Of a DNA stretch of 64,000 nucleotides, positions 1 to 64,000 are shown piece by piece. Source of the DNA: Trichobilharzia regenti (lineage: Eukaryota; Platyhelminthes; Trematoda; Strigeidida; Schistosomatidae). Numbering within the stretch: the first letter of the stretch is position 1; each line of letters begins with the position of its first letter. Made by a program: the position numbers and the translations under genes. The stretch spans positions 22,869,379 through 22,933,378 of the forward strand of contig OX235263.1 in NCBI GenBank assembly GCA_944472135.2. Reading direction: 5' to 3'. Under the pieces are notes generated by a model that saw nothing but the letters and a program-made list of their open reading frames with translations, searched no databases and was not told where the DNA came from.

Positions 1-456
1 GTTCTTGATCTTCGGTAAACTTCTGCGTAGCTTGTCCCGCCACTCGACTGTCGTAGCTTTGGTTGACTCCAAAGGGAGTAGTGCTGGGATTAATTATATG
101 TGGTTTGTAGTATGAGGTATGTTAAGACTGTTACTACTGTGATTGGAGTTGATCCTTTCGCCAGTTAGTCCTTCGGTATTGTCGACAAGAGAAAAGAGAT
201 AGTAATAATAATAATAATAGTAATAATAATAATAGATATAATTAGTGAAGCTATTCAGACTAAGAGACAGAAACGAAAATAGGAAACGTAACAACAGTCA
301 GCTCATTAAGTTTGAAGAATAATATATATATCGGTAATAGTAATAATAATAATAGTAATTATAATATTAATAAGTTGTCAGGAGAGTAAGACGGGAGAGA
401 ATGTAAAGAAGTAAAATGACGAGTTTAATTATCTACCCTGATTGGTAAATGCGATT
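1..456 (-). other. 3' tail of the CR1-like element and flank
   Basis: Downstream (minus sense) of the ORF2 stop. No coding potential is seen. It holds two TTA-type simple repeats (about 200-240 and 335-370). Such triplet tails are usual at the 3' ends of schistosome CR1-like elements, and 54111-54177 shows the same arrangement after another RT fragment. The exact 3' end of the element cannot be fixed without other copies. Confidence 0.5.
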
Positions 457-3390
457 TTAAGGAGATAGGCCATTTGGATGCAGTCCTTGTATCGCTGCAT
501 GGTTGTCCAGCCTTCGCTTAAAGGCGTCCAAAGACGGTGCCATAGCTACATCTGCCGGTAAGGAATTCCAGGGACGACAAACCCGCAGTGAAAAGAAGTG
601 GGAGCGCACCCGGGTCCTTGCCCTCTGGTGAGCTATCCTTCTGGGATTTCCACGTGGAAGCCTATACCTACTCAATGGCAGAACACCTTTGTTTGGGTGA
701 TTCTGGTCATTTGTTATTTTGTAGGCAGTAATCAAATCCCCCCTAAGCCGACGGTAACTAAGTGTGAACAGGCCTAATTTCTTCAGCCTTTCATCATATG
801 GTTTGTTTCGGAGACCAACCACTCCTTTTGTTGCCCGTCGTTGGACTCTTTCCAAGAGGTTGGCATCTCTTCTCAGCATTGGGGGTGCAATAATATTATG
901 CACCTCAAGGTGTGGCCTGACGTATGTTTTGTACAACATTAGAAAGAGCTCAGGAGTGAGTGCACCTAACTGTCTATGCGTAAAGTGTATGACCGCATAT
1001 GCCCTCGCTACATCCCCTGTGTAATTTACGCTTGTGTCCATTTTTTCCGTTAGAACTAGACCTAAGTCGCGTTCCGACGTTGTGCAGGACAAGCTTTCAT
1101 TGCACAGGGTGTAACTTGCATTCTGCAGTCTACAGGTGCGCAACTTCACTACTTTGCACTTTTTCAAGTTGAAAGTCATGCCACTGGCCACCGCCCAGTC
1201 TTCCAGAAGGTTTAGGTCTTCCTGTAGCCTATCTGAGTCCTCCGGACACTTTATCGCCCTCCATATTTTTACGTCGTCAGCGTACAGGAGAGTCGGGCAG
1301 CTCAGACGGCGTGGTAGATCATTGATGAAAATCAAAAACATCAGTGGTCCTAGGATAGAACCCTGCGACACTCCTGATGACGATCTGTGCCAAGATGATC
1401 GGACTCGGTTAACCTTAGTGCAAAATTGCCTGTCGGCTAGGTAGTCCTTCAACCATGACAGAAGTGGCTCACCTATGCCTGCCTGTCTTATTTTATGTAG
1501 GAGAAGGTCATGGTGAACAGTGTCAAATGCCTTCTCAAAGTCTAGGAAGACCACATGGACTGGTACGTTCAAGTCCCAGCATGATGTCCAGTCGTCCCAA
1601 GCTGACAGTAGGTTAGTGACGCAGGATCTGCCTTTTCTGAAACCATGTTGGGCTTCATGTAGTATATTAGTCCTATCGAAATATTCCCTGATGTGGTCGT
1701 CAATAATACTTTCCAGTACTTTTGATACCACTGGGAGTAGAGCTACTGGTCTATAGCTAGCAGCGTTTTGCCTGTCCCCACCCTTGAAGATTGGAGAAAG
1801 GATGGCTCTTTTCCACTCCCTTGGCAGGGTCCCCGAATCCATTGAGTGTTGGAACAAGTCGCACAGGGGTCTACAGAGAGCCTCGGCGCACTGTTTCAGA
1901 ACAGATGGCCTGATGTCATCACAACCTGGGGACTTCCCAGGTATGAGTCGCTGTAGCTTCCTTAGTACTATTGCGGGGTTTATTTGGGGAGTAGTCGCTA
2001 GGTCTTCCTCCTCTGAAATAGTGGTGCCACCATTTTGGTCCGTAACTGTAATATCCACATTGCTGTTTAGCTGTTTAGCGAAGGCTGAACTGAATGTTTC
2101 AGCCATCTCCAGACTAGTGAGATATTGACCGTTTGGGCCTACTAAGGCGCATGCCCCTTGGTTTGTCGGTTTTCTTTCCGACATGAATCGGTACAAGTTT
2201 TTAGGGTTTGATAGGAGTTTTTTAGCAAGGTTAGCCTGGAATGACCTTCTGTCCCTCCTAACTCTTGCATTACACCGGTTCCTGAGTTCGAGGTATGCAT
2301 CATGGTCGGTCTGACTCTTAGATACACGCCACGTAAACCAAGCCTTCCGCTTTGCTTGCAGAATACGTTGCGTGCCTCTCTTCAACCATGACGTCTTTCT
2401 CTTAGGCTGTGTTGTGACTAAAGGGACGGTATCCGAGATTGCTGTATGGATAATCTTTTTTACCACTTCCCAGTGTTCATCCACAGATAGGTCGTCCCAT
2501 GCTAAGGGCCAGTCTGCGTCGGACAAGAGCCTCCGCATTTCAGCATAGTCAGCCTTGCTGTAGCACAGACATGGTCGCGTAACATCCCATTGCAAACGCT
2601 CACGGAGGACAAGATCGAAACCTATGACTGCATGGTCACTGCTTCCCAGAGGAGTCATGATCTGGACCTTTTCGACGAGTAGCTGGTCACTAGTTAGAAT
2701 ATAATCTAGTTTTGATGACTTTCCACTAGGGCCCCACCTAGTGTCGTCTCCAACATTCTCAGTCAGTCCCGTGTTTCGAATAGTTTGCAGTAGGTTTCGG
2801 CCAAATTTTCCCTTAGCACACCCGGAGCCAAGGTTCAGTGATGGAGCATTGAAATCTCCAGCTATGGTGATTTGGTCGTAGCCCAAATCTCGTATTCCTG
2901 TGATAGTGCTGAGCAGTAGCTGATTGTGCTCTGCCCCACAGGTGGGAGATCGGTAGATGCCACCCAGTAAGTGCTTGGTGTGGCCTACGGTGAAATGACA
3001 CCATATGGAGTCTGGGAGTTCGATAAGTGGTGGGTCCGTTGCGCGCACACATTTAAGTTGCCTATCAAAGTATATAGCAACTCCCCCTCCTTCCTTATTA
3101 TCCCTGTCTCTTCTGACCAGTACCATATCACCTATACTGATTTCATTGTCGGCGATAGTGGGGTTTAGCCACGTTTCAGTAAGAATGATTATTTTCAGTT
3201 GAAGGTGTGCTTGGAGATTTCGGAGTTCACCTACTTTCCCTCTCAGCCCCCTCACATTGCTATATAGGCAACTGACAGTGAGTCTAACAACCTCAGAGTG
3301 TTGTGGGGTAGTTGACGTGAAACCGTCTGCTGGTGGGGGACTTGATGTTGGAACTAGTTGGCCGATTCCGATAGAACCGGCCCGTTGTAG
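457..3390 (-). CDS. CR1-like ORF2: APE endonuclease-reverse transcriptase
   Basis: Nicks target DNA and copies the element RNA at the nick (target-primed reverse transcription, nucleus). Counting from the GTG at 3255: endonuclease at about residues 20-213 with ETWL (27-30), GDFN (133-136), LDYILTSD (183-190) and SDH (206-208); reverse transcriptase at about 435-720 with LDFEKAFD (571-578), SGVSQGS (627-633, usually GVPQGS) and catalytic YADD (658-661); then a C-terminal domain of about 200 residues. The frame is open upstream to a TGA at 3399-3397 but has no ATG there. The first in-frame ATG is at about residue 44, inside the endonuclease and past its catalytic glutamate. Translation therefore probably enters from ORF1 by a -1 frameshift at 3396-3390. 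All catalytic motifs are intact, so the protein may be active. Confidence 0.9.
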   Translation of the reverse strand, partial: LQRAGSIGIGQLVPTSSPPPADGFTSTTPQHSEVVRLTVSCLYSNVRGLRGKVGELRNLQAHLQLKIIILTETWLNPTIADNEISIGDMVLVRRDRDNKEGGGVAIYFDRQLKCVRATDPPLIELPDSIWCHFTVGHTKHLLGGIYRSPTCGAEHNQLLLSTITGIRDLGYDQITIAGDFNAPSLNLGSGCAKGKFGRNLLQTIRNTGLTENVGDDTRWGPSGKSSKLDYILTSDQLLVEKVQIMTPLGSSDHAVIGFDLVLRERLQWDVTRPCLCYSKADYAEMRRLLSDADWPLAWDDLSVDEHWEVVKKIIHTAISDTVPLVTTQPKRKTSWLKRGTQRILQAKRKAWFTWRVSKSQTDHDAYLELRNRCNARVRRDRRSFQANLAKKLLSNPKNLYRFMSERKPTNQGACALVGPNGQYLTSLEMAETFSSAFAKQLNSNVDITVTDQNGGTTISEEEDLATTPQINPAIVLRKLQRLIPGKSPGCDDIRPSVLKQCAEALCRPLCDLFQHSMDSGTLPREWKRAILSPIFKGGDRQNAASYRPVALLPVVSKVLESIIDDHIREYFDRTNILHEAQHGFRKGRSCVTNLLSAWDDWTSCWDLNVPVHVVFLDFEKAFDTVHHDLLLHKIRQAGIGEPLLSWLKDYLADRQFCTKVNRVRSSWHRSSSGVSQGSILGPLMFLIFINDLPRRLSCPTLLYADDVKIWRAIKCPEDSDRLQEDLNLLEDWAVASGMTFNLKKCKVVKLRTCRLQNASYTLCNESLSCTTSERDLGLVLTEKMDTSVNYTGDVARAYAVIHFTHRQLGALTPELFLMLYKTYVRPHLEVHNIIAPPMLRRDANLLERVQRRATKGVVGLRNKPYDERLKKLGLFTLSYRRLRGDLITAYKITNDQNHPNKGVLPLSRYRLPRGNPRRIAHQRARTRVRSHFFSLRVCRPWNSLPADVAMAPSLDAFKRRLDNHAAIQGLHPNGLSP

Positions 3391-3399
3391 TTTTTTTCA
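3354..3399 (-). promoter_or_regulatory. Predicted -1 ribosomal frameshift signal (ORF1 to ORF2)
   Basis: Minus sense. Slippery heptamer A AAA AAC at 3396-3390, in the correct phase for ORF1 (codons GAA AAA AAC). A 7-nt spacer (3389-3383) follows, then a 9-bp stem with arms 3382-3374 and 3368-3360, one G-U pair and a 5-nt loop (3373-3369). The ORF1 stop TAG (3356-3354) lies just past the stem. The ORF2 frame is exactly -1 relative to ORF1 and becomes open at the heptamer, because its last upstream stop, TGA, overlaps the slip site. Every element matches the classical retroviral and coronaviral -1 signal; function is inferred. Confidence 0.75.
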
Positions 3400-4487
3400 A
3401 TGGATTTAGGCAGGACACTTGGGAGACACAGACTATTATTCTCAGAGCTGCATCGCTCTAGTGTCACCGAAGCTTGGGGTCGTATTAAAGCCTCAGTTTG
3501 CTGCCTCCTTATATTTCTGGGTCTGCTTTCACAGCATCGGATGTGTCCTCCAATTTTTCCCTTGGTCTCATACCACCGTTGAAGTGATATGGACAACTGC
3601 TCCGGGGAGTTGAATGTGACACACAGCAGCTTTGGAGAGTTAATCAATGTTAGATGAGCGGGACGAGGTAGTCGGAAAATGGAGATGGCTCCAGAAGCGC
3701 CAGGGGCCATCTGAGATGACAGCCATCTCCATTGTTGTACGTCGTGCATGTGTTTTTCACAAGCAGTGCCGGTTTCCAGCTCCGGAACACCGTGTACCAC
3801 CATAGAGGTGGAAGGCATCAGTTCCGGTGACTCCCTCGCCATATTTCTGACGGCCCATGGTCTATCTTGCCGCGCTCTTATGTTAGAACTTCTGTCCAGG
3901 GCTAGTACCTGAGCCATTAACAGTACTTTTTCGGCCTCTTCGGCAGAGTCCAGTGTAACCCGTAATGGGGGTGGCTTACCCTGAGGCGTGTGGACACCCC
4001 TGTACAGTCTGCACAGTTTTGCTGAACTAATGTTCAGACCTAGTTTGCTGCACAGGTTGGACCACTGTTCCTGATCAAACAGGGCCCGTTGTTCGAGCAA
4101 GCTATCCGTGCTCACAGGTACGTTAAAGAGGATGAGAGAGTTAGACCGACTACCCTCAGACTTAGGTTTTGCCTTCGGCTTCTTGCAGTCCTTTGCATCA
4201 TTAGCAACATTAGGCTTCATCGGTACCTGGACAGCCTTTTTTGTGTTGCCAGGCTTGCTAGTGGATGCAAGTGGTGCCTTTGTAATTTTGCCTTCCCCTG
4301 ATGTGGATGGAACCTTGCTAATCTTCACCTTGTGAGAATTGGCATTTCCAGTCAGTAGGGCTGGTGTGTCCTTCTTTAAGTCTTTGACCAGTTTCGGCAG
4401 TGCGAGTTTAGCAGGGGGAGCTGCATGATACTGTGTTGGGGCACAAGAGCGTGTTATTTCTGCTATCCGCAGACACGCTTTGTGGGA
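3354..4487 (-). pseudogene. CR1-like ORF1, C-terminal part (after frame break)
   Basis: Open from just after a TAG at 4490 to the TAG at 3356-3354. A GTG at 4328 is the first start-like codon, but the frame is coding-like well upstream of it, so this is the continuation of the PHD-containing ORF1 and not a separate gene. The product is basic and Lys/Pro-rich at first, then contains a segment with LILFNVPVSTDS and two further alpha/beta-looking stretches, which may be RNA-binding folds as in other CR1 and jockey ORF1 proteins. ORF1 proteins bind element RNA and act as chaperones; that role is inferred. The 3' end overlaps the ORF2 frame and carries the frameshift signal. Confidence 0.7.
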
Positions 4488-4986
4488 CTATGCCAGGGCG
4501 ACAAAGTGGACACACGTACCAAAACCATGGGCATGGGTTATTTCTCATAAACTCATAGTATGCTTTCGGTACTTCTTTGTCACAACGGCAGTGCACCCAT
4601 CGTTTGCAAAAATTACATTCAAACGCTGAATCAGTTTTAGAAACTGTGATGCTGCACGCCTGGCATTCATCCCCTTTCCTTGATGACGCCTTCGAGGTCT
4701 TATGACGTCTTGAACGTTTCCTTTTAGGCTTGATGTGTTTCACACACTGGCCTACAGTTGATGCAGGTGTAGAATTCTGTCCTTCTGGTATTGCCTGTGC
4801 CGTTTCAGTACTAGACTGTGGCAATGCAGGCGTTGTATCAGGGCAGACTAAAGCTACACGAGTCTTTAGGATCGGTATGCGGGAAGGGGTTGAAATCCCT
4901 GGATTTTTTCCTTCCCTGGCTGAAGCCCTTGTGACTACAGAGTACGGTATTCTAGTGGCTTTTTTAAGGCTGCTTTCAACAACCAT
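4408..4986 (-). pseudogene. CR1-like ORF1, N-terminal part with PHD-type zinc finger
   Basis: Start chosen at the ATG at 4986; the frame also opens with a GTG at 4998. A Ser/Thr/Pro-rich N-terminus and a basic patch rich in Lys and Arg are followed by a C4HC3 PHD-like finger. Counting from the GTG, its ligands are C112, C115, C128, C131, H136, C139, C163 and C166. PHD fingers are a known feature of CR1-clade ORF1 proteins. The frame ends at 4408 after about 27 codons that no longer look like the family, and the following ORF1 part lies one base forward. A single-base indel between 4408 and 4487 would explain this, making this copy ORF1-defective unless it also shifts frame there. Confidence 0.75.
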
Positions 4987-4998
4987 ATTAACAATCAC

Positions 4999-7900
4999 TA
5001 TAAATTATGCTATGTACGTCTAAGAGAGCAACAGTTTCTAACCAAAAGAGCAAGAATAAGACTGAAAAAGTATAAGGCAAGGAAAAGAAAAGGTTTTCGA
5101 CTTTACCTAGTACTTTCTGAATGATCGGCTTCACGGCAATCACGTGGTAGACCAACAAGTCTTGTTTCTCTGAACGAGTGAGGAAGATGCTGCTACAAAA
5201 GTAGCACCTGAAGCTTTGGCAGTAGTTCGAGACAGCTGGACTTACCACACAGAGATTTACTATGTAAGTAATGGTTGAATTAAATTCACCGGCTAGGAAG
5301 ATCAGGTTTCCCAAACGGATAATTCACAGAATTGGTATTTTCCGGTTGGAGAGGAAAAAGCACGTCGTATTCAAGGAGCGCGCGCTAATCGAAGTCCATG
5401 AATTGTCGAGAATACTGTAGTAGGAAATAGGTTTTGAGTCTCTGTGTATCTTTTTATATCAAAATCATATTCCTGACTCGTTTGAGTTTATAGTGTATGA
5501 CGAAATAGTATGAACTTTAGGCATCGTCCTATGTTACAAGCTGGCAAAATGGCAAGGAAATCGTTGTCACTCTCCCTTGTTCAAAACAGAAAAGAAATTT
5601 TCGGCTCCCTAAGTCATTAGTCAAATGGAGAGTTAGTCCTATGCACAACTGCCATCTGAACTTACCCTAAGGCAACCTAGAAAAACCGGCCCTCAGGATG
5701 CGACTTCATAATTTAAGGGGACCTCAAAGTTCTGTGCATGGCGGACCTTTCGCTTTGTACAAACGAGCAGAAATCCCTATTCCTGTGTAGTGTACAGGAC
5801 TCCCTAGAAATGTATGGTTATTGTGCGTGCATATTAGGAAAACGGTTTCATATCAGTTTGTTTACTAGATATATCACAGTGAAACAGTATTATTTACTGG
5901 ATGACGTTACAAGCAAAATTTATTGTTCATAACCATATCGGTTTCGCTGAATGTCTCCATGCTCCTGGATAGTACTGATAGCTACGTGTTCACTTGGACA
6001 GTTGGGCACCAGTTGTTGTTTTAATCTAATTCAGGGACATCAAAACGCACTTGCATTGTCTGTGTGGGTGGATTCATTCGGCTTTGTCCAGATATTCATT
6101 CTAGTTGTGTAGAAGAATGTGAAAGTTTTCGGACCACTCTAATCTCATAATATATAAGGGGAAAAAGCAACTCGTAAACTTCGCGATCTTTGTCGTGCAT
6201 TTCTGTTTCTTGCGTAAAACAATTGAAGGACGATTAATGAATCATCCCTCATTGAAACAAAGCTATCCGGTCCAGTTCAGTGATTCAAACTTCTTGTTTT
6301 CATAACCAATACACTATCATGCAGTTAACTGATTGAATAATGACGACTGGTTTATCCCTCAGCCTGAGAACTGATTTCAAATTATCGTTTCTAATGTAGT
6401 TGAAGATTAAACGATCGATTCATGGTTGTTTGCTCAAACCCAACTCCTCCATACTTTTCCCGGGAGTCATCCATCCTTCAGTCATCACCTCATCGTTCGC
6501 TGTTCGTTGGAAGAGAGAAAACTATCAAAAGCATTATTGTGATTTATTATCATAACATTTATTCTAAGACTTTGTGTGCAATAACCTAATGGTTGGCTCT
6601 GTATTGGTGAAAGACTAAGCGGTTCTTGAGTCACCAATATGCGTTTTTGTTTTTCGTGTTAATTATTACGCATAGTTTCTGAAAGTCTTCCAAGGACAGC
6701 GTGAGGTCCTGTGCAGTGGGACCTGGACATTATCAATCGTTCTACCCAATTTTTGGGTCTGGGTTACTTTCCTTATGTATACAAAAGTAGCCCTTTTCAG
6801 ATAGCCGAGATTGAACTCTAATGAGTTCCAAATGCTGACTTTGCCGTTAAAATTAGAGATAAAAGAATACAACACTAATGCGAACATCTCCAGAAAGCTT
6901 GTCAGTAGATAGTGTTTCACTGCCCGCCTGTGGGATAAGAAACCAACTGTGTGGTTTGAGATCGGTCATTTTGACACTACAGTCGCGACAATTTCGAGCG
7001 TCACTGGCTGTCTTAGTTTTGAAGAAGTATTGTAATCGGTCGGTTACACGTGCTCTTATCACACACGAAAGAATTGATATGTCGATGCATTTGTTTGCTG
7101 AATTCAGTGAATTCGTTTAACAGCAAAGTCTAGTGGTTTAGCACGAGTATACTGAATGTCTTGAAGAAACGATGCATTCGTGTAACTCCGCTTATTGCCT
7201 GACTATTATGTTAAGCTAGCCGATAGCTTGCATAGAACAACGCAGTTGATCTAGCAGTTGTTCACCGATATGTTGGGCTGACTGCTTTAGTCCTGTTGGT
7301 CGTCGAAGAAATTCGGAAAGCATGCGTTGATAGAAATCATCGTGAGAAATGCAAAGCAAGTGGACGTCATGTTTTAGGTCGAAGTACACAGGGCGTCAGT
7401 TCACCCTCATTATTAAACTTGAATTCGGAAAACATAAATTAGTTCAGTTCATCAGCGTTGTACATAACTGTGTTGACAGGGTGGCTACCTATGTGTGTGT
7501 GGAGCCACATGTCCGACCACCCACTCGTGAACAGCCCCTGTGAGTGTGATCTTTAATCGTGCGGAACAAACATTTGGCACAAAAACCAGCGCAGTGGACG
7601 TCGGATTTGAGGAGCACGTGACCTTAGATGGCTATCGGAATTTTCCTGGAATTCTGAGTTCTAGTAAATGATCTTAGTGATGATGTTGGTTTGTTGGCGG
7701 CAACCGGCAAGTGGCTTTGTACCTACGTTTCGTGCTAGCTGAAGCTCATCAGTGAGGCGTATCAGAAACCATTTTTAATTTATTGAGTAAAAAATTTACA
7801 TTCTAACAGGTTTGACATGCACTTTAACCTATATGGATTTCTTAATATATTCAGGAAAGTATGAGTTAGGTGATTGCATTTATATGAACGTTGATCAATA

Positions 7901-8208
7901 TTTCACCGAATAGTTCGGAAATAATTGGGCACCCAGTGAGAAGTAGACATGGGTACAAATCCCCACATATTAGGTTATCAGGCGTCCGAACAAAAAGAGT
8001 ACAGTAGCTGAAGCCAGAATTAGTTCCGACTTAATGAAATGTCAATTCGAAAAGGAGATATACAAGAGTCCAGTGAAACCCAACGGTCTAATTAACACAA
8101 AATGCAAATAGGTATATAAAGTACAACATAAGTGTTTGAAGGTGTAGTATTAGACGTAACTCTGATGACTACAATTCAGCATATTTCTTTATTACCAGAA
8201 TAACTGCT
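4999..8208. other. Non-coding stretch
   Basis: No convincing gene. Short ORFs here lack composition or motif support. It contains a fragment at about 5845-5945 that resembles the arm of the hairpin at 34661-34813, and a 335-bp repeat copy at 6395-6729. The 5' untranslated part of the CR1-like element may reach to about 5340. Confidence 0.5.
6395..6729 (+). repeat. 335-bp dispersed repeat, copy 1 (LTR-like)
   Basis: Begins TGTAGTTGAAG and ends CTGGACA. It matches 43482-43817 (same strand) and 11076-11410 (opposite strand) over the whole length. TG...CA ends and constant length suggest a solo LTR or a small non-autonomous element. No coding capacity. Confidence 0.7.
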
Positions 8209-8690
8209 GTAAATAATCTGATAAACAGGGCCTAACACCCTGTCAATGAGGGGGAGATCAAAGGACAATGGTATTGGTTTAGCCAACTCCCGAATCACAG
8301 CCTTTATCAACGATGGTTAATATTGACTGGACTTTGAGCGAATGTGCTTATTCGAACCAGATTCCCGTTCGTCGGGGGGAAACAATCCCTTTTGCGGGAT
8401 AGACCTTTGTTCGTTGATTGAAAAGAGGCACAATATGATCAGAAGTATTTGTGTTATAATGACGCTATTTATAGACTTTTTAGTGTATCGATCATAACCA
8501 ATTGTATATCACATGATCAAACTGCTGTTTACCTAACCTGCTATATTGGCTTGTGCTTGGTGGATCAATAAATCTTCAGCTTACCGTGTATCTTTTGACA
8601 ACGCTTGTGTTAAAACTGAGTTGGTCGTTATATACTTGAAATAGTATTTTCAGTTGTCTTCGGGCTACAGCAAATTTCCTCGATTCTGGT
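8209..8690 (+). repeat. Possible BEL/Pao 5' LTR and leader
   Basis: Sits directly upstream of the decayed BEL/Pao gag. Begins TGTAAATAATC and has a TATA-like stretch (TATTTATAG, about 8467). A TGGTGCTGACAG that could serve as primer-binding site follows at about 8687. No second LTR was found in the window, so boundaries are tentative. Confidence 0.35.
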
Positions 8691-8968
8691 GCTGACAGTT
8701 TCTGATCCGTAAGTCTGGCGCTCTACGGTCGGTGAGTCCCGTTTCATTAGAAATGTTATTATTTCCTGCTCTTTGTTTTTGGATTTACTTGCTCAGGGTT
8801 CTGATTACTCTGCGAGAAATTGCTGGCAGTTCCTATAGGTTCCTCCGAACTCATTTACATGGAGATTATCGGCATTGTTTGCTCCATTGGTGGTTTTCAT
8901 TTCTGTTTCTTTGGACAGGCATTGTCTAGCATGTACCTCCTAGCTTTAATTTCTCCTGACGCGTTTTA

Positions 8969-9900
8969 ATGCCTAGGCCGAGGAAAAGAGGAGGCAGTCT
9001 GGACGCAAGCATTAGGGAAGGTGTCAGTAGTGAAATGCTTCAAGGTAATGATAATATGCCTTAAGTCATCGTCGGTGAGTGTGATGAAAATTGTTTGTTA
9101 AGGAGTGAGTTGATTCAGGAAAAAATAGCCTTTAAGTTGCTTAAATTTGAGCCACGGTCTTTCATTGGGAATCCAGCAGACTATCCTCACTTCGTGAAGG
9201 AGATTCAAGTTGGATTGAGTGAAAACAGACTGAATGATGAAGTAAGGTTGATGTAATTATTACGACGTTGTACTGCGTCTGCTAGTGCAATACAGTGCTG
9301 CAAATTCTTGTCTCTCTAGGAAGGTTATACGGATGCAGAGAGAATATTACGCCGGAGATTTAGAAGGTCATCTGTGATTTCTAGCTATGCGTTAGACACT
9401 GTCAAAGGTAATAGTCGGCAGTTAACAGATGGCTCTTAGGATCGCACCTTATCTTTTGGCAAATTAGTGATCCATAAAAATACTTCAGTCTGATCTCCGA
9501 ATTTCATGAACAACTTCAATTTGAGTTCTTTTGCTGAGGTAATCGTCAGACGTCTACTTACTCGATTACAGAAGGTGGGTTAGGATTTGCATCCACCAAG
9601 ATGAAGCGGATGTTGGGATTCAGCTTGATGATATTTTGACGCTCGTGGAGGACAGTGTAAGCCAAAAAAGCAGTTAACCAACTAGCATTTTGCCAATCAA
9701 TACTGAAGCTAACAGATACGCGAGTAAGGGTGAATCATCTGTGATGAAAGGCTCGCAGAGTACTGTAAATCTAAAAAGATGTGTTGCTTGTGGCAATTCA
9801 CATTCAGTAGATGAATGAACTGATTTTCTTAAAGTATTCCCTTTGGAAGAGTCGAGTTAGTTCGCCTAAAAAAGCGTGTATGAAATCGAATTGCAAAACA
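8969..9900 (+). pseudogene. gag: BEL/Pao-type gag remnant
   Basis: Starts with ATG at 8969 followed by PRPRKRGGS. Several stops and frame changes follow. Conceptual reading across frames gives a segment with KLLKFEPRSFIGNPADYPHF, which matches the gag-like domain of BEL/Pao elements (F.G.p..yp.F). Farther on, at about 9780-9830, a CCHC-like zinc knuckle CVACGNSHSVDE ends in a stop where the last cysteine should be. Clearly inactive. The protease-like and RT-like pieces downstream (10040-10170 and 11950-12394) are in the same orientation and probably belong to the same old element. Confidence 0.6.
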
Positions 9901-10039
9901 TAAAATATGAATGGCTCCAGCAATTCAGTAAGATTGCATCCATTGTTGACAGGGAATAGGAATCATATTGCTTAAACTAATATTAATACTCTCTGTGAGG
10001 CACATAGTGTGCGTAAAGTATATTTTGTATGGTGTCTGT

Positions 10040-10560
10040 TAGGATGACAGGACGAAGATCGTCCGCTGTGTGTATGCGTTGTTAGGTAATGGGTCTGACG
10101 TCCTGTTGACGATGCTTATTTAGCCAACCATTTAGGTATCGAAGGATCTAAGGAGTCTTTAGCGCTGAGCACTGTCGACTCTTCTAATTCGGCCTCCTGT
10201 AAACAAATGTCATTTTGCTTGGCATCCCCAATAACTCAAGTGATTATACAGGTACCAGTAGCATATACTACTTCTCGTGTGAAGCTTGATGAAGTCATGA
10301 TACCTTAAGGTGAGGAGATCGTCAGAAAAACCCATCTACCTGATATATCACTGCCCACAGTTCGCGACATAAAGTGAGGCTACTTATTAGGAACAATATA
10401 CCAGAAATGCACAAGGTCGTATGAGAGAGATACAGAGGCAAGGAAGACCTGTATGCAACGAATTCGCCACTTGGTTGGACAGTGAGGGCTCTCACATAGT
10501 AATAATATATATTCTCAGCTTTTGTACCTGAGGGACGCCTGTTTTCAGCCCTAATAACGA
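10040..10560 (+). pseudogene. BEL/Pao protease-region remnant
   Basis: A reading frame at about 10065-10110 gives ALLGNGSDVLL, close to the retroelement aspartic protease motif (ALLDxGSDxS) with Asp changed to Gly-Asn. Scattered coding-like stretches (TQVIIQVPVAYTTS) continue to about 10560 among stops. Orientation and position fit the decayed gag upstream. Confidence 0.4.
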
Positions 10561-10784
10561 AGCTTTATTTCAGACAATATATGCAAACATGTGGTACAAA
10601 AAGTTTCAGCCTATTTAGTTCTAGAATACTTTTTCTTCATACGGGATTTACATGTATACTAATAATCTGACGTATGCCTTCATTCCCTTGAAAAATTACA
10701 CAGTGTTTACCAGCGAGCAATTTAAATCGGCGCGCAAGTTCATGTAGATTGAACGCTACCTTTATTTATTTTTTTCTATTACAG

Positions 10785-10975
10785 CTTGATTCCACACAGC
10801 ACTTATTGGTAGAAGTATGGAATTTTCAGCGTGTGATTTCGGTAGCCCAAATTTTGCAGGCCGGCCATTGATGTCAGGTGTGCGTCAGCAAGTGATAGAG
10901 CCCCGGACCATGTGCATGGTCGGCGAGAGTCCTAGCCACTATGCCACTGACGCACATGCATACGTCATTTGATAT
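10785..10975 (-). repeat. tRNA-derived SINE, tail type A
   Basis: Read on the minus strand, it starts at TGCGTCAGTGGCATAGTGG with a tRNA-like A box and, after GCACATGGTCCGGGG, a decayed B box. Its tail (GGCCTGCAAAATTTGGGC and onward) matches the copy at 45818-45988 but not those at 35217-35449 or 55070-55290. Confidence 0.7.
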
Positions 10976-11075
10976 AACTGGACGATTTGAAAATGATAAA
11001 TCCAGCTGCAATTTAGCATTTTGGTCGAAAGCAATTATGATTCTGTTGACTTCCACTGCCACTGAGTATGTCAAA

Positions 11076-11410
11076 TGTGCAGGTCTAACTACACTGGACT
11101 TCAAACTGTCGTTAGAAGACTTTCAGGAACTATGCGCAATAACCAACACGAAAAACCAGAACACAAGCTGGTGACTCAAGAACCGTTTATTCTTGCACCA
11201 ATACAGAGACAACCATTAGGTTATTGCACACAAAGTCTTAGAATAAATGTTATGATAATAAATCACAATAATGCTTTTGATAGTTTTCTCTCTTCCAACG
11301 AACAGCGAACGATGAGGTGATGACTGAAGGATGGATGACTCCCGGGAAAAGTATGGAGGAGGTGGGTTTGAGCAAACAACCATGAATTGATGGTTTAATC
11401 TTCAACTACA
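11076..11410 (-). repeat. 335-bp dispersed repeat, copy 2
   Basis: Reverse-strand copy of the repeat at 6395-6729 and 43482-43817, exactly 335 bp. Flanked by TCAAA on the left and TTGAC on the right (plus sense), an inverted rather than direct flank. Confidence 0.7.
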
Positions 11411-11949
11411 TTGACAGAGTATATTCTCGATATTTAGTGGGTTAATGAATTCGAGTTTTACCAACGGGAATTGTGGATCTGTATAATCCCTCGTCACTAT
11501 GAGTGAAACATCACTGCACTCTTTTCAGAGGGTAGACTAGTTGGTAATGTATGAATAGTGTCCAAAAAACGAATACCTTTCCATGTTATACCGCGATAAG
11601 TTTTGCCGTTGTTTTCTTATTTTTAATCCGTGTTTCTATTTTGTTTCACTCATTGTATCATGTAGACGTTATACAGACAACTTTTATTTGTTTGAGGGAA
11701 TTTGTACTGAATACTGCTCTTTTATCCGAAATTATAAACATAGTAAAAACAGGCAACATTATTATACACTACGTAGGCATATGATTCCTGAGGCTGTCAC
11801 ATGGGAATTAACACTTTTAATTTGTCATTAACTGTTTTCTCAAAGGAAGCCAGTGTATTTTCTCCCGGCAATTCTGTTGGTAGTTTGTTCCATATCTGAG
11901 CATCGGGGGCTCATGTATCAAGTCCCGTCAAAAATGGGGATCCAGATGT

Positions 11950-12394
11950 AGGGATTATGGTTATTGATATGTATAACGGAGAGTTTCACAACGATCGACA
12001 CCGGAATGCTTAGCGTTGTGTTGAAGACAAGGAGGCTGTTAAGTCGGTCGAAAGGCCCTGTGTGTTTGAGAATGGACACTTCACTTTAGGTCCACCGTGG
12101 AAACATAATATGGTCGATTGACTTGCAACCACGATATTGCTTCTAAGAGACTTATGAGCTGACGAAGGAAGTTCATCCCATATTCGAATAAGGATGTCAC
12201 TGTTACAAATATAATGAAAGGTTACGTAGATAAATTGACACTTAAATGCAAATCAAGGAGGTGGTATCTACCTCATCACCTAGTTCTCAACCGGAAAGTG
12301 GCCTATTAGTTGCATATAGTGCTAGACCGCTCTGCAAGATATGATGGCATATCCTTGAGTGACTCATTATACTGTGGTTCGGACTGTGTACGAC
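11950..12394 (+). pseudogene. pol: BEL/Pao pol remnant (start of reverse transcriptase)
   Basis: Conceptual reading across frames gives FENGHFTLGPPWKHNMVD and later WYLPHHLVLNRKVAY, IVLDRSARYDGISLSD and LYCGSDC. These match the beginning of the BEL/Pao reverse transcriptase (YLPHHPV..., VFD...G.SLN..L..GPD). It is full of stops and shifts and ends abruptly where gypsy element V is inserted (12395). The matching right part of the BEL/Pao pol is not recognisable after 29843. Confidence 0.6.
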
Positions 12395-12693
12395 TGTTGC
12401 GTGCGTTGTCTGACTAAACTACCGTACACATATATTCTAGTATTTCTTCGTTCTTATTCATGTGCGCAGACATTGTGGCTACTCGACGCCCACAACGTAA
12501 ATCAAAAGGCACTTGCGAAGAGTACGATCGTGTATTGTAGCAGTAGTCAAATTCGAAATTGTGTCAAGGTAATATTCAACAATAAATTGACAAATGTTTT
12601 CGAAGTACATATAAAATCGGTCTGTATACACATATAATACACGTATACAAATTAGATTAAAAAGCATGTTTACAGTTGGTATAGGGGTACTAC
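12395..12693 (-). repeat. 3' LTR of element V
   Basis: 299 bp, begins TGTTGCGTGCG and ends GGTACTACA in plus sense. It aligns with 17304-17379 plus 29615-29843 and serves as the empty-site reference proving that W duplicated GCAGA when it landed in the other LTR. Single-base differences between the two LTRs show moderate age. Confidence 0.9.
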
Positions 12694-13038
12694 ATAATTC
12701 CCCCACCAGAACACTAAAATATAAAAAAATACATTTAAGTGTTCGAAAATAACATGCGTCAGCGTAATACGTAGCAGCGATAGTACACAGAAGGCGATTT
12801 ATTAAGCTGAAAAATGAGCAGTTTAATGCGGTTAATAACGTCGATAATAAATGCGATAATCTAGGGAAAGTGGAATTGCTAATCGTAATAGAATATATAA
12901 GGAACGATAAAATTGTCCGGGGATCTGTAGTCGGTAGACGAAAACGATACGTGAATAATATACGAGATGTGATTAAATGAAATAATATAGGAAATATCGA
13001 TGTTAAAATAATAGTGACGTGATTTATGTATGAAAATA
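12694..13038. other. 3' non-coding region of element V
   Basis: Between the pol stop and the 3' LTR of V. AT-rich, no ORF. It should contain the polypurine tract for plus-strand priming, beside 12694 on the minus strand, where GGTGGGGGAATTATG precedes the LTR. Confidence 0.6.
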
Positions 13039-14460
13039 TTAATCAGTTAAATGAGTAATCAAATGACAATTACGAATAAAGATAATAAAAATGAAAATTC
13101 GTAGTAAGTTATATTTCGATGACTTGCACGTAACGTTTAGGCCAATGGACTCGTCTACCAGATCGTGTTGTTTTCGCAGGCTTCTCTGTCGACGTTGAAG
13201 CTTGTGTGGATGTAGGCTTGGCACGTCGTTCAGCTGGTTCTTATCGTTGACTTCGAAATCGTCGAGGAACGCTGGTTTGACTCTGTCGATACTGATGGCT
13301 TCTGTTTTATTCAATCTTTCTATCGTGATAACTTTCGCGTTTCTGTTTAGAACTTTGAATGGGCCATCATAAGCGGGTTGAAGTGGTCGTTGTACACCTT
13401 CTCTCCTGACGAAGACGTGAGTACAATCTGTCAGTTGTGACGGGATGTATGACGCTCGTTCCTGCTGACGTGGAAGTGATATCTTTAGCTCGTTCATGTG
13501 TCGTTTTAGCTGGTGCACGTAACCAGTCATATCGTGTGGAACTTGGTTACCCGGGGTGAAAAATTCTCCTGGTAATCGTAATGTTGTTCCATAGACTAGT
13601 TCGGAAACACAGCAGCCAATATCTTTCTTTATAGTAGCTCGTATACCAAGTAATACTAGTGGAAGTTTGGTTGACCAATCGTTTTGAGTCAAAGAAGCAG
13701 CGAGCGCAGCTTTGAGTTGTCGATGAAATCGTTCGACCATACCGTTGGAACTAGGATGATACGCTGTCGTTCGTATTCGTTTAATGCCTAGTAATTCAGT
13801 TAGTTGGTCAAAAAGTCGGCTTTCAAACTGGGCACCTCTGTCTGTAGTGATAATTGATGGGACACCAAAGTTGGCTATCCAGTTTTCGACTAAAGCTTTA
13901 GCTACCGTTTCAGCTGAGACGTCGATTAATGGAACTGCTACTGGCCAACGAGTAAATCTGTCAATGCAGGTTAGAATATAGTTGAAACCATTGGAAGGAG
14001 GCAGTGGACCAACTATGTCTACATGTACATGGTCAAATCTAGAGTCGGGGTTAGGGAAGCGACCAAGTGGTGCTTTGGTGTGCCGGTTGATTTTGACTCT
14101 TTGACAAGACAAGCAATTTCGTGTCCACTTCTTAACGTCGCTGTTAATGTTTGGCCAGATAAATCTTTCTCTTAGTAGCTTGGTAGTAGCGCTAACACCA
14201 GGATGCGACAAGTTATGTAACTTCTCGAATACTGTATGTCTCATAGCTATTGGAACGAAAGGTCGATATTTACCTGTAGAGGTGTCGCAGATAACTTTTG
14301 TCGTGCCGAAAGGAATTGCCTCGAGGTTTAGAGATGTTGTTTTAGAAGACATGATCTTTTTGAGTTCGGCGTCATCTCGTTGTAAGTTTGAGAGATGTTC
14401 GTAGTCGATGTCTGGGCATACAATGTTATCAATGTGCATACGTGATAAAGCGTCTGCCAC
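13039..14460 (-). pseudogene. pol: Element V pol: RNase H end and integrase
   Basis: 473-codon open stretch starting inside the RNase H tail ([12 protein letters not shown]). Integrase inserts the cDNA into the genome. The zinc-binding HHCC lies at HNLSHPG and CLSC; the catalytic DDE at [13 protein letters not shown] and [12 protein letters not shown]; then a C-terminal domain with YDGPFKVL and a basic tail. All key residues are present. The frame is separated from the upstream RNase H part by a frame break near 14460-14505, so the polyprotein is not continuous in this copy. It is the only integrase in the window that is essentially complete. Confidence 0.9.
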
Positions 14461-14477
14461 TTCATTGTTTTTACCCT

Positions 14478-14792
14478 TTATGTGTCGCAGATCGGAGGTG
14501 AACTGGATATAAACTCGAGATGTCGTAGTTCACGTGGAGAGTAGTTATCCTGTTTTGCTGATAAGGCTTTCGTTAGAGCCTTGTGGTCTGTAAAGACAGT
14601 AAAAGGTGTACCTTCCAGCATATGTCGAAAGTGCTTGATTGCTAAATAAACAGCTAATAACTCTCTACCAAAGGTGCTATATCGACATTGAGTAGGATTC
14701 AGTCGTTTCGAAAAGAATGCAAGGGGTTGCCATTCGCCATGTACCTGCTGTTGTAAAACTGCCCCAATGGCGACATCTGAAGCATCTGTCAT
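14478..14792 (-). pseudogene. pol: Element V pol: RNase H domain
   Basis: RNase H removes the RNA strand during reverse transcription. Motifs [37 protein letters not shown] and FTDHKALT are those of gypsy RNase H, with catalytic Asp and Glu present. The frame degenerates after HLEFISS, and the sequence resumes one frame over at about 14460. It is joined upstream to the RT connection part through another frame change near 14790. Confidence 0.85.
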
Positions 14793-15172
14793 GAGAGACA
14801 GGGGGCGTCATTCTGGCGTCTGACTAAGAGCGTCTTGTCATTTAATGATTGTTTAACAGCTTCGAATGCTTTAACAGCTTCTGCAGGCAAATGGAATGAA
14901 CGACTATGTCCACGTAAGCAGTCGGTCAACGGTTGCAAAACTCTAGCACAGTTCGGGATAAAACGCCGGTAAAAATTGACTAGACCCAAAAATCGCCGTA
15001 GTTTCTTGAAAGAATCTGGTAATGGATAGTCTTTGATAGCTTGTACATCGTCGGGGACTGGTCTAATTCCTTGATTGTCAATCAAGTGACCGAGGAATTT
15101 CAGTGATTTCTTACCAAATTCGCATTTATCTAAATTGATAGTCATGCCGTATTTGTGAAGTCTTTCAAACAC
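14789..15172 (-). pseudogene. pol: Element V pol: RT thumb and connection
   Basis: Continues the reverse transcriptase after a frame break near 15150-15172. It starts at [19 protein letters not shown], then KSLKFLGHLIDNQGI and [21 protein letters not shown], the standard gypsy RT thumb region. It runs into the RNase H domain through a frame change near 14790. Confidence 0.85.
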
Positions 15173-16986
15173 CGTCTCACATGTTTCACATGCTCGGTTT
15201 CGTCTGCACTTGCAATTAGTAAGTCGTCAATGTATGCGTAGACGAAGGGCAGGCCGCGGAGTACTTGGTCGATGAGACGTTGAAATGTCTGAGCGGCGTT
15301 CATCAGCCCGAAAGGCATGCGCACGAATTCGTATAAGCCGAATGGCGTGGTGATAGCAGTTTTTGGAACGTCATCCGGGTGGATGGGAATATGATGGTAC
15401 GCTCTGACAAGGTCGATTTTGGAGAAAATTTTAACCTCTGGCAAGTTGCTGGCGAAATCGTGAATATGCGGTATGGGGTATCGATCAGGTACCGTTTGCT
15501 TGTTTAAAGCTCGATAATCCCCACATGGCCGTATCTCACCAGAAGACTTTTTGGGTACCATGTGCAGCGGTGAAGACCAAGAGCTGTTGGATGGTCGAAT
15601 AATGCCGAGCTCTAACATTTTATCGAACTCTGTTTTTGCGATTTTAAGTCGATGTGGGTCAAGGCGTCGAGGACGTGCAAAAACTGGTGGTCCAGTGGTT
15701 TTAATGTGATGAACCACTTGATGCTTTAGTTCTGTTGCTCGGAAAGAGGGTTGTAGAAGGTCAGGGAACTGATTTACTAAGTCAGTATATGGAGATGCTG
15801 GTGTGCGTGTGACCATCAAGTTCAGCGATGATGCACGGCTAATCGTACCAGCGATGTACCTTTTATTGAGCGAGTCTATAAGCTTAGGGCTTACCGGATC
15901 AACCAGCAGTTTGTGTTGCTGTAGGAAATCTATACCAAGGATTGGGGATGGAACGTCTGCGATGATGAAAGACCAAGTGTAGGTATTCTGCAGACCAAAA
16001 TCTAAAGTCATTCGTTTACTACCATATGTAACAATATTAGACTTATTAACGGCTTGGAGCGTAACTGCAGGGTCAGGATGTTGACGTTCCTGCGTAGACG
16101 GAGGGAGAACACTAACCTCTGCTCCTGTGTCGACTAAGAACGTAGTACCGGTATTTCTATCTGTTACATAAAACAAACGACTGCTAGATCGTAGATTGCC
16201 AACAGTAGAAGTTTTCATACATGACGATATATCTTTTGGTTTAGCCTGAAAGTTGCAAGGTGAACGACACCGTCGTGCATTGCTTCCGTAACTACGGTGG
16301 TACCAGCAAATAGTATCGTGATGTCGTGACGTGCTGGGTGACCGAGAAAGACGTCGACGAGACGAGCTTCTAGAACGGCTTGGTCGTGTGTGTGTGGTCA
16401 GTGCTGCTAACTGACTCAGTAAGGTGTCGACTTTGTGTTCTAGAGTCCGTATCCTGTCGTGAGGTGTTGACCTCTCGTGCATGCGATCCGCAATTTTGGC
16501 GAGCTTTTCCATGTCGATGTCGTCGTCTCCCAAAGCAAGAACTTGCTGAATGTGTGCAGGCAGTCGTCGCAGCCAGATTTGGTAAAAGAGACGTTTGTCG
16601 ATATCCATTCCTGCTACTGGGCTTTGCATATGCCTCATGAGTTGTGATTGGGTTTTATCACCTAGCTCTACATTGCTTAACAAACGATCGAGTGTTTGCC
16701 TATCAGAAAGCGAAGTGCATCGAAGTACCTCTTCCTTCAACTTGTCGTAAGGAGCGTCTGTGCTGGGCTGAACGATGTATTGTCGAACCTGTTCGGCGAT
16801 TTCGTCTGGTAGTACTGTGCTCAAAATGCCGAATTTAGCCGTCTGTGACATGAGCTTATTGGCAGTGAAATAATGTTCCAGGCGTGCAAACCAAAGATGT
16901 GGGTCTCTGGGCTTAAAAACTGGTACAGTAAGAGAAATAGTACTAACAGATTCCAGCTCTAAGTTATCAGAGGTATTGGAAGACAT
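15142..16986 (-). pseudogene. pol: Element V gag-protease-RT (single frame)
   Basis: Start taken at ATG 16986 (MSSNTSD); the frame is also open up to 17196 through a hydrophobic leader that is probably not translated. Gag (about 230 residues) has the motifs [17 protein letters not shown] and [15 protein letters not shown]; an Arg/Ser-rich stretch follows, ending in [18 protein letters not shown], a cysteine-histidine motif. The aspartic protease has [13 protein letters not shown]. The RT has [33 protein letters not shown] and catalytic [11 protein letters not shown]. Gag and pol share one frame, unlike in X and Y. The polyprotein breaks at the end of the palm, so this copy is dead. Confidence 0.9.
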
Positions 16987-17288
16987 GATACAATTCGTAG
17001 AAAAATGGTTTAACAGTAACAAAATAGCAAAAATTATGTACACTAAGGATATGGCAAAACAGAAAAACATGCAATGCAGATGCTTACCACAGATTACTGC
17101 AAGTTGTGTGATGAGAAAGCACAAGAATGAGTTCGAAATGTCTATTATATGGATATATATAGATCCGATAAATTTAGAGTTTAAATAATCCAGCAAGTGT
17201 AATGATGAGTCGCGGGGAACAAGTTGTCGTTGGAGTCAGCAAGTTATCGTCGCGGTGAACAATTTGTCGTCGCTGTCGAAATTTGTCG

Positions 17289-17298
17289 TCGGGCTCAC
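17289..17298 (-). promoter_or_regulatory. Primer-binding-site core of element V
   Basis: GTGAGCCCGA on the minus strand, a few bases inside the 5' LTR end (17304). The identical 10-mer is found in element X at 18620-18629 at a similar distance from its LTR. The tRNA used is not identified. Confidence 0.5.
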
Positions 17299-17303
17299 GA
17301 ATT

Positions 17304-17379
17304 TATTGCATGCGTTATTTGACTAAACTGCCGTACACATATATTCTAGTATTTCTTCGTTCTTATTCATGTGCGCAGA
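17304..17379 (-). repeat. 5' LTR of element V, inner part
   Basis: Aligns with the first 75-76 bp of the 3' LTR at 12395. It ends at GCAGA, the target duplicated when W inserted; the rest of the LTR lies at 29615-29843. Its terminal TG is TA here. Confidence 0.85.
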
Positions 17380-17571
17380 TGTAGTAATTTATTGTAATCG
17401 TAATATTAGTATTTCGAGATGACCGAATTACAAGAATCCAAACAAAACACAGAGAGGGCAGAACTCAGGAATTTGTATTTAGCGGAATTATTGTGCAATT
17501 CATATATGAAATATTAACAATCAACAGTAAGCATTTAAATAATACAGAGATAGAAATTGTCAATCACCACA
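17380..17571 (-). repeat. 3' LTR of element W
   Basis: 192 bp, a direct repeat of 29423-29614 with very few differences, so W is young relative to V. Confidence 0.9.
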
Positions 17572-17589
17572 TCCATCACACGTCGAATA

Positions 17590-18084
17590 TCACCTTGCGT
17601 ATTTATAACGATGTCTCGGTTTGCTTGCAAGTAGCTGCGACCTTCTAACTAATTCTGTGATATTTTTTCCATCAGTATTATCTGGACTTATTTCAGAACT
17701 ATCTACAAAATCAGGATTAGTAACGGAATAATTAATATTATAATCGGAACGACCTACCTCATTTATTCTCACTTGATCCAAGTGTTTGTTATGAACTGAA
17801 TTATCTTCAATGTCTAATATCTTCACCACTCGATTTCCCATTCTTTGTAGTATGATACCAATAGAAGGTCTATAATCATTCCCTCTGTAATAATGTACAT
17901 TAGAAGTCGTGGACATGAGATGCTTTCTGAGAATTCGAGATATGAATAGTTTTGCAGGACTTTCACGGGTACTTGTATGCTCTGCATTCGACAGACGCAG
18001 TTTATGCATATGCAGTAATTCCTCAATTTTTAACAGTTGCTCTCTCATCTCATTCAGTATTTCCGTGTTTTCGACAGTTCGCAT
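17590..18084 (-). pseudogene. pol: Element W pol remnant: integrase C-terminal region
   Basis: 164 codons. The part GIILQRMGNRVVKILDIEDN followed by HLDQVRINEV resembles the C-terminal domain that ends gypsy integrases (G.I..r.G...Y.v......rH.dQlR). The end, LVRRSQLLASKPRHRYK, resembles the usual basic RRS.R...P..RY tail. Upstream residues are coiled-coil-like. The catalytic parts of pol are missing, either deleted before X inserted or never present in this derivative. Confidence 0.55.
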
Positions 18085-18129
18085 TGTAATTCAGCTACCA
18101 CATTTTTGAAAACAGTTGACGATTGAGTT

Positions 18130-18610
18130 TGTTGAGTACTTAACAATGTGATTGTACACTTTTTGGTTACTTGTATAAATTCGAGATATTGTACATAATT
18201 TTTGTTTAAAACGCTTCTTGTTGAAATATACATAACTTCCTGGGACAATTGAAAAATACACTCTGCTGTTGGAGACTTCGTCTTCTCCCTGGTCACTTCT
18301 GCTTACTTGCTCCACTCACACCGTGTTGTATACTTCGGATTTATTGTAGGAGCCTACTACTCTCAACCGAAGACATTTCTACAACCGGAACACAGCAGCT
18401 ACAGCAGACGCAGTCCAAACAATTAACGTGCCTGTGGATTATATAATAAATTTGTAGCCGAGGACTTAGACGTTATCTTCAAGTAATCCTTTTTGTTGCT
18501 ATGACTCGTCACTGTATTTTTGGTAATATATTGTGATTTAACACTCCACTGACTTGGATTATTACTTTTATACTTGGAATGTTAGTGAACTCTAATATTA
18601 GTCCCCTACA
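18130..18610 (+). repeat. 5' LTR of element X
   Basis: 481 bp, TGTTGAGTAC...CCCCTACA. Other LTRs of this family start TGTGGAGTAC, so there is one difference at the end. The following bases AATTAATTGGTGAGCCCGAT hold the likely primer-binding site. Confidence 0.9.
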
Positions 18611-18619
18611 AATTAATTG

Positions 18620-18629
18620 GTGAGCCCGA
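18620..18629 (+). promoter_or_regulatory. Primer-binding-site core of element X
   Basis: GTGAGCCCGA, nine bases after the LTR end, identical to the core in element V (17289-17298). A second copy lies in Y near 27000 on the minus strand. Confidence 0.5.
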
Positions 18630-18749
18630 TAAGAACACGGATTATTTTGGCATATTCATATTCTTATTTTTGCTATTTTTATATTCATTGTGATTTTGTG
18701 TGTGGTTTATATTTGCATCCTAATTTGCACCAATAACCTCATATATATA

Positions 18750-19637
18750 ATGTCATCACCTCAGTCCGGTACATCAAACGAGCAGACAACTAATAGCGGG
18801 ACAAATGCCACAATAAGTGCCATCACTGATTTTCGTTTACCCCAATACGGTTTCGCAGAACCAAGGATTTGGTTTGCGGTAATTGAACCGTTGCTAGAAG
18901 CACGGGGCATTAAGTCCCAAATAGCCAAATATGGTATGGTGCTGGCAGAACTCCCTCCGTCAGTATTGACAGAAATCAGCGATTTCATCGAAGATCCTCC
19001 GACGGAACATCAATTTGATAAACTTAAAGCCCTCCTCATACAACGTACCAGTTTGTCGGATGAGAAAAGAATTCAACAATTGCTCACAGGCTGTGATCTA
19101 GGCCCACGTAAACCATCCCAGCTGTTCAGGCACATGCGCCAGTTAATCGGAAATCATAAAGTAGACGAGGTAGTGCTGAAACAGATGTGGTTGCAACGTT
19201 TACCTAGAAATGTCCAGCAAATTTTAATCATCTCAGGAAAGTCGTATGACTTAGACCAACTAAGTGACATGGCAGATAGTATTTTGGATGTTTTATCCGA
19301 TAACACCATAAGTCACGTAGCATCTGATAGTGCCACACCGTGTCATTCCACACCCACGGCAGACACACCGATACTCGCCGCCATTGCAGACTTAGCGGCA
19401 AGGATTGACAAGTTGGAAACTAATAGGTCGGATCGACGAGTCCGGAGGCGGAGCTCACAGAGAAGGTCACCATCACGACGACGATCCTTCTCACGACAGC
19501 GTTCTTACACGTCTTCTCGGGATAGCAATATATGCTGGTATCACTGGAAGTTTGGACGTCATGCCCTGAAATGTGTAAAACCGTGCAGCTTTAGCGAAGC
19601 CAACCAGGCTCAGGGAAACGCCTCAGCCAGACAGTGA
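18750..19637 (+). CDS. gag: Element X gag
   Basis: Start chosen at the ATG 18750 (MSSPQSG); the frame extends upstream to 18690 with a hydrophobic leader that I do not think is translated. Capsid-like part with [40 protein letters not shown] and [20 protein letters not shown]; then an Arg/Ser-rich RNA-binding stretch and a terminal Cys-His motif ([18 protein letters not shown]). Gag forms the particle that packages element RNA. The stop TGA (19635-19637) overlaps the pol ATG as TGATG. The ORF is intact. Confidence 0.85.
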
Positions 19638-21439
19638 TGGCGACAGCTGTTACTGGCAAGCAAACAAGTCGCCTCTTCTATGTGAAGGATAAAACTTCAG
19701 ACACTTTATTCCTGGTAGACACGGGAGCAGAAGTTAGCGTAATCCCTCCTTCACTATCCAGGCGATCTACACGGACACCCGGAAAACTGTCTCTTCGGGC
19801 AGCTAACCACACAAGCATACAGACGTATGGAGAGCAATCCCTCATACTGGATCTAGGTTTACGTCGGCGTTTCACATGGATTTTCATAGTAGCCGACGTC
19901 AGTCACGCCATCCTCGGAGCAGATTTCTTGAGTAATTTCAACCTGTTAGTTGACGTCAACAATAAAAAACTGATTGATAACAACACCCATCTAAAGATCC
20001 ATGGAATTATCTCCAGCTATTCTGTCTATAATATCAGTATTGAAAGACCAGCAGATTGCCCTTTTTCCTCCCTACTTCACCGTTTCCCTAAAATTCTTAA
20101 GCCGTCGTACAACATCGAGGACGTCCCTCACACAGTTACTCACAAGATAGTTACTACGGGTCAACCAGTTCGTGCTCGTCCCCGTAGATTACCCCCGGAC
20201 AAATTGGCAGCAGCCAAGGCAGAATTTGAACACATGATGCAGCTCGGCATCATCAGACCCTCCAATAGTCCTTGGTCTTCGCCCTTACACATGGTGCCTA
20301 AAGCTGATCATGATTGGAGGCCATGTGGGGATTACCGACATTTAAACAATGCCACAGTTCCCGACCGTTATCCTATTCCTCATCTTCATGATTTCTCCCT
20401 GACATTACACGGAAAAACCATTTTTTCTAAAGTAGACTTGGTCAGGGCCTATCACCAAATACCAGTTGCCCAAGAGGATATCGAAAAAACGGCCATCATC
20501 ACACCTTTCGGTTTGTTTGAATTTCTCCGCATGCCATTTGGCCTAAAGAACGCAGCACAATCCTTCCAACGTTTCATGGATCAGGTCACACAAGGTTTGG
20601 ACTTTGTATTTGTATATATCGATGACGTTTTAATTGCTAGCTCGTCGCCCGAAGAACATACTGATCACCTCACCATCTTATTTCAACGATTTGAGCAATA
20701 TGGAGTCGTCATTAACCCCAAAAAGTGCATATTCGGTGTCTCCTCTATACAGTTTCTGGGACACCACATAACCGCGAATGGTATTACGCCTACGGAGGAA
20801 AAGATAGAGTCCATCAAAAACTTCCCCGAACCAGATTCACTCAAGAAGGTCAGACGTTTTTTGGGGATGTTTAATTTCTATCGGCGTTTCATTCCTTCGT
20901 GTGCCTCCATCGTCCAGCCGTTAACCGACCTCCTTAAAAATGATCCTAAAAAGTTTCAGTGGTCAGCTGAAGCACGCGAATCATTTTGCAACGCAAAAGA
21001 TGCCTTATCCAGAGTCACTATGCTATCCCATATCAACCCCGAAGCGTCGCTTATTTTGTGCACAGATGCCTCCCAAGTAGCTGTAGGGGCAGTATTACAA
21101 CAAAAGATGAAGGGCGAAGTCACCCCACTCGCATTCTTTTCTAAGAAGTTGGAACCGGCTCAGACACGATACAGCACTTTTGGGAGAGAATTGCTGGCCA
21201 TATATCTTGCAGTGAAGCATTTCAGTTACTTACTACAGGGCCGGCATTTCACTATTTTTACTGACCACAAGCCCCTGTGTCATGCTTTCACTACGTCACT
21301 TGATAAAAACTCCACTAGAGAAGCCAGACAGTTGGATTATATCTCCCGATTTTCAACCGACATTCAGTACATCAAAGGGGATGCGAACGTGGTAGCCGAT
21401 TCTCTCCTCAATTCCAATCGACACTCTTTCGCGAACTGA
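19637..21439 (+). CDS. pol: Element X pol: protease-RT-RNase H
   Basis: Begins at the ATG overlapping the gag stop, in the -1 frame relative to gag. Aspartic protease [15 protein letters not shown] motifs [53 protein letters not shown] and catalytic [10 protein letters not shown]; thumb [21 protein letters not shown]; RNase [17 protein letters not shown] and FTDHKPL. All catalytic residues are intact over 600 codons. After NVVAD the frame meets a deletion junction (21388-21400) and stops at 21439, so integrase is not made in this frame. Enzymes up to RNase H could be functional. Confidence 0.9.
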
Positions 21440-21453
21440 CGAGACTTCTGGGA

Positions 21454-22053
21454 GTGAAACATATCTCCACAACAGCCTATCATCCGGCAGCGAATGGTCT
21501 AGTGGAAAGATTCCACAGACAACTGAAAAGCTCCCTGATGGCGCAGAATGATACATCTAAGTGGAGTGAATACTTACCTTTGATTTTACTTGGTATCCGT
21601 TCTGCTATCAAAGAAGATTTAGGATGTACACCGGCTCAACTTGTCTATGGCACCAACCTAACCTTGCCTGGACAGCTAGTCCCCTCAGCCGATTCCACAG
21701 ACGTGAACATTGCCGACTTCACTAACAGATTAACTAGACAAATGCTTCAACTTCAACCAACAGCACCTCGACAATCTCCCCGAAGAGATCAGATCAACAA
21801 ACATCTACAAACTTGCAAATTCGTCTTCATTCGAGTCGACGTCATCAGAAAAGGATTGCAACCTCCATACGAAGGACCCTTTCAAGTTATTAAACGTTCA
21901 GACAAACACTTTACAGTGAACAAGAATGGAAGACGAGAGACTGTTTCAATTGATCGAATCAAACCCGCATACACCGACAACGACTTCGAATCTACATCGG
22001 CAGCTGCGCAATCAAATAATCAAACATCCGCATCCACTCCACGGCACCAAGTC
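21454..22053 (+). pseudogene. pol: Element X pol: integrase C-terminal part
   Basis: Integrase from just before the last catalytic region: [20 protein letters not shown] with the catalytic Glu, then the C-terminal domain with YEGPFQVI and a tail. The reading frame extends upstream to the deletion junction at 21388, where it reads RGSRF. It is a different frame from the RNase H part, so it cannot be a normal fusion. The zinc-binding domain and first catalytic Asp are gone. It is cut at 22053 by the Y insertion; the last residues of pol lie at 27497-27577. Confidence 0.8.
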
Positions 22054-22534
22054 TGTAGGGGACTAATATTAGAGTTCACTAACATTCCAAGTATAAAAGT
22101 AATAATCCAAGTCAGTGGAGTGTTAAATCACAATATATTACCAAAAATACAGTGACGAGTTATAGCAACAAAAAGGATTACTTGAAGATAACGTCTAAGT
22201 CCTCGGCTACAAATTTATTATATAATCCACAGGCACGTTAATTGTTTGGACTGCGTCTGCTGTAGCTGCTGTGTTCCGGTTGTAGAAATGTCTTCGGTTG
22301 AGAGTAGTAGGCTCCTACAATAAATCCGAAGTATACAACACGGTGTGAGTGGAGCAAGTAAGCAGAAGTGACCAGGGAGAAGACGAAGTCTCCAACAGCA
22401 GAGTGTATTTTTCAATTGTCCCAGGAAGTTATGTATATTTCAACAAGAAGCGTTTTAAACAAAAATTATGTACAATATCTCGAATTTATACAAGTAACCA
22501 AAAAGTGTACAATCACATTGTTACGTACTCCACA
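22054..22534 (-). repeat. 3' LTR of element Y
   Basis: 481 bp, in reverse orientation relative to X's LTR. On the minus strand it follows the purine run AGGGGGGAG, as expected for a 3' LTR. Confidence 0.9.
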
Positions 22535-23090
22535 CGACTCCCCCCTAGAGGTCCGGAGAGACAACCGGAAAATGATAAGTAAAACTATGAAGTAAATAAT
22601 AGTAGTAATAGCAACTTTTGGATAAAAATAGGGATATATTACAACATGCATAAACGCGAGAAGGTATGTGAATCATGTAAAGTCTGAAAGCATATGCAAT
22701 GAGTTTAGCAATAAAAATTGAAATAGAAAGTCATGTCACTTAAATTTGCACTAACCATGAACATAGATTTTTAATGTATAAAGAAAAATATGTAAATACA
22801 CAGTAATTAAGGAGGGGAAAGAAACATTTTAAAAAATATGGATTAAAGATCAATAGTTTTTGGAAAGGACACTACCTGTTTTTTCGGTGAGGTACATATG
22901 AATAAATAATAGTGATAGTAACATCAAAGTTTACGACGAAATACTAACGGTCATGATGATAATGTCTAAACGAAAAAGATAATAATAATCTTTAATTATT
23001 TTTCTTTTGTTAGTCCTCAAAATGAACGTAGCGAGCCGGTTTACTGATTTGCCGACCACTACGTGTGTGATATGGAGGGAGGATAAGACT
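22535..23090 (-). other. Element Y: last residues of pol, 3' untranslated region, polypurine tract
   Basis: On the minus strand, coding resumes after the solo LTR with LILPPYHTRSGRQISKPARY and ends HFED at about 23010, the typical basic end of gypsy pol. An AT-rich 3' untranslated stretch and the polypurine tract follow. It is the reverse complement of 27497-28052 in X. Confidence 0.8.
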
Positions 23091-23571
23091 TGTGGAGTAC
23101 GTAACAATGTGATTGTACACTTTTTGGTTACTTGTATAAATTCGAGATATTGTACATAATTTTTGTTTAAAACGCTTCTTGTTGAAATATACATAACTTC
23201 CTGGGACAATTGAAAAATACACTCTGCTGTTGGAGACTTCGTCTTCTCCCTGGTCACTTCTGCTTACTTGCTCCACTCACACCGTGTTGTATACTTCGGA
23301 TTTATTGTAGGAGCCTACTACTCTCAACCGAAGACATTTCTACAACCGGAACACAGCAGCTACAGCAGACGCAGTCCAAACAATTAACGTGCCTGTGGAT
23401 TATATAATAAATTTGTAGCCGAGGACTTAGACGTTATCTTCAAGTAGTCCTTTTTGTTGCTATGACTCGTCACTGTATTTTTGGTAATATATTGTGATTT
23501 AACACTCCACTGACTTGGATTATTACTTTTATACTTGGAATGTTAGTGAACTCTAATATTAGTCCCCTACA
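23091..23571 (+). repeat. Solo LTR inside the pol end of element Y
   Basis: 481 bp LTR of the same family, opposite to Y's orientation, flanked by GACT duplicates (23087-23090 and 23572-23575). This is the very site (AGTC on the other strand) at which Y sits in X. Confidence 0.9.
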
Positions 23572-24172
23572 GACTTGGTGCCGGTGGAGTCGATTCGGGT
23601 GTTTGATTATTTGATTGCGCAGCTGCCGATGTAGATTCGAAGTCGTTGTCGGTGTATGCGGGTTTGATTCGATCAATTGAAACAGTCTCTCGTCTTCCAT
23701 TCTTGTTCACTGTAAAGTGTTTGTCTGAACGTTTAATAACTTGAAAGGGTCCTTCGTATGGAGGTTGCAATCCTTTTCTGATGACGTCGACTCGAATGAA
23801 GACGAATTTGCAAGTTTGTAGATGTTTGTTGATCTGATCTCTTCGGGGAGATTGTCGAGGTGCTGTTGGTTGAAGTTGAAGCATTTGTCTAGTTAATCTG
23901 TTAGTGAAGTCGGCAATGTTCACGTCTGTGGAATCGGCTGAGGGGACTAGCTGTCCAGGCAAGGTTAGGTTGGTGCCATAGACAAGTTGAGCCGGTGTAC
24001 ATCCTAAATCTTCTTTGATAGCAGAACGGATACCAAGTAAAATCAAAGGTAAGTATTCACTCCACTTAGATGTATCATTCTGCGCCATCAGGGAGCTTTT
24101 CAGTTGTCTGTGGAATCTTTCCACTAGACCATTCGCTGCCGGATGATAGGCTGTTGTGGAGATATGTTTCAC
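23572..24172 (-). pseudogene. pol: Element Y pol: integrase C-terminal part
   Basis: Counterpart of 21454-22053, nearly identical: [28 protein letters not shown] and a tail ending PESTPPAPSL at the solo LTR. It lacks the integrase zinc-binding domain and first catalytic Asp because of the shared deletion (24226-24238), and is interrupted by the solo LTR before the last 27 or so residues. Confidence 0.8.
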
Positions 24173-24186
24173 TCCCAGAAGTCTCG

Positions 24187-25989
24187 TCAGTTCGCGAAAG
24201 AGTGTCGATTGGAATTGAGGAGAGAATCGGCTACCACGTTCGCATCCCCTTTGATGTACTGAATGTCGGTTGAAAATTGGGAGATATAATCCAACTGTCT
24301 GGCTTCTCTAGGGGAGTGTTTATCAAGTGAAGTAGTGAAAGCATGACACAGGGGCTTGTGGTCAGTAAAAATAGTGAAATGCCGGCCCTGTAGTAAGTAA
24401 CTGAAATGCTTCACTGCAAGATATATGGCCAGCAATTCTCTCCCAAAAGTGCTGTATCGTGTCTGAGCCGGTTCCAACTTCTTAGAAAAGAATGCGAGTG
24501 GGGTGACTTCGCCCTTCATCTTTTGTTGTAATACTGCCCCTACAGCTACTTGGGAGGCATCTGTGCACAAAATAAGCGACGCTTCGGGGTTGATATGGGA
24601 TAGCATAGTGACTCTGGATAAGGCATCTTTTGCGTTGCAAAATGATTCGCGTGCTTCAGCTGACCACTGAAACTTTTTAGGATCATTTTTAAGGAGGTCG
24701 GTTAACGGCTGGACGATGGAGGCACACGAAGGAATGAAACGCCGATAGAAATTAAACATCCCCAAAAAACGTCTGACCTTCTTGAGTGAATCTGGTTCGG
24801 GGAAGTTTTTGATGGACTCTATCTTTTCCTCCGTAGGCGTAATACCATTCGCGGTTATGTGGTGTCCCAGAAACTGTATAGAGGAGACACCGAATATGCA
24901 CTTTTTGGGGTTAATGACGACTCCATATTGCTCAAATCGTTGAAATAAGATGGTGAGGTGATCAGTATGTTCTTCGGGCGACGAGCTAGCAATTAAAACG
25001 TCATCGATATATACAAATACAAAGTCCAAACCTTGTGTGACCTGATCCATGAAACGTTGGAAGGATTGTGCTGCGTTCTTTAGGCCAAATGGCATGCGGA
25101 GAAATTCAAACAAACCGAAAGGTGTGATGATGGCCGTTTTTTCGATATCCTCTTGGGCAACTGGTATTTGGTGATAGGCCCTGACCAAGTCTACTTTAGA
25201 AAAAATGGTTTTTCCGTGTAATGTCAGGGAGAAATCATGAAGATGAGGAATAGGATAACGGTCGGGAACTGTGGCATTGTTTAAATGTCGGTAATCCCCA
25301 CATGGCCTCCAATCATGATCAGCTTTAGGCACCATGTGTAAGGGCGAAGACCAAGGACTATTGGAGGGTCTGATGATGCCGAGCTGCATCATGTGTTCAA
25401 ATTCTGCCTTGGCTGCTGCCAATTTGTCCGGGGGTAATCTACGGGGACGAGCACGAACTGGTTGACCCGTAGTAACTATCTTGTGAGTAACTGTGTGAGG
25501 GACGTCCTCGATGTTGTACGACGGCTTAAGAATTTTAGGGAAACGGTGAAGTAGGGAGGAAAAAGGGCAATCTGCTGGTCTTTCAATACTGATATTATAG
25601 ACAGAATAGCTGGAGATAATTCCATGGATCTTTAGATGGGTGTTGTTATCAATCAGTTTTTTATTGTTGACGTCAACTAACAGGTTGAAATTACTCAAGA
25701 AATCTGCTCCGAGGATGGCGTGACTGACGTCGGCTACTATGAAAATCCATGTGAAACGCCGACGTAAACCTAGATCCAGTATGAGGGATTGCTCTCCATA
25801 CGTCTGTATGCTTGTGTGGTTAGCTGCCCGGAGAGACAGTTTTCCGGGTGTCCGTGTAGATCGCCTGGATAGTGAAGGAGGGATTACGCTAACTTCTGCT
25901 CCCGTGTCTACCAGGAATAAAGTGTCTGAAGTTTTATCCTTCACATAGAAGAGGCGACTTGTTTGCTTGCCAGTAACAGCTGTCGCCAT
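24187..25989 (-). CDS. pol: Element Y pol: protease-RT-RNase H
   Basis: Counterpart of X pol with all protease ([10 protein letters not shown]), RT ([10 protein letters not shown]) and RNase H ([12 protein letters not shown]) motifs intact. Small differences such as [10 protein letters not shown] versus [10 protein letters not shown] show that X and Y are separate copies and not one sequence mirrored exactly. The ATG at 25989 overlaps the gag stop as TGATG. It ends early at the same deletion junction as X. Confidence 0.9.
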
Positions 25990-26876
25990 CACTGTCTGGC
26001 TGAGGCGTTTCCCTGAGCCTGGTTGGCTTCGCTAAAGCTGCACGGTTTTACACATTTCAGGGCATGACGTCCAAACTTCCAGTGATACCAGCATATATTG
26101 CTATCCCGAGAAGACGTGTAAGAACGCTGTCGTGAGAAGGATCGTCGTCGTGATGGTGACCTTCTTTGTGAACTCCGTCTCCGGACTTGTCGATCAGACT
26201 TATTAGTTTCCAACTTGTCAATCCTTGCCGCTAAGTCTGCAATGGCGGCGAGTATCGGTGTGTCTGCCGTGGGTGTGGAATGACACGGTGTGGCACTATC
26301 AGATGCTACGTGACTTATGGTGTTATCGGATAAAACATCCAAAATACTATCTGCCATGTCACTTAGTTGGTCTAAGTCATACGACTTTCCTGAGATGATT
26401 AAAATTTGCTGGACATTTCTAGGTAAACGTTGCAACCACATCTGTTTCAGCACTACCTCGTCTACTTTATGATTTCCGATTAACTGGCGCATGTGCCTGA
26501 GCAGCTGGGATGGTTTACGTGGGCCTAGTTCACAGCCTGTGAGCAATTGTTGGATTCTTTTCTCATCCGACAAACTGGTACGTTGTATGAGGAGGGCTTT
26601 AAGTTTATCAAATTGATGTTCCGTCGGAGGATCTTCGATGAAATCGCTGATTTCTGTCAATACTGACGGAGGGAGTTCTGCCAGCACCATACCATATTTG
26701 GCTATTTGGGACTTAATGCCCCGTGCTTCTAGCAACGGTTCAATTACCGCAAACCAAATCCTTGGTTCTGCGAAACCGTATTGGGGTAAACGAAAATCAG
26801 TGATGGCATTTATTGTGGCATTTGTCTCGCTATTAGTTGTCTGCTCGTTTGATGTACCGGACTGAGGTGATGACAT
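25989..26876 (-). CDS. gag: Element Y gag
   Basis: Counterpart of X gag from ATG 26876 (MSSPQSG), intact to the TGA that overlaps pol. Differences from X include [15 protein letters not shown] versus [15 protein letters not shown] and NKSDRQ versus NRSDRR. Same Arg/Ser-rich stretch and terminal Cys-His motif. Confidence 0.85.
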
Positions 26877-27015
26877 TATATATATGAGGTTATTGGTGCA
26901 AATTAGGATACAAATATAAACCACACACAAAATCACAATGAATATAAAAATAGCAAAAATAAGAATATGAATATGCCAAAATAATCCGTGTTCTTATCGG
27001 GCTCACCAATTAATT

Positions 27016-27496
27016 TGTAGGGGACTAATATTAGAGTTCACTAACATTCCAAGTATAAAAGTAATAATCCAAGTCAGTGGAGTGTTAAATCACAATATAT
27101 TACCAAAAATACAGTGACGAGTTATAGCAACAAAAAGGATTACTTGAAGATAACGTCTAAGTCCTCGGCTACAAATTAATTATATAATCCACAGGCACGT
27201 TAATTGTTTGGACTGCGTCTGCTGTAGCTGCTGTGTTCCGGTTGTAGAAATGTCTTCGGTTGAGAGTAGTAGGCTCCTACAATAAATCCGAAGTATACAA
27301 CACGGTGTGAGTGGAGCAAGTAAGCAGAAGTGACCAGGGAGAAGACGAAGTCTCCAACAGCAGAGTGTATTTTTCAATTGTACACGGAAGTTATGTATAT
27401 TTCAACAAGAAGCGTTTTAAACAAAAATTATGTACAATATCTCGAATTTATACAAGTAACCAAAAAGTGTACAATCACATTGTTACGTACTCCACA
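27016..27496 (-). repeat. 5' LTR of element Y
   Basis: 481 bp, reverse orientation, followed (minus sense) by AATTAATTGGTGAGCCCG as in X. Confidence 0.9.
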
Positions 27497-28052
27497 AGTC
27501 TTATCCTCCCTCCATATCACACACGTAGTGGTCGGCAAATCAGTAAACCGGCTCGCTACGTTCATTTTGAGGACTAACAAAAGAAAAATAATTAAAGATT
27601 ATTATTATCTTTTTCGTTTAGACATTATCATCATGACCGTTAGTATTTCGTCGTAAACTTTGATGTTACTATCACTATTATTTATTCATATGTACCTCAC
27701 CGAAAAAACAGGTAGTGTCCTTTCCAAAAACTATTGATCTTTAATCCATATTTTTTAAAATGTTTCTTTCCCCTCCTTAATTACTGTGTATTTACATATT
27801 TTTCTTTATACATTAAAAATCTATGTTCATGGTTAGTGCAAATTTAAGTGACATGACTTTCTATTTCAATTTTTATTGCTAAACTCATTGCATATGCTTT
27901 CAGACTTTACATGATTCACATACCTTCTCGCGTTTATGCATGTTGTAATATATCCCTATTTTTATCCAAAAGTTGCTATTACTACTATTATTTACTTCAT
28001 AGTTTTACTTATCATTTTCCGGTTGTCTCTCCGGACCTCTAGGGGGGAGCCG
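27497..28052 (+). other. Element X: last residues of pol, 3' untranslated region, polypurine tract
   Basis: Plus-strand continuation of X after the Y insertion: pol end PPYHTRSGRQISKPARY to a stop near 27577, AT-rich 3' untranslated region, then AGGGGGGAG (28041-28049) beside the 3' LTR. Confidence 0.8.
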
Positions 28053-28533
28053 TGTGGAGTACGTAACAATGTGATTGTACACTTTTTGGTTACTTGTATA
28101 AATTCGAGATATTGTACATAATTTTTGTTTAAAACGCTTCTTGTTGAAATATACATAACTTCCTGGGACAATTGAAAAATACACTCTGCTGTTGGAGACT
28201 TCGTCTTCTCCCTGGTCACTTCTGCTTACTTGCTCCACTCACACCGTGTTGTATACTTCGGATTTATTGTAGGAGCCTACTACTCTCAACCGAAGACATT
28301 TCTACAACCGGAACACAGCAGCTACAGCAGACGCAGTCCAAACAATTAACGTGCCTGTGGATTATATAATAAATTTGTAGCCGAGGACTTAGACGTTATC
28401 TTCAAGTAATCCTTTTTGTTGCTATGACTCGTCACTGTATATTTGGTTATATATTGTGATTTAACACTCCACTGACTTGGATTATTACTTTTATACTTGG
28501 AATGTTAGTGAACTCTAATATTAGTCCCCTACA
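28053..28533 (+). repeat. 3' LTR of element X
   Basis: 481 bp, direct repeat of 18130-18610, follows the polypurine tract and abuts element W sequence at 28534. Confidence 0.9.
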
Positions 28534-28590
28534 TGTTGCTGAACTTGTAGTGGAGGTTTTCATTCGATGAGATTGAGTAATTTGAAAAGT

Positions 28591-29409
28591 TTAAAGACAC
28601 ATTGACTCCATTTTGCTAGACAGCTTGGGAGAATCATAAGAATGTTGAGCAGCATAAGTATTCGAACTTCTGCAAAGAGTCTTGATGTGTCCAAATTTAC
28701 CACATTTGTGACACTTAGCACTCCGAAAACGGCAAGTGCTTCGTAGATGTAACTTTCCACAGGATAAACACGATTTAATGTTTTTGATCTCTGGCTGCAT
28801 TCTATTACCTGTGGACGACAGTTTGGATTGCTTTCCATGAACATTTGTATTTTCGACTTTAGAAAGCATAACATCAGACACTGACGTAGTGGAAGCAGAG
28901 TATTCATTATTGACATCTTCATATGTAATACATAAATATTTAGCAGTTTGAAACGTACAAGAAGGAATCTGAATTAACTCTTTCTCTAACTTAGGAATAT
29001 TGATTCCAGCAATTAGACGATCACGTAGTTGAGTATGCAGCTGATCTCCAAAGTTACACTTTGAAGTTTGAATTTGAAGTTGAAGAATGAAGTCTCTAAT
29101 CTTCTGGTTGGGAGAACGTACCAGTTTGTTGAAGTGAGCCCTCTCTCTGGTCTCAAAAGTAGTTACATGAAAGTGATGTATCAGAAGTTCACGGATCTTG
29201 TCATATGACAGAGAAATGGGTTTATCTGGAAACGCCAGATTCTTCACCAGGCTATATGCATCTAGCCCAATAGTAGTGATGAAATGTGCTGGAAGTTTGT
29301 CATCCCGAACATTCTTTGAAATGCACCACGCATCGAAGCATTCCAAAAAATCAGCAATCTCCCGCGGAGTAGCATTTATAGGAAGTTTTCCCAGGTTATT
29401 TAGTTCCAT
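28591..29409 (-). CDS. gag: Element W gag with zinc knuckle
   Basis: 272 codons from ATG 29409, which lies only about a dozen bases inside the 5' LTR. Capsid-like part FLECFDAWCISKNVRDDKLP and KIRDFILQLQIQTSKCNF, then two Cys/His clusters: CLSCGKLHLRSTC and CHKCGKFGHIKTLC, the second a true CX2CX4HX4C knuckle for RNA binding. Gag of the gypsy type. The ORF is intact although its element lacks pol; if transcribed it could still form particles with enzymes supplied in trans. It ends near the X insertion (28534). Confidence 0.8.
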   Translation of the reverse strand: MELNNLGKLPINATPREIADFLECFDAWCISKNVRDDKLPAHFITTIGLDAYSLVKNLAFPDKPISLSYDKIRELLIHHFHVTTFETRERAHFNKLVRSPNQKIRDFILQLQIQTSKCNFGDQLHTQLRDRLIAGINIPKLEKELIQIPSCTFQTAKYLCITYEDVNNEYSASTTSVSDVMLSKVENTNVHGKQSKLSSTGNRMQPEIKNIKSCLSCGKLHLRSTCRFRSAKCHKCGKFGHIKTLCRSSNTYAAQHSYDSPKLSSKMESMCL

Positions 29410-29422
29410 CGCGACGCCAATT

Positions 29423-29614
29423 TGTAGTAATTTATTGTAATCGTAATATTAGTATTTCGAGATGACCGAATTACAAGAATCCAAACAAAACACAGAGAGG
29501 GCAGAACTCAGGAATTTGTATTTAGCGGAATTATTATGCAATTCATATATGAAATATTAACAATCAACAGTAAGTATTTAAACAATACAGAGATAGAAAT
29601 TGTCAATCACCACA
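29423..29614 (-). repeat. 5' LTR of element W
   Basis: 192 bp; see the partner at 17380-17571. The bases just inside, TTGGCGTCGCGATGG in minus sense, may include the primer-binding site and the gag ATG. Confidence 0.9.
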
Positions 29615-29843
29615 GCAGACATTGTGGCTACTCGACGCTCACAACGTAAATCAAAAGGCACTTGCGAAGAGTACGATCGTGTATTGTAGCAGTAGTCAAA
29701 TTCGAAATTGTGTCAAGTTAATATTCAACAATAAATTGAGAAATGTTTGCGAAGTACATATAAAATCGGTCTGTATACACATATAATACAGGCATACAAA
29801 TTAGATTAAAAAGCATTTTAACAGTTGGTATAGGGGTACTACA
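29615..29843 (-). repeat. 5' LTR of element V, outer part
   Basis: Continuation of 17304-17379 after W, starting with the duplicated GCAGA. It ends at GGTACTACA, followed by the CGAC duplicate. Confidence 0.9.
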
Positions 29844-30210
29844 CGACCATTGTTTGCTAATAAGGTGGCTGGAAATTCAGAGTCGCCGAGTTCTGACTCG
29901 GATTCTTGTGATGGTGGAGATGCTGGCTCAGTGAAGAAGTCAGTAGTTGCGGCTGCAGATCGTTGTTGAGCGGTACGCTACAGGGCACACCATGGCCCAT
30001 GCAGAATAAGAAGGTTGTAGCTTCAGAATCCAGTTCTTACTCCACAACTTTGCAAGATATTACTACTCAAAGTAAACATATTAAAGATGCTTTAGAGATT
30101 CACGATGAATGGCCTGGGTCATCTGCTGCTGTTGTTTGGGGTCCTCCGGATGGTGAGAACAAATGGTGGCTGGAGACAGCTGGTGGTATGGATCAAAATG
30201 GTCCCCAATA
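29844..30210 (+). other. Unrecognised coding-like stretch beside element V
   Basis: Two consecutive open stretches in different frames. One reads from 29844 as RPLFANKVAGNSE and a Ser/Asp-rich part, with a stop at about 29968. The other runs from about 29963 to 30209 and contains HIKDALEIHDEWPG and WWLETAGGMDQNGPQ. Codon use looks coding and neither resembles a family I know. It could be the continuation of the interrupted old element, or a host exon pair. No splice pattern is clear. Confidence 0.3.
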
Positions 30211-31079
30211 GTGCAGATGAATTCATTCCTTGTGATTTGTCAATAACCAATAAGATTCCATTGTTCTTACATATTACTATTCTTTTTGCTTCATATTTCT
30301 GTATATTATCTCTTTTTTGAATCTCTCTTTATTCTCCTCTCTGGCTTTGTGTGCTACATGGAGTGAGAGTTGCAGCTCGAGCTGCTGCACATCGGTGCAA
30401 CGTTCTACGCTGAAAACAATAATACAACCACTTCTACTAACTTGATAACAACCCTGTTGATTTCTAATGACTGGATGCTTGTGTGCTTGCTTTTCTAACT
30501 CCTTATAACTCTTGTATTTCTCTAAAACTCCTGCACAATTCCATATTTTCCTTCCTTTCGATGCACATCCTGATCAGAAATCATTCATCCATCCTTTTGC
30601 GTAACTAAGTTACACTTATTCAACTTCTGTTCGACATTCACTATCATTGACAATTATGTTTTTTAATAACTTATCACCACCACCATCTTACTGATCTTTA
30701 ACACCCCTAGTTCCAGTGTGATTATTTATCACATTTTTCGAAATATTTTGATAACGTAAATAATAGTCCTAACTAATACTTATTCTTGTCTGACAAACTT
30801 AATGTACAAACACATACAAAAATAATTATATGCCATTGTGATTGTATACCCAAGTGAATGAATTCGCCGGAATGTGACTCTTCGCTGAAGCAAGTGTGTT
30901 GTTTTTATTAATATGTGGATGAAGATTATTCATGAATTAACTTATAAACTAGTACAATTTAATTTGCTTACATATGTGGTGGACCTTTTACTCTGTTAGC
31001 GTAGTATCCCAAATTGAAATAGAAAATAAAATACCAAATCAGTTTAGTTACGGGAAGAATATATTAAAGTTTCGTTATT

Positions 31080-31218
31080 TGGGTTTACAAAGATCCAAAA
31101 TCCACAATAAACGTAATAGATTCCAGAGGCGCTGAGAGAAGACTGCTCCAGTACTAATTCTCCAATGTTGACGTTGCCGGAGGTCGACCAAAGTACGTAG
31201 GAAGAAACTACGGTGTTC
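31080..31218 (-). other. Possible single exon, product unknown
   Basis: On the minus strand a CAAATTTTTGCAG acceptor-like sequence is followed by an open frame reading EHRSFFLRTLVDLRQRQHWR and onward, and a GT (CTTTGTAAAC) near 31090 could be a donor. A second frame is also open here. No family recognised; chance is possible. Confidence 0.2.
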
Positions 31219-31977
31219 CTGCAAAAATTTGAGATAGAAAGCAGGTGATTAAAATTGATCGATGGCAGTTGGGATGGTGGAGAAGACGGAGAGTCGGAGT
31301 CAGAACTATACATTTATTCAAAACCCGAGGTAAAGTTCAAAGTACTGAGTTTATGGTTAAAACAAAGTAGTGTAAAATATGTTCATTTCTTACATAGTAG
31401 TAAAATTTGGATAAGTTTATTTTTGAGGACTCCACACATATATTCTCTTCACGAATGGTACTAACTCTTGACTAATACCGATATTTTCCATAGTATTTTA
31501 ACATTACTATTCAACTGTATGGTTTTCATGAAAATGTAAGCAAAAATGACTTAGGAAGTAATATGAAAAATTCCTCTAATTAATTGAAAATCTGACAGCA
31601 AGTGCTAGTCAGTGTAATCACTTTTTATCTCTGTTCACTAACAAAACACTATCCTGTCTGTAAATCTATTTCAGTGCATACCTTTTCTAATAGACGACAT
31701 ATCGGATTTTAGCTATTACGACCGCTTACACAGAACACTTCCATGTTTTAGACAATTCGGGATGATTACAGGATTGATCACAAGCTGAAATCATTTAGAC
31801 AACTATCAGAAACCAAACATGGAGCACTGCACAGTCGTTTCGTCCTAGCTTAGGACTCGTCTCAGAATGCATCGACCATAGCTGCAACCCAGAACTGTAC
31901 TCTTAAGGGGTGATTTCGTAGATCATTCAGGCACTGGGATCCGCTGCTCCATGAATTCCAACTTCTGCCAGCTAGGT

Positions 31978-32150
31978 CGTGTCCCTGTGGTTGGTTGGTC
32001 TACGAACTTGCCTTATAACCGGAACGTCCCGCTTTCAAACCCCACTGGTTGAGTGCAGGTAAGGAGTCCAAAGCTGGGACAAAACAGCTGATCGGTGCTC
32101 CATAGTTTCTCAGTAGCTCTTTAACTGTTTCCAACTCATGATCGACCTTG
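31978..32150 (+). repeat. Smalpha-like SINE with decayed hammerhead
   Basis: tRNA-like head (GTCCCTGTGGTTGGTTGGTC, B-box-like CTTTCAAACCCC), then GGAGTCC...GGGACAAAACAGCTG where a hammerhead has GTCC...GGAC-GAAA, then the tail. Several core bases are changed, so cleavage is unlikely. Confidence 0.5.
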
Positions 32151-34660
32151 TAACCAATCACTTCCTTGCAAACCAACACCAGATAATACGGAATGACTCA
32201 AGTTAAACATTTATCCCACTTGATCTTTGATGAAGACCATAAAACGTTTGGCATTTTATTCATTTCGCAATAATATTAAGCTTAGTCTTTGTTAAGTGAT
32301 TCTTTATGCCTTCCTTGACATGATATTTTGACAGATTAGATGCCCGAACGACTAAATCCTCAGTAAAGTTTTATCATAACACTCACATTACTAGCTTTTA
32401 ATAAGTAGTTAAACGTTGATGTAAGAAATAAAATATTCACATGAAATCACTTGAAATGATCCAAAAGTGTTTCAAGGATGATTTTAAGCAATTATGTAAT
32501 TATGGTTCAGTCTGACTCCAGGAAATTCGTAACACATGTGGCATGGATATTTATAGCTACACACTTTTTATACACTTGATTTCCCTGTTATTGATCCAAG
32601 CTGGTAAATGTTCTCGAATCCGCAGACCGACCTGCTCCACACAACTTGAACCACATGAACAGTTGAAGCGACATATGAAAGGAAATGAACTGAGAACGGG
32701 TTAGATGCCTTTTAGTTTCAGAGTGGAAATTCGACGACTATTTAAACAAATGCCTTAAGAATTCAATTCTTCCAAACCTGATGGATACATGACATGGCGT
32801 TAACGCCAGCCTAGCCCTCAGGGTTACATGCCACATTCCGCAGTTATTAGTCACTTACAGTTCGCCTACGTCTTCTACATTCAGCTGAATCTGCAGCAAT
32901 AAGACTAACGAAACCGGAATTTTGTACTCAAAAAGAACGCGTTCAGGTGTTGTTCCTACTGCAACCAAAATATATACACGCAACACAGTAGCTCATTCAT
33001 AACTACGTCAAATAATGGATGAAATATTGTCGAATCCACAATATGCTCGACATATTATTTTACATAAGTCACTCATTGTGAACTGCAGCTGACACCTCCT
33101 AACAAAACTAATTCGTTACATTTTGATATAAACTGCCCAGGAATTCGATTCAAAAAGCAAAGATTTATTGTAAACAGGATAACTATTAACAATGAATTCA
33201 ATTCTATTCCCCTGAGTCTACAGTATTTAAGTTAGTTTATGCATCGAAGGGATTTGTGCTCCTGAAAGAATAGTAATAAATGGTACCAATAATTCTTATA
33301 GCTACCTAGAAAAACCATGTTATCTTGAATATTATGAATAGGTATCCAAAACTAAGTGAAACCAGGAAAGCATAACCACAGCCATTATTGTCATTATTAT
33401 TATTCTCCGTAGTTCCCAGCGGGACATAAGGCTTCGGAGGCACGGTATGTGGCTTTAGAGATGTAGTCAAGTACTTCATCTGGTAATTCAGTATACAGAG
33501 ATATAGAAAGCATTTAGTTTTGATATCAGCCTTTTGGTCCATTATTCATCTGAAGAAGAACTAATGTCAGTGGGAGAAAAGCGGTTGCAAATTCACCATA
33601 ATTTACGACTACAAATTGCATCCTTGATTAAATTTAAAGCTTGATAGTATATTCACTCATATGTACAAATATATGCAGAAGGATGGAGTGAAGAAATAGC
33701 TAAGGAGACCGTTGAATAACTTAACGCGTCAGGCAGGCATTTGAGTCGTACTCGAATAGGAAGAGGCAATTTTGACGCTTGAGAGTAACATGGAAGAGAT
33801 TGTATGAATAGGAAATCAAATCTTACGGACAGTCATGGAACCAACTATCAAAGTCCAAAGAGAACAGATTGAATTGATGATGTGTTACTGTAGCTCTATA
33901 TTCCACTTATAACTCAAGGAAGTAGTAATAATAATCTAAATAATACTTTATAAAATGATAGTCTGTGTGAGATTGAAAGGTTTTAAAATAATACAATCAA
34001 CTTATTGGTCATAAGTTCTACTCTTTCTAATATTCTGCGCTGAGATTATGCAACTGTAAGGATAAATCTCAGCGACCTGGTCGCCTTATACTTCTAGGTT
34101 GACTGGTGTCATTTTCTTCTAGATTTCTGAAGATTTATGACACCTCAGCTTCTGTACATCGTCTCAAAGATTTCTACAATTATGATTTAAAATGCAACAC
34201 CAAACTAGTTAATTTCCGTAGTACATCTTTACATCATGTGCTGTGTTTTTGCGTCTGTTACAATGGCTAAATTTACACTGTACATGTCAAATATCCAGGA
34301 CACAGAGATCGTAGACCTATCGCTGGTTTCAAAAGATTAAGAACAATACACAGGGCTGTACGGTAACACTGCACTGTAACCGATGCAGAACAACAGAAAA
34401 CGGTTGGGAAGCACGATTGTTTATTCTTCAAGCGATAATGAAACAGATTTACAATGGTTAATCAGTCCCAGAGTCTGTAAATGAAAGTTAATATAATTTT
34501 CAACAATACTTCTGATCATATTTCTCCAATCTTCAGCCAACCAATATACGATTAAGCATCGAAAGCCTTCTTGTCTCCTGCCAATATGGGGACCAGTTTG
34601 AACAAACAAGCAATTCAATGTTCACCAGAGTTGACAGTGTGCTTATAAACATTTACTTGT

Positions 34661-34813
34661 GTAATTCCATATTAGTTTGTTTATTAGATGTATCATACAG
34701 TGAAACAGTATTATTTACTGGATGACGTTTCGAACGCAACACACGTCATCCAGTAAATAATACTGTTTCATCACTGTATGATACATCAAATAAACAAACT
34801 AATATGGAATTAC
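34661..34813. repeat. Long hairpin (68/71-nt inverted repeat, 14-nt loop)
   Basis: Arms 34661-34728 and 34743-34813 pair over their full length with one mismatch and one 3-nt insertion; the loop is 34729-34742. The arm sequence (GTATTATTTACTGGATGACG) recurs alone at about 5860-5905, and a related form follows a Penelope-like element at 60495-60545. Confidence 0.9.
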
Positions 34814-35216
34814 TTACTACTACAGTGCCCAAGTTTTACACGCATATTTACTAGTGTACTTTTATATAAACATGCAGGTTACTGTCGGAAGTCAAAGAGT
34901 CATCAACATAAACTTTTTGGCAGCATGCGTAATTCAAGACTGTATGTAGTTCAATATTTAAACTATTTACAGTGTTATTCTAAATCGTCTCAAATGAGTT
35001 CCATATCACACTGTGTGCTCCATTGAGAAATCTGTGATTCCATGACTCATTTTTGAACTTATTCCTCCGCCACCCCCCCCCACCAACAACTATTTAAGTT
35101 CACTGGTTTTAAAGCATTCTATTCTCCCTATTGGCCTAATTGAGGTGCTTTTATATATCCAATATGTGGAAATTTAAAAATATTACGTCAAGTTTGTAGT
35201 TTACTTTGAAATGTTT

Positions 35217-35449
35217 TCTTTCCCTTCACGTTCGCCAGTGGAACATAGGGCTTCAAGTTGGTGGCTTGAAGTTTCTGCAGCAGTGTTTATTTTTTACAGG
35301 ATGAGGTTGTTAGCCTCATGTCCAACCTTTCCTCTTAACCAGCATTATTTCTGGCTTAGCGAGGTTTGGGAGTGCGTCCGTGGCCGAGGATCGAATCCCG
35401 GACCATGTGCATGGTAGGCGAGCGTTCTAACCGCTATGCCACCAACGCA
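35217..35449 (-). repeat. tRNA-derived SINE, tail type B
   Basis: Minus strand: head TGCGTTGGTGGCATAGCGG with A box, B box GGGATTCGATCC, then an interrupted middle and a tail ending in the part that reads TAGGGCTTCAAG in plus sense. Shares head and tail with 35759-35996, 50893-51092 and 55070-55290. Confidence 0.75.
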
Positions 35450-35758
35450 ATTTGTACTGTTACAATGCATATTTCTGTGTGACTTTTCAAACGTTGAGTA
35501 GTCTTTTTACTGTTGTAGAAACAACTTCCAACCTTATTGTTGAAGTTTGAGTTAAAAGTTTCAGATCACATAGATAATAGACAATCAATCGCTAAGATAA
35601 AACATCATCCTAATTACTTTGAAAATAATCGAGTTTTGCTAAGACAGAATAAGTTTGGTTACAACTTTAATCATTTGTACCTACAATCGCAGTTGAAACA
35701 GTAAACAGCTAATCATCATAAGCGTACTTCTTTGCTGCAGAAATACATATTAATGCAT

Positions 35759-35996
35759 TCTTCGTCTGCGCTTTGGTGGAAGAGCGGTAGAATATTCGCC
35801 AAACACGAAGGTGGTTCGCCGTCCGATCCCCAGTCGACACATTCCTTTACCTCACTAAACCAGTAATAAAACTGGTAAAGAGGGCGTGAGGTTAGTAATC
35901 CCATCCATTAAAAATAAACACCACTTTTTCCGGAAATTCACAGTTCTAGCTTGAAGCCCTATGCTCCACTGGGAACGTAAAAGAATAAAATAAAAT
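35759..35996 (+). repeat. tRNA-derived SINE, tail type B
   Basis: Plus-strand copy with a diverged head (CTGCGCTTTGGTGGAAGAGC), B box GTCCGATCCCC, an ATAAAACTGGTAAAGAGG middle and an end CCCTATGCTCCACTGGGAAC, followed by an A-rich tail. Confidence 0.75.
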
Positions 35997-36132
35997 AATA
36001 ATAAATAAATATATAATGATATTCAAAACATGCAACAAAAGTTAATAAATAAGGATTTAATGATGATTCATCAGATTTAGGTAGAACTCCTTTTCAACTG
36101 TATACTTCACATACAAGGATATACATTTACAC

Positions 36133-36473
36133 TGTGGTGACAGCTGGCTGCTAGACAAATCGGTAGATATTAATTTACGTCAATGTGTACGTCCCCATCA
36201 TTGGTCATGAGAAAAAATGCGAACAACGACTGATGCAACAATCACTCACAGCAGACTTTGCGTAGGCAGATACAATTAGCAGATAGGTGATCTGACGTTC
36301 ACGAAACAGCCACAAAGAGATGAAAGATTAACTTTCAGTGAGAAACAACCAATCAGAAGACTGTGTTCTCCTGCTAACTATAATCTATAATAATGTACAT
36401 AAAAATCTATAATTCTGTATTGATTTCCTTAATAAACGATCTGTTTGGCTGGCCCTTGTCTTCTGTTGTTACA
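36133..36473 (-). repeat. Solo LTR (same family as 47749-48758)
   Basis: 341 bp, TGTGGTGACAG...TTGTTACA in plus sense, flanked by perfect ACAC duplicates (36129-36132 and 36474-36477). Diverged relative of the LTRs at 47749 and 56679. No internal region. Confidence 0.85.
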
Positions 36474-36476
36474 ACA

Positions 36477-37928
36477 CCATTAGAATTACATTGGAAGATA
36501 TAAGACCGATCACGGAATAAATTATGCAAAGTGACACGTGAGAATGTTTTTCAGGTCGTGTTCAAATAGATAAGTTGGAGGGAATATGAGAGGCTAAAGT
36601 TAAGATAAAATGCATTATGCTTCAATTACATCACTTAGATAAACAATCGGTAATTAGAGAAAGAAATTAAATATATCAAGAATTTCGAAATGACTAATAT
36701 TCACAGTAATATTTATAATAATAATGCTGAAACGATTTAAGATAATGCTACTGATAAAAGATAGTTTTAAATGAATCAGAAATAATAAAAGGTAGAATAA
36801 AATATTAATAATAATAATAATAATAGCAACAGTTTATAAGGAAAACATTTTACCATGGTATATTCAGAGTGAGCACCATTTTCTTCTGTACACAGAGACT
36901 TGGTCTATGAACTCGAATCGCACAAAACTCGGCAATTGCAAGCATCTTTCAGTTTCTTTGCCTTCTGTCCAACTGTGAATTACCTAACAGCATCAATATC
37001 ATGTCCATAGTCTACAAGATATTTTGTCATTGACTTCCTCTGTTTTCAATTACATTGGCTGATGCTCCATAATGCGAGTAGACAATCGCGTTCCGGTACT
37101 ACCAATATATTTGCTTCCACAAAATACATTTAAAAACAGACACGCACACTTTGAAGTGTTCAGGGTTGACGATCAATCTTTCCCAGATTAATGAAGCACC
37201 CATTTGGAAGTGTTAAGGAAGACAAGATTAGCAGCATATTAATTTCTGTTGATAGCTTTATCGAGTCTTCGTTTGATGTCGTCTTGCACATCATCTCCTT
37301 TGAAGGGCAAACTGTTATATACAGCTTTCTTTGAAACTATTTGGATAATTTTTGCTAAGGTTCGTTTCTTTAGAGTATTCAATAATGAAATTCGAGGATA
37401 TCCGTTCTTAGATAAGAATTGTACTGTCAGAACAAATTTTTCGAGTTCTATTGAACAGTGAACTGGAATTAAACTTTCAAAATGTGTGTATTGTGCTGTT
37501 AATGAAGACTTTCTAAATATAGATCTTTCGATTGTCCCATCAGTCCTTTTCACTAGAGAAACATCTAAGCATTAAATAGTATCATTTTCTTCGTCTTCCA
37601 TTGTGAAGTTAAGTTTTGGATGGCATGAGTTGAATTTTATCAACATATCCAAGGCATTATTATCACCATTAATATTATTACTAATAACATTTAGTTCACA
37701 ATTTTTGATATATATATGTTTAATTTCTTTCTCTAAGTACCGATTGTTTATCCAAGTGATGTAATTGAAGCGTAATGCATTTTGTCTTAACTTTAATCTC
37801 TCATACTTCCTGACCCCTTATCTATTTGAAAATGACCTGAGAAATATTCTAACTTGTCGTCTTGCATGAATTATTCAATGCAGTTTATTTACTGATCGGT
37901 CTTATATCTTCCAATGTAATTCTAATGG
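36477..37928 (-). mobile_element. Penelope-like fragment bracketed by inverted repeats
   Basis: Arms 36477-36683 and 37708-37928 are inverted copies of about 205-220 bp. Between them lies a decayed Penelope-like protein on the minus strand. The solo LTR at 36133 landed precisely at its left edge. Confidence 0.75.
36850..37700 (-). pseudogene. Penelope-like RT thumb and GIY-YIG endonuclease remnant
   Basis: From about 37700 downwards: thumb region CHPKLNFTMEDEEN, VKRTDGTIERSIFRKSS, FLSKNGYPRISLLN and LPFKGDDVQDDIKRRLDKAI (open from 37553 to 37239). After frame changes a GIY-YIG-like FCGSKYIGSTG follows near 37110, then TKYLVDYGHDID, and finally FIDQVSVYRRK. The order RT then GIY-YIG is diagnostic of Penelope-like elements. 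The catalytic palm is missing and many stops are present. Confidence 0.75.
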
Positions 37929-37939
37929 TATAAATGTAT

Positions 37940-39640
37940 ATCCTTTTATGCGGAGCATTCAGCTGAAGAGTAGTTCTCCCTAATTTTTGACGAATTAATC
38001 ATTAGATCCTGCATTATTAACTGACACCTTTGCTGTTTGTTTTAAATGTGTATTCGGAAATAAACGTTTCCAATGGTGATATTGATTTGATACTGTCAAA
38101 GTAAACAACAACTGAAACACTTATCCAATATTAAGCTAGAAGTACTTTTACACATTGATTTACAGTGCACACATTTTGAAGTTGTTTCCTCTAACAAAAT
38201 ATATAGACTAGTGTTACTAGCTGAAATAATAATAATAACAGTAATAATAATAATAATTATTATTATTATTGCCAGTGCCATTTAAATCAGGCAGTAATGA
38301 TGTACTTTCTCAACAATAAGTCTTAGCATTAGTAGTAGTAGTAGTAGTAGTAGTAGTTATAGTTTATGCCGGTCGATATTCAATATACAAGGGATATATA
38401 TTCTTACTTAGTCGGACGACAATAAAAGCAAAGATAATAACAATGATAGTAGTAGTAATAATGATAATAATAAGTAATTATTTTGATCTATGACTTAAGT
38501 GGTTTTTGCTGGTCATTAAGCATACACGCATATTATTATTATTATCATTATTTTCATTCTTCTCTGGTTTTCTAAAGGCGACTGCAAACAGCACATAAAA
38601 AATACAGAATGAATAACAAAAATAAGACTGCTACTATCACTGGTAGCATTAGTAGTAGTATCAAAAATGATTTACTGGTGTATAATACCGTTTTCTGTCT
38701 TTTTAAGAGACGGTGAAAATAAAGAGAAGAACATACAGTATAAAGGAGGAACGTCTGCAATATGAGTTTCTCAAGTCTATCTACACATATATATCAAAAA
38801 ATGAGAGAGAGAAAGTTTCTAACCTGAATAAATACAAAATCGGAATAACACTGAAGGACAATGGAATAAAGAATAAAAAGAAGATTGAAGGCATACATGC
38901 CTACCGATGCCTGTAATATTTCTGTATCTGTGTGTTGTGTGTATGTGTGTGTGTGTGTGAATGTATCGATAGCCTGGTAACATACATTTGCATATTTATG
39001 TGCAAGCAGAAGTAGTTTGTTAAACCATTACTACATTATTAAAAAAACAGTTAGGCGTTGGTTAGTTAGTTAATCACAGTACTACACAACTACTTTTGTT
39101 AAAATTATGTATTTATTCTGTTACAAAAGTATTTTGAAGATAATATATACCATAAATAATGAGAAATTATAATTCTTGAGATAAATTTCTTCTCACTCCG
39201 ATTTGCCGTCTTCACCATATTTAAAAAAAATATTTTTATCTACAAGGCATATGTGTATTCTATGAATATTCTTCATGGAATCGCATAAATCATTAAAGAA
39301 AAGGGTTACATTAAAACAAACAAGAGATTCTTATGTGTGTACGTGCGTGTGCGCACACCTTTGCCCATTTCCTTTTACTTCAGAAAAGAATAAAGAAAAA
39401 AAATGTGGGATGAAAATAAAAATGAACGAAAACTAATTTGTTACTAGTCTAGACTTATAGTGTGGTATTATATACGTGTAAATCTTCTTGTTGTTATTAG
39501 TGTTACCGAAATTATTAAATAATGCTGACTGACTATGGTGGTGGTGGTGGTGTATATCGTAGTTTTTCTTTTGTCTCTATTTGAACTTTACAATACCCGA
39601 AAATTTATTGACCAGGGAGATTGTTAACCCTCTCTCTCTC
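37940..39640. other. AT-rich stretch with simple repeats, no gene
   Basis: Contains ATA/TTA repeats (about 38223-38275 and 38450-38480), a TAG run (about 38330-38358), a GT run (38940-38958) and a CT run (39631-39650). No coding signal. Confidence 0.6.
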
Positions 39641-39794
39641 TCTCTCTCTAAGGATGTGATGACAAACAATTTTTCAACAGCTGACATCAGAATATGTCAT
39701 TCATACAACCTCTCAACATGTATATGACGATATTGGATATGGAGTACAAGATTGATGAAATTTTCAGCCTTTACAATTTACAATGTAAGTTACC

Positions 39795-40735
39795 ACCTAA
39801 ACTCCATCAACATATCGGCGATATGTTGATGACACATTTGTTGTTTGCAACGATATGGATCACGCATCAGCATTGTATGATCGCCTAAATGAGATACATC
39901 CAAATATCAAATTCACCATAGAATATGAACATAATAGTGAGTTCAATTTCCTGGATCTAAATGTAAAAAGAACAAACGAAGGCATGGTCAAAAAGTCTAT
40001 CTATAGAAAAGAAACCTGGACTGGACAATATCTTCACTATAACAGCTTTTGTCCCATAAGCTATAAATGTGGATTAGTAGGGGCTTTGTACGACATAGTC
40101 AGGAAGCTATGTTCACCAAACAGGCTCGAAGAAGAATTAGATTTCGTCGAGAAATGCCTAAGGGAAAATGGATACCCTAGTGGATTTATTCAGAAGTACA
40201 GCAGAGAAAAAGATGAGAAAGAAAAGCATCCAACTGTAGATTAGAAAAAAGTGTTTATCTGTCTACCATACAAAGGAGATGCAGTGTCACAAAAGATTGA
40301 CAAAAGACTGAAAGGTGCAATAAACAGAAGCTTCCCGGCAGCAATACTCATAACAGTATACAGCATCACTCCTTCTTCAATCCACTCAAAACTGGATAAA
40401 TACCCTGCTGATGTCACCTCCGACTGCGTTTATTAATTCACGTGGACTTTCGGGAGCAAGTACATTGGAAGGACAGAAAGAAGGGCTTCTATCCGGTTTT
40501 CTGAACATATTCCCAAAAACCTGTGCCTGAAAGGAAGCAGATATTCCCAGAGTGCAATTACCAGACACATTATTGATACCAGACATCTCGTAAAGATTTC
40601 TAAGTCCTTCAAAATATTAAATAGACAAAGGACAGCAAATTTACTACGATTCCCCGAAGCGATCGCAATCGAACGACTTAAACCAAACTTATGCATAAAG
40701 AAAGAGAGTGTGATTAACCTCTCACTCCCTTGGTA
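39795..40735 (+). pseudogene. Penelope-like element, 3' half (RT palm end to GIY-YIG)
   Basis: Begins near 39815 with the RT motif RRYVDDTFVVCND (catalytic YVDD intact, in the frame that becomes 39855-40244), then thumb FLDLNVKRTNEGMVKKSIYRK and GYPSGFIQKYSRE. A TAG at 40242-40244 precedes VFICLPYKGDAVSQKIDKRL, and a stop at 40434-40436 sits just before the GIY-YIG core FGSKYIGRTERRA (about 40448-40486). The C-terminus KISKSFKILNRQRT and LKPNLCIKKESV ends at about 40735. Only two in-frame stops separate otherwise good blocks, so this copy is relatively young. The N-terminal half of the RT is absent. Confidence 0.8.
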
Positions 40736-41458
40736 ACAGAAATTTGATTTTGACTAGTCATCTAATTCAGTGATCTCAACTCACTCAACAAATCTTAATC
40801 TCATAAACTGTAACCGGTTTTGTTTCTTGGGTTGCTATGTGAACCAGCAAGCTAACACTGTTCTGTTAATCAAATTTTTCTGTTTTCTGTCTTACCCCTC
40901 CCCCTCTTTTCAACTTTAAAAGCGTATAAATTGATGATGAAAACTTAGACTAAAAACATTGTAATGCTTTCATTTAGATGCGTCAATTTTATAGTATCTC
41001 TTTTCTACCACCACTCGAACATTAAAGTATGTTATTATCATCTATATAACATTTTAATTTCAGGTAGTCTGCAGCTGATGAGAGGAACCCGTGAAATAGA
41101 ATGATATCATTTTATACTGCAAATTTCGTCTTCCTTCCTTTATCGAAATTTATCAAGGGAACCAAATGTATGAATTTTCAGAAAATGTTTGTTCAACCCG
41201 CCAGTTTTCCATGTCCTTCACTCCTCACCTGGAATAGTGTTATCACTGTCAGCGACACCAGATAACTGTAAATACTATTTTTGAATAAAGCGAGAACTAC
41301 AGTTTTTGCAGAATAAATTGGTACTATCATTAATTTTGTTGCCTTCTCATCAGCTGCTCACAAGTCACAGTTATTATTAAGTGTATCTACAGAAACAGTT
41401 TTAACATACTTGCACAGAATTCATTTTAAACAAAAATCAATCAATATATGCATACAGT

Positions 41459-41461
<3 letters not shown>

Positions 41462-41509
<48 letters not shown>
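41462..41509. repeat. TA microsatellite
   Basis: About 22 TA units, then AATATTAAATA. Ordinary simple repeat. Confidence 0.95.
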
Positions 41510-41514
<5 letters not shown>

Positions 41515-41589
41515 ATACTATTCCGAACAATAGTGATCAAACACAATGGAAACTTTCAGCATTACGTATTCAGATGAAAAAGAGATGAA

Positions 41590-41745
41590 AATATCCAGTT
41601 ACCGGGTAGGCAAAGAAAGACTGATATCTGTTTCTTTGGGAAAGCACAAATCAGGTTTTAGGCGCTTCATAGAGATGGCTTCAGCGAACTTGAGGAGAAT
41701 TGAGCTCTTTTGCCTATTGATAATTTATGTTTCTTGAAAAGATGT
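41590..41745 (-). pseudogene. Penelope-like C-terminal fragment (minus)
   Basis: Minus-strand reading gives INRQKSSILLKFAEAISMKR and LKPDLCFPKETDISLSLP, the end of the Penelope-like protein seen at 40735 and 63700. It is inverted relative to the neighbouring fragment at 41930-42265, with which it shares about 53 bp. Confidence 0.75.
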
Positions 41746-41929
41746 TGAAGAGCAATGGTTACTGTCACAAGTTTATTAACAAGTATGTAAGATCTAAAGT
41801 CTCAAATATAAAACAAATCACAGTGGAAAAAAGCCAATTTAAATTCAACTTGATTATAAAGGTGAAAATATTGCAGCGATGGTCAAAAGATGACTGAGTA
41901 CGTCACTAGTCAAAGCCTATCCTGCAGCT

Positions 41930-42265
41930 AGCTAAGGAGGTTCCCGTCTATCGAACAACTTGCTCTTTGGTGCGATCAAAAATCGATAGATATCCTTCTC
42001 ATGTTAACTCCAAATGTATACACAAATTTACTTGTATCTTCGGGAGCAGTTACAATGGATGGGCAGAAAGAAGGGCATATCTAAGATTTTCTGGACATGT
42101 ACCAAAAAGCTTACGTCCAATGGGAACAAATGCTTTAAACAGTGCTATCGCCTGATATCTTCATGACACGGGTCATGAGGTGGATGTCGAAAAGTCGTTC
42201 AAAATTATCAATAGGCAAAAGAGTTCAATTCTCCTCAAGTTTTCTGAAGCCATCTCTAATATATA
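41930..42265 (+). pseudogene. Penelope-like GIY-YIG fragment (plus)
   Basis: Reads SKIDRYPSHVNSKCIHKFTC, FGSSYNGWAERRAYLRFSGH (the GIY-YIG core with YIG changed to YNG), then after a stop YLHDTGHEVDVEKSFKII and NRQKSSILLKF. Truncated into an AT repeat at 42262. Confidence 0.75.
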
Positions 42266-42334
42266 TATATATATAGCATTTTTATTACGATACATAACAG
42301 TATTTTAACTCATGGAAAATTCCCATTGTAACAT

Positions 42335-42995
42335 ATAGAAAATCAAAACAAGTGATTCAGCGAAGAGACTCTTTTCAACGAATTTATCATCAAGCTGTAC
42401 AGTCATATATATATGGCTTTTTTCAGAAGTTATATCCGGTGAGGGAATTGAATCTTAGGTGTGAATGCATAAAATAATAATAATAATCATATGAAGATCA
42501 ATTAAAACTAAAATGTTTGTGATTATACGCATAGTTAAATGTCAAGTGTCAAAGCAAATTAATATCTTATAGAGAATATGAAAAAGGGTGTGCAATTATA
42601 GGATTAGTAGGCAAATCGAATAAAATAAAAACGTTACGTAATATTGTGTGAAATTTAATGGCATAGAATTTAACGTTATAAAAACGAAAGAATTGACTTA
42701 GAATGACAAGTAAAATAATACTGGGGACAGTTCAAAGTGAAAGTTGTAACAGTAACAATTGACGTAATAAAGGAAGAGTATACAAACTGAATAGAAAAAA
42801 TGAAAAATTGGTATAGCTAAAATATGATTGGGGATTACCATACTTTAGCACAGAGGGATAAAGACAATGAAAAGTTGGAGGGATTGAACGAACTTTTTCC
42901 GTACGCAGACATCTGGCTTTTCTGTTTCGATAGCCTGGTGATAAATTCGTTGAAAAGAGTCTCTTTGCTGAATCACTTGTTTTGATTTTCTGCAT
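42335..42995 (-). mobile_element. Penelope-like 3' tail bracketed by inverted repeats
   Basis: Arms 42335-42394 and 42936-42995 are about 60-bp inverted copies. Between them is the minus-strand equivalent of 58260-58730: the coding end, 3' untranslated region with ACGTTTTTATTTTATTCG, and a TTA run. The right arm is the terminal sequence that also closes the plus-strand copy at 58775-58850. Confidence 0.75.
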
Positions 42996-43091
42996 AACAG
43001 TTTACCAATCAAGTGGCACTGATATGTTTGTTAACAATAATTAGCCAGTTTCAAAATATCAATGTCAGTTCATGGGCTGGCCACTGAATCG

Positions 43092-43275
43092 GGTGTGTCC
43101 CAGTGGCTTAGGGGTCTACGAGCTAGCTCGCCTTGTAACCAGAAGGTCCTCGGTTCGAACCCTGGCGGTGGGTGTGTACTGTTTAATAAGACTCCCAAAC
43201 TAGGCAGCTGATGCCACAGCTATCCAGTACTCCCTGTCGGTTTTCAATGGTTCTCTAGCTGATATTAATCCCCAG
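43092..43275 (+). repeat. Smalpha-like SINE
   Basis: tRNA-like head GTGTCCCAGTGGCTTAGGGG with a good B box GGTTCGAACCC, then ACTCCCAAACTAGG (decayed hammerhead), CAGTACTCCCTG and the tail. The promoter boxes look intact; the ribozyme core has lost GAAA. Confidence 0.75.
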
Positions 43276-43481
43276 TGAAACTCGTAAAGACAAAGCTACT
43301 CCTTATAAGCCAACTACAGAAAACTAACTTTATTATCAATATATTAAATACTTCCACAGTAAAATTTACAACAACACATTTAAGCGAACAATACTGTTTT
43401 CAATTAGATCTCATCAGGCTTAACTCTAATGCATATAAGTTTACAAATAAAAATTCAAATATAAATCAATCATGTTGTCAA

Positions 43482-43817
43482 TGTAGTTGAAGATTGAACG
43501 ATCAATTCATGATTGTTTGCTCAAACCCAACTCCTCCATATTTTTCGCGGGAGTCATTCATCCATCAGTCATCGTCTCATTGTTCGCTGTTCAATGGAAG
43601 ATCGAAAACTATCAGAAGTATTATCGCGACTTATTGTTATAACATTTATTCTTAGACCTTGTGTATAATAAGCTTATTGATGGTTACATGTTGGCGTAAG
43701 AATAAAGGATTCTCGAGTCGCCAATCTGTGTTCTGGTTTTTTCGCGTTGGTTAATACAAAGCGTTTCTGAAAGTTTTCAAGGGACAGCGTGAGGTCCAGC
43801 GTAGTTAGAGCTGGACA
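43482..43817 (+). repeat. 335-bp dispersed repeat, copy 3
   Basis: 336 bp, TGTAGTTGAAG...CTGGACA, flanked by GTCAA and TTGAC. Near its right end GTCCAGC and GCTGGAC could form a 7-bp stem. Confidence 0.7.
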
Positions 43818-43934
43818 TTGACAGTTACTGAGAGTTGGTTGACACATGGTGTTTTGTCTATAGGATAATACGATGGTGAATATAAATTGTGCAATTAGTC
43901 ATAATAGTAGTAATGATAATATTAATACTAATAC

Positions 43935-43972
<38 letters not shown>

Positions 43973-44225
43973 GTCTTATCAACAATAAGAATGAAAAAAG
44001 TGAGGCAATCTGTGATAACACGAATAATGAAAAACAGTATGATTAAACAAACAGTTGTTCCCGTGGAAGTAGTCGATAAAGGCTAGTAAAAACAAATGAA
44101 CCGATTAAGCAGTGTTAGATTGTAAGGGAAGTAAATGAAACACGTTTTTAATGAAGATGTGTTAAGATTAAGGGATGATAAGAAAGGGGTTGAAAATATA
44201 AGTAAGGGGTGGTGTAGAAGTCATC
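43818..44225. other. Non-coding stretch with AAT repeat
   Basis: Contains an AAT-type simple repeat (about 43933-43971). No gene seen. Confidence 0.5.
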
Positions 44226-45530
44226 ACTTAGTTATGTCTTAATAGGCCAATAAGGCAGGGATAATGACTGTACGAACTTGTTTTGAATGCATAGTTGAGG
44301 TTTAATAGTTCGAATGCCTTTCGTCTCAGCTGTGTGCAGTGGACGAATACGAAGTCTATTGGAAAGATTCGGTGGGATACGATGAATTACTTTGAAAGCT
44401 CTCGTTTTCTCCGCTAGATGACCTCTACCAATTAAATGTGACAAAATTGAGCTACGGATTGTTTTTGTCTGTCCTTTGCCAGACGACGATGGGAGATGTT
44501 CACTAACACGTTGGTTAAGCTGTCTAGTAGTAGTATGCCCAACTTAACTGTCACCATAGGTGCAGTTGAATTGATAAATACACATAGATGTGGCGAAACT
44601 ACCTAGCTTATATCAAATGGATGGGAAAGTTCCAGAATAATATCCGGTCAAGGGTCAAATTAATAAAAATTAAAATTGGGAATTAGAATGCCATAATAAA
44701 CAGGGGGATGGATAAAACAAACAAAGTAGCGTCATAATAGCTAAGAATATTGACATTGTGCGATTGGGGGTTAGAAATGTAGAAATAACAAAATAGATAG
44801 GATGTTTGGATAAAAGCTAATGTGATGAATAATTGTTTATGCAATCAGGGATTAAATATGTAGAAATAGTTAAATGACAAAATAAACACTAAGTTCGGGT
44901 ATGAAAATATGGTAGTGTAAACAGGGATTAAGAAAAACTTGAAATAACATGAATAAACAGGAAGTTTAGATAAGAAAGGAGATGGGATGGTGATTACCAA
45001 AAATTACCTGTTTATGATGGCCATGGCAAGGACAGGGGTTGGACGTATTTCTTTTGGATACAATTCCTTTTATTTTTATCCAGCTTATCCTTCGTTTGCG
45101 TCCCAACCATTCATCGGCTAGAGGATGACAAACATAGGTGTACTGCGTAAAATGTTCTTCGTATACTCCTTGAAAGTCTTTGCAATAAAATCTCACTTGA
45201 TAAGTCACCATTAAATTGTAACTTAATAAATAGAGGTTTTTTACGTGCAGTCAGAGTCTCAGGTTTTCCCTCTCTGGTGTTTTCATATGTTTCTTTATGA
45301 AACTACTCGGATAGCCTATCTCCGTCAAGGAATCCTGAATACATTCAAATTCCTTTTGTAAGAAATCATCCGTACATATCTTTCTTGCTCTGCTTGTGAG
45401 ACATTTTACAGCATTCCTTTGTGTATATTTAATGGGCACGTAATTAAAGAAGTGTGTGTGTGTGTATTGTCCTGTGAATGTGCTTTTTCTGTACACACTT
45501 CTCCCAAGTGACCCATCTTATTATCAACAT
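44226..45530 (-). pseudogene. Penelope-like element remnant (thumb to GIY-YIG)
   Basis: Minus strand. From 45496: VYRKSTFTGQYTHTHFF-like thumb, IGYPSSFIKKHMKTPE, then weak sequence, then near 44560 a GIY-YIG-like YQFNCTYGDS with a stop at the YIG tyrosine position. RVSEHLPSSSGKGQ and HLIGRGHLAEKTRAFKVIHR follow, and the conserved end KGIRTIKPQLCIQNKFVQS is at about 44270. Stops and shifts make it inactive. It belongs to a different subfamily from 57285-58331. Confidence 0.7.
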
Positions 45531-45817
45531 CGTACTGTGCTATAGTTGCATATTTTAATCTTAGTTTCAGAATCTATTACTATTCCACTTAATTCTGTTT
45601 CATCCCATTGATACGCTTCTTTGTTTCAAATGTCTATTAACTATAATTTTACTATGTAATCGTAAAGTCAGACAAGAATTTATCGAAGCTACCTATTCGA
45701 CTGCTTAAATCGTCTTCTGTATTAGGTAATTAAGCATAAAGAGTTTATTTGATTTCAGATACATGAGTCAGGAATGCGTACAATTTTTTAATTTTATTTT
45801 TTTATTTTTTATTTACA

Positions 45818-45988
45818 GCTTGATTCCACACTGTATTTTCGGTACAAGTATGGAGTTTTCAGCATGGATATCGGTAGCCCAAATTTCACAGGCCGACCAT
45901 AGATATCAGGTGTGCGTCGGTGCGGCCTCGAACTCTGGACCATGTGCATGGTCGGCGAGAGTCCTAACCACTGTGCCACCGACGCACA
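45818..45988 (-). repeat. tRNA-derived SINE, tail type A
   Basis: Minus strand: TGCGTCGGTGGCACAGTGG (A box), B box GAGTTCGAGGC, then the tail shared with 10785-10975 (TTTGGGCTACCG). No hammerhead motif. Confidence 0.75.
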
Positions 45989-46019
45989 TATATATATAAT
46001 CCATTCAAAGAACTTCTAA

Positions 46020-46450
46020 TGCCAGCAAACTACAAATCTTATTTCTACACGACCGGTGGTGATTCCTCAATTGAAAGATGAAGTACCTGGACTAGCCACT
46101 TCCAATTGAATCTACCAATTCAACTGCGCTTGTTGTAGGGCGAGTTATATTGACCGTTGCTCTAGGAGCTTGATTTTTCGTGCTCCCACGAGAACATCTA
46201 CCAGTATGGCTAAGTAAAGGTGTTGTAAAAACCATCAACAGTTTGATATTAGACCACCTGGTCGAAACCGGCTACAAAGTCAGTATTGAAGAGTAGTCCT
46301 TCTCTACCGTCTATCCGGAACCAAATAAACTGTCAAAAACATCCATGTACCGCATACTCCAAACAGTAGAGGCTATCGCGATTCCCCTGAGATATCTGGT
46401 ACTCTGTGTACAAAAGAAACAGGTCCAACCCCTATTATTTTCCCGGCCTG
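46020..46450 (+). pseudogene. Very decayed Penelope-like GIY-YIG region
   Basis: Recognisable only in pieces across frames: CASCRASYIDRCSRS (GIY-YIG core) near 46125, HLVETGYKVSIE near 46255 and VEAIAIPLRYLVLCVQKK near 46370-46425. Many stops. Confidence 0.55.
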
Positions 46451-47195
46451 CTGTGGAGTTTGCAAATTCATAAATACCTTATCATATCGGCACTTTTGTT
46501 ATGGTCCTCCGTTCTGTACATATAAATTCGCCTATTCTTTGTCATTATACTTGCATTAACTAACCTTTTGTTTTCTTATTTAAACGTAGTAGTTAACTTA
46601 CACACTGACACACATTGAATGCATATAAATTTCAACCCCCATAAAACCCTTTTTCTCTACCCTTGTCCTTGACGTGATCACTCATCCAGCTGAAGTTTAT
46701 AATCAATCTGAATAAAACTTAATATGAACATAACTCATGCGAATTTATTACCTATACATTCGTTGCCATTCATAAATATCCACTTTTGTAATATTGGTGT
46801 TCAGTTTAGTACTACAGTCTTACATATTACCACATACACATATATTTTGAACTATGATCTGTTAACAATCTAATTGTAAATAAGTTTTGGAATTCTGATC
46901 TCTTTAGAAACCACTAATGTTCTCAATAATAATAATCATTTTTTCATTATTATGGATATATAACTGTAGAACTTGATGACGAAGTTATCGAGTAGAATAT
47001 TCTTTGTTCAGTAATTAAGTAATTAAGAAGTGGGATTGTTCGAATGGTTGATTCTTTTAACCCCTAACTACCGTATAGATTTTATCCACAATCAATGCGA
47101 GAATATGTAAGAAATGTCGTTTGAAAACAGTCTGTTACTAGAAGCATAAATAATAAAACTCTTCTGAGTAATGTTTACTTTTCTATATCGGGTCC

Positions 47196-47359
47196 TAGTG
47201 GCTGAATGTTATACGAGCTTGCCTTGTAACCAGAAGGTCCTGGGTTCGCAACTCAGCGAGTGCGTACTTCCGTTGATTCCCAGACTGGGATGAAACAGCA
47301 GCTGTCCAGTACTGCCAGGTGGTTTTCCAATAGTTGCCTAACTGATATTAATCCGTGAT

Positions 47360-47361
<2 letters not shown>
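47196..47361 (+). repeat. Smalpha-like SINE with near-complete hammerhead
   Basis: Head GTCCTAGTGGCTGAATG and CCTTGTAACCAGAAGGTCC, B box GGGTTCGCAAC, then TTGATTCCCAGACTGGGATGAAACAG and CTGTCCAGTACTGCC. Stem II is kept as TCCCAGACTGGGA and GAAA is kept; the CTGATGA box is TTGATTC. The tail is followed by a TA run. Confidence 0.7.

Positions 47362-47402
<41 letters not shown>
47362..47402. repeat. TA microsatellite
   Basis: About 20 TA units directly after a SINE tail. Confidence 0.95.
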
Positions 47403-47404
<2 letters not shown>

Positions 47405-47748
47405 GAAGAATGAATGATCTCACTTTCTTAACGCTGAATGTATTTTGTAATCACATTACCTAAAATATCATTGATCCATTCAGTCATGTAGTATAATAGC
47501 ATATGAAGCCTTTGGTGTAAGTTGGATGGCAAAGTGATATGTACAAAATGTGCAAAATCTGGGTTAAGGAAAGGTGAGATCTGGCAAATAAATTTTCCTA
47601 CAAAATATTAGAATCATCAGCTTACCTTCCCTGATGATAACAAACAAATAACACAACGATGTACATGTCCATCAAGAGACCAGCTGAAGCTTTTTATGAT
47701 CACCGCACCTCCACATGAACAGATCCTCTCTTTGAAAATCAATCCCAC

Positions 47749-48758
47749 TGTAACGACAGAAGACAAGGGCCAGGCAACAGATCGTTTTATTATGAAAATC
47801 AACACGCATTTATACATATTTCAACTACATTATTATAGACAAGCGCAGTCATCTGATTGGTTGTTTCGGGATTCCTTGACAAATAGAGTTCTCTATCTGC
47901 GAATCATATTTTGCCACGTTAACTTTGCTGTGATTGGTTGTTGACTCAGCCTTGTTCATATTTTCTCACGGCCCATATTAGTGACCTAGACCTTAACGTA
48001 GATTAGTGCCAACCAATCGGCTAGCAGCCTGCTCTCACCACACTCGTCCCCCCGTCAAATACGTGCGACTGAAGTCGGCTTGATCTACTTGGTGCAGGCG
48101 TCATCGTTGGCTTGTCTCGCTGTATCCATTTCTGGAGCTCGCTGACGTTCACGCGCCTCTTATTGTTCGCCATTGCGACTGTGTCTGCGTAACCCCATCT
48201 CGAAGTGACCATATATGGTCCTTCCCACTTTGGAAACTGTTTGCCTGACCCTGTCGAACATTCGTCCATACTTCGGCTCACACTTTCATACGCTGCTTTC
48301 ACCCGACCTCCCAGCAGCGTCCCAAGTAGCAGCTCCATCGCTGACAGATCTTGAACGCCACTCAACTGCGCAGAAGCCTTGAAGTCCTGCCCGAAGATCC
48401 ATATGTCTCCATCAAAAACAGCAAGGCATAGGCTTTCCATTTGTCGGTAGGCAGCGACACCAAATGTAACGACAGAAGACAAGGGCCAGGCAACAGATCG
48501 TTTTATTATGAAAATCAACACGCATTTATACATATTTCAACTACATTATTATAGACAAGCGCAGTCATCTGATTGGTTGTTTCGGGATTCCTTGACAAAT
48601 AGAGTTCTCTATCTGCGAATCATATTTTGCCACGTTAACTTTGCTGTGATTGGTTGTTGACTCAGCCTTGTTCATATTTTCTCACGGCCCATATTAGTGA
48701 CCTAGACCTTAACGTAGATTAGTGCCAACCAATCGGCTAGCAGCCTGCTCTCACCACA
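47749..48758 (-). mobile_element. Miniature 1010-bp LTR retrotransposon
   Basis: Two 294-bp direct LTRs (47749-48042 and 48465-48758, TGTAACGACAG...CTCACCACA), a 422-bp internal region and CCAC target duplicates (47745-47748 and 48759-48762). In minus sense the internal region starts TTTGGTGTCGCTGCC (possible primer site) and ends with the purine run GACGGGGGGACGAG beside the 3' LTR. It has both ends needed for reverse transcription and integration but almost no coding capacity, like a TRIM or other non-autonomous element. The LTRs are nearly identical, so it moved recently. Confidence 0.9.
48043..48464 (-). pseudogene. Internal relic: joined front and integrase tail
   Basis: A single open frame on the minus strand begins in the 5' LTR at 48533 and reads through: RQMESLCLAVFDGDIWIFGQ (unknown, perhaps a gag start), ELLLGTLLGGRVKAAYESVS, then KWEGPYMVTSRWGYADT, the C-terminal domain of a gypsy integrase, and a basic end. 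The join shows that gag, protease, RT and the integrase core were deleted. Probably not functional as protein. Confidence 0.6.
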
Positions 48759-48762
48759 CCAC

Positions 48763-50450
48763 ATCTAAGCAGCACTCGAAGACTTGATGCTCACTGAATT
48801 GCAAATACAACTGCGTTAGAACAGGCATTTGACTCAAATCAAACTGATCAGAAGATTCAACTCATGTGAATGAAATTCATTGAACCATTCATGTTCAATG
48901 GTACGGTCGCACTCCATCGGTAGTGAATGGTGCTTAAAGTTTTACTTGACCTATTATGCATACAACATTCATCAGGCTTAAATCAACTTCAGTGAATGAT
49001 TACAGTTAAGTTGAACTGGTTAAGTTTCAAACCCGCGAGTGTGTAACAGCAGAATTGCTTGTTTTAGAAAATCACACACAATTACGGTAAAATGCATAAA
49101 TCATGCGCTGAAATCTCCATTTGCATATGTTCATCCTACTTTGCTTCCTTTGTCTGTCTTTCCTGACTTCAGTATTGTTTTGCATATCAATATCTTTTAT
49201 TTCCCCTCTCCTCAACTTAATTCATTAATTCATCACAGGATTTCATCATGAGCTGACATTGGTTAGAGAACCATTGGAAAACCTGGGAGCGCTGGGTTCA
49301 AATCCAGGTGGATGCGTACTGCTGAAGAGTCCTAAACTAGGACGAAACAGCTGTCCAACACTCCCTGCAGGTTTTCGAATGGTTCTGTAACTAATGTCAG
49401 CTCATGATGAAATCCTGTAACCAACCGAATCCCTACAAACCAGCACTCATTACTTCATTATTTAGTAATCTTGCAGAAGATATCACACATGCACAAGGTA
49501 TACTACTTACAAAATCTTATCAGTAGCCTATTGAAAAAGATAAAAATGTACCTCAGAATTCAGGTAATTTATAACTTAATATGGATAATAATTAAAAAAG
49601 AAGTCAGTGTTATTTTTTAACAAAATAATAATGACCACCTATGCTGATGGTAAGTTAACAGGCATACTTATCACGATTACTTTTTGTTACTAGTCATAAA
49701 ATAACTACTAGTGAGTGTTTTCATAATAGATATTAGTAGAAATAAGAAAAGCAAATATTCTTATTAATTGGTTTCAATATAAGGTGAATATAAGTCTTTT
49801 ATTTGGCGCCAATCTATAAGATAATGTGTGTTTTATTTATGTGAAGCATAAGTGGTTACTTTACAAAAAAGGCCAAACTTAAATGAACATATACTTGATT
49901 AAGACATAAACTTAGTTCGTTTACTCCTAGAAACCAAAGAAAAAGAGAGATTTACTCATAAATAATAGTGAAATGCAATAATTAAACCGATCAAATCGCA
50001 GATATTTTAGAGAAATGTATTCTACATGTACAAGCAGTTATGTTCAGTTATTTGTGTGTCCACTGTGTGCGCATCTATAAGCCTATGGAAACTCTGACTA
50101 GTACTTACAAGATATTTTCAAGCATTCGCATACTTACAGCTAAGATAACCAAAGTAAATAACAATGAGGTTTATATGGATTCATATAAATATGTGTATAT
50201 ATATCACCAGCGCCTCAATAACTCATCTCTAGATTATTTTATTACATGCAACTGTTTATCTCACAGTTACAATAACAACAAAACTGGAAATCAGTGTGAC
50301 TAACAACAACATTTAGTGATATTAATAATTGTACGTATAATGCGAATTTATGACGGCTCATTTAGTTTTTTTTAAACTTTTTATGTTAGATTACTTTTAT
50401 GGTTATTATTTCAGTAGTTTCTGAGTGGAACATAGGGTTTCAAAAGCATA
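48763..50450. other. Stretch with one SINE and no gene
   Basis: AT-rich, no coding signal. A SINE with a foldback lies at 49236-49417 and a SINE-tail fragment near 50405-50445. Confidence 0.5.
49236..49417 (+). repeat. Foldback SINE carrying a hammerhead motif
   Basis: Right part is an Smalpha-like SINE: B box GGGTTCAAATCC, hammerhead CTGAAGA (49322-49328), stem II GTCC/GGAC (49329-49343), GAAA (49344-49347), CAGCTGTC with the predicted cut after 49355, and the tail 49368-49417. The left part, 49236-49285, is the same tail inverted, 47 of 50 bases pairing. The tRNA-like first half of the head is missing. Only one core base (CTGATGA to CTGAAGA) departs from the consensus. Confidence 0.75.
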
Positions 50451-51740
50451 TCTGCATTTCAGTCTGCTCTGTGATGTCACATTTAGCTGACTTCGCGATT
50501 TCATATAATCCTTGGTCTCCTCCACACACACACACGCACATACGAGCCCCTACATATCACTCTCGGACGCACATCCAATTCGTTGCTTCCCATTCTGGTT
50601 CCAACGGAGCGATAGCCTGCCGTGAGATGTCAGTCAGCGATCTCCTCAGCGTGTGTCTCACCCACTTCCATTCTTTTTGGTACAGGTTCTATTGGTTGGA
50701 TCGTTCTCAGAGACTTTAGTTTCTAATCTTTTCTAGCCAGCCATCTGATCGTCAGTATATGACGAGGCCAGCTGTCGGTGAAAGCTTGCAGTGACTTGTT
50801 TGAATTCCTTTTTCATGATGTCATCAGTAATGATTGACATGATATTAGTGTTGGAAATCCAGATTTCGTTCTTTATGCTGAGCTATTTTTTCCTTCACAT
50901 TCCCAGTGCGACATAGAGCTTCAAGCTAGAGGCTTGAAGTTTCTGTGGCAGTGTTGTTTATTTTTACAGGATGGGATTGCTAGCTTCATGCCCAACGTTT
51001 CCCCTTAAACAGCTTTATTACTGGCGGGTAATCGAACCCCGTACCATGTATATGGTCGGCGAGCGTCCTAACCTCTGTGCCACCAACGCACACTGAGTTT
51101 TGTAGACTTCCATAGTGATTTCAGGTTAATGATAGTCGTCTGCCTTGACTTTCCGATCCTGTATTTAGCATACTTATTTTTACCGGCTGAAGTCGAAACG
51201 GTGCTGTTTGGACAATCGAAGCAATTGACCTCCTTCAAATTTATTCTGTTGGTAGTGACTGGTGCTTGTTATTGTTGGTTAGATATCTTCACCACATCTA
51301 TCATCTCTATGTTCATCTGAATTCGTAACTTTACTGCCTGCCTACTTTTTCTGCTGAATTGTTGGTTTTAGCTTGCAATCTTTGAGTTTATGAGACATTA
51401 GACGTAAATCATCCACAAAGTGCAGATTTTCTAAAGTTATTTCATCGGTCCAAAATATTCCTGTCTACTCATTCCCCACGCTTTCCCGCATGGTCTAGTT
51501 CACCACAATCAGGAATATCACCAGTGATGTTGGGCAGCATTGTCTGACTCCTGCATTCCCTTCAAGGAAATTACGAAGCTTTTCGTTGTGAATCAGTTGA
51601 CGCATGGCATCGTTATCACATAGCTGTTAAATGAGGCTGAAAAACGTTTGCATCATCGCCGTCCGTAGTTTCGAGGCAGTATTCAAATCACTTCACGGTT
51701 AACACTGTTGAAGGCCTTTTGAAAGTCGTTGAAGTAGAGA
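50450..51740 (-). pseudogene. RTE/SR2-like reverse transcriptase fragments (minus)
   Basis: Minus-strand pieces interrupted by a SINE at 50893-51092. Near 51730-51690, FNDFQKAFNSVNRE is the RT catalytic motif A region; near 51410, FVDDLRLMSHKLKDC is motif C (YADD changed to FVDD). Near 50640-50760 the pieces resemble the W.WIGH.LRR C-terminal region of RTE elements. Frames are repeatedly broken. RTE-clade SR2 elements are known in schistosomes. Confidence 0.55.
50893..51092 (-). repeat. tRNA-derived SINE, tail type B
   Basis: Minus strand: TGCGTTGGTGGCACAGAGG head, B box GGGGTTCGATTACC, tail ending in the part that reads GACATAGAGCTTCAAGC in plus sense. It is inserted in RTE-like sequence. 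Confidence 0.75.
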
Positions 51741-51839
51741 TTTGACCACTATTCCATTCCATGTTCTTTTGTTATTATTATACATTATTTATTATTCCCT
51801 TAGTTTCCAAGTGCAACATACGGCTTCAACAACACATCT

Positions 51840-52240
51840 CACCTTTCTTCTATTCATTGTTATCCTCTTCATCTGCACCCATTATCGACCATAATCTCTC
51901 ATCCCCTCCTTCCCAAACGATTTCCTACATGTCGACCCCGCGCTGACAAACCACTCGGATTTCACTCGAGCAATGGCCTGCGTTGCGCGCGATAACACCC
52001 GACGGCCTCCTCCACCTATGCCCGAATAATCCATCTCCATTTTCTGCAACATATTTGTTGAGCAACTGACTCTCGTCTGTTTGTTTGTTGCCAGCCAGAG
52101 TTTCTTGTTGCTAATTCTTTCTCACAGACTGGCCATTTCATCTTCAGTATGCAGCCATAGAAAGTCTGCAGTGGGCTTTTGGAAGTGCTTTTCGTAATGC
52201 GCATATCAAGCTTCTGATCTAAATAGAAGCACCGGCTGAC
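51840..52240 (-). pseudogene. RTE/SR2-like C-terminal fragment (minus)
   Basis: Diverged homologue of 50490-50770 and 60580-60960. The minus strand holds the region between the RT and the 3' end of RTE elements. Weak and full of stops; a SINE-tail fragment lies at its left edge (about 51775-51830). Confidence 0.4.
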
Positions 52241-52828
52241 TTGACATTTGTGTTAAACAGAATGTGAATTTTGCTTTTTATGCTGACTGAGTTAGTGCAG
52301 AAGATTTCCGAACTGGTTTTAGATTGATGAAGACATATGTTGCCTCCGCAATTAAACCAAGGAGCTCAGAGAACACTATCAATTCCACATATGTTGCCTA
52401 TCCGATTCTGCCTGACTTCAGCATTCTCATTTATGCCGTCCGCCTGTGATTGAAACCGTGCTTCCTGGAAAGATAACTGAAGGAAGTGACCTGTTTTGTT
52501 CTATAATTATGCTGATAATTGCAATTACTGTCATTAGTGGATACAGAGGGACTAAATCATCTTTCGTTACATTAATAAAGGCTGTGGATAAAATTAAATT
52601 TTAAAATCTTCGAACTATTTTAGACTTAGGTACTTAAAAGTGTCAAATGCTACATTTTTAAAAACATTTAAACGTTTATTATCTATCACTGGCAACTAAC
52701 TTTCGTCATTATTTATTAAACATCAGTGAAAACGTTCCGTGACCACTGTTTAACCAAACAGTACTCGATGTTCCGGTTCTTGAAAGGTCAGGGGGAAACA
52801 TTCATAAGAAGACTAGAATAAGCTATCG

Positions 52829-53794
52829 TTGACACAAACAGGATCCTGGGCAAAGAGTTGGTTGCATTCCTACTTTTCTGATAGAATGCAGTATAGTGTA
52901 TATAACGGCAAATCTTCTTCTAACTCGCTTACAAAATCCGGTGTTCCGCAAGGTGCTGTACTCTCTCCTTTTCTTTTTTCTTTCTTCCTACATGACCTAC
53001 CTCATTCAAACGAAACTAACTTTGTCAAATATGCAGATGATCTGACTGTATCACTGCCTATCACTTCCGAGTCTGACAGCTCCAAACTTAATAGCTTTCT
53101 GTTGGACATCAACAACTGGTCCAAGTCAAATGGTCTTATATTAAATCCTTCCAAATGTCAGGCAGTTGACTTTACTTTCAAGCATCGACGTGACTTACTT
53201 GAACTAGTTAGCTTGCATGATCCCTGTAGCATAGATGGCACGGAAATTGAAACCATGTCAAGCATTAAATACCTTGGATTAGTTCTTTCCTCTGACCTTT
53301 CATGGTCATCACACATCTTATCTATCTCTAAGAAAATGTTTCGTCTTACCTTCTACATTAAAAAGTTAAGACAATCAGGTATCAACCAACCTTTAGTTTT
53401 GCAATTTTTAAACTCCTGTATTTTACCTATTGTACTCTATTGCTCTCCATTAATCTTTCCTGGGCTTCTCAAAAAAGATTATATCATATTACGAAGGGTA
53501 TTAAATGCTGTGAGTAGGGCTTGTGGTCTGCCACTGCATGAGCTCGCTAATACTATAGTCGAGAGGCATATAAATTCCTGTACGAAATGGGAAAAGGCTA
53601 TACTGTCAGACCCTCTGCACGCCCTTTATTCACACCTGTCCCCTTGTATCTCATCAGGTAGGACGAGAAGTCAATATAAGAAAGTATATGCTCGTACCAC
53701 TAAGTACAGAAATTCTACAATACCCTATTTAGCGCGTACTTTATGTGACGAAGACTCTGTTAGACGTGAAACTTACAAGTTACTATGTAATTAG
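52829..53794 (+). pseudogene. 5'-truncated non-LTR reverse transcriptase
   Basis: 321 codons open, starting within the RT palm: SGVPQGAVLSPFLFSFFLHD (motif B), FVKYADDLTVSLP (catalytic YADD), KSNGLILNPSKC, SSIKYLGLVLSSDLSW, then the C-terminal region of CR1/jockey type to the stop at 53794. Motif A and everything upstream (endonuclease, ORF1) are missing, the usual 5' truncation of a copy whose reverse transcription stopped early. The frame is undamaged, so the insertion is recent. It is followed by a 3' untranslated region and a TTA tail. Confidence 0.85.
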
Positions 53795-54109
53795 CACAGT
53801 GAATCGACCCTTTTATCGTTCATCTTTCTGTATTTTATGGTGTCACACTTTCTATCGTTTAAATCGTTACTCTGCTATTTTATTTTTAGTTGGTATTACT
53901 ATTATTACTACAATTTTGTACTTTATACATATTTTTCTCCGTATGGCACACAGTATTTTGCTACGTAGCTGCTATAACAATCGTTTTATTACTATTATGT
54001 AATGTGTATTTTTAATTTTTTTTGTCGTTTTTGAGTAAATTAGATGCAATATTGTACTGAATGCTGAAAATTCCTTGCTGTATCATGAGTACTGTTTTTG
54101 GAATAAAGC

Positions 54110-54177
<68 letters not shown>
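53795..54177 (+). other. 3' untranslated region and TTA tail of the truncated element
   Basis: No genes. GGAATAAAGC at 54101-54110 leads directly into a TTA run (54111-54177), which marks the 3' end of the RT fragment upstream. Confidence 0.75.
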
Positions 54178-54178
<1 letters not shown>

Positions 54179-54369
54179 GTATTCCTTGAGCTATACATGT
54201 TCGTTTATGTAAATTTCGGTACATGAAAAAAAATTAGCTTGACACTTAACAAATAGACACAAACCTAAAAAAATGAGTATTACTCAACATACTTTTTGGG
54301 TGCCACGGCTTACTAAGTTTTCCAGGTGAAGATCATTCATGTCACTGATGTATAGACCTTCATTCAACT

Positions 54370-54578
54370 TGATTTCGAAGGTAATGGTATAATGAGAATG
54401 ATAAGTAAACATCTGTGCACAGCACTGAATACAGGGGTAAGACAAGGCTGCCTATGGTCACCAGTGATACTCCTAATTGTGATAGACCAGGTTATTCGTC
54501 GAGAAGACAGGAATATGTTGGACGGATAAGAACATTCTAGAAGATCAGGATTTTGAGGTGGATGATTTATGTTTAATA

Positions 54579-54612
<34 letters not shown>

Positions 54613-54960
54613 AGACTTGAAGGCGAGAACCAGCTGATTGGATGTAAAAGCAGCCAATGAATACAGAACTCCAGATGAACATAGAAAAGACGGAGGTAAT
54701 GAAGATAACCAACTAACAGCAACAGCAACAACTAACACCAACCACCATCAACAGGAGAGATTTGACAGAGGTTACTTCCTTCACTGGTCTGGCCAGGAAG
54801 CACTGTTTCAACCACAGGCAGTCGGAACGGATGAAGATGTTAAAGCTGGCCAAAACTGGATAGGTAGGATACGCCTTCATTAACTTGAAACAAGATTAGA
54901 ATTTTCAACGCAAATGTTAAGTTAATTTTTCTATATGGGTTAGAAACTTGACGTTCGCGG
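54370..54960 (+). pseudogene. RTE/SR2-like reverse transcriptase remnant (plus)
   Basis: Reads GVRQGCLWSPVILLIVIDQV (RTE motif B), then after an AC run (54579-54611) EYRTPDEHRKDGGNEDNQ-like and INRRDLTEVTSFTGL pieces in shifting frames, and LIFLYGLET near 54940. The YADD region is lost near the AC repeat. Confidence 0.6.
54579..54611. repeat. CA microsatellite
   Basis: About 16 CA units inside the RTE-like remnant. Confidence 0.95.
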
Positions 54961-55069
54961 TGCGAAGAGCATTTCCAACAGGTTACTTCAGATAAGATTT
55001 TATTTTGATAAGTCACACGGTGTTATAAAGTAATGTTTACTGATGACCATATTTCAAGCAGTGCGTCGG

Positions 55070-55290
55070 TGGCACAGCGGTTGGAACGCTCGCCTACCAT
55101 GCATATGATCCGGGGTTCAATCCCCAGCCGACGTACTCCTTTACCTCGCTAAATCAGAAATAAAACTGGTAAAGAGGAAGAGGTTGGGTATGCGGCTAGA
55201 AACCCCATCCTGTAACAATCAACACTGCTACAGAAACGTCAAGCTTCTAGGTTGGAGCCCTATGTTCCACTGGGAACGTGAAGGAATAAA
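55070..55290 (+). repeat. tRNA-derived SINE, tail type B, well preserved
   Basis: Head GTGCGTCGGTGGCACAGCGG (A box), B box GGGGTTCAATCCCC, ATAAAACTGGTAAAGAGG middle, end CCCTATGTTCCACTGGGAAC, then an A-rich tail. Just left of it (54995-55052) is a fragment related to the sequence at 60495-60550. Confidence 0.85.
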
Positions 55291-55559
55291 AAAAATATTT
55301 CAAGCACAATTTATTACTACTGCTCATAATCATATCAAGGCACTGACACAACTTTCTTGCTTCATTTCAAATAAATCCCATAATTTAAATTCAATTATTA
55401 TTCTAGTCGCGCCATATTCTTCTTCATTCACTACAGGGTTTGTGAATTAAGAGGCGCATTAACTATGATCAAATATAATTTTCGAGTTGAACCTACTTAG
55501 GATCAGTTAACTATTTCACTGATTATTCTTCGAAATTCTAGTTTACCGGAGATGAAATG

Positions 55560-56460
55560 TCAACTTAAGATAGAATCAACTCGAAACTCTCCTCTTGAAT
55601 AGCAGTGCGTAGCGGAGTCCCACAAGGCTCGGTACTCGGACCTCTCCTATTTATTTTGTACATCAATGAGTTATCTCTGCTCACCGACTCCCCTATGCTC
55701 CTTTACGCAGATGACTTAAAAATTTGGAGACAGCTGAATGGCAAAAGTGATACGTTCACGTTGCAAGAGGACCTCAACAAATTGTCAGAGTGGTCCATAG
55801 AATGTGCAACCATGCACATTGGACAAGAAGGCATAAGCTCCTACGAACTAGAGGGAATAACGCTTCCATCAGTTCAGACTCACCTGGACTTGGGTGTCAT
55901 ATTTAGCCACAATTTAAAAACTACAGCACACTGTCGCGCGGTGGTTGCACGTAGTTTCAGATTCTTATGGGCGATTCACAGAGCCTTTACTAGAACCATC
56001 AGAGATATGTTACCTCCTTATATACATCTCTGGTGAGATCAAGACTCGAAAACTGCATCCAGGCCGCCAGTCCTTGTCTAAAAGGGGACTCCTACATTTT
56101 ACAAAGGGTTCAAAGGAAGGCAACACGTATGGTTCTCGACATGACTAATTTATCATACGAGGAAAGACTAGACAGTTTAAATCTCTTCTCCCTGTCATAC
56201 AGTAGGCAGAGAGGAGATTTAATCACAGTGTTTAAAATTTTAAATAATGATTATGCACCTGACCTATTCTCTTTTTTCATTCCCGTCAGGTCGGAACACC
56301 TTAGAGGACACAGCAGGACAGTTCAAAAGCAAAGAAGAAATCATCACATTGCTGCTGAGTACTGGTTGTCGCACCGAGTCATAAACTCTTGAAACCGACT
56401 CCCAGAAGAAGTGGTGTCTGCAACCTTAACTGATTCATTCAAGAAGGGTTTGTAAAACCA
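55560..56460 (+). pseudogene. CR1-like reverse transcriptase fragment, broken
   Basis: 5'-truncated: SGVPQGSVLGPLLFILYINE (motif B) and LLYADDLKIWRQL (catalytic YADD), relatives of the element at 457-3390. A short internal deletion follows the SEWSIEC segment, where the usual K-C motif is missing. A stop at 56034-56036 ends the first frame, and the C-terminal part resumes in another frame: YILQRVQRKATRMV, YEERLDSLNLFSL, RQRGDLITVFKILN. A last stop sits at 56390. Inactive. Confidence 0.75.
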
Positions 56461-56678
56461 CAGAAATTTACTAGAAAAGGATTAACATAGGCTCCAAGCC
56501 TTCTATCCTCAACCAATAAATCTGAATCTTCATGACAGAAAACCAGAGCATTGCTCAAAGGTTATCAAGGAATAGTATGGCGGCCTATTTAAAACTTGGG
56601 CTACCGAAAGACTTCTCTGATACAGTTTGTTTAAATCTTTTAAAATATGACCTCTAATAGTGTTAATGTCAGTGATAG

Positions 56679-57002
56679 TGTGGTGAGAGCAGGCTACTAG
56701 CCAATTAGTAGACATTAATTTACGTCAGTGTCTAGGTCACTAATATTGGCCGTGAGAAAATATGAACAAGGCTGATTCAACAACCAACCACAGCAGACTT
56801 AACGTGGGCAAATAAGATTCGCAGATATATGGCTTCACTTTCCGAGAAACCAGTCACCTTGAGGAAGAAACAAGCAATCAGAAGACTGTGTTTGTCTGCT
56901 TGAATAAGCTATAATAATAATGTACATGAAATATATATATAAATATGTGCTGATTTTCGTAATAAAAGGATCTGTTGCCTGCCCTTGTCTTCTGTTGTTA
57001 CA
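56679..57002 (-). repeat. Solo LTR (same family as 47749-48758)
   Basis: 324 bp, TGTGGTGAGAGCAGG...CTGTTGTTACA in plus sense, flanked by perfect ATAG duplicates (56675-56678 and 57003-57006). Confidence 0.9.
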
Positions 57003-57269
57003 ATAGTGTTTTCTACTCTATCGAGTATTCAAAACGTCTGCAGCCTGCCGATTAACTAGTTTCTACTAAACATGTGAAAAAGCGGTATCATCCTCCATGG
57101 CAGCTTATCCTAATACATGAGATAGCCATTCCTAAGTGGTATCCTTGTCTCTGAATATGTACTTCTGAACGTTTTGTAATTGGCATTCACGAAAAATACT
57201 GTTGCCTATTTCTTGAAGAAGAAAAAGATGAGATCTCATAACGGATTCGTTTACTCTTCAGGTGAGATA

Positions 57270-58331
57270 TAACTGTGATGGGTTGCGATGGGTTCTCCCT
57301 TGAATCCTCTCCTCGCAGACGTTTTTATGTCCAGTCCAGAAAATGGTTCGCTGAAGCCTATAATCCAAAGCTTTCAAATGCACAGAAAGGTATGTAGATG
57401 ACACCTTTATTATTTGTAATATTGATTGTAACCTGCTTAATGTAATAAATGTATTTAATGAGTGCCATCCTGCGATAAAATTCACACTCGAAATGGAGAA
57501 CGAGTCTAGCGTTCATTTCCTCGATGTGAACTTATCAAGAAGGACCGATGGAACTCTGAAGAGATCGATTTATGGAATGATCAACTGACAAATTTCTGCA
57601 GCTAGGTATCCATTGGTCGAAAACGAAACCTGGTCCAGTCGCTTGCCACTCGTATTCGACGCATATGTAGCACTGATACTGTGGAAGATGAGTTATACAT
57701 TTTGAGGAAAATCCTAATGGAAAATGGATTTCCACCACGTTTTATAGATAAGAATATACATTCAAAGCCTACAAAACGTGACTTATCAACCGTTCCCAAG
57801 AAAATACTTTACATGAGCTTGGAATTCAAAGGGGACTTGACTTCCGATATTATGAAACGAAGGATATCACAGTCCCTTAATAGAACATTCCCTGCTGCAT
57901 CTCTGAGAATAGCTTTTACTAGCCGACCATTATTGTTCAATAACCTAAAGGACAAGATCCCACTGTTGACCAACTCTGTGTGCGTTTATCAATTCACCTG
58001 CTCTTGTGGAGCTAGGTATATCGGTCGTTCGACTCGAGTTTTGTCCAAGAGGATGCAAAAACACTATCCTGCATGGCTACGAAAAGGTGGAAGTGGAGCA
58101 ATAAGATGTGCGATCATTGAACATCTGGTCGATCATGATCACCCTATCTCTATAGCATCCGCCTTTAAAGTCATCTACAAGGCAAAGAGTAATTTACTCA
58201 AATCCCTACGTACCCGACTCATCTGTAGTGCTGAAGCCTTTGCTATCGAAACAGAAAAGCCAGATCTCTGTGTACAGAAAAAGTTCGTTCAACCCCTCCA
58301 ACTTTTCATTGTCTTTTTCCCTCTGTGCTGA
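57270..58331 (+). pseudogene. Penelope-like element, RT palm end to GIY-YIG
   Basis: Near 57285 the RT motif AMGSPLNPLLADVFM. In another frame, at about 57390, RYVDDTFIICNIDC with the catalytic YVDD, then after another shift FLDVNLSRRTDGTLKRSIYG. From 57681 to 58331 it is one open frame: ILMENGFPPRFIDKNIHSK, LEFKGDLTSDIMKRRI, then the GIY-YIG endonuclease YQFTCSCGARYIGRSTRVLS, IIEHLVDHDHPISIASAFKV and the end KPDLCVQKKFVQP. The endonuclease part is complete and undamaged; the RT is disrupted by frame changes and lacks its N-terminal half. Confidence 0.85.
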
Positions 58332-58860
58332 AGTATGGTAATCCCCAATCATATTTTAGCTATAACAATTCTTCATTTTTTCTATTCAGTTTGTATACTC
58401 TTCCTTTATTACGTCAATTGTTACTGTTACTACTTTCACTTTGAACTGTCCCCGGTATTATTTCACTTGTCATTCTAAGTCAATTCTTTCGTTTTTATAA
58501 CGTTAAATTCTATGCCATTAAATTTCACACAATATTACGTAACGTTTTTATTTTATTCGATTTGCCTACTAATCCTATAATTGCACACCCTTTTTCATAT
58601 TCTCTATATGACATTAATTTGATTTGTCACTTGACATTTAACTACGATTATAATCACAAACATTTTAGTTTTAATTGAATTTCATATTATTATTATTATT
58701 ATTTTATGCATTCACACCTAGGATTCAATTCCCTCACCGGATATAACTTCTTAAAAACCATATATGTACGACTGAACAGCTTGATGATTAATTCGTTGGA
58801 AGAAAGAGTCTCTTCGCTGAATCACTTGTTTTGATTTTCTATATAACTGTGTCACGCGAT
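58332..58860 (+). other. 3' tail of the Penelope-like element at 57270
   Basis: No gene. 3' untranslated sequence with a TTA run (about 58686-58705), then the terminal motif AGTCTCTTCGCTGAATCACT at 58805-58824, which also forms the inverted arms at 42335 and 42936. Confidence 0.65.
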
Positions 58861-59269
58861 CTGCTGATAATCCTAGGCGGAGAGAAGATATCGTGTAATA
58901 AACTCCGCCGGGAATTCTGTACATCATATCAACACTGTTCAGAATAAAACTATTATTATTATTATTATTATGGGTCTTCACACGAAATAGGCATTAAGTA
59001 TTTTTACAAACTCCAAGTTCAGTATAACGTGGGACTGTGAAATAGATTCAAAAATGTTATTTGCATTTATTAATAATTATCACATGTTGGATACAGTAAC
59101 GTATCAGGAATAAGGTGGAAGTTACCGCTACCATCTCGCAACCTCATAAGTCTTTCTCTTTACTTTTCAGAACAGTTATCACTCTCTTAGGTTCTGACTG
59201 CAAATCTGTAATTCATCAATATGGCCTTAGAAGCAGTTAAAAATGAATTAACTTAGGACCCTGAACTCA

Positions 59270-60340
59270 CTTATAGGACGAAGCTACCTAATGAAGAAAT
59301 TATTTTAGGAATTCAGTTATGCCTCACATCTACTATCTTTAAACTCCAAGGCAAAATATATAGACAAACAGAAGGTGCAGCAATGGGATCGCCAATATCC
59401 CCTATCGTAGCACACACATTTATGGACAGCTGGGAAAATAGTGCCCTCAATACATTTAACCCTACTCCAAAAATATGGTGGAGATATGTGGATTACACTT
59501 TCACGGTGTTAAAAACAGAACATATCTCTAGCTTCTTGACACGCATAAACTCACAAGTAGAGGGAATAAAATTCACATATGAATCAGAAAATGAACAAGG
59601 AGAATTAGCTATGTTAGATTGTAAGATAAAACGAATAGAAGGTAAACTGCACACTAGTGTGTACAGAAAACCAACTCATTCTAATAGATATTTAGACTTT
59701 AATTCATCTCATCCGTTGAATGTTAAGGCAGGCTTAGTTAAGTGTTTAACAAACCGAGCAGTAGCACTAAGTAGCACAAGAAAAGACCTAAATGATGAAG
59801 TGAAACAGATAGAAGAGGCTTTGGTGTTGAATAACTATCCTTTAAAATTCATTAGGAAGATTCAAAAAAGGCCAAAATAAAAATAAAAATAATTGTCAGA
59901 CTAGTAATAATAACATAAATAAGAGAGAATATGTCATCTACAATTATACCATATAAAGAGGGGACCCTTCGTAGGATTCTAAATAAAGCAGGAATTAGGG
60001 TGGCATTCAAACCTACAAACTCACTCAGGGACAAGCTCTGTAGACTAAAAGACCCAGTTGACCCAATTAGACAAAACAATATAATTTACAAAATACCTTG
60101 CAATGACTGTGATGTTAACTACATAGGTCAAACTAGTAGGTCAGGGGTAGTCAGATTTTCAGAACATTAGAATTTAGCTAAGGTAAGGATAATTGACCCT
60201 GAAAAGATAAGTAATTTAGAAACAAGCTCAGCAATTCCAATGCATGCATTCACACACAACCACACAATAGGGTGGGAGAGGGTTAAAATTCTAAAAAGTA
60301 ATCTAGGTAGGTGGAGAGAGAGGTTGATTACTGACTGAAT
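59270..60340 (+). pseudogene. Penelope-like element of a second subfamily
   Basis: Coding-like from about 59270 (KLPNEEIILGIQLC, QGKIYRQTEGAAMGSPISPI). The main open frame 59383-59880 has RT motifs but the catalytic YVDD is YVDY (about 59488-59499). Thumb MLDCKIKRIEGKLHTSVYRK follows. After a stop, 59931-60170 carries a GIY-YIG core IIYKIPCNDCDVNYIGQTSR. A further stop at 60168-60170 precedes HNHTIGWERVKILKSN to about 60339. RT is dead through the active-site change; otherwise only a few lesions. Confidence 0.8.
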
Positions 60341-60570
60341 CCTTGTTCATCGAGTCTACACTCAATATATGCAATAGGAATGATTCATCACTCATACCTG
60401 AAATATGGAAAATACTACTGCCAATCAAATCAAGTGAAAAATAATGGAACTATATAAATAAAGTTAGGAAGTCGTGTGATTACCTTGATACGACCATGAG
60501 CAATAAATTGTGCTCGAAACGTCATCAGTAAACATTACTGTATAACACTGTGAGTCTTTATCAAAACAAA
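60341..60570 (+). other. 3' tail of the Penelope-like element at 59270
   Basis: Non-coding. At about 60493-60550, a GAGCA...TGCTC stem is followed by GAAACGTC and ATCAGTAAACATTACTG. The same block recurs reversed and truncated at 54995-55052 and, diverged, in the hairpin at 34661-34813 and near 5860-5945, so it is a conserved terminal module. GAAAC-GTC resembles the 3' half of a hammerhead core. Confidence 0.5.
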
Positions 60571-60579
60571 ATTGACCCA

Positions 60580-60960
60580 TAATGGAATTACACTCTACCA
60601 GAGTGCACATGTTTGATTCTTATACCAATTCATCCTGTTCTATGCGGTCGCTTTTAGCTGACTCCACAGTTGCCTGTAGACTGTCGCCTCTCCCTTACAT
60701 GATCACCTGCATGTCACCGTTGGACCTACATCCGGCTTGCTATTTCCCATTTGGGCTCCGGCCTAATGAGTGATATCACTCCGTAGTCTCCTCAGCGTGT
60801 ATCAGATCCACCTCCATCTCCTTTCGCATATTTGTGGAGCTATGTGTACTTGACTGGTTTCTTCCCAGAGATTCTTGTTATTAATCCCTCCTGACCATCT
60901 GATCACTTCTCAAGATAAGCAAGCTGATTGCATAACTGTGGTGTTGTGCGTGATTGAATT
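60580..60960 (-). pseudogene. RTE/SR2-like C-terminal fragment (minus)
   Basis: Minus strand, pieces resembling the end of RTE reverse transcriptases: RWRWI-YTLRRLRSDIT, then GEATVYRQLWSQLK, with stops between. Homologous to 50490-50770 and 51840-52240. Confidence 0.6.
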
Positions 60961-61555
60961 CCGCGCTACAGTAAAATAGTTTTCCTAGTTATCACCCACT
61001 CTACTTAAGAGTCTAAAAACAGTAGTATATAAGGTAACTGAAAACTTTTCCCATAGCCTTTTTGTCAAACATATCCAATTAAAACAAAAAAACAGATGGG
61101 CAGAATATTCCATGCCTACTGGACATACACATAGTTGCATAGAAAAAACCCAGTGTAAATCAAAAATTAGGAGAAGCAAAACAATAAATAAAGCATACTG
61201 GCGTCTGGCGTAACAAAGGCGCCTTAAGTAACCAGGTGTGGTAAGGATTTACGACCGCATAAATCAAAACAAAACAAAAAAATGATTGTATATTGGGAAA
61301 TAAATAAACTGTGTGAGTTGTTGAACCTTTTCAACAAACCTGGTTCCAAAAACAGTCGACGAATTATGATTATTTTTTTTTATATATTCCTGATAAACAT
61401 TTTGAATGGTACAGATTGTATAATTTCTGGTTATTGTTTAGTCATTGTAGGGGAGGGGGTTAAGGATTAGCCCAAAAAAATACTACACAATTAATAATGA
61501 ATTGGTAATGGGATTGAACATACTTACAGAAGCTAGTTTCCACAGAAAAAAGACA
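60961..61555. other. No gene seen
   Basis: AT-rich, a few short open frames without motifs or family resemblance. Confidence 0.5.
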
Positions 61556-62512
61556 TAAGAAAGAAGAGAACACGAAGTTCAGCAAAGATGGCTATCTTTT
61601 TGGCGATTTCATTCTCAAAAGCTATACAATCGCATTTATATAGATTATTTTATATGGATACCAAACCTACCAAGAGCATTATCTTTCCGACTTCTTTGTA
61701 CTGCAGAAGCTCTCGCAATATGCATCGAGAAGCCGGAGCTGTGTGTTCAAAAGAAATTAGTCCAACACCTCTACAACTACCATGGACCTAGTTTGGTATG
61801 TTCCCTTTGCTTCCGTTTTTTCTCTTCTTCGTCTTTTTTCGTTCTCGCTTTTCCTTCTGAGCCTTTTTTCGTTCACTCTGTGTCTGATCCTTAGTCCCTC
61901 ACTCTTCATTAGATCCGCCTTGTTTTTTTTCAGTTATAAAAACAGTTATTTTAAGTTTGTTTCTATGCTCCTCCTGATCATACTTGTAATCCGTTTAGAA
62001 TAACCATTTTACAATTATATTCTAATCTTGTGTAATTTTTGTTTCTATGCATCTTGTAATCTATATTCATACCTCCTAACTAACATTTCAAGTTGAAAAA
62101 ATTTTGATTTCAATTTGTTTCCATGCTCATTTTGTTCACACCTGTAATTCGTTCTATCCCTGCGTTTCTAAGCCTCTTGTAATTCATATCAAGTTGAAAA
62201 CAATTATCACTCTCTCTCTTTGACTTAAAATTATTTCTCCAGTCATCAAATGTTAATTTTTGCATACGTTGTAACTATTTTCTAATCCTATGAAATCTTG
62301 TCTCTAAGCCCCTTGTAATCTATATTCATACCTTTGAACTTTCATATCAAGTTGAAAATTATTATCACCTTCGTTACTATGTGGAATTAAACAAATAATA
62401 ATTGTATCCATGTAAAATAATTTATATAAATGCGATTGTACAGCTGCTTTTGAGAATGAAATCGCCGAAAAGATTGCCATCTTTGCTGAACTTCGTGTTC
62501 TCTTCTTTCTGA
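61556..62512 (+). mobile_element. Penelope-like fragment bracketed by inverted repeats
   Basis: Arms 61556-61660 and 62405-62512 are inverted copies of about 105 bp. Inside, near 61690-61765, the plus strand reads CTAEALAICIEKPELCVQKK, the end of the Penelope-like protein, then a long T-rich 3' untranslated region with repeated TTTCTATGC and CTTGTAATC units. Confidence 0.7.
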
Positions 62513-63636
62513 TGTCCATATGGGTATTTTCTACGAACTGAAAAAAGACATACACATGTAGTAACAGTGTAGAATTCTGAAACACGGGGTTTATCAATAC
62601 GCCAAACCTCATATCGCATTCTGTAAGTCAGAATTCCAACAAAAGGAAAGGTGTGTATCGAAATCACTAAGCTGGTACCATAAGTGAGATAAACATACAT
62701 GCTTTATTCCGTTTTATACTGGTGTGTGTGTGTGTGTGTGTGGGAGGGGGGATACAGAACCTTTAGTTTGTACATATTTCATATGCCCTGCTAGTTTCAC
62801 CTGCTGCCTAAACTCTTATCTATGTCATCTTGGTTACGAGAACTGTAAATGCCATTAAAGGATTTCCGAGGTATCATAATGCCTATCCAGCTTTATCCCC
62901 CTTGAAGCTTAGTTAAGTGTTACAGAATGCAGTAAACAGTTAGACGAGTCATGTTGGGTCACTTTTGACTTTCCAGTTGATCCATTGTACTGGAACGTTC
63001 GGCCTCTGTCAACATTCTGGCTTCTAGTACGGATCTTTTGATGATGTTTGACGACTAACTTGGAGTAATTTGGTGGGTGGTGACTAACACTGGTGGAATC
63101 CAGGATGCAAACTCGTTCCATTTGAGATTCATTAGAACTTGCATTCTTCGTGAGTAATGGTGTGTCCCTAGTGGTGTGGTGGATAACACTTAAGCGTTTA
63201 AAACGACTGATACTGGGGTTTGAGTGTCAGAAGGAACACCATCACTCACTAAAAACGCCAATCCACCCAACTGACGAGTATGAAAGAGGCAAGAACAACA
63301 ATGGTTTGTGCACAACAATATGGTACCATCATTTATGCTTACAGACTAAATAAATTATGAGGTTTTTGCACAGAAAAGTTGCAAATTTTTCATGATGTCA
63401 GTTGACAGAAAAGCCAGCAATCAGTGAACAGTGCTCAGAAAACTATGCCTACTTAGTTTTTACACAGGCAGTTCAAGTTTAAACCAAATAAATGTGTGCA
63501 TACAGTGGTAAACGAGTTACGTAACAAAGACGAGAGGTGCGTAAGATGCTGAGTGACTAATAAATCAGTTCAAATCATAGAAACGCGAGACAAGCAAAAT
63601 TACACTATATCAAAGGGGTGAGGTTAAAGCCAAAGA
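62513..63636. other. Stretch with no clear gene
   Basis: A GT run (62722-62742) and possibly a decayed SINE near 63160-63235 (GTCCCTAGTGGTGTGGTGG followed by a B-box-like GGGGTTTGAGTG). Nothing else recognised. Confidence 0.45.
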
Positions 63637-63639
63637 TTA

Positions 63640-64000
63640 CGTAATCAAATGAGAGACAGAGAATAAAGACATCCAGTTACCAGGGCAAGGATAGACTAAT
63701 AACCGCGTCTTTCTGAACACATAAATTTGGTTTGAAGCGTTTGATAGAAATTGCTTTAGCAAACTTGAGAAGAACCGAGCTTCTTTGTCTATTGATAATT
63801 TTAGAGGATTTCGCGATTTCCACCTCATGACCTGTATCGAGGAGATGTCTGATAATAGCGCTATTATAAGAGTTTCTTCCCTTGAGACGTAGGCTTTCCA
63901 TTACATGTTCTCCCAATGTAACTGCTCTCAGTTGCACGTAAATTTGTATACACAGTTGGAATCAACATGAGAAGAGTACCTGTCGACTTTTGACTGCACC
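63640..64000 (-). pseudogene. Penelope-like GIY-YIG and C-terminus, running off the window
   Basis: Minus strand. Near 63950 the piece SNCVYKFTCN begins the GIY-YIG domain; after a lesion, YNSAIIRHLLDTGHEVEIAK, SSVLLKFAKAISIKR and FKPNLCVQKDAVISLSLPW end at about 63680. Same subfamily as 39795-40735 and 41590-42265. The upstream part lies beyond the window. Confidence 0.75.

Follow-up and report, generated by a model that had tools for sequence, protein, structure and literature searches.

Sequence features suggesting −1 programmed ribosomal frameshifting at the ORF1–ORF2 junction of a CR1-like LINE in the bird schistosome Trichobilharzia regenti

Introduction

At the −1 frameshift sites of retroviruses and coronaviruses, a slippery heptamer such as A_AAA_AAC is followed by a spacer of 5–9 nt and a stable 3′ structure, and the polymerase ORF lies in the −1 frame (available part of PMC5009743). 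According to the same part of this source, A_AAA_AAC belongs to the sites on which mammalian ribosomes shift most readily, 5–9 nt is the much-studied spacer length, and HeT-A gag is an example of frameshifting in a non-LTR element. The fluke junction described here is built in the same way as the viral sites, but its signal is a simple hairpin as judged by a nested fold, and its carrier is a LINE.

For TRE5-A and TRE3-A of Dictyostelium, ORF2 is likewise stated to need a −1 frameshift. Their host is unrelated to flukes, however, a heptamer or hairpin is not described for them in the available part of PMC5911963, and the fluke ORF1 differs from theirs in being PHD-like. Non-LTR elements of Paramecium also have ORF2 in another frame, and recoding has been suggested for them, but in the form of +1 frameshifting, reinitiation or read-through (available part of PMC5405496). 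The CR1/L2 LINEs with a PHD-type ORF1 (Metcalfe and Casane 2014) share with the fluke element an ORF2 encoding endonuclease and reverse transcriptase (EN-RT) and a PHD-like N-terminal ORF1, whereas the word ‘frameshift’ occurs 0 times in the available text of PMC4120745. The word is also absent from the available parts of PMC2881922, PMC8392823 and PMC11203168.

In the literature searched, outside which most subscription papers lay, no −1 frameshift site was recognised for any LINE of the CR1 clade or of schistosomes. The mechanism is known and has been proposed for non-LTR elements before; a heptamer–hairpin signal in the fluke CR1-like lineage appears to be undescribed in the searchable literature. 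In many families of two-ORF LINEs it is not settled how the second protein is expressed; an abundant bird-schistosome element with a compact, conserved signal of the retroviral type allows this to be tested directly.

Results

Layout of the junction

Here ‘the window’ refers to the whole stretch of T. regenti DNA that was analysed, 64,000 nucleotides long. A two-ORF LINE lies on the minus strand in its first 5 kb. The features of the element, in window coordinates and in the order of its transcription, are the following.

4408..5004, minus strand: N-terminal, PHD-like part of ORF1, in a different frame in the window copy
3354..4487, minus strand: C-terminal part of ORF1, 377 codons open, with relatives in other flukes
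3397..3399, minus strand: TGA closing the −1 frame directly 5′ of the heptamer (sequence reading)
3390..3396, minus strand: slippery heptamer A AAA AAC in ORF1 phase, context GA[A AAA AAC] (sequence reading)
3383..3389, minus strand: 7-nt spacer TACAACG (sequence reading)
3374..3382, minus strand: 5′ arm of the stem, GGCCGGTTC (sequence reading and fold)
3369..3373, minus strand: 5-nt loop TATCG, which differs between families (sequence reading)
3360..3368, minus strand: 3′ arm of the stem, GAATCGGCC (sequence reading and fold)
3354..3356, minus strand: ORF1 stop codon TAG (sequence reading)
457..3396, minus strand: ORF2 in the −1 frame, with endonuclease and reverse transcriptase (PF03372, PF14529, PF00078)
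3124..3126, minus strand: earliest ATG in the ORF2 frame, 3′ of the SNVRG and TETW motifs (sequence reading)

A preliminary description of this locus had placed a heptamer, spacer, hairpin and ORF1 stop here, and direct reading of the minus strand bears this placement out. The heptamer follows the X XXY YYZ rule in zero-frame phase, the spacer falls within 5–9 nt, and the stable 3′ structure is a 9-bp stem at 3382-3360 that includes one G-U pair, with 3 nt between the base of the stem and the ORF1 stop. The same description had ORF2 opening at the heptamer in the −1 frame and lacking an ATG before its endonuclease motif. Indeed, the −1 frame is closed by the TGA at 3399-3397 and open from 3396 to 457 (979 aa), and its first ATG (3126-3124) comes only after SNVRG and TETW, which we take to be endonuclease motifs. 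The downstream ORF is thus open from the heptamer and has no AUG of its own for the whole domain.

ORF2 matches the profiles PF03372 (3.5e-12), PF14529 (7.5e-12) and PF00078 (8.1e-35), and so combines an APE-type endonuclease with a reverse transcriptase as a CR1-like LINE does. In the ORF1 parts of the window, a PHD domain was not matched even at E 1, and there was a weak match to C1_1 (E 0.033); a distant ORF1 relative, P0018, matches PF00628 at 1.2e-4, which is below the curated cut-off. By domain content, EN and RT together with a seemingly PHD-like ORF1, the CR1-like label fits.

Fold and chance expectation

When the codons of the ORF1 part were shuffled synonymously 20,000 times, 5,736 of the shuffles produced an in-phase heptamer within the last 60 nt, so the heptamer alone is unremarkable. 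A heptamer with an equally strong hairpin 5–9 nt behind it was produced by 1 of the 20,000. When slightly different windows were used for the shuffles, the corresponding fractions were 0.289 and 5e-5. The junction fold of −16.5 kcal/mol is the best among the 35-nt windows of the element, and the 101-nt nested fold reaches −24.1 kcal/mol with a z of −3.30.

Copies of the window's own family

The host assembly (954 Mb) was searched with a 301-bp probe of the window's family (family A), which gave 1241 first-look candidates; the best 40 of these 1241 were scored, and all 40 were at 100%. Thirty loci chosen by identity, all on contig C1 (L001-L030), served as the sample. Positions 3399-3350 are identical in 30/30, and 24/30 have at most 16 aligned differences from the window over 3.3 kb; family A is too young for testing conservation.

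ORF1 is split in most of these copies. Its PHD-like part and the rest are in different frames in 25/30, of which 21 share one register and 4 have a different one; a further 3 are in register with ORF1 otherwise interrupted, and the motif was not found in the remaining 2. None of the 30 sampled copies has ORF1 open over 480 codons, and the window copy is broken too, its two ORF1 parts overlapping at 4408-4487 in different frames. In copies split in this way, ribosomes that begin at the start of ORF1 need a further event to arrive at the heptamer. The ORF1 linker contains a homopolymer that occurs in three lengths across 28 of the 30 loci. Behind the split and the homopolymer variation there may be genuine decay that trans-mobilisation has spread, as from a broken master copy, or an assembly miscount. 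ORF1 can be a single frame, as it is in family-B copies (below) and in two family-A copies with open frames of 549 and 550 aa, which are among the places given by a search with the Schistosoma turkestanicum protein P0012 (best 85 of 2638 candidates).

Conservation across families

Family B was found by the protein pattern PVPxESAN, in which part of the stem is assumed and third positions are unconstrained. The pattern matched 461 places, and its reversed control 0. Thirty pattern loci were fetched, all on contig C1, of which 24 belong to family B. The ORF1 of this family is 99.4% identical to the T. regenti protein P0011, which in turn has 58% identity with the ORF1 part of the window over 84% of the latter. 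ORF1 (at least 480 codons) and ORF2 (at least 380) are both open in 5 of the 24 scored copies.

The junction of family B reads GAA AAA AAC GCC AAC AGG CCG GTT CCT GGG GAA TCG GCC AAC TAG. The heptamer, the spacer length of 7 nt, the stem, the TAG and the −1 ORF2 are the same as in family A, while spacer and loop bases differ. The hairpin energy is −16.2 kcal/mol in family A and −18.0 kcal/mol in family B. When the window is compared with the family-B copy L034, heptamer and stem are identical at 25/25 positions, as against 5/12 in spacer and loop and 71/113 in the flanks (Fisher p 3.8e-5). In the last 15 ORF1 codons, all 10 sense codons with identical amino acids keep the same codon, as does the stop. 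Elsewhere, the codon is retained in 69/168 cases further upstream in ORF1, and in ORF2 the figure is 42% of 227. The difference between the junction and upstream ORF1 has a binomial probability of 1.4e-4 without the stop and 5.6e-5 with it.

The search with P0012 gave, among the best 85 of 2638 candidates, 83 places with open frames of 524-572 aa, nearly all of 567, several of them being known family-B loci. Six further junctions from these places (two of family A, four of family B) have heptamer and stem unchanged. ORF1 is out of phase in L071 and L072 through an upstream break, and L069 has an early stop in ORF2.

A query that stops short of the heptamer on its 5′ side yielded a third family (L105, with L106 alike at the junction). 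Over the 171 nt that were read, L105 stays in phase, and its heptamer and stem are identical at 25/25 positions to those of family A (p 6.4e-4) and of family B (p 6.8e-5). The A-run has seven As in families A and B, and six in L105; the spacers across the families are TACAACG, GCCAACA and GACAACA. Conservation at the nucleotide level is thus found across three families of one genome, with statistics that rest on few independent lineages. Part of the constraint at the junction may come from dual coding, with these bases also serving as codons of the −1 frame, but this would itself require translation of the −1 frame there.

In the preliminary description, an early ORF2 ATG, a different frame relation or a broken heptamer in other copies was to count against frameshifting. 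An ATG before TETW in the −1 frame occurs in 0/29 family-A copies with readable TETW (30 scored) and in 0/16 such family-B copies (24 scored), and the frame relation is the same between the families. The heptamer is intact in 30/30 family-A and 24/24 family-B copies, all of them selected by sequence that includes or borders it, but 3/24 of family B (L040, L052 and L056) lack one A, so that heptamer and ORF1 are no longer in the same phase.

Older junctions and covariation

A query independent of the signal gave 40 matches, and 38 junctions were fetched. AAAAAAC is kept in 26 of the 38, with one base fewer just upstream in 18 of these 26, and the exact stem is kept in 11/38. Most of the 38 junctions look like old, broken copies. 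In a set of 13 non-redundant junctions (A, B, L062 and ten signal-independent ones), mean pairwise identity is 0.855 in the heptamer and 0.796 and 0.877 in the 5′ and 3′ stem arms, compared with 0.734 in the spacer, 0.549 in the loop, 0.742 upstream and 0.691 downstream; the value of the 5′ arm is only slightly higher than its surroundings.

Pairs were counted with L109 (no junction) and L112 (stem deletion) left out. In 18 distinct junctions, 90.7% of cells are paired, a level reached by 48/500 shuffles, and 2 pairs are changed on both sides, which 84/500 shuffles also reach. The covariation score is reached by 34/500. The preliminary description had looked for heptamer, spacer and stem to be conserved with compensatory changes. 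The diverged families do share heptamer and stem, with spacer length kept, which agrees with this, but compensatory changes are few and not significant.

Some double changes did not stand. L111 was dropped as a compensatory change, the pair count giving a one-sided U-G and a mismatch. The double change in L084, which comes with a P0012-like S-to-L, was not accepted as family-wide, being in a single copy whose nearest listed kin is 82% alike. Nor was the L077-type double change accepted (12 copies, one shared junction), as these copies leave the element right behind the stem. The twelve copies (L077-L081, L086-L089, L091, L092 and L101, on C385, C8, C356 and C1) have one common 33-nt junction and several lie close together; by their sequence they resemble an amplified chimeric fragment.

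Two older copies, L037 and L058, start 3 nt or less from the hairpin base. The ends look as if reverse transcription had stopped at the stem, although in a sample picked by the hairpin this may be bias.

The ORF2 frame before its first ATG

From the ORF1 stop to the first ORF2 ATG there are 76 codons, for which comparison of families A and B gives a dN of 0.227 and a dS of 1.01. Amino-acid identity is 67% in the −1 frame, versus 40% and 37% in the other frames, which have 6 to 12 stops across the same codons. In family A as in family B, SNVRG and TETW precede the first in-frame ATG of ORF2. This stretch is under purifying selection in the −1 frame, and the ORF2 product therefore very probably starts upstream of any ATG.

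Relatives in other flukes

The C-termini of P0010, of P0011 (T. regenti) and of P0012 (S. turkestanicum) follow ...KNxxRPVPxE(S/L)A(N/D), P0012 being two residues longer. P0018, which is 30% identical, ends in ...SKNFNGPTHMSA. K-N is 9 to 13 residues from the end in P0010, P0011, P0012 and P0018, and the residues that precede it vary. The C-terminus of P0014 (29% identical) is without K-N, which speaks against the signal being universal. Four others, P0013 and P0015–P0017, stop short of the homologous end and are uninformative on K-N. The heptamers of P0001, P0010, P0012 and P0018 are deduced from residues only. When viral contigs and genome contigs were scanned with ORF1 and ORF2, no relative was found in the DNA of other species.

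Discussion

We consider it likely, on the comparison of sequences, that the EN-RT of this CR1-like LINE is expressed by −1 programmed ribosomal frameshifting as an ORF1–ORF2 fusion. The GC-rich hairpin would hold up ribosomes on ORF1 while their two tRNAs occupy AAA and AAC. Some of these ribosomes would slip one base back onto AAA AAA, enter ORF2 and make the fusion, and the remaining ones would terminate shortly after the stem, at the stop codon of ORF1. The claim of the preliminary description that the reverse transcriptase is made as such a fusion is supported by the diverged families, which keep heptamer, stem and frame relation while spacer and loop change. From these features we infer that slippage occurs and, at some efficiency, yields the fusion protein; the fusion would then stand in a fixed ratio to ORF1, as was also proposed.

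ORF2 could instead be made as a separate protein, by termination–reinitiation at the ORF1 stop or by non-AUG initiation, with the hairpin assisting and the A-run incidental. Only 3 nt separate the stem from the ORF1 stop, as would suit this course. The available part of PMC5009743 judges an unusual, AUG-independent initiation likelier than bypassing in mammalian LINEs, and in Zorro3 the ORFs are separate and the element depends on its first ORF2 ATG (available part of PMC1965478). In both fluke families, however, the first in-frame ATG comes too late, after SNVRG and TETW, and a separate ORF2 product predicts neither the conservation of the heptamer between families nor K-N in the relatives, so that we regard it as unlikely.

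The extra base could also come from the polymerase, which by slipping on the run of A6-A7 would yield a transcript with one extra A, a fusion mRNA, with no slippage of ribosomes. Seven consecutive As in families A and B and a run length that varies in older copies are what such slippage would favour, but it leaves unexplained an invariant stem exactly 7 nt downstream, and the run of L105 has only six As; we hold this to be very unlikely. That the junctions are alike merely through a short gene-conversion or template-switch tract, or by chance, and without function, seems to us scarcely credible. The families do share one genome and the tract is short, yet the differences within it are confined to spacer and loop, and the same residues occur in ORF1 proteins assigned to other flukes.

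If the frameshifting reading is true, a LINE lineage has converged on the retroviral strategy of a Gag-Pol ratio, and a specific fusion protein can be named as a target in fluke proteomes. A wider reading is that a fluke CR1-like LINE lineage has a Gag / Gag-Pol economy, with the reverse transcriptase as a low-ratio ORF1 fusion and a signal older than the Trichobilharzia–Schistosoma split. The age would follow from K-N and stem residues in P0012 of S. turkestanicum and from K-N in P0018. For this wider reading as a whole, we see the case for and against as evenly balanced.

Two observations concern the surroundings of the element. On the plus strand, 52856-53521 and 55641-56461 are fragments of other LINEs, 27 to 41% identical to the ORF2 of the element. 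At 199-372, 3′ of ORF2, there are ATT/ATA-type microsatellite stretches that resemble others in the window and are possibly part of the 3′ region of the element.
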